Source: Cochliopodium minus
Taxonomy: Eukaryota; Discosea; Himatismenida; Cochliopodiidae
NCBI GenBank assembly: GCA_024220525.1
Contig: JAMYWO010000166.1
Location: 61,200 to 91,629 of the forward strand
DNA: 30,430 nucleotides
Direction of reading: 5' to 3'
Part shown: positions 1-30,430 of the stretch, in pieces
Numbering within the stretch: the first letter of the stretch is position 1
Layout: the number at the start of each line of letters is the position of its first letter
Notes under the pieces: model-generated
Told to the model about the DNA's origin: nothing
Databases searched by the model: none
Seen by the model: only the letters and a program-made list of their open reading frames with translations
Position numbers and translations under genes: made by a program

Positions 1-1608
1 TCTACTTTGTTTTGTTCGATTACAATAGTTTCTATTTTTGGTTCTTCGATCTTTGGATCTACTTTCGGTTCTTCGATGTTTGGAGGTTCTACTTTGTTTT
101 GTTCTGTTTTTTCTGTTTTTTGCGTGCCCTCTTTTGATTTTTTCTTGTCTTGTTTATCTTCTCCTTCCACACCAACAGATTCACCTTTTTCCTTTCCTTC
201 AATCACTATTCCCTCTTTCTCTGTAACAACTAATATTTCTAATTCAGGTTCATCAACAGGTGGGAAAGCGATTTGTATTCTGTTTCCAGTTTTTGGTGCT
301 TTTATAGATTTTTCTTTTTTTATAAAAAATAATTTAATATGAAAAAAAATTTAAAAAAAATTTAAAAAAAATTTTTTTTTTACCTCTCATTTGAAAATCT
401 TTCACGTCTTCTTTCTTTGTTTCTATTTCTTTTACTCTCGAAAATAATTGGACTACTTTTTCGGACTCCAAAACGTCTACATTACTCTTTATAACTTCCA
501 CAGAATCCACCTTTTCGTTTGCTTGGTTTTCAGGGTTTCTTGGCAATGTTGAAACTTTCTGACCTTCTTCTTCTTTAGAGATACTGAAATTATGTTCACC
601 AATACTTTTACTTCCAATTTTGCTTCTTCCATAGTAAGGCTCTTCACGATCTCCCCATTCTCTTTCATACTCATAAGAAACGCATTTTTCGGGGTCGTAT
701 GGCTTTAAGTCATTGATCACCACATCTTCATTGGATTCAGTGATGATTCCTGTTTTATTGTTTGTTTTGACAGGTTTTTTTATTTTGATTACAGGTTTTT
801 TTTCAATAGAAGGTTCTTCTTGAGGATCTTCTTGAACATTTGTGTTGTTTTCTATGTTTTCATTGAGGGTATCCTTCTTAATGGTCAGTGCTATTTAAAT
901 TAAAATGAAAAGATTAAATCTATTTTTTCTTTTTTTTTTTTTTTACACGATGACATCATGGATTGAGATAAAGATATATTTCCAGATAAAATTCCCTTTT
1001 CTTTTGATTCAAAGAAGAATGTCTTGAATTTCTTCAAATAAAAAGTAATATGATTTCAAATTTGAAAGGATATTTTATTTTTTATTGAATAATACCTTGA
1101 AATCCAATCCTTTTCATCATATTACATAATATTAATTCAATTTGGATCAAATTTATTAATTATATTTTATACCTTTGTTTTCTTGATCAATTTCCCTATA
1201 ATTTGTGGGAAATATTAAAATAATTTTTAAATTGAAATTTTGAAATGATTTATATCTCTTACTTCAAAAGCTCTTCGGCCTCATTTTGATTATATTCAAG
1301 ATCTATTTCTTTGGCAATTGTTTGGAGAATCTTCAATGCTGTTTCTTTGGTGATTTGATTGGTTTTCTTCGATTCATATTTCTCGAAAATCTCTATTGAT
1401 CAAAATATAATTAATTTAGAAAGATATTTGATCAAATTCTTTGTTTTGCCTTTAAATTTTTTTGAATCAATTTCCTTTCCTTTTTTCAATCCAAATTTAT
1501 TTCCCTATTTTGATTGAAATTTAACGAATATAAATTTGAAAAAATGGTAAAATTTACCATCAACAAATGATCTTCCCAATTAAAGAAAGATTCAATTAAA
1601 TTTGGTTT
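1..1608 (-). CDS. EF-hand protein with long acidic Lys/Glu/Pro-rich tail (partial, runs off left edge)
   Basis: I assembled seven exons by GT-AG sites and matching phase: about 1608-1558, 1390-1263, 1195-1173, 1109-1096, 1031-947, 890-384 and 298-1. The first part reads HLLM-IFEKYESKKTNQITKE and LLKEIDQENKG-LDFKKF, which matches a pair of EF-hand helices and loops. The second loop begins DQENKG, so Ca2+ liganding may be weak. Exons 890-384 and 298-1 encode a low-complexity tail rich in Lys, Glu and Pro with repeats such as VEPPNIEEPKVDPKIEEPK. Exons of 23 and 14 bases are needed to complete the second EF-hand, and every junction keeps frame. The N-terminus is unresolved: the LIESFFNWEDHLLM segment has no ATG, and an upstream ATG at 1641-1639 is separated from it by two in-frame TAA codons inside poly-A runs. 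The gene is divergent from the RCC1 gene at 1701. A calcium-sensor role is inferred from the fold only. Confidence 0.75.
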
Positions 1609-1700
1609 TTTTTATTATTTTTTTGTTTTTTCTTTTTTCATTTTTTTATATTTATATTTTTATTTTTTTTAACTGAAAGGTATCAAATTTAAATAAAAAA
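1609..1700. promoter_or_regulatory. Divergent intergenic region
   Basis: About 90 bases separate the apparent start region of the EF-hand gene (-) from the ATG of the RCC1 gene (+). It consists of T-rich then A-rich runs (TTTATTATTTTTTTG, TTTATATTTATATTTT). It must hold promoter elements for both genes, but I see no distinct motif beyond TATA-like stretches. Confidence 0.3.
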
Positions 1701-2651
1701 ATGAGCAATTTGTCTTCAAGTACCTTTATATACACTGGTAAAGAAAAATCAAGGAAGATATAATTTTGAAAATTCATTTTTTTTTCTTGATAGGGGATGG
1801 GAGATTGATAGTATTTGGTAAGTACATATCGATATCCAATTTGAAATCAAACATCCATAATTTACCAATATATTGATGGATAGGTGTAAATTCTTGTGGG
1901 TAAAATAAAATCAAACATTATATGATTATAATCACATTATAAACTTTTATAAACAATATCATCCAATCATTCTTTTTGTATAATGCAGGCAATTGGGTAA
2001 ATTTTTTTTTCAATTCTTTTCTCAAATATTTCCTCACCCTCCATTTGGAATATAGGATCGGGAGATTCAGAAGATAAAAATACTCCACACTTGGCAATGA
2101 AAGATCCATCAATATCAATAATAGCAAGAGGAGGATGGTATGCAATAGAAAATATAGCTCTTAAAAAAAATTATAATCTTTCATAAATTTCAATATCAAT
2201 CAATAAAAGGCACACGTAAAAGATATTTCTTCATTTTGAATTCTTTAAATATTTATTTATATGAAATATAATTATTAATAGAGCGATATATAAATCAGAA
2301 TGTGATGAATTATTAGTATATGGAGATAATATTTGTGGTAAATGGAATCAAAAATATTCCAAACAAAAAAAATACAAAAAAAAATTTTTTTTTTTTTTTG
2401 AAGGACAACTTGGGTTGGGAAGTCATGTAAAAATCAAAAAAAATTAAATAACCTTTTTTTAAAAATAAAAAAGGTGAAAGAAAAACATGATCCAGTGATG
2501 ATGATGGTAGGACAAAAGATAAAAGATGTTGCACTGGGTGCAAGGTATAAATAATCTTGTTTTTTAATTTTGTTTGTTAATTTTTTTTATCCAAATTTAA
2601 TTTTATTTTTATTTTTATTTTATTTTATTTTTATTTTTATTTTTATTTTTA

Positions 2652-2682
<31 letters not shown>

Positions 2683-4802
2683 AAATAAAATTTAATTTAT
2701 TTATTCAATTTTTTCGAATTTTCACTCATTAATTTTTAGCCACACACTAGTTTATAAGCAGGACGGAGATTTGATTGGATTTGGTAACAAATGAACTCTA
2801 GTTTTTTATTTTAAAAAAAATTTAATTAACAAAATTATCAAAAAAGGGGATAATACTAACGGACAACTATGTAAAAAAAAATAAACTTCAATTTATCATT
2901 TTTTAATTTTTTATTTTTTAATTTTTTAATTTTTTAATTTTTTAATTTTTTAATTTTTTAATTTTTTAATTTCGATTTTTTAAATTTTTTTTTATTTCAG
3001 CAAATAATGATAAGATATTATACACCCCAGGACTGATAATGAATGATAGGGAAATAAAGTCCATTCATTGTGGAGAGTCTCATTCTTTTGTTTTGAAATA
3101 TGATGGAACTTTGCTAGGATTTGGTTCGAACGTAAAAAAAAAAAATTTGTTAAATAAAATACAATAAAAATCAAAACTTTAAAAACTAAACATGAAAAAC
3201 AAAAATCAAAAAAAATTAATTATCAAAAATTAAAATATTAAAAATAAATCAAAAAAAAATGAAATAAAAAAATAATTAGCTTTGCGGTGAACTGGGATTG
3301 AATTCACTCCAAAATTTTTTTGTCCCACAAGAAATAATGAAAGGCGAAAACATCATTAGTGTCACTTGTAAAAAAAAAAAAAAAATTTCAAATTTTTTAA
3401 AAAATGAAATCTAGGTGGGCAGTATTTTACTTATGTGTATAAAAGCAACGGAAATTTGTTGGGATTTGGATCCAATAATTGTAAAATTTATCAATTATTT
3501 TTTATTATTTTTTATTATTTTCAATATTTTAATTTTTAATTTTTTTTTAAATAATTTAATTTTTTAATTTTTTAATTTTTTAATTTTTTAATTTCTTTTA
3601 AACAATTTTTAATTTTTAATATTTTTTAATTTTTTAATTTTTTAATTTATTAATTTATAAATTTATTGATTAATTTATTTTTTGTTATAAATATATTTTT
3701 TGAATAATTTTTTAAATAAATTTTTTTTGCAGCTGGCATTTTGGGAAAAAACGGATCTATTGTTGCCGCACCCGTTTTGTTGTTGAATGATCCTAATCTC
3801 GTCTCCATTTCATGTGGAAAAGAACACGCTATGTTGTTAAGAGATAATGGTGAAAAATTAAAAACAATCTTAAAAGATAAAAATAAAAATAATATTAAAA
3901 TAAAAATTCAAAAAAATAAATTCAGAAAAATAAATTCAGAAAAATAAATTAAAAAAAATAATTAAAAAAAATAAAAAATTAAAAAATCAAAATTAAAAAA
4001 TAAAATTAAAAAATAAAAGTAAAAATAAAATAATTTTAAAAGATAAAGATAAAAAATTAAAAAATTAAAAAATCGAAATCAAAATAAATTAAAAAAAATA
4101 AAATTAAAATAAAACAATTTTAAAAAACAAAAATTAAAAAAAAATAGGAGAAGTTTTGGTAATAGGTTCAAACTCGTGTGGTAATTAATACATTGTTCTA
4201 CTCTCAAAAAAAAAAAATTTAATTTCGGATTAGGTCAACTAGGACTTGGAGATGAACAAAACAGGCAAAAAAAAAAAAAATAAAAATCAAAAAAAAAAAA
4301 TTCAAATCTTTTTTTGAATTTAGGGACACCTTCACAGTCTTGATGAAAGATCCTAACGTCTTACAAGTCAAGTGTGGATGGAATCATTCAGCAATCTACA
4401 AAAAGTAATTCAAAAAAAAAAAAAAATTTCTTAAAAAATTTTCAAAAATTATTAAATAATTTAATAAAAAATAATATTCAAAAAAATTTTTTCAAATTAA
4501 AATTTTTTTTCAGCAATGGAGATCTTTTCATTTTTGGAAGTTCAACTTTTGGCTGCTTGGGTACTGGAAATTCAAATGACCTCAACACTCCTTTTTTGTT
4601 AATGAACGAGCCCAATATCTCCATCCTTATGGCTGGCAAAAAAAGGCAGATTTGGAATCCTGAATCTCACAAATATATGGACAGAGACTTTAGAATTTTG
4701 GTGCATCGCTTCTTGTTGGCTTTGAAATTTATTCAGTCGAAAACACAAATTAAAATACCAAAGTTTGTATTGTTCGAGATAATTAAAAAATTGTCTCTTT
4801 GA
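1701..4802 (+). CDS. RCC1-repeat (beta-propeller) protein, 18 exons
   Basis: Exons: 1701-1737, 1794-1817, 1884-1899, 1989-1996, 2056-2137, 2282-2337, 2404-2426, 2474-2544, 2740-2783, 2847-2870, 3001-3131, 3280-3367, 3415-3480, 3733-3849, 4148-4180, 4234-4264, 4324-4404, 4514-4802. They sum to 1221 bases, an exact multiple of three, or 406 residues. Repeated blades show the RCC1 pattern: GDGRLIVFGVNSCGQLGSG, CGQLGLGSH, DGDLIGFGDNTNGQL, CGESHSFVLKYDGTLLGFG, NGNLLGFGSNN, CGKEHAMLL, IGSNSCGQLGLGDE, CGWNHSAIYK. The C-terminus (about residues 355-406) is not a blade but a helical tail with WNPESHKYMDRDF and IPKFVLFEIIKKL; I believe such tails recur on amoeba RCC1 proteins. RCC1 propellers act as exchange factors or protein-binding platforms; the partner here is unknown. 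Two oddities: the exon 5/6 join gives a TGA at codon 56 by strict GT-AG splicing, and the intron after 4264 begins GC. Confidence 0.85.
2597..4146. repeat. Simple-sequence introns of the RCC1 gene
   Basis: The longer RCC1 introns are low-complexity arrays: ATTTT/TATTTTT units at about 2597-2682, TTTTTTAA units at about 2892-2972 and 3549-3650, and A-rich AAAAATTAAAA runs at about 3855-4146. The strand bias flips from T-rich to A-rich between introns of one gene. I see no gene in them. Confidence 0.8.
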
Positions 4803-4839
4803 TTCCTTTATTCTAGAAAATTTTTTTTTTGAACAATAG

Positions 4840-5040
4840 AAACTTATCCCATGCTTCTCTTCAAAGGAATCAAAGAGATCTACTCGGAGAAATTCATTTG
4901 AAGTTCATCCCCAAATTCCTCTGTGTGCAAGTTGATCTCAATCATAGATGAAACTGCATATATTCGAATATCAACAAATTCTATCAATCAAAATTTCCTT
5001 ATTCATCCAAATTTGAAATAGAAAGTAATCAATGCTTTAA
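4840..5040 (+). pseudogene. Relic of a Stealth-family last exon (CR4 region)
   Basis: After an acceptor-like AATAG, one frame reads MLLFKGIKEIYSEKFI and then stops. The neighbouring frame continues KFIPKFLCVQVDLNH, and after a TGA, NINKFYQSKFPYSSKFEIE. This matches the last exon of the Stealth genes downstream, for example KFLCIQDDLDYN followed by NFYRQFFPNPSPFEL and MLYFSGIKDL. The second acidic residue of the QDDL motif is changed (QVDL), and there is at least one frameshift and one stop. No upstream Stealth exons (CR1-CR3) precede it, because the RCC1 gene ends 38 bases earlier. It is a dead host gene fragment at the 5' edge of the Stealth array. Confidence 0.75.
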
Positions 5041-6004
5041 ATGAAAGAGGTCAAAAGATTTCTTTCTAAATGTATTTGATGTTATTTCTTTTTTTTTTTG
5101 ATTTTTTCAAAAAGAATTGAAAAAATTACAATTTTGATCATACTCTCTAAATTGTTGCTATTTCATAGCCTACTTTTTCCAATTTTTCAAAACAAAAGAA
5201 ATATAAAGTTAAATTCAAATGAGATATAAAGTTACTAATTCTTAAAGCTAGAATGCAAATCTTTTATTTCTTCACAATTTGGATCAGAATCAGATTTTTG
5301 TGAATGAAAGATTTTGAAACAATTCTTTGATTTAAAGAAAATTGATCTTTCTTCTTTTTTAGACTTTGGGAAGGGGGATCCGATCACGTCTTGTATTTAG
5401 TTGAAATTTTGCTCTCCCTTAATTCTTCAATTTCTTTTTATTTTAATTTTAAAAATTAATTATTTTTGGATCTGCGGATATAATTTTACTTTTTTAATTT
5501 TCAAGTCTTAACTATTAAAAACTAATTTTTGAATCAAATTCTTTCTCCCATTTGCTATTTCTCAAAATAATTTATTCAACCAAATATAAAAAATTTTAAA
5601 TGTTCTCTATTTATTTTCACTGATTCTTATTTATTTCCAATTTGAATCAAATAAAAAAAAAAAACAATAATTTTGAATCAATACAGTAAAAATGAACCAA
5701 AATTTTTGCAAAATCTTTCATCAATTTCTTCTTTCATTTTTTGGTGAGGATCTTATTTTTAAAAAAAATTTAAATTTGGATCCAAAATATAAAAAAAAAT
5801 AAGTTTCCTAAAAAAAAAAAAAAATATTAAAAGTATCTTTGTACCATTCTTCAATTTTTTATTGAAGAAATTGTTCTCAAACATACCTAAAATATATAAA
5901 AAGTCAATTGAAAGTAAATAAATTTTAATTAATAAAATTAAAAAATAAAAATAAATTTAACCATCAATATCAAACATAAAAAAAATCAATCAGTGAAAAA
6001 AATC
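5041..6004. other. Intergenic, no gene seen
   Basis: Very AT-rich spacer with scattered GGATC-containing stretches and poly-A or poly-T runs. I find no exon with supported splice sites and no RNA gene. The last 100 bases are A-rich and lead into the ATG of the next Stealth gene, so the promoter and 5' leader probably lie here. Confidence 0.5.
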
Positions 6005-7826
6005 ATGTCACAAACTAAAATGAAAGTTAGTCCAATACTGATGTGGTTCATTTTGATATATTTTTTCATTATGACATCTATATTGCTGTACTTTATAATG
6101 TTTTACAATAATGAAGGAAATACAGTGATAGGAGCAGATATGGAATTGAAATCATATCCAATGAAAAATAGAAAAGGTATAATACTCTGATCATTAAAAA
6201 ATATATATATATTTTTTTTTTTTAAATCTTTGAAGAGGAGGAAATAAATCAAATAAGGAAAATAAAAATTTATTAAGATTTTTTATTTCCTCATTTATAT
6301 ACTTTCTAAATCAAATATTCATTTTAAATTTTCTTATAATAAAAAAAGGAATAAGGATAGAACCAAGCAAAAAGTTCAAACATCTTGATTGGAGGAGAGC
6401 TGCACCTAGGAAACAAGAAACTCCCGATCCGGATACCGATCCCTACGCAAATCCTTCCCAAGAAATTAAAAAGAAGAAAACCAAACGTACCATCATTAAT
6501 CCTGAAATACTCAGTGATGATTATAAGGTAGATATCGTTTACACATGGGTAAATGGGAGTGATCCTTTATTTCTAAAGAATTTGAATGAAGCTCTCAAAA
6601 CCCATAAAAATCTCAATGAGAATGGTAATTTTTATAATAGTATTAATTTTAATTTAATAAATTTTAATTTATTTTTAATTCAATTTATTTTATAATTTAG
6701 AATATAAATCTGCAAGATATAATAATCGAGATGAATTGAAGTATTCATTGAGAAGTATTGAAAAGTATTTTGATTGGTACAATAACATTTACATAGTTAC
6801 TAATGGACAAATACCCAGTTGGTTGAACACAAGCCATCCAAGAATAAAAGTTATCACACATCAAGAAATTTTCCTAAACAAAAAAGATCTCCCAACTTTC
6901 TCATCTGTTGCAATTGAATCCCATATACATCGTATTCCTGGTCTATCTGAAGAATTCATCTATTTAAACGATGATATCATGTTTGCTGATCATATCAAAA
7001 AAGATGATTTTGTTTCAAAACATGGATATTTAAAAGTATATGGATGTTGGGAATCTCCAAGAGGTAAACAAAAGAATATTCAAACAAAATTTTAAAATTT
7101 TTTTTTTTTCAATATTTTGATTTTTCACCGAAAAAAAAAATTAAAAAAAAATATTTATATATTTAAATCTTTTTCTAAATTTAGGATCTGAAAACTCTAA
7201 AAGTGACAACTTTGGAAATTCAATGAGATACGTCAATAGATTATATGATTACTACTTTGGTTTTAAAATGAGACAGGTTATTTGCCATACTCCTCATTTT
7301 TTAAAGAAGAGTGTGATCAACGATCTTCAATACGCTTTTGTTGAGGAATACAAAAAAACTTCTTCTCACAAATTCAGAGCAAATGATGACATGCAATTTG
7401 CTTTCTCGTAAGAAAATTTTTTTACAAATTTATTTATAATTTTTAAAAATATATAATTCTTAAATAGAAATTTCATTATGTTTCAACAATTAATTTTTTT
7501 TTTTCTTCCGAAATCATAGATACTTCCACTTTTTGATTTGGCAAAAAAAATATCTTTATATTGATTATAATCCTGGCCAACAACTAATTTTTTCGGGGAT
7601 CAAAATAATTGGTGAAAATAAAAAAAAATTCGAGGAGAGAATAAGTCAAAATGATTACAAATTTGTTTGTATCCAAGATGATCTCAGCTACAAAGATGAT
7701 CCAAGTGATTATCAAGAATACATTGAGAAATTTTATAATTCTAAATTCCCTTCTCCTTCACAATTTGAGTTGGCGGATGGTCACCACAACTCTCATTTGT
7801 ATATTAACGAGACCATCACTATTTAA
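6005..7826 (+). CDS. Stealth-family phosphotransferase (GNPTAB/Gpt-like), type II membrane protein
   Basis: Five exons, 6005-6176, 6349-6624, 6701-7063, 7185-7407 and 7520-7826, give 446 residues. The start at 6005 is followed by a membrane segment (about residues 11-34, LMWFILIYFFIMTSILLYF) and a polar stem. The four Stealth conserved regions are in order: CR1 VDIVYTWVNGSDP (about 118); CR2 DELKYSLRSIEKYFDW, IYIVTNGQIPSWLN, LPTFSSVAIES and IYLNDD (about 150-245); CR3 VICHTPHFLKKSV and TSSHKFRANDDMQFAFS; CR4 KFVCIQDDLSY. Family knowledge: Stealth enzymes transfer sugar-1-phosphate (GlcNAc-1-P in animal GNPTAB and Dictyostelium Gpt proteins) to glycans, with the active site facing the Golgi lumen. 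The actual donor and acceptor here are inferred. It is the first complete member of the + strand array; CR1, CR2, CR3 and CR4 fall on separate exons, as in the other members. The ACACATGG CR1 codons and intron phases match its paralogues. Confidence 0.93.
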
Positions 7827-8285
7827 TTTTTTTATTAATTTATTTATTAAAAAACCACTTTTTTTATTGTATTATATTAAATTTGGGTCATCCTAAATTC
7901 ATCCTTTTATGGGAAAATATTTTGAATTTTGGTTTTTAATTGAATTTGAGTAGAACACTTTGAATCTTGTTATTTGATCTTTACAATTTTCACAAAAAAA
8001 AAATCAACAAATATAAAACTTTCTTGATTCTACTTTTGATTAAATGTTTAATAGAAAACTTTTTAAGTTCCTCCCTTTTTTTTAGATACATCTTTCTATA
8101 CTCCCTATGTGATAGAATAAAAATAAGCCTTCCAAGTTTCCTAAAAAAATAAAAATGGGATCTTAATTTTCAAATTATTTAAAAAAATATATTTAAATTA
8201 AAAAAAAATAAAAAATAAAAAAAAAAACTCAATTCTTGAAGCAAAATTAATTATTTTTGGAAAGAAAAAAAAAAAAACTGATTGG
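7827..8285. other. Intergenic between two Stealth genes, no gene seen
   Basis: Short AT-rich spacer ending in an A-rich tract just before the next ATG. A 61-codon open frame at 7967-8152 has no family features and looks like chance. Confidence 0.5.
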
Positions 8286-9792
8286 ATGAGACTTTATCAT
8301 TGGATTATTTTTGTGATGATCTACTTTCTTATTAACCTCATTATATTTTTATATATGATCATCAACAAAGATAAAAAAGAAGAGGCCTTCCGACCCTTAA
8401 TTAAACTGAAAAAAATTACAATGTTGAATAGGGAGATATTCAATGATGATACAAAGGTGGATATAGTGTATACGTGGGTGAATGGAAGTGATCCCGAATT
8501 TATTGAAAAATTGAATAAAGAATTAAAGACCGAGAAATATAAACATCTGTATGATAATGGTAATATTACAAATAAAAACAAAAATAATTCAAGATCATCT
8601 CAAAGATAAATATATTGAAAATTTTTATTTTATTCGCCTATTTGAGAATATAAAAAAGCAAGGTATAATGATGGAGATGAATTAAAATATTCGTTGAGAA
8701 GTGTTGAAAAATATTTTGATTGGTACAATAAAATCTATATAGTAACAAATGGACAAATACCAAGTTGGTTGAACACAAGCAATCCAAGAATAAAAGTGAT
8801 TACACATCAAGAAATCTTCCTAAACAAAAAAGATCTCCCAACTTTCTCATCTGTTGCAATTGAATCGAATATACATCGTATCCCTGGTCTATCTGAAGAT
8901 TTCATCTATTTAAACGATGATATCATCTTCGGAAGCAAAATAGAAAAGTCTGATTTCTTCACACCTGATGGGAAGCACAAAATCTACACTTGTTGGAAAT
9001 CTCCCAGAGGTAAATAAAAGAATTTTGCGAAAAAAAGACATTATAAAGAATATTCTCTGAATAATATTGAATATATTTTGAATAATTTATTTTCTTATAT
9101 TTTATACAGTGAAACTGATTCAATCAAGGGATGCATTTGGTAATTCGATGATCTTTGTCAACAAATTGTATGATACGATGTTTGGATACACCCAAAGGAG
9201 GGTCATCTGCCACATGCCCAATTATATAAAGAAAAGTGTCCTTGAAGATCTCCATGATACATTCCCAAAAGAGTTCGAGAGAACATCATCAAACAAATTT
9301 AGAGCACATGAAGACATGCAGTTCAGTTTTTCGTAAGAAAATATTTTTTTGAAAGTATAATACGTTTTTATGAAGATATATAATCCATTATATCTATTTA
9401 TATGTTGATTTTATAAAGATTTTATATTCTAAAATTGAATTTATTTAATATTCGTAAAAATAAAATTCTCCGAACAGCGGAAAATATATTTAATTTTTAT
9501 TTATTTTTATAAATAAAAACTTTACAAAAAAAGATACTATCATTATTTGATCAGCAAAAAGCAATATTGGACTGTTGAAGTTGATCCCAAGAACCAACTC
9601 TACTATAAGAGTATTGGTAGTATCTACAAACACAAATCCTTTGAAGAAGATCCTGCATTCAAATCCACCATGCCAAAGTTCATGTGTTTGCAGGATGATG
9701 TTGATGGAGATGATGCTTTTGGCATTAAAAACTATTTCGTTACTTTTTTCGAATCCAAGTTTCCAGATCAATCTCAGTTCGAAAAAGTTTAA
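8286..9792 (+). CDS. Stealth-family phosphotransferase, short-stem paralogue
   Basis: Four exons, 8286-8559, 8647-9009, 9110-9332 and 9534-9792, give 372 residues. The membrane anchor (about residues 6-27, WIIFVMIYFLINLIIFLYMI) and CR1 (VDIVYTWVNGSDPEFIEKL, about residue 58) share one exon, with a much shorter stem than the previous gene. CR2 has LKYSLRSVEKYFDWYNK, LPTFSSVAIESNIHRIPG and FIYLNDD; CR3 has RVICHMPNYIKKSV and TSSNKFRAHEDMQFSFS; CR4 has KFMCLQDDVDGDD. The CR2 exon (363 bases) and CR3 exon (223 bases) have exactly the lengths of the upstream paralogue, which supports the splice sites. The stem exon of the previous gene has no counterpart here. The predicted role is the same: sugar-phosphate transfer in the secretory pathway. 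Confidence 0.93.
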
Positions 9793-10050
9793 AAAAAAAA
9801 ATTTGTTTCAAAATTGTATTTAATTAAAGCTTTATTTATTTATTTATTTTGTTTTTTTACTTTTCTTTTTCTTTTCAATATTTAAAAATATTTTTTTTTC
9901 AACTTTGAGGAAACATTGTTTGCTTTGAAATGGAAAGTTTTAAAGATAAAAATCTCAATAAAATAAATGATTTTTTTTTTTTTTTATTTTATTGTGTTAA
10001 AATAAATGTGTCATCATCCAGACACAATAAAAAAAAAAAAAATTGAGAGA

Positions 10051-11156
10051 ATGAACAAGAAATGTAATATTATCTTCTTGTTTATTTTAATGATTATCTT
10101 TGTCAGTATATCAATTATCATTTTTTTTAGAATTGATAATGGAGTTGAATCAAAAATAGGAATCCCTTCAAGACCCAAAATATGTATTGCATCACAGGAT
10201 AGCAGATTCTCAGCTGAAATGTTGGATTTATTTGAATCTAAAAATCTAAACGATATAAAGAGTAAATGGGAAGAGATAAAGAAATCAGGGATGGAAATAA
10301 ATATGATGATGAAATTTGCACTGATGAACACATATTATTCTTTAAAATTCAAAATGCCCTTTTTGGCATCGAATGGATCAAGATATAAAGATAAATTAAA
10401 AAATAGAGAAATTCATTGGTTCAAGATTGATTACGTTATAGATTTAATGAAAGAGAGGAAAGATTGTGATTATATATTTTGGTTGGGTAAAATTTTATGC
10501 GACAAGAACAATTCTAATTTTAAAGAATTTTATTTTTTTGATTCAAATTTTTAATTAAATAATTTTCAGATTCAGATGTATACCTTTGGATGTCCAATCA
10601 AACAATAGATTTGTACGATTTCTTTTCCGCACAACAAATCGCCCCAGAGAACACAAACTATATTACCTTCAATGAAGAAAGAATCAAAAGAAAAGGATAC
10701 TACCCCCTCGAAGAACAACCACAAGTAATGATCATTGGTTTGAACGGAGTGAACAAGAAGCAAGATTACAAAAATTATGTGGGATATCCCTTTCCCTACT
10801 TTAAGATCACCGAATATCTTTGCTCTGGTGTTTGGTTGATCAAAAACAATAGGAAAGGTCTCGATTTGTTGGAAAATTGGAGAAATCCCTCTCCTCTAAT
10901 GCTTGATAGGTTTAAATTCGCCAATATTGAAAACATTTATAAATCTTTTGCCAAGAAGCACAGTTATGAACAAATCGCCATGAATAGATTCATCCACAAG
11001 TATTATGAGTCTTCTATTCTCGTGTATGCGTTTGAGGACTTTGACAGCCCTGTTGGCGCTTTTCTTAGGCATATGTGGTCAGGAAATAGGGCGAGACACA
11101 AACTTATTTATGATGATAACTTTCTATTTGTTCTCAAATCTATTTATTCAAATTAA
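10051..11156 (+). CDS. Type II membrane glycosyltransferase, GT34 (GMA12/MNN10)-like
   Basis: Two exons, 10051-10486 and 10570-11156, give 340 residues. The ATG at 10051 is preferred over 10006 because it places a basic start (MNKKCN) before the membrane segment at about residues 5-28. The lumenal part has KICIASQDSRF, a helix ending YYSLKFKMPFLASNG, then DYIFWL-DSDVYLW, a DXD-type metal and nucleotide-sugar site (about 146-148) split by the intron. Later come YLCSGVWLIKNN and GLDLLENW, which align with the 'LNxGxFLIRN...LDxW' motif of GT34 galactosyl- and mannosyltransferases, and YEQIAMNRFI, in place of the DQ-containing helix. Family assignment is from these motifs only; a related GT-A family is possible. 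It lies in line with the Stealth array on the same strand and probably acts in the same secretory glycan pathway. Confidence 0.75.
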
Positions 11157-11370
11157 AATAAACCTTTTAATTAAGAAAATCCAAACATCCAAATGAGAAG
11201 AAGAAATTAAAAAACAAAAAGGGAGAGATAGTTTCCCATTCCTCTTGCATCTTTTGAAGATTAGTACGAAAAATGGATATGATTTCATTAAATTTTGGTT
11301 AATTGATTTAAATTTTACAAGATAATGAAGCGAAAAAAAGAAATTTTTGAAGAAATAAAAAAAATCTAAA

Positions 11371-11944
11371 ATGAAACATATCAAAAACTTACAATCATTT
11401 GTTAAAAACAAAGTAGAATTTTTTTTTTAAACCTTAATACTTGAAATAAAAAAACTAGTTTTTCTTTACCAAAACAGATCATCTCATTGATAATCACGAA
11501 TTCTTTGAAAAAAATCAAGTGTATCACAAAGTGACAAGAGATAAATCTAAAAAACATACAAAGGAAGAAAAGCTCCCCTTTGAAAAGAACAAAATGATGA
11601 ATCCAATTGATCCAATCAAAAATCAAATCGATGATATCAAGGTATGTTTTGATTCCACAACGCCGAACCAGAAAGCAAATGAAGAAGATCTTTATGATGA
11701 AGAAACTTTGTACAAAAAAATCAGCGAAAATCCAAATTTTTTTTGTGAGGAAAAATATCTTCACAAGGAGATCCCTATGGCTATTGATGGATTGCCCATG
11801 ATAGATAAAGTTGCAAATATCGATCAATTGCCCAAACATGAGCCTCCTGAAAAACATGATGCTATTCCCCTAAGGGTAAAGAAAAGATTGTTCACTTTGG
11901 ATAGATATTCTGGTAAAAATTTCACTGATCATCATTCTGAGTGA
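11371..11944 (+). CDS. Tandem presequence-exon family, member 1 (175 residues, unknown function)
   Basis: Exon 1 (11371-11412) encodes MKHIKNLQSFVKNK. A 46-base GT-AG intron (11413-11458) follows, then exon 2 (11459-11944), which begins FFFTKTDHLIDNHEFF. The junction is phase 0, and an in-frame TAG immediately precedes exon 2, so the upstream exon is required. The leader is basic, without acidic residues, with K and hydroxylated residues and an aromatic cluster at the junction. It resembles a mitochondrial or hydrogenosomal presequence; this is inference. The rest is hydrophilic, rich in Lys, Glu, Asp, Pro and His (for example DQLPKHEPPEKHD), ends RLFTLDRYSGKNF, and has no membrane segment. 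I do not recognise the family. Three further genes with the same structure follow at 12019, 12474 and 13276. Confidence 0.65.
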
Positions 11945-12018
11945 AAATTAAAAATGACCGAATAATTAAATATAAAAAAATGAAAAAAAAATGAAAAAAA
12001 ATAAAAAAAAATAAAAAA

Positions 12019-12362
12019 ATGAAAATATCTATGAAAGTATTTAAAAAAGAAAACAAAAAAGTACAAAAAATTTTATTCACATTTTTAAATTTTTCTCAAT
12101 GAGTTTTAAATGATAGGTTTACTTTGTTAACACAGATGAAATGAAAAATATGTACAAAAATTTGCATCTCAAAAAAGAAGTTATCAGAAGCAAAATGGAA
12201 GAAGATCAGCCAAAAATTTTAGGAAAGAATAGAGTAGAAGAAATTCTTTTCAACCAAGAGGTTTCTCCAAAGAATGAAAAGATCAATCAACCAAAAAGAG
12301 CTGATCCTCCTAAACATTCTATCAAAGATGAGATTCCAACAAAAGATTTCACTGAAATATGA
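12019..12362 (+). CDS. Tandem presequence-exon family, member 2 (95 residues, unknown function)
   Basis: Exon 1 (12019-12060) encodes MKISMKVFKKENKK, again 14 codons. The intron is 12061-12116 and exon 2 is 12117-12362, beginning VYFVNTDEMKNMYKNL. The junction is phase 0 and directly follows an in-frame TAG at the acceptor. The mature part is short and basic-acidic mixed, with PKRADPPKHSIKDEIP, echoing the PP-K-H words of member 1. There is no membrane segment and no known domain. It is the shortest copy, and the upstream spacer is only about 75 bases of A-rich sequence. Confidence 0.55.
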
Positions 12363-12473
12363 TTTACAAAATTTTGGATTTTAATCAAATTGAAAGTTAA
12401 ATTTTAAACGAAAGTAGTCTTATATTTGAATTTTTTATATTTTTAAAAAATTAAAATAAAAATAAAAACATTG

Positions 12474-12957
12474 ATGAACAAAATAAACAAATTAAAAACT
12501 TTAAAATCGTATAAAAGGGTAATGTTTCTCATTTGAACCATTTTTAGCTTAATTTTATTAATTTTTTTGAGAAAAGTTTTTTAGTACAGATAAATTGAAG
12601 GATTCTTTGAACAAAACAATTCAAAACAATATACCAAATGATAGATCCCCAGTTGATCATAATCTTCCAAAATCAGATATCTTTCCAAAACTCAATGATA
12701 TAGATATTTATAAGGAAGATTTTTTCCCTGCAGAGGAAGATATCTCCTCAATTGATCAGATCCAACATAATCAGATGCCTCCATCTAAAGATTTATCGGC
12801 TAAAAAAGATAAAATTTTAAATGATGATCTCACCCACAGAAAGAACATTGACAAATTGCCAAGAGATAATATCACACCTACTTTTGATGAAGAAAATAAA
12901 AAAATTCCTGAAAGTAGAAAAAGTAAAGCCCCATTGGAAGATACAAAAATCATTTAA
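12474..12957 (+). CDS. Tandem presequence-exon family, member 3 (141 residues, unknown function)
   Basis: Exon 1 (12474-12518) encodes MNKINKLKTLKSYKR, 15 codons. The intron is 12519-12576 and exon 2 is 12577-12957, beginning FFSTDKLKDSLNKTIQ. The joined leader reads SYKR-FFSTD, which resembles the Arg-x-Phe/Tyr-Ser site cut by mitochondrial processing peptidase. This is the strongest hint in the family that the leader is an organelle presequence. The mature part is acidic and polar, with short PKLNDIDIYKEDFFPAEED and DKLPRDNITP segments, probably mostly disordered. The acceptor is GAAAAG; the phase-0 join is shared with the other members. Confidence 0.6.
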
Positions 12958-13275
12958 TGGATAATTCCTTTACATTTTATTTTTCGCCTTATATTTATTT
13001 TAAATAAAAAATCATTCCAAAAATTATAAATTATTAAATAATATTTTTTATTTGAAAAGATAATTGAGTCGGAGAAGATTTTTAGCCGATAAAATTTAAT
13101 ATATAGTGATAATGTTAAAAAAAACTCTGACAAAATCTAGGAGAAATCAAATAATTGTCTGAATCAAATAAATCACTTTTTATTTGAATAAAGTTCTTCA
13201 AAAAGATAATTTAAAAAAAAAAAATCAAAATTCAAAAAAAACTACTAATATAATCTTGGAAAATAAGAAAAAAAA

Positions 13276-13872
13276 ATGAACAAAATTAAAAACATCAAGA
13301 ACTTAATCAAAAATAAAGTAAAAAAAAAAAGAAAAAGAAAAATATCTAGTTTATAACATTTAAAGATAAATCTTTCTTCCGTTAAACAGGCAAGCTCCAT
13401 AGTAAATAACACAGAAAAAGTAACAAAATTGAATACTGATAAATTCAAAAATGTTCCGATAACACAAAAAGCAATCCCAATCGAATATAGACTTGAAGAT
13501 AGCTATGACCACTTTGAAACAAGGACACCTACATTGGAGATGTTCGGTAAAAGCAAGGTACTTGTGGAAACTGACGAGATCACAATGATCAATCAAAAGA
13601 TAAAGAATCTGGACAACAGGATCAGAAGAGATAGTGAAAATGAAATCAATATTTTAAATGAAGATATCGTCCCCGAACATCTCAAAGCAGAGCCTTTTTT
13701 GATCTCTTTCGGAGTTGATCATCTCTCCAAAGGGGATCATCCTCATTATTTTCATCAATATGATACACATTCAATGGAGACCAAAACTCATGTTGAAACA
13801 AAACTTGAAGATAATGATCCTTTTCCTTATCGTTATTCCATCAAAAAGAAAGATGATGAACAAAAATTGTGA
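13276..13872 (+). CDS. Tandem presequence-exon family, member 4 (174 residues, unknown function)
   Basis: Exon 1 (13276-13317) encodes MNKIKNIKNLIKNK, very close to member 3 at the start. The intron is 13318-13389 and exon 2 is 13390-13872, beginning ASSIVNNTEKVTKLNTDK in phase 0. The leader alternates Lys/Asn with Ile/Leu, giving an amphipathic helix without acidic residues. The mature part contains IPIEYRLEDSYDHFE, a coiled-coil-like stretch (INQKIKNLDNRIRRDSEN), a His-rich centre (GVDHLSKGDHPHYFHQYD) and ends with a charged tail. There is no membrane segment and no family that I recognise. It is the longest mature part together with member 1. Confidence 0.6.
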
Positions 13873-15010
13873 ATAAAAAAATAAAAATGTACACATGTAA
13901 AGAGATATACCTTTTTCCCGTACAAAATGAACAATAAAAGTTTTTCTTAAAAATTTTGTTTTATTTTAAAGTATTTCTTCAGTGTATATTTACCTTTTAA
14001 TATATATTGGATAATTTGGAGGCAAAAAACCGATCAAATTGAACCAAATAAGATTTTAATAAATGTATTTTTAATTGGATAATTTGTTTTTGAACTAAAT
14101 CTGTAGAAACAANTTTGAGCATTCAATCTCGGTTGCATTTCAATGTATTCATTGTTATCCATTTTAGTTTTTAAGCTCTACTTTTGTTTGACTTTTTTTT
14201 TTTTTGATTTAGAAATTAAATTTTTTTTTTTATTTTAAAATGAATTTAAATTTGATAATTTTAGGTTAAATTTATTCTTATATTTTATTTTATATTTTAT
14301 TTTATATTCTTTGATTGTTTTTCAATGTACCCTATTTGAACTTTTGAAAAAGTAAACTTGGAGGAAATCTTAATTAATACAAAGCAGAACAAACAAATTT
14401 TGAGGATCTTTGACCCAAAAGAAAAATAATAAAGAATATCAGTCCCAAAAAAATACTTGTTTATCTCTCCGATATCAGATATTTGAATTCATTGAAATTT
14501 TTATACCTATATACTTATATTTAAACAAATCTTCAAAAGAAAGGCAATTTTTTTACCCCTTTCTAATTACTCCTATATTTATAAACTTCCTCCAATCTTT
14601 TGGGGAAGTATTAGATGTATTTGATTTGGAATAAGTTTGAAACATATTTTTGATTCATAAGATAAAATGAGAAGATATATCCTTTCAATAAGCAATATAT
14701 TGATTCATAATTTTGTTGGGAAGATTATTGAAAGTAAATACTGTCCTATATAAATAAAAAATCTTTACCATCAATTTAAATCAACATTATTCATCAGATT
14801 TCCAGAATTTGGGGATGTTAAATGAGACAAAAAATAATTCACCAACAAATTTTTTATTTTTTCTGTTGAATATTGAAATTTTAAATTTTTGGAATTAAAA
14901 ATCAAAGATATTTGATTTTAAACATGATCGAATGGAAACATCCTCTCGTTTTTTTATAGTCTTTTTTAAATTTTTATTAATCTGGTGTTTTATTGATTTC
15001 ATTTGTTTTA
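13873..15010. other. Intergenic with one ambiguous base, no gene seen
   Basis: About 1.1 kb of AT-rich sequence with an 'n' at 14113, perhaps a contig join. I find no exon with matching splice sites. Small open frames, such as 14410-14634, have no start context or family features. Some stretches near 14.4-14.6 kb are less AT-extreme and could be decayed coding DNA. Confidence 0.45.
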
Positions 15011-15965
15011 TTAAAGACTATGATGTTTTGAGTGAGTTTTCAAGATGGAAGAATGAAGTGATTCATCATTAGCCAAAGATTTCCAATGTTGAGCACCCAC
15101 CATTTCTCTTCGAATCCTTTTTAATTTGTCAAACAAGAATATATTTTTCTTGGTAAAGATTTCTTTATGTTCATATGAGGCAAGAGAATTTCAGTAACAA
15201 TGAAATACTCCAAATCTTTTTCTTTTCAACAATTTTCAGAACATTCCCAGTCATCAAAAAATTTTCAGAGATATCAACTCTCTTGAGATTGCTAAGTCTT
15301 TGTAAAATATAAAAAACCAATTTTAAAACATTTTTGTCTGTTAGAAAAAAATTTCCTATATCTATGGTGCTTATTTTATCACAACTTAAACACAAATCAT
15401 CAAACAACAAGGTAAAGTACTTTTTCTCAAATGTAGAGTTTTTGAAATCAGTCAACTTTTTGTTCCAATCCAAATATCCTTCTTTCAATCTCTCTAATTA
15501 CTTTTTTTCTTTTATTTTTTGGTTCATCAACTTAATTATATTTTTTTCTAATTTTTTAACAAGTTGTTCTTTGTTGGAAATCTTTCCTTTATCTGGAAAA
15601 AAGTTATCTTATTCTAAATCTTCATAATCTTTTTCATCAAATTCCTGAAATTTATCTTCAAAAAAAATTTAATTGGAAAAAATTTTGAATTCTTCAAAAG
15701 GAGAAACACTGAGTCTTTTATACTCAAATCTTTTCTTATAAATCTGTTAATAGAAAATATTATTTCATCAGAAAAGATATCATGTTTTGTTGCTTTTGTA
15801 TTTATGTTTACTATTTTGAAAGAATTCTAAAATATTTAAATAATTTCCTCTTTGTAAATTCTTCATTGAAAAGTCTTTTGAATAGAAGAATCAATTCTTT
15901 TTTTGAAATTATAATTTTGCCCTATTCTTTCAATATGTTTTCCCTCTCCTTCTTTATCCCTTGAT
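15011..15965 (-). pseudogene. Decayed leucine-rich-repeat protein gene
   Basis: Reading right to left, coding-like segments lie in changing frames: ISKKELILLFKRLF and NEEFTKRKLFKYF (near 15.9 kb), INRFIRKDLSIKDSVFLL (near 15.74 kb), then a long frame with EFDEKDYEDLE, KEQLVKKLEKNIIKLMNQK and LKEGYLDWNKKLTDF. LRR-like units follow (FLTDKNVLKLVFYILQRL, LSNLKRVDISENFLMTGN). The C-terminal tail KNIFLFDKLKRIRREMVG ends at a TAA at 15013-15011. At least two in-frame TAA stops and about three frame changes interrupt it, and introns explain only some of them at best. The L-x-x-L-x-x-x-D-I-S-x-N spacing indicates leucine-rich repeats. The gene is probably dead, though a short spliced product cannot be excluded. 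Confidence 0.6.
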
Positions 15966-16202
15966 TTTCTTATTTCATTTCAAGAATAAATAAAATTCTT
16001 TTTGTATTTTTTTAATTTTGAAAAATTTTTTAAATGTTATCTATATTAATGACCAAGTCAGTGAAAGTTTGATCATAATTAAACCTTATGGTATGCAAGA
16101 TATAAATTCTCCATTCTTGAAAATTGAAATTATATATTTAAAAAAAAAATTTGGCTCATATTTCCTTTCAATAGCCAAAATTTGATATAAACAATTCCAT
16201 CT

Positions 16203-18012
16203 ATGGAGATCAATATATTGGATAAATTCGATCCTAAAAATCCAAATATACACCTTATCATCAAGCAAATTATAGACAAAGATGAATTAAAAAAAGATGA
16301 AAAGGAGATCAACAAATTATCCCATGAGATCATCGATAATATGAAAGAGATACCCAAGAAATTCAATATAGATCTCTTGAATTATTATTTCCCAAAGAGG
16401 GATTTGAATTTCACTCAAATAATAACCAGATTCTTCACATGGATGAACCAATGCAATGAATTGAGATTGTATGAGAAGTATCAGCAATTCTTGGAGATGA
16501 TAGAAAAAGCCCTGAGCATATTCAGAGTCTATGCTTTGAATTGGAAAGAGATATTCTTTAGTGGATATCTAATAAAGCCATTGGATAATCCAAACAAAAA
16601 ATCAGAAGATATAAAAAAGGTAATCAGAATATAAAGCTATATATGTGATATTTTATATAAAATTGCAAAAATCTTGAATTATTCGAAATTTCTGAAGCAT
16701 CAAATTTTGAGCTCTGTTTATATTAGATCATTTCAAGTAAAAAATGAAATGATCTAAAATGGATTTAAAATCATTGTTGTTACTTAGACATGTCCAAAAT
16801 TTGTTGGCGGATATTAATTTATAACTAACAAAATTTGAACTGTTGTAAAGTTTTGAACATCTCTAGTTGTTACTGTATAATTGAAACCACTTTATCTCAA
16901 TAATGCTTTCAAATGATTTGACAAAAAAAAATTTTGGGTGCTCATCATCCCAGAATAACATATTTTAATTAGAAAGAAAAATATTTAATTTTTTGATTTA
17001 AGTTCAATGTGATTCTTGGTTTTTACTGTTTGCTCGATAAATATTTATAAAAGAAATTTCACTATCAAGTCTCTTTTTATAAAGTTAAAAATATCTTTAT
17101 TGACAAAATATAACCTCAACATTTCATTATTTTACTTTTTTTTCACATCTTAGTGTTTATACCAATACATCAAACAAGTAGACTCAAATAAAAGTCCGGA
17201 ACTAACAGAAATTGCAAAAGTTGGCATGGAGCACATCTCAACCCACAAAATAAACATAGAAAACAATCTGCTGGGAAGCTATGTATCCAAAGAAATCATC
17301 TCAGAGTTGACCAACTACCACGACATCAACGAAGATATCAAATCGTATTCTTCTCTTTTCACTACTGAAGATCTCACCAGGAAAATTATACAGTGGGGCG
17401 AAGTGGAGAATGATCTTGCTCTCAAATATCAAGTACAGAATTTTTGTAATTTTGTAAAGAGAGAAGTTTTAGAATTTAAACACGGTAACAAAATAAAACA
17501 AAAAAAAAGCAAAAATAATTGAATTATAAAGATAAAAAATAATAAATAATAAAAAAAATTATAAAAAAAAAACTCTTAATTCCTACTTCAAAGAAATTAA
17601 AATAAAATCAATATCACTCTTTATTTATAGATTATCTTTAATTCTATATTTAAAAAATTAAAAACTTTTATTGATAGGAGAATTGATCATATTCAACTAC
17701 CATAAAGGCAAAAACAAGAAAAAATACGGGAGATTCAAAGAATATTTGAACTATGACAAAGTGAGAATTTATACTACTCCCCTCGAAGAATCTCACATAG
17801 AAATAAATACCAAAAATATTTTCAAGCTTCCTCCTGAAATAAATAAGATGTTGTCCACTTGTGAAACTTATGATTACAGCTTTTTGGTCAAAAGTCATTT
17901 TCACTCGATTTCTAAATGTTATTTTAGAAGTGTTGAACTTTATGTTCAATATTTCATCAGAAGTTACTTGATGAAAAATGGTCAGCAAAAAATAAACATT
18001 AAAAATAATTAA
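16203..18012 (+). CDS. Unrecognised 360-residue intracellular protein, three exons
   Basis: Exons 16203-16619, 17154-17484 and 17678-18012 join in phases 0 and 1 and total 361 codons including the stop. The first two thirds are predicted to be largely helical with charged, amphipathic stretches (DELKKDEKEINKLSHEIID, YEKYQQFLEMIEKALSIF, IIQWGEVENDLALKYQVQN), possibly a helical bundle such as a BAR-type or similar scaffold, but I see no defining motif. The last exon begins GELIIFNYHKGKNKKKYG and contains HFHSISKCYFRSVELY. There is no signal peptide or membrane segment. Intron 1 is 534 bases, unusually long for this window, and contains a short inverted-repeat transposon. Coding bases are less AT-extreme than the flanks, which supports a real gene. 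Confidence 0.75.
16776..16874. mobile_element. Short hAT-like MITE, copy A, with target duplication
   Basis: An 81-82 base element begins TAGACATGTCC at 16785 and ends AACATCTCTA near 16865, with imperfect terminal inverted repeats. It is flanked on both sides by GTTGTTACT (16776-16784 and 16866-16874), a perfect 8-9 base direct repeat. The inner sequence TAACAAAATTTGAACTGTTGTAA matches copy B at 23973-24063 in inverted orientation. TAG-type ends and 8-base duplications fit the hAT superfamily. It has no coding capacity and sits in intron 1 of the gene at 16203. Confidence 0.75.
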
Positions 18013-18325
18013 AATAAAAACAAAAATAAATAATTAAATAAAATTAAATAAATTAAATAAATTAAATTAAAATAAAAAAAATGAAAAATAAAATAAAAAA
18101 TAAAAAATAAAACCAAAAAATAAAAACTAAAAACTAATTAATTGAAAATAAATTATCAAAAAAATAAAAATGAAAAAATGAAAAAATAAAAATAAAAATA
18201 AAAATAAAAATAAAAATAAAAATAATAATAAAAATAAAAATAATAATAAAAATAAAAAATAAAAATAAAAATAAAAAATAAAAAATAAAAATAAAAAATG
18301 AAAAATAAAAAATGAAAAAATTTAC
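18013..18325. repeat. AAAAAT/AAAATA simple-repeat block
   Basis: Dense A-rich low-complexity DNA from the stop of the + strand gene to the donor of the - strand alpha-2-macroglobulin exon. The central part (about 18185-18300) is a nearly regular AAAAAT array. It is one of the four repeat blocks at which the alpha-2-macroglobulin exon order breaks. Confidence 0.85.
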
Positions 18326-19154
18326 CTTTCGGTTCAAAGTTATAAATTGCAGCTGATTTGGAATCAGAAGAAGAGGTTATTTGTTCTTTGAATATCTCTG
18401 ATTTACTTTCGAAGTAGGACATACCTCTTTTATCTTCTTTCTTTTCTTGGTAGGACCTGCTTATCTCGATTTTCACTTTGGTGCTTACAAAAGTTCCATC
18501 GATGCTCGCAACACAAATGGAGATAGGTACTTTGTCTTGATGTCTGCAAAAAAATTGATTTACTTTGAATCCTACGTAGAGTGATGAAGGATGTAAAAGA
18601 ATACTTGTTGCTCCGGTTATGGTCTGGTTGTTAATATCTATTAAAAAATATTCAAATTAATAATAAATAAAAATAAAATAAAATTATTTAAAATAAAATG
18701 TAAAAATATTAAAAATTAATATTAAGAATAATGAAAAAATTAAAATTAAGATAAAAATTAAACAAAAATAAATTTAATAAAATTAAATTAAATAAATTAA
18801 AATAAAATAAATAATTAAAAAAAAATATGATATAATTTAAAAATTTATTGAAAAATAAAAAATAAATAATATTGTTATACCTCTAACATTACCAACTAAA
18901 TTAATATTTATTGGAGTAGGTTCTTTTTGGTTTCCTTTACAATTTAGTCTCAATTTATGTTCACCTTGTTGATCAGTGACTCCCTCAAAGTCCCAATTTC
19001 CAAAAGTAGCGTAACTGCCTTTTGAAATCCACCAACACAAGTTGTTTTCTTCGAATTCGTAATCTGAGAGGCCAGCTGGTTTGAAATCGCAAACTCTTGC
19101 CAATACTTCCCAAAATACTTTTGCATCAGCCAATGGTCCTCCAGCAAAATAACT
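18326..19154 (-). CDS. Bacterial-type alpha-2-macroglobulin, MG3-bMG6 exons (displaced fragment)
   Basis: Two exons, 19154-18881 (or from 19152) and 18637-18326. The first reads SYFAGGPLADAKVFWEVLA, then DYEFEENNLCWW and VTDQQGEHKLRLNC, the pattern of the macroglobulin domain that precedes bMG5 in bacterial-type alpha-2-macroglobulins. The second has LLHPSSLYVGFKVNQFFC, KVPISICVASIDGTFVST and ends YNFEPK-G, the bMG6 pattern. In every family member these domains come before the MG/bait exons, yet here they lie downstream of the bait exon on the same strand. The exon at 18326 ends with one base of a codon, and the exon starting at 21090 needs exactly one base. Joined they read FEPKGKYGNYVFTFIVED, the expected continuation. 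No N-terminal signal exon is present. The protein would trap proteases; this fragment alone cannot. Confidence 0.75.
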
Positions 19155-19255
19155 CTTTTTAAAAAATTAAAGAATAAAACTAATTTCAAATTTAAAATTT
19201 AAAATCCAAAATAATGATAAATAAATAAATTTAAAACTTAATAAAACAAAAAATA

Positions 19256-19345
19256 AAAAATATTTTTATTTTTTATTTTTTATTTTTTATTTTTTATTTT
19301 TTATTTTTTATAAAAAATAAAAAATAAAAAATAAAAAATGTTATT
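19256..19345. repeat. Fold-back simple repeat (TTTTTTA)n to (TAAAAAA)n
   Basis: The + strand runs as TTTTTTA units for about 50 bases and then switches at about 19310 to TAAAAAA units for about 30 bases, giving a long near-perfect palindrome that could form a hairpin. It lies exactly between the bait exon (ending 19547) and the displaced MG3 exon (starting 19154). Confidence 0.85.
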
Positions 19346-19546
19346 AAAAAATAATTTAATAAATAAAAAATAAAAAAATAATAATAAAAATTAAAAAATA
19401 ATTTAATAAAATGATTAATAAATAAATTAAAATAAAAAATAAAAAATAAAAAATAAAAAATGAAAAATATGTTATTAAAAAATAATTTAATATTAAAAAT
19501 TATAGATAAAAAAGAAATTTAATAAAACAAAATTTTTGATATTTAC

Positions 19547-21090
19547 CTATATTTTGTTAATGAATCAGGGATATTGAATTTGACAGAAGTAAGACCATCG
19601 CAATCAGTAACAGCAGAAGGAGAAAAATGGCCAAGAGGATCAAAATTGCTTCTCACTTTGATAGGGTCATCTCCCCCAGCATCTTCATCATCACAATGCT
19701 CTTCCTTTTCGTCATTGATCTCTTGTTTGTCTTGTTTTTTCTTGGAGGATTCTTTTCTGCAACACTTTTTTTCTTTGATTGATTCTATTAAACAACACTC
19801 ATCACATTCACATTCACAACAATTACAAAGATCACCACAACAGTGACGTTCTTCATTCATTTCTTTCATACATTCTTCTTCACATTTATCTTCTTCTTCT
19901 TCGGAAAAGTAGTCAGACTCACTTGGCCTTGGCGGAAGTTTTTTTGAAAGATCCTCCATTGTAATAAATGTTATGTTGCTTCTTTGTCTGTACGTTTGTA
20001 TTTTTCCATATCTTTTTGTGTAAAAGAGAGACAATGGGTTTGTAAGTTGGTGTCCAGAAAGAGAAAGCACGCTCTCGTCTACTACCACAATACATACTTC
20101 CGCTCCCTTTACTGGTTTTCCACCATTATCTTTGACCAAGACTTCCACCGACATTTCTTCCCCTTTTTCAAAAAATAAAAGATTTAATGAAAAAATTCCT
20201 TTAAAAAATTTTTGTTTTTTTTTAAAAAAATTAAAAAATTAAAAAAAAGTAAAAATTAAAAAATAAATATATCAAAGAAAAGACGATTAATAAAAAATTA
20301 AAAAAAATAAATTGATTTAAAAATTTGAAAATATTCTAACCAGGAATAACATCTTTTTCGGATGGAGTTGGAGTTACGGTGAGAGAATGTATTTTGTTCG
20401 AAACATTTATTTCTATTTCCCCAAAGGCATAAGCAGGTACTTTCACTGTGCTATTTTTCTTGTCATCTGAAGGTTCAATCTTGTAACCATTCACGTACGC
20501 TTTCAAAATTGCATTTGGTATTATTTCTTTCTTTATGTTGAACTTAACAACTTCTGATCCTTCTGACATTTCAAAATTGTAAAAATCCAAAATACCGTCA
20601 CAATCAACAACCAAACATCTAATTTAAAAAAAAAAATTTAAAAAAATAAATTTTAAAAAAAAAATAGAAATGAATAAAATTATTAAAAAAAATGAAATAT
20701 TTAAATTCTTTCTTCAAAATTAAAATTATTAAAAAAATAAAAATTTTAAAAATATTTTAAAATTTTAAATAATACATTCTTTTCTTTTGAAAATTTTTTA
20801 AATAAAAATTATAAAAATCTAATAATAATAATTTTTTCTTTTTTAATTTTTTTTTTATTACAAGTGACAAGGTGAAAAAGGAGATGAAACCAATACTTCT
20901 GCTACTTCTCCGATATGATACATACTCTTGTTTGGAAAAAGTTCAATTTTGTCGAGATCGATTTTGGTTTTGGACTTTGGTTTGGAGGATTCAGATTGTC
21001 CTCCGCTAACTGTAAAGTTCATCTTGCTTTTGTTCTTTCTTCCCTCCTTATCCTCGACAATAAATGTAAATACATAATTACCGTATTTTC
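19547..21090 (-). CDS. Bacterial-type alpha-2-macroglobulin, bMG6-to-bait-region exons (partial)
   Basis: Three exons: 21090-20862, 20618-20341 and 20162-19547. Exon 1 carries GKYGNYVFTFIVEDKEGR and IELFPNKSMYHIGEVAEVLV with SPFSPC. Exon 2 continues LVVDCDGILDFYNFEM and ends TPSEKDVIPG. Exon 3 is the bait-region domain: VKDNGGKPVKGAEVCIVVVD, ESVLSLSGHQLTNPLSLFY, and after a long insert RSNFDPLGHFSPSAVTDCDG and FNIPDSLTKYR. These are hallmark strings of the A2M bait-region domain. The insert (about 19690-19900) has about 14 cysteines in some 70 residues, with HCCGDLCNCCECECDECC, then an acidic stretch. The exon ends with two bases of Arg, which fit the exon starting at 30341 (A-ATC, RIWAMAATNSQYG). 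It also fits, by chance, the displaced exon at 19152. The 5' side runs into an AAAAAT array and the 'n' at 21199. Confidence 0.85.
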
Positions 21091-21109
21091 CTAATTGAAA
21101 ATATAAATA

Positions 21110-21199
21110 AAATAATAATATAATAAATAAAAAATAAAAATAAAAATAAAAATAAAAATAAAAATAAAAATAAAAATAAAAATAAAAATAAAAATAAAN
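21110..21199. repeat. AAAAAT array ending in an ambiguous base
   Basis: A regular AAAAAT repeat from about 21127 runs directly into 'n' at 21199. To its left is the - strand alpha-2-macroglobulin exon; to its right a Stealth exon starts in mid-codon sequence. This is the mark of a sequence gap or a contig join at a repeat. Confidence 0.85.
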
Positions 21200-21628
21200 T
21201 CTCATTTATGAGCTTCACAAAATTTTTCCTAAAGAGTTTGAAAAAACTTCTTCACATAAATTTAGATCTAAAGATGATATGCAATTTAGTTTTTCGTAAA
21301 AAAAAAATTTTTTTGAAAGATTTTATATTCAATAGTTCTCTTTTTCTAAAATAATAATTTGAATAGATACTTTCATTTCTTGATCTCAACTAAAAGATTT
21401 GCTCATTCAAAAATAAATCCAAAGAAAGAGCCCTACTATAAAGGTCTAAAAGCTATTTATGACGAAAAATCTTTTGATGTGGAACTATTCCCGGAAAATC
21501 TCCCGAAATTTTTGTGCATTCAAGATGATCTTGACTATGATGTTGAGAACGTCACATTTTATAGGGATTATTATGTCGGTTTTTTAGGAAAGATTTTTCC
21601 TTTCAAATCTCAATTTGAATTGTCTTGA
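21200..21628 (+). CDS. Stealth-family phosphotransferase, 3' fragment (second half of CR3 exon and CR4 exon)
   Basis: Partial exon 21200-21295 reads LIYELHKIFPKEFEKTSSHK and FRSKDDMQFSFS, the end of CR3. After a GT-AG intron, exon 21367-21628 reads YFHFLISTKRFAHSKINPKK, YYKGLKAIYDEKSF and CR4 KFLCIQDDLDYDVE, ending SQFELS-TGA. The frame is open throughout, so the missing 5' part (anchor, CR1, CR2) was probably lost at the 'n' at 21199 rather than by decay. It is the third member of the + strand Stealth array and would have the same catalytic role if complete. Confidence 0.85.
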
Positions 21629-22035
21629 AACAACCTTTTGTATTTTCAAACTAAATAATTTATTTAAAATTAGAATTTAAATTTAATTAAAATTAAATTT
21701 TATTTGATTAAAAAATGTTTGGTTTTTATTGAAGATCTTCAAAATTAATAATTTTAAAAAAAACACAATCAAGCTTTGTTAATTTTTACAATTTTTGTTT
21801 AAATTTAAAGTTTTTTCCTAAAGGATTTTTTCAATTGTTGTTAAATTCAAAGATTTTTTGTTTATTTTTGTGCAAAATATTTTCTTTGATATTTTATTTT
21901 TATTATATTAAGTGAAGATGGTTGTTTTTTGTTTGAAAATAGATGTGGAGGTAATTAATTAATTCGGGAAAGAAAAAAATTATAAAATACAAAAAAAAAA
22001 AAAAAAAGAAAAAAAAAGAAAAAAAATTTTAAAGG
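21629..22035. other. Intergenic between Stealth genes
   Basis: T-rich spacer followed by a poly-A stretch with AAAGAAAAAAAAG just before the next ATG. I see no gene. The A-rich leader before the start is shared by the Stealth genes at 8286 and 24765. Confidence 0.5.
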
Positions 22036-24484
22036 ATGAACTTCCATTTAAAACTCACAATACTTGTTCTCATTTATTTTTTCACCATCGTTTTCACATT
22101 TTCCTATTTCATCTTCTTAGACGAACCAAATTCTCGAGCAAACAAAAATGATAACAGTTTAACAATAAATCAATTGAATACAGAAGGTAAATCAATGTTG
22201 GAATTCAAACAACCAAAAGAAATGAGATCTGCATTGAAGCTTATTCCTAAAAATAGTGAAAAAATAAATATATTGAATAAAAATATAGGCACAGGAAGAG
22301 GTCAAGATCACTCAACATCTTCTTCATTTCAAATCAAGGAAGAGATTTTACATAACTCACATAAAAAATCAAAGGAGGAAGAAAATATTGAATTAAAAAA
22401 AAATGAAGGATCCACGATTAATGTATCTCACATGAATAGAGCATCATCAGAATCAGAAGAATCAAAAGAGGGCATTAAAAATAATAATAAATATTTAAAT
22501 ACTCTACTTCCAAAATCAGATGTTGACCAAAAGAAAAAAGAAAAAAAAATTTTAGTGAAAAGAAGTAAGGGATTGATCAACAAAAAACCATTGTACAATA
22601 AGAAAATATTTTCCGATAATAATGATTCTTTGAAAAATAAGAAAAATAAAAATGATGGAGAAGATAACAAGCATAAAGGGATGAAGGATGTACAAATACA
22701 AGAAACAAAGCAGATGAATACAGAAGAAATGGAAATAAAGAGAAGGATCAATGAATTAAGAGGCAAATTATGGAAGCCTCATGAGGAAGGAAAGGATCAT
22801 CATGAATTGGAGGAACATGGAAAAGAAGATGTAAAGAAGATGAAGATTAAAGGGAGAATTAATAAAATGAATGTAAATAACCAACAAAATCATCCAAATC
22901 AAATAAAGAAAGAAAATGACACAATACCAAGTATTCAACAGAAAGAAGAACATCAAAAAGAACCAAAGTTGGGATCTCATCCTTCAGATGTCAAAACTAA
23001 TCCTCCAGATGTCAAAACTAATCCTCCATCTGATGATAACAAGCAACTTCCTGCACATCCAAAGCTCAACAAAGATATAAAGGTTGATTTGGTGTATACA
23101 TGGGTGAATGGAAGTGATATTGATTTCTTGAGGCAAATGGATATGGCATTGAAAGCAATAAATTCTTCGTTAAAAGAAAATGGTAACAAATATAAACATT
23201 TTTTTGAAGAAATTACCTTAATTTTCATTTTATTTACAAAGAATACACTAAAGCAAGATTTTTTGATGGAGATGAATTAAAATATTCGTTGAGAAGTGTT
23301 GAAAAGTATTTTGATTGGTACAATAAAATCTATATAGTAACAAATGGACAAATACCCAGTTGGTTGAACACAAGTAATCCAAGAATCAAAGTTATTACAC
23401 ATCAAGAAATCTTCCTAAACAAAAATGATCTTCCAACTTTTTCATCTGTTGCAATTGAATCAAATATACATCGTATCCCTGGTCTATCTGAAGATTTCAT
23501 CTATCTAAACGACGATTTCATGTTCTCCAGGAAAATCACATTGGATGATTTCTTCACATCAAAAGGTGATCATAAAATATATTTGTGTTGGTTATCTCCC
23601 AGAGGTAGAATAACAAAAAATTTTCAATTTTATTTTATTTTTTTAATTTATTCTAAATTTTTTTATCTTTAATAGGAAACATTGATGAAAAAACTGACAG
23701 CTACGGAAATTCCATGAGACACGTCAATAATCTCTTCGATTCAAAGTTTGGCAGAAGAATAAGAAAGGTGATCTGCCACACTCCCAACTACATGAAGAAG
23801 AGCGCCATCAAAGAGCTCCAAAATATTTTTCCAGAAGAATACATCAAGACTTCTTCACACAAATTCAGGGCTAATGATGACATGCAATTTGTTTTTTCGT
23901 AAGAAAATTTTTTAATTATTTTTGTTCTGTTTTAATATTTTCTTTGTTTAAATGAACAATTTCTATTCATTAGTAGGGATCTCCAAAAATATTACAACAG
24001 TTTAAATTTTGTTAAAAAAATTTTTATATCCTCTAACAAAGTTGTAATATTTGGACATGTCTAATTCATTAATTTTTTATACATCAATTTGTTTTAATAT
24101 TTTTTAATCATCAATTTGTTTCAATATTTTTATTTTTAATGAACAATTTTTTTTTTTAACAGTTACTATCATTTTTTGAGACACACTAACAAATATCGTT
24201 CTTCCGATGTTGATCCCCACAACGAACTCTTGTATCGAGGAATCAAGGAGATGTCCGACAAAAATTTCAACATTACCAAGATCATAGGTTCTAATAAAAC
24301 CAAGTTTTTGTGCATTCAAGATGATCTCGATTACAACAAGGATGTTACCAAGGAAAAGAATTACATCAACAATTTTTACCGCCAATTCTTTCCTAACCCT
24401 TCTCCTTTTGAGTTAATTGAAGATTTTCCTTCTATTGCTCCTTCTATTTTGAAAGATGTTGAAACATCTCCTTCTCCAAATTAA
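22036..24484 (+). CDS. Stealth-family phosphotransferase with very long charged stem
   Basis: Four exons, 22036-23182, 23242-23604, 23676-23898 and 24163-24484, give 684 residues. The membrane anchor is at about residues 6-28 (LTILVLIYFFTIVFTFSYF). A Lys/Glu/Asn-rich stem of roughly 320 residues follows, containing a 21-base tandem repeat (22981-23022, PSDVKTN-PPDVKTN). CR1 VDLVYTWVNGSDIDFL begins near residue 350. CR2 (LKYSLRSVEKYFDWYNK, LPTFSSVAIESNIHRIPG, FIYLNDDFMF), CR3 (VICHTPNYMKKSA, TSSHKFRANDDMQFVFS) and CR4 (KFLCIQDDLDYNKD) are intact. CR2 and CR3 exon lengths (363 and 223) equal those of the genes at 6005 and 8286. The last intron carries a MITE. The C-terminus extends past the usual end with a Pro/Ser tail. 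Predicted Golgi-lumen sugar-phosphate transferase; the stem may set its reach or localisation. Confidence 0.93.
22981..23022 (+). repeat. 21-base tandem repeat in Stealth stem
   Basis: Two adjacent copies of a CCTNCAGATGTCAAAACTAAT unit, differing by one base, encode PSDVKTN and PPDVKTN, with a third degenerate start. The repeat keeps frame and lengthens the stem just before CR1. Confidence 0.85.
23965..24071. mobile_element. Short hAT-like MITE, copy B, with target duplication
   Basis: A 91-base element (23973-24063) starts GTAGGGATCTCC and ends GGACATGTCTA, and is flanked by ATTCATTA on both sides (23965-23972 and 24064-24071). Ends are imperfect inverted repeats: TAGGGATCTCCAAAAATATT against the complement TAGACATGTCCAAATATTAC, each followed by ACAAC. 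Its complement resembles copy A along most of its length. It lies in the last intron of the Stealth gene and is non-coding. Movement must have depended on a transposase encoded elsewhere. Confidence 0.78.
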
Positions 24485-24764
24485 TTTTCCTCTCTTTTTT
24501 TTAAAATTTGTTTTATATTTGTTTTTTTTTATATTTATTAAAAGTCGTTTGATATGTTAGTTTAATATTTTTAGAGATGTTTGTTTTTTTTCAATGAAAA
24601 ATTTCTTTTATTATTTTTATATAAGCGGAAATATAGAAAAAAAAATATTTAAAATATAATAGAAGTTAATTTGAAAGCACCCAAATTGTATTCAAATCCA
24701 TTTACTTCTTTTGAACAAAAAATAATAAAAAATAATAATAAAAAAAAATTTTTTTCATCAAAGA

Positions 24765-26393
24765 ATGGGATTTGTGATGAAGATTTGGATGATTGTGATA
24801 ATTACCAATATCACTACCATAACTATTACTTTGACTTATTTTTCATATATGGAAAAAGAGAAAAAAGAACCTCAGTTATTCACAGTAAAAAAAAAAAATC
24901 TTACTTTTTCGACACTTGCATTCAAGGATATGTCCAAGGAAGAAAATGTTTCAAAACAAAGATTGATTTTAGAAAATAAAAAAAAAATAAATAAAATAAA
25001 GAGGGAGGATTTGATTCCCCAAAGGAGGATGAATCAAAATCAATTTCAAAAGAAGGAGTAATACAAAATAATACTAATGATGTTAAAATAGATGTCAAGG
25101 AAAAGCCCTTGGTCAAAAAACCATTGATCAGACCTGTGATTAGTTTCGAAGATGTTTTGAAGGATGATTTCAAAGTAGATATTGTGTATACTTGGGTGAA
25201 TGGGAGTGATCCTGATTTTATTGAGAAAATGAATGAAGAACTAAAGAAACTGAAAAAATCAATAAGAGAAAATGGTAATAAAACAAAAAAGAATAAGATT
25301 ATATCCATTATATAAGATCCCATTAAAAGAATAAAATTCATTTAACTATAAATTTCACTATAAATATTTATATTTCAGAATATAAATCTTCAAGGTTTAA
25401 TGATGGAGATGAATTGAAGTATTCATTGAGAAGTGTTGAAAAGTATTTTGATTGGTATAATAAAATTTATATAGTAACAAATGGACAAATACCCATTTGG
25501 TTGAACACAGATCATCCAAGAATAAAAATGATTACACATCAAGAAATCTTTCTTAACAAGAATGATCTCCCTACCTTCTCATCTGTTGCTATTGAATCGA
25601 ATATACATCGTATCCCTCGTCTATCTGAAGATTTCATCTACATGAATGATGACTTCATGTTCTCCAGGAAAATCACCAAGGAACATTTCTTTGCTAATAC
25701 TCAAAACAAAAATGTAATTCCAAAAATATATGAGTGTTGGGATGCAAGAAAAGGTAAATCATTTTTTAATTTTAAAAAGAAAATTAATTGTAAATTAAAA
25801 ATTCAAAAAATTTTTACAAGAGAATAAATATTTTTTTTAATTTTTCAAAAGGCAACATATCTGATAAGAGAGATGCTTACGGAAATTCTATACGTTACGT
25901 TTACCAACTTTATGAAAGCAAATTTGGGAAGAAAGACTATACCTTCAAGGTGATTTGCCACCTTCCCCACTTGGTCAAAAAAAGCGTAATAGGATATCTT
26001 CACGAATGGTTTCCTGAAGAACTTGAAAGAACTTCCTCGAATAAATTTAGAGCCAATAATGATATGCAATTTGCTTTCTCGTAAAATTATTTTATTTTTT
26101 TTTCATTATTATATTTTTTATTATTATTTTTTAGATACTATCACTTTTACAAACTATCTTATCCAAAAACTTTCCAAGAAACTTTTCCTCATGACATGCT
26201 CTACTTCAGCGGAATCAAAGATCTTCACAAGATTAAAATTCAGTTTGGTCTCGAGATAAACTTTGAACAACACGACTTTATTTGTTTTCAAGACGACCTG
26301 GATTACAACCAAAAAGAGTCTAAAGTTGTAAGAAAGTTTATGGATGATCTTTATTACTCTTTTTTGCCTATTCCTTCTCAATTCGAGAAATAA
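24765..26393 (+). CDS. Stealth-family phosphotransferase, diverged paralogue with a frame problem in the stem
   Basis: Exons 24765-25274, 25379-25753, 25852-26080 and 26135-26393. The start region MGFVMKIWMIVIITNITTI gives a membrane anchor. The stem frame that starts at 24765 stops at 25059, while CR1 (VDIVYTWVNGSDPDFIEKM) lies in another frame that is open only from about 24985. The shift falls at a run of ten A bases near 24980-24990, so a homopolymer error, a small intron or real damage are all possible. CR2 (LKYSLRSVEKYFDWYNK, LPTFSSVAIES, FIYMNDD), CR3 (VICHLPHLVKKSV, TSSNKFRANNDMQFAFS) and CR4 (DFICFQDDLDYN) are otherwise intact. It differs from its paralogues in having Arg for Gly in HRIPRLSED, NND for NDD in CR3, and longer CR2 and CR3 exons (375 and 229 bases). 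Confidence 0.85.
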
Positions 26394-26608
26394 TTTGATT
26401 ATTTTGATAATTTAGTTCCGTATTTGTAAAATTAAAATTTAAAACTTTCCAAGAAAAAAGAAATCTCTTCCATAATGAATTCAAGTTTAATAAAAAGATT
26501 ATTTTAATTTATACTTCTTTAATAAAGAAAAAAATATATTAAAAGAAAAATGTTTTTTTATTCAGAAACATTTTTAGTTCAAAAAAAAACATCAAATAAC
26601 ACCAATCA

Positions 26609-29600
26609 CTAATCCTCAACAATTACTCTATCAGATTTACTTCTACCAAAAATCTCAGGAGAATACATTTCCTCGCAATAAGAAGGAGGAACAACAAAGT
26701 TTCCTTTGGTGGTAGCCCTACACTCAAAAGAAAAAGAGTAATTTCCTTCCCATAACAAAGACTGGAACGCTTCTGCTCTTTCATCTCTGAAGTTGACGTG
26801 TTCGTACCACTGGTATTGGTTGTAGTATCTTGAGGAGTATGGGTTGTTGGATCTGTTGGAGACGGAGAGTTGCCCTTTGAGTTTTGGGTTGATTATTTCC
26901 AATCCAGCTGGTATTTTATCGACTTTAAAATCAAAATATTTAATAAAAAATTTTTGAAATTAAACAGTCAAATTAAAAAATTAAAATAAAAAATTAAAAT
27001 AAAAAATTAAAATTAAAAGAAAAATAAAAATAAAAATAAAAGTAAAAATAAAATAAAAAGTAAAAAAATGAAAAAATAAAAAATAACATTCAAAAATAAA
27101 AATTTAAAGTTTGTTTTGATTTTTACCCATTGCAACATGATATCTTCTGCTTTTGGTTGTGAGATCAATTTTAACTCTAAACTTCTCTCCAACTTTCATT
27201 CTCCAAACACCATCATTGTCTTTCTTCAAATGACTGTTTTCATCAACTGCTTCATAGCTTCTTTTAACGATGAAACCACGATCCATCTCGTCTGAAATCA
27301 AGTTGGTGGGAGAGTAGTTCAGAGCTAATCTGTAGTATAGACGTCCTTTTCCTTCTTTTGAATGATCAATGTTTTATCCTTTTCCATAACATATTTCATT
27401 CCGATGTTAACCTTTTTTAAAAAAAAAAAATAAAAATGTAGGAAAAGAAAAATTTAAAAATAAAGAGAAAATATATTTTTTTAAAAAAATAAAATCAAAT
27501 TCAATAAAAATAAAAATAAAAATAAAATAATTGAAATTAAAAAAATTAAAAACTAAGAACAAAAATATAAAAATATAAAAATAAAAATAAAAATATAAAA
27601 TATAAAATATAAAAATAAATAAAAAACAATTTTTTTTTTACTATGTTTGTGTCTGTTGATCTTCCTTTCCATACTTGCTCTCAGCATAATCTTCTCCATA
27701 CCACATTCTCATAATGAAATCAGGAACTTGGCTCTCGTAAACTGAAAATAATTGTCCAAAGCATAAAGGATCAAAGAGTTTTCTTGTGTATTGGCTTTAA
27801 AGATAAAAATAAAAATAAAAATAATAAATAAATTAAAAAAATAAAAATAAAAAAAATTAAATAAAAATTAAAATTAATAAAAATTAAATAAAAAAATAAA
27901 TAAAAATAAATAATATGATAAAAGAAAATAAATAAATTTATAAAAGATTTTTGTTACCCCATCTTCCTCTCTTTTTGTGTGCAAGCAAACCTTTAGTAAT
28001 TTTGGACATAAACTGTTTTTAGGTGAAACAGTCAACAAAGCGTCAAAGAACTCCGTCAGTTCTCCTGTCACTGTGGAACATGACGTACTTTCCGTCATCC
28101 CGTATGAAGTGACAAAGTTGGCAGTTTCTGCGGTCTCGTGGATGTTGGAATAAAGATAGTTCAAAATTTTCTTTGTGTATTCTTCTGATTGAGAACTTCC
28201 CTGTAACGACACCACCAACCCTTTTGAATAAAAAAAAAATAAAAAATTTGAAATAAAAAATAAATAAAAAATAAAAAATAAAAAATTAAATACTAAAAAT
28301 TAAAAATTAAATTATAAAAAATTAAATAAAAAATTGAAATAAAAAATAAAATAATAAAAAAATAAAAAAATAAAAAAATAAATAAATAAAAAATAAAAAA
28401 TTAAATATTAAATATTAAAAATTAAATAAAAATAAGTTTCTACATCCTAAAGACTCAAGAGAAAATTCATGAAATTCATTCTTTTCGAAAAGATCAATAG
28501 CTTTGTCGGTAACATTCTCGCCAAACTTGGTGAGTACAAACAAAGAAAAGGCTTTGAGGGAATTTTTGGTCATTTTGGAGTACCAAACGCACAAATGGTT
28601 CTCTATTCTCTCTAAGAATGGTTTGAGTTTTAGCCAAACACTGCTGTCAAAAGGAATGTTCTTTTGTTTACATACAGCTTTTAAAAAAAAAATTTTAATG
28701 TTTGTTTGATTTTTAAAATATTGGAAATCAATCCAAATTTAATAGTATTAATTTTTTTTTAAATGAAAAAATTACCCAAACAAAATCCTATGTAACAAGA
28801 AATGAATCTAACAAAAAATTAATGTAAAAAAAAAAAATCCTTTAATTGATAATAAAAATTAATTTTTTGTAAATAATTTAAATCAAATTAAAAAATTATA
28901 AATTTAAAAAATAAATAAAATTTATTAAATTAAAATAAATATCAAATTAAAAAATTTTAGATAAATTTTTAAATAAAAATAAATATAATAATAAAAAAAT
29001 TTATTAAAATAAAATGAACAAAAAATCAAAAAATTAATTGAAATTATTTTTTTACGGATCTGTGTAACTGGATGCTTCCCAACTTCCAAATCCACCACTA
29101 CTGTTCTGCCTATTTTTGATTTTTAGTGCTTTCGTGGTGAGATAAGTGTTGATTTCGTCAACAGTGGGGATGCCTTTTATTTTGAAAGAAGTGATCACGT
29201 CTCTTAGTGAGGCACAAGCTATGATTCCCGAAGAAAGTTGCTCGTTACATTCAAATGCGTAATTGTAAAGATAAAGAAATGCATCTGTCAATGATTGTAA
29301 AGCAGTTGTCCTTTTAAAATTATTGACAAAAAATAAAAAAATAAAAAAAAAATAATAGAATTAAATTAAAAATAAAAATAAAAATAAAAATAAAAATAAA
29401 AAATAAAAATAAAAATAAAAAATAAAAAAATTTAAAAATTTAAAAATAAAATATTTTTTTTAAATGAATGAAAAAGAATTTAAATTTTAAATAAAAAATT
29501 TTTTTAAAATGAATGAAAAATAAAAGAAATATAAGAATTTAATCTGTCTTTGAATTTAAAATAATTTTTTAATTTTTTTGTTTTTAATCTTACGAAGTGC

Positions 29601-30341
29601 TGACTTCTAATCCCCCAAATTGTTCAAAGACATTCTCAGGAGCTTTTACGTCCTGAAATAATGCTGTACTTTCTTCAAAATCTCCATATGTAGCAAATGC
29701 TTCAGAAGTAGCAGGAGTATAAATTGGAATTTCATTTTCAGAACAATCAGAAAATTTCCCGCTTGAAACAACTGTTTGGAATCTTTTTTATATTATCGAA
29801 ATAAATTAAAATTTTATTTAAATTTTATTTTTGGATTTAAAAAATGTCAAAAAAAACTATTTTTTTTTTTTTTTTATCTTACCTTGCCATTCCTACAAAT
29901 TTGGTTGATACGGGGAATGTCACATTAATTCTTTTTTGAGGTTGAAGTTCAATTTTGTAACCCCCAGTTCCCTCCCTTTTAATAATAAATAAAATAAAAA
30001 TTAAAAAAATTGAAAAATAATTAAATTAATTTAAAACAAATAACAAATAAATTTAATAAAATTAATAAAATTAATAAAATTAATAAAATTAATAAAATTA
30101 ATAAAAAATAAAAAATGAAGGAAATTTTCATGATTACTTAATAAAAGCATTAGTACATCTCATAGCTACTTTGATGTCTAATTTTTGGTTTGTCAAGTTT
30201 TGAACTACAATGTTGACTTCTGCATTATCCCCGAAATTCAAGAATCTTGGCAAAGAAGGTCTTACCATTAAAGGTAAAGTGACAGTTACATTAGATTCTC
30301 CCAACCCATATTGTGAATTAGTTGCAGCCATTGCCCAGATT
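26609..30341 (-). CDS. Bacterial-type alpha-2-macroglobulin, C-terminal half with thioester
   Basis: Ten exons: 30341-30138, 29975-29883, 29782-29594, 29310-29056, 28807-28776, 28677-28444, 28220-27958, 27794-27642, 27411-27127, 26922-26609. The order is that of the family: IWAMAATNSQYGLGESNVTV with LMVRPSLPRFLNFGD, then SENEIPIYTPATSEAF, then the thioester domain (NYAFECNEQLSSG, Cys-Asn-Glu-Gln codons at 29249-29238; SGGFGSWEASSYTDPF), helical toroid repeats (LSLFV-type helices, GMTESTSCSTVTGEL), KGRLYYRLALNYSPTN, and the signature end NQYQWYEHVNFRDERAE with VVPPSYCEEMYSPEIFG. The intact CNEQ predicts covalent capture of attacking proteases. Exons at 27958, 27642 and 27411 do not keep a single frame: about four one-base discrepancies occur, at least two in homopolymers. 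The first exon needs two preceding bases of Arg, which the exon ending at 19547 supplies. The N-terminal half is not upstream within the window. Confidence 0.88.
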
Positions 30342-30351
30342 CTAGTTTTTT

Positions 30352-30430
30352 TAAAAAAAAATAAAAATAAAAAATAAAAAATAAAAAATAAAAAATAAAA
30401 AATAAAAAATAAAAAATAAAAAATAAAAAA
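30352..30430. repeat. AAAAAAT array at the window edge
   Basis: A regular AAAAAAT repeat directly upstream (in gene sense) of the alpha-2-macroglobulin exon starting at 30341, running off the window. It is the intron in which the link to the bait-region exon should lie. Confidence 0.9.

Follow-up and report, generated by a model that had tools for sequence, protein, structure and literature searches.

Four adjacent and probably paralogous nuclear genes of Cochliopodium minus may have as their products the precursors of small mitochondrial matrix proteins; in each gene, splicing is predicted to link exon 1, which carries a basic leader of 14-15 residues, to a single open exon with the cargo. 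We consider this reading of leader-exon precursors moderately probable. It is based on a window of 30,430 nucleotides, which covers bases 61200-91629 of its contig (91,629 bases in total), part of an assembly of 44.65 Mb and 598 contigs from an AT-rich genome.

Layout of the four units

All four units reported by the first-pass annotation were located on the + strand of the window (11371-11944, 12019-12362, 12474-12957, and 13276-13872), separated by intergenic gaps of 74, 111, and 318 nt. The same layout is seen in each of them; an ATG and 14-15 lysine-rich codons are followed by a phase-0 GTA donor, a short intron and a single open second exon (Table 1). The leaders carry 4-6 Lys/Arg each and, in agreement with the earlier description, are free of acidic residues apart from one Glu in unit 2. 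Since every intron contains an in-frame stop and three of the four intron lengths are not multiples of three, a leader could not be joined to its cargo by read-through.

Table 1. Predicted exons and introns of the four units in the window (aa, amino acids, equal to the number of exon-2 codons)
Feature	Position	Strand	Description	Basis
Unit 1 leader exon	11371..11412	+	MKHIKNLQSFVKNK, 42 nt	sequence, shuffle test, contig leader scan
Unit 1 predicted intron	11413..11458	+	GTAGAA...AACTAG, 46 nt, in-frame stop	sequence
Unit 1 cargo exon	11459..11944	+	161 aa, begins FFFTKTDHL, four [IVL]Dx[IL] motifs	sequence, charge-hydropathy, model
Unit 2 leader exon	12019..12060	+	MKISMKVFKKENKK, 42 nt	sequence, shuffle test, contig leader scan
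Unit 2 predicted intron	12061..12116	+	GTACAA...TGATAG, 56 nt, in-frame stop	sequence
Unit 2 cargo exon	12117..12362	+	81 aa, begins VYFVNTDEM	sequence, charge-hydropathy
Unit 3 leader exon	12474..12518	+	MNKINKLKTLKSYKR, 45 nt; alternative donor after 12508	sequence, shuffle test, contig leader scan
Unit 3 predicted intron	12519..12576	+	GTAATG...GAAAAG, 58 nt; alternative 12509-12584	sequence
Unit 3 cargo exon	12577..12957	+	126 aa, begins FFSTDKL	sequence, charge-hydropathy
Unit 4 leader exon	13276..13317	+	MNKIKNIKNLIKNK, 42 nt	sequence, shuffle test, contig leader scan
Unit 4 predicted intron	13318..13389	+	GTAAAA...AAACAG, 72 nt; alternative end 13365	sequence
Unit 4 cargo exon	13390..13872	+	160 aa; predicted 32-residue helix, mature residues 61-92	sequence, charge-hydropathy, model

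The splice sites are predictions from the sequence, and the acceptors resemble, by eye, the range found at the introns of the Stealth-family genes of the window. The GC content of the second exons (0.30-0.34) exceeds that of the introns (0.17-0.21). A codon score was highest in the proposed frame for all four second exons and did not favour frame 1 in any of the four leader exons, but this score carries little weight because it placed only one of four held-out control exons in the true frame. In unit 3, the alternative donor with exon 2 starting from 12585 would yield the product MNKINKLKTLKS-TDKLKDS. The junction SYKR-FFSTD, previously likened to a mitochondrial processing site, is present in the predicted model of unit 3 but is lost under the alternative. 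In unit 4, the alternative start of exon 2 is 13366. An ACAG (ACAG-A) early in exon 2 of all four units was also considered as the true acceptor and was discarded upon reading, as it would break the leader frame.

The layout is rare by chance. When the DNA upstream of each unit was dinucleotide-shuffled 2000 times, a comparable leader appeared in 0.20, 0.40, 0.60, and 0.35% of the shuffles for units 1-4 under strict criteria whose limits were derived from the data (12-16 leader codons up to a GTA donor in phase 0, then 40-80 nt of intron and an acceptor that keeps the frame), and in 6.7, 10.4, 8.2, and 3.7% when any phase and GTA, GTG, or GTT donors were accepted. Across both strands of the whole contig, 28 leaders consisting of an ATG, 14 or 15 codons and a phase-0 GTA were found, and a mitochondrial score of at least 4 was reached by exactly the four units, the next best leader scoring 0.5. 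Similarly, a mitochondria-like leader of 9-30 codons was found upstream of four of the 94 coding-like ORFs of the contig (75 codons or more and a GC of 0.28 or higher, counted without the 1.2 kb piece L016), and all four belong to the cluster. The latter count corresponds to five start codons, as unit 2 contributes a second ATG. When the contig was scanned less strictly, by charge alone, five other leader-like starts emerged, two of which lie within Stealth-family genes. Searching the entire genome with the leader pattern ATGAAYAARATHAARAAY returned 44 matches compared to 8 in a reversed control and was not useful; none of the 13 matches inspected by eye as translations has a leader of approximately 14 codons that ends at a phase-0 donor and precedes a cargo exon.

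Leaders and mitochondrial N-termini of the same genome

The leaders were compared with ten mitochondrial reference genes of the same genome, the presequences of which are lysine-rich. Names that go beyond the Pfam family (Cpn60, F1-beta, F1-delta, mtHsp70, alpha/beta MPP, E2) represent our reading of these genes. For PF00364, which matched at 10 places, pieces were taken near six contigs (C55, C290, C575, C436, C88, and C91) and the N-terminus was visible in two (C290 and C88); for PF00675, two contigs (C206 and C293) were taken out of six with matches; and eight N-terminal regions were taken from the PF00012 list, two of which were accepted as mitochondrial. The N-terminus was the sole reason for counting a TauD-domain gene among the mitochondrial ones.

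According to predicted splice models, an intron interrupts the presequence in five of the ten references, or five of 11 when a reductase-like gene of the contig is counted. The leader exons of Cpn60 and F1-beta comprise 15 codons each. Exon 1 of Cpn60 (contig C3) encodes MKLFNIKKVPKVFKK and is followed by a phase-0 GTAAAT and then by NYGSIIMRNYAKD, while exon 1 of F1-beta (C101) encodes MIKNTTKLTKYFSKK plus one base (phase 1) and continues with VPKSMRFYTQQEP. An M16-family gene (C206) begins with the exon MLKFFKKIN, which ends in phase 0 and is followed by KGNIKNVHLNKYSTIS, and the presequence exons of mtHsp70-2 (C65) and of a lipoyl-domain gene (C88) are 25 and 29 codons long. Presequences of the F1-delta-like gene, mtHsp70-1 (C211), a second M16-family gene (C293), a second lipoyl-domain gene (C290) and the TauD-domain gene (C179) carry no intron.

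A targeting score based on the amino-acid composition of the first 20 residues was trained on the ten references and 13 other proteins of the genome, both sets being small and chosen by us, with no basic disordered cytosolic proteins among the negatives. Leave-one-out separation was complete (3.3 to 13.5 for the references and -16.5 to -0.2 for the others), and units 1-4 scored 7.5, 7.7, 8.7, and 5.2, placing all four among the mitochondrial proteins. Among 44 further ORF starts, three scored 5.2 or higher; the highest belongs to a protein of the contig with a Pfam NAD_binding_8 match, which we take to resemble mitochondrial ferredoxin reductase, and the other two to a gene beside F1-beta and to an apparent internal methionine of a larger protein. 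The PEXEL motif of exported proteins has the form RxLx[EQD]; this pattern occurs in none of the four units, and the best 11-residue hydropathy within their first 70 residues is at most 0.43.

Other properties of the leaders are less distinctive. The hydrophobic moment did not exceed that of shuffled order in any of the four leaders (p 0.095-0.94, with nearly no moment in unit 3), and it varied among the references (F1-beta p 0.013, F1-delta-like p 0.079, Cpn60 p 0.30). A processing-like site, [KR]x(0,1)[FY][STAH], defined after the references had been seen, is present in nine of 11 reference N-termini and only in one of the four units, namely unit 3, where it depends on the choice of splice sites. 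Moreover, five of 51 ORF starts in the examined DNA have a net charge of at least +4 and no more than one acidic residue among 14 residues. Weak amphipathicity, the scarcity of processing-like sites and the frequency of such charged starts would all fit charged, disordered cytosolic or nuclear proteins with basic N-termini, in which exon 1 only looks like a presequence. We find this unlikely, since the composition score groups all four units with the mitochondrial references, and chance leaders on the contig score so low.

Judged against these mitochondrial genes, the leader exon gains support as a putative mitochondrial presequence. We propose that the leader, perhaps extended by the very beginning of exon 2, would serve as the presequence for import through TOM/TIM23, and that the matrix processing peptidase would cut near the exon junction. 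The genome contains one Fe-hydrogenase-family locus, and since it also encodes F1-beta of the F1-ATPase, a mitochondrion is a likelier destination than a hydrogenosome. Presequences of AT-rich genomes may be missed by standard predictors because they are lysine-rich and weakly amphipathic, and the leaders described here may serve as a warning in this respect.

Kinship and nature of the cargo

The first-pass annotation also proposed a lineage-specific, fast-evolving family whose mature parts share short words (PP-K-H and DxLPK). These words exist, but they do not rise above chance; the best motif common to the full-length mature parts gave p = 0.12-0.76 (widths 5-15), and none of the six pairwise local alignments was beyond chance (p = 0.13, 0.15, 0.76, 0.20, 0.42, and 0.84). 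All four units carry TDx[LMF] among the first 25 exon-2 residues; the stretch has p 0.000-0.011 depending on width (1000 shuffles), and the pattern was found in none of 20000 shuffles, the restriction to 25 residues having been chosen post hoc. Since similar S-T-[DEQ] runs follow other mitochondrial presequences (by eye, NYSTE in the F1-delta-like gene and KYSTQ in the C293 gene), the TDx[LMF] stretch may be a processing context. A single fast-evolving family is weakly supported by the tandem position, the identical layout and TDx[LMF], whereas the mature parts cannot be aligned beyond chance. Given this lack of alignment and the possible role of TDx[LMF] in processing, the probable paralogy of the four units rests mostly on their position and layout.

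The same data bear on whether the proteins might be mitochondrial and yet not form one family, being encoded by four neighbouring small genes, either young or unrelated, whose leaders look alike owing to the AT-rich DNA and the kind of presequence that prevails locally. The dissimilarity of the mature parts agrees with such an origin, as does the mainly compositional likeness of the leaders, which unrelated mitochondrial genes of this genome also bear. However, the layout is confined on the contig to this run of four, and the presence of TDx[LMF] at the beginning of every second exon, although judged by a test chosen post hoc, also argues against independent genes, which we regard as fairly unlikely.

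No match of the four units exceeded the curated cut-off in Pfam or NCBIfam, the weak match of unit 2 to Pfam RNA_pol_Rpb1_3 having an E of 0.018. Units 1-3 had no match in the PDB, and unit 4 matched 19 chains weakly (E 0.4-0.96), all of them integrin beta-3 and not convincing. Within the genome itself, the best non-self matches had E values of 0.092 (unit 1, contig C259), 0.016 (unit 2, C179), 0.54 (unit 3), and 1.34 (unit 4), and neither unit 4, searched against prokaryote contigs, nor units 1 and 3, each searched against viral contigs, returned a relative. The cargo thus appears to have no convincing relative in these collections, and its ancestry is not evident there.

The match of unit 2 on C179 is the TauD-domain gene (raw score 81), raising the possibility that the unit is the relic of a TauD-type dioxygenase. 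Once a translated intron had been removed from the target, the genome-wide expectation became approximately 0.14, with one of 20000 shuffles scoring above unit 2. None of the four exon-2 products matched the TauD Pfam domain (E up to 1), and the TauD-type protein used as a query did not return the cluster among its matches; the relic was therefore rejected as unproven. Units 1, 3, and 4 showed no likeness to the TauD gene (p 0.26, 0.43, and 0.73), the p of 0.018 first obtained for unit 4 having disappeared with the translated intron. More generally, the gene models could be wrong, exon 2 having a different first exon in reality, or the ORFs could be fragments of older genes. The alternative splice sites of units 3 and 4 and the alignment of unit 2 would be in line with this, but the results above speak against a TauD origin and the four long open exons against decay, and we deem such an explanation very improbable.

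As to their physical nature, the mature parts are probably largely disordered. All four fall on the disordered side of the charge-hydropathy line, with three of three controls on the folded side, and single-sequence structure models had a mean pLDDT of 50.6 for unit 4 and 47.2 for unit 1. The modelled helix of unit 4 has block means of 80 and 89 over residues 61-80; in the register that fits best, six of nine heptad positions are hydrophobic, and the moment of the helix is above that of shuffles (p 0.013-0.026). In unit 1, the four [IVL]Dx[IL] motifs compare to a shuffle mean of 0.31, and none of 5000 shuffles reached four, the motif having been picked post hoc; unit 3 has two (p 0.11).

Proposed function and comparison with known systems

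According to the precursor reading, cleavage would release a soluble and largely disordered product of approximately 80-160 residues. Short motifs such as [IVL]Dx[IL], which stand out most in unit 1, may mediate binding to its partners, as may a short coiled-coil-like helix in the case of unit 4. That the cargo assists or regulates a mitochondrial complex as a lineage-specific partner is a guess, and a doubtful one. It is quite unlikely, though worth stating, that the locus delivers fast-diverging cargo to mitochondria under one module of leader exon and phase-0 intron, where disordered cargo would be under diversifying pressure from, e.g., conflict between nucleus and mitochondrion or intracellular parasites acting on mitochondria, as a mitochondrial counterpart of leader-exon exportome families. 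If the precursor reading is true, the tandem array would keep an import tag and a gene layout recognisable while the cargo becomes unalignable, providing a natural setting in which to study the origin and divergence of new mitochondrial proteins and to ask if the presequence exon is a reused module. If the genes are ordinary orphans, they would still be of value as a candidate set for mitochondrial proteomics.

No described family with this look was found in the open-licence literature, as the first-pass annotation had supposed, but the layout itself has precedents. Within the same genome, Cpn60, F1-beta, and the M16-family gene on C206 likewise have a short lysine-rich exon 1 with an intron right after it, which is in phase 0 except in F1-beta; unlike the four units, they encode conserved, folded cargo and lie on separate contigs, with no tandem arrangement. 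In Andalucia godoyi, approximately 30% of the predicted mitochondrial proteins lack a known function, among them the seven members of an orphan paralog family (PMC7050145). Like the units, the paralogy of which is only probable, these members are predicted to be mitochondrial, are paralogous and have no conserved domain or reported homologues; they are, however, more than 80% identical (PMC7050145), whereas here the mature parts are nearly unalignable, the genes are adjacent and one leader-exon layout is shared.

Presequences may also be acquired by exon shuffling, as in plant cytochrome c1 (Long et al. 1996, cited in PMC6198282), where the targeting sequence likewise resides on its own exon. 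In contrast to such shuffling, there is no sign that a leader was copied from gene to gene in the cluster, the leaders being alike mainly in composition. In the exported two-exon proteins of Plasmodium, which have undergone lineage-specific expansion, a short leader exon encodes the targeting peptide and is followed by a phase-0 intron and by exon-2 cargo that varies (PMC1431722). The units resemble them in the putative targeting exon, the intron phase and the variable cargo, and probably in the expansion. The Plasmodium proteins, however, use a signal sequence and PEXEL for export (PMC1431722), whereas the units have a basic leader with neither PEXEL nor a hydrophobic stretch. The cluster is best filed as an unusual tandem of orphan proteins of a known kind rather than as a new kind of system.

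Genes and gene pieces around the cluster

Upstream, the four-unit cluster is adjoined by a gene whose joined exons resemble Glyco_transf_34 at an E-value of 1.2e-4, narrowly short of the cut-off. Several tandem genes or pieces carry the Stealth-type words YTWVNGSDP and ELKYSLRSVEKYFDWY, and the one exon tested (23208-23672) matched Pfam Stealth_CR2 at 2.5e-45. Pieces resembling alpha-2-macroglobulin were observed on the minus strand at 18100-20600 and 26600-29400; of these, 27104-27373 gave a Pfam bMG10 match above its cut-off, and the remaining pieces tested against Pfam gave weak matches.

Features in the window and elsewhere in the genome
Feature	Position	Strand	Remark
Gene adjoining cluster upstream	10051-11156	+	Glyco_transf_34 resemblance
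Stealth-type tandem genes or pieces	6000-9800, 21350-26400	+	sequence words; Pfam match of one exon
FAD/NAD-binding protein	L010:519-995	-	same contig as cluster; mitochondria-like N-terminus MKMIKKFKKISPIKLSYGYITSRS
TauD-domain gene	L076:460-1773	+	single-copy; presequence-like start LKRYFSIEKF
150-residue protein	L061:2998-3447	-	presequence-like start; adjoins F1-beta and F1-delta-like gene

Spacer and leader-like sequences in the window

Elsewhere in the genome, the A-rich spacer 3' of unit 1 (11944-12000) has six matches of 33-57 bases at 81-97%, probably reflecting low complexity. Near the left end of the window, the minus strand at 489-839 holds a leader-like start, MFKKILKKNLLLKKN; it has a donor in phase 2 and a frame of 70 codons, and it overlaps a 186-codon ORF (334-894) but lies in a different frame.

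Presequence-like starts elsewhere in the genome

The FAD/NAD-binding protein was picked out first by the composition score of its first 20 residues, and its family was looked up afterwards. The start of the TauD-domain gene is close in sequence to KRFFSTDKL at the leader/cargo junction of unit 3.
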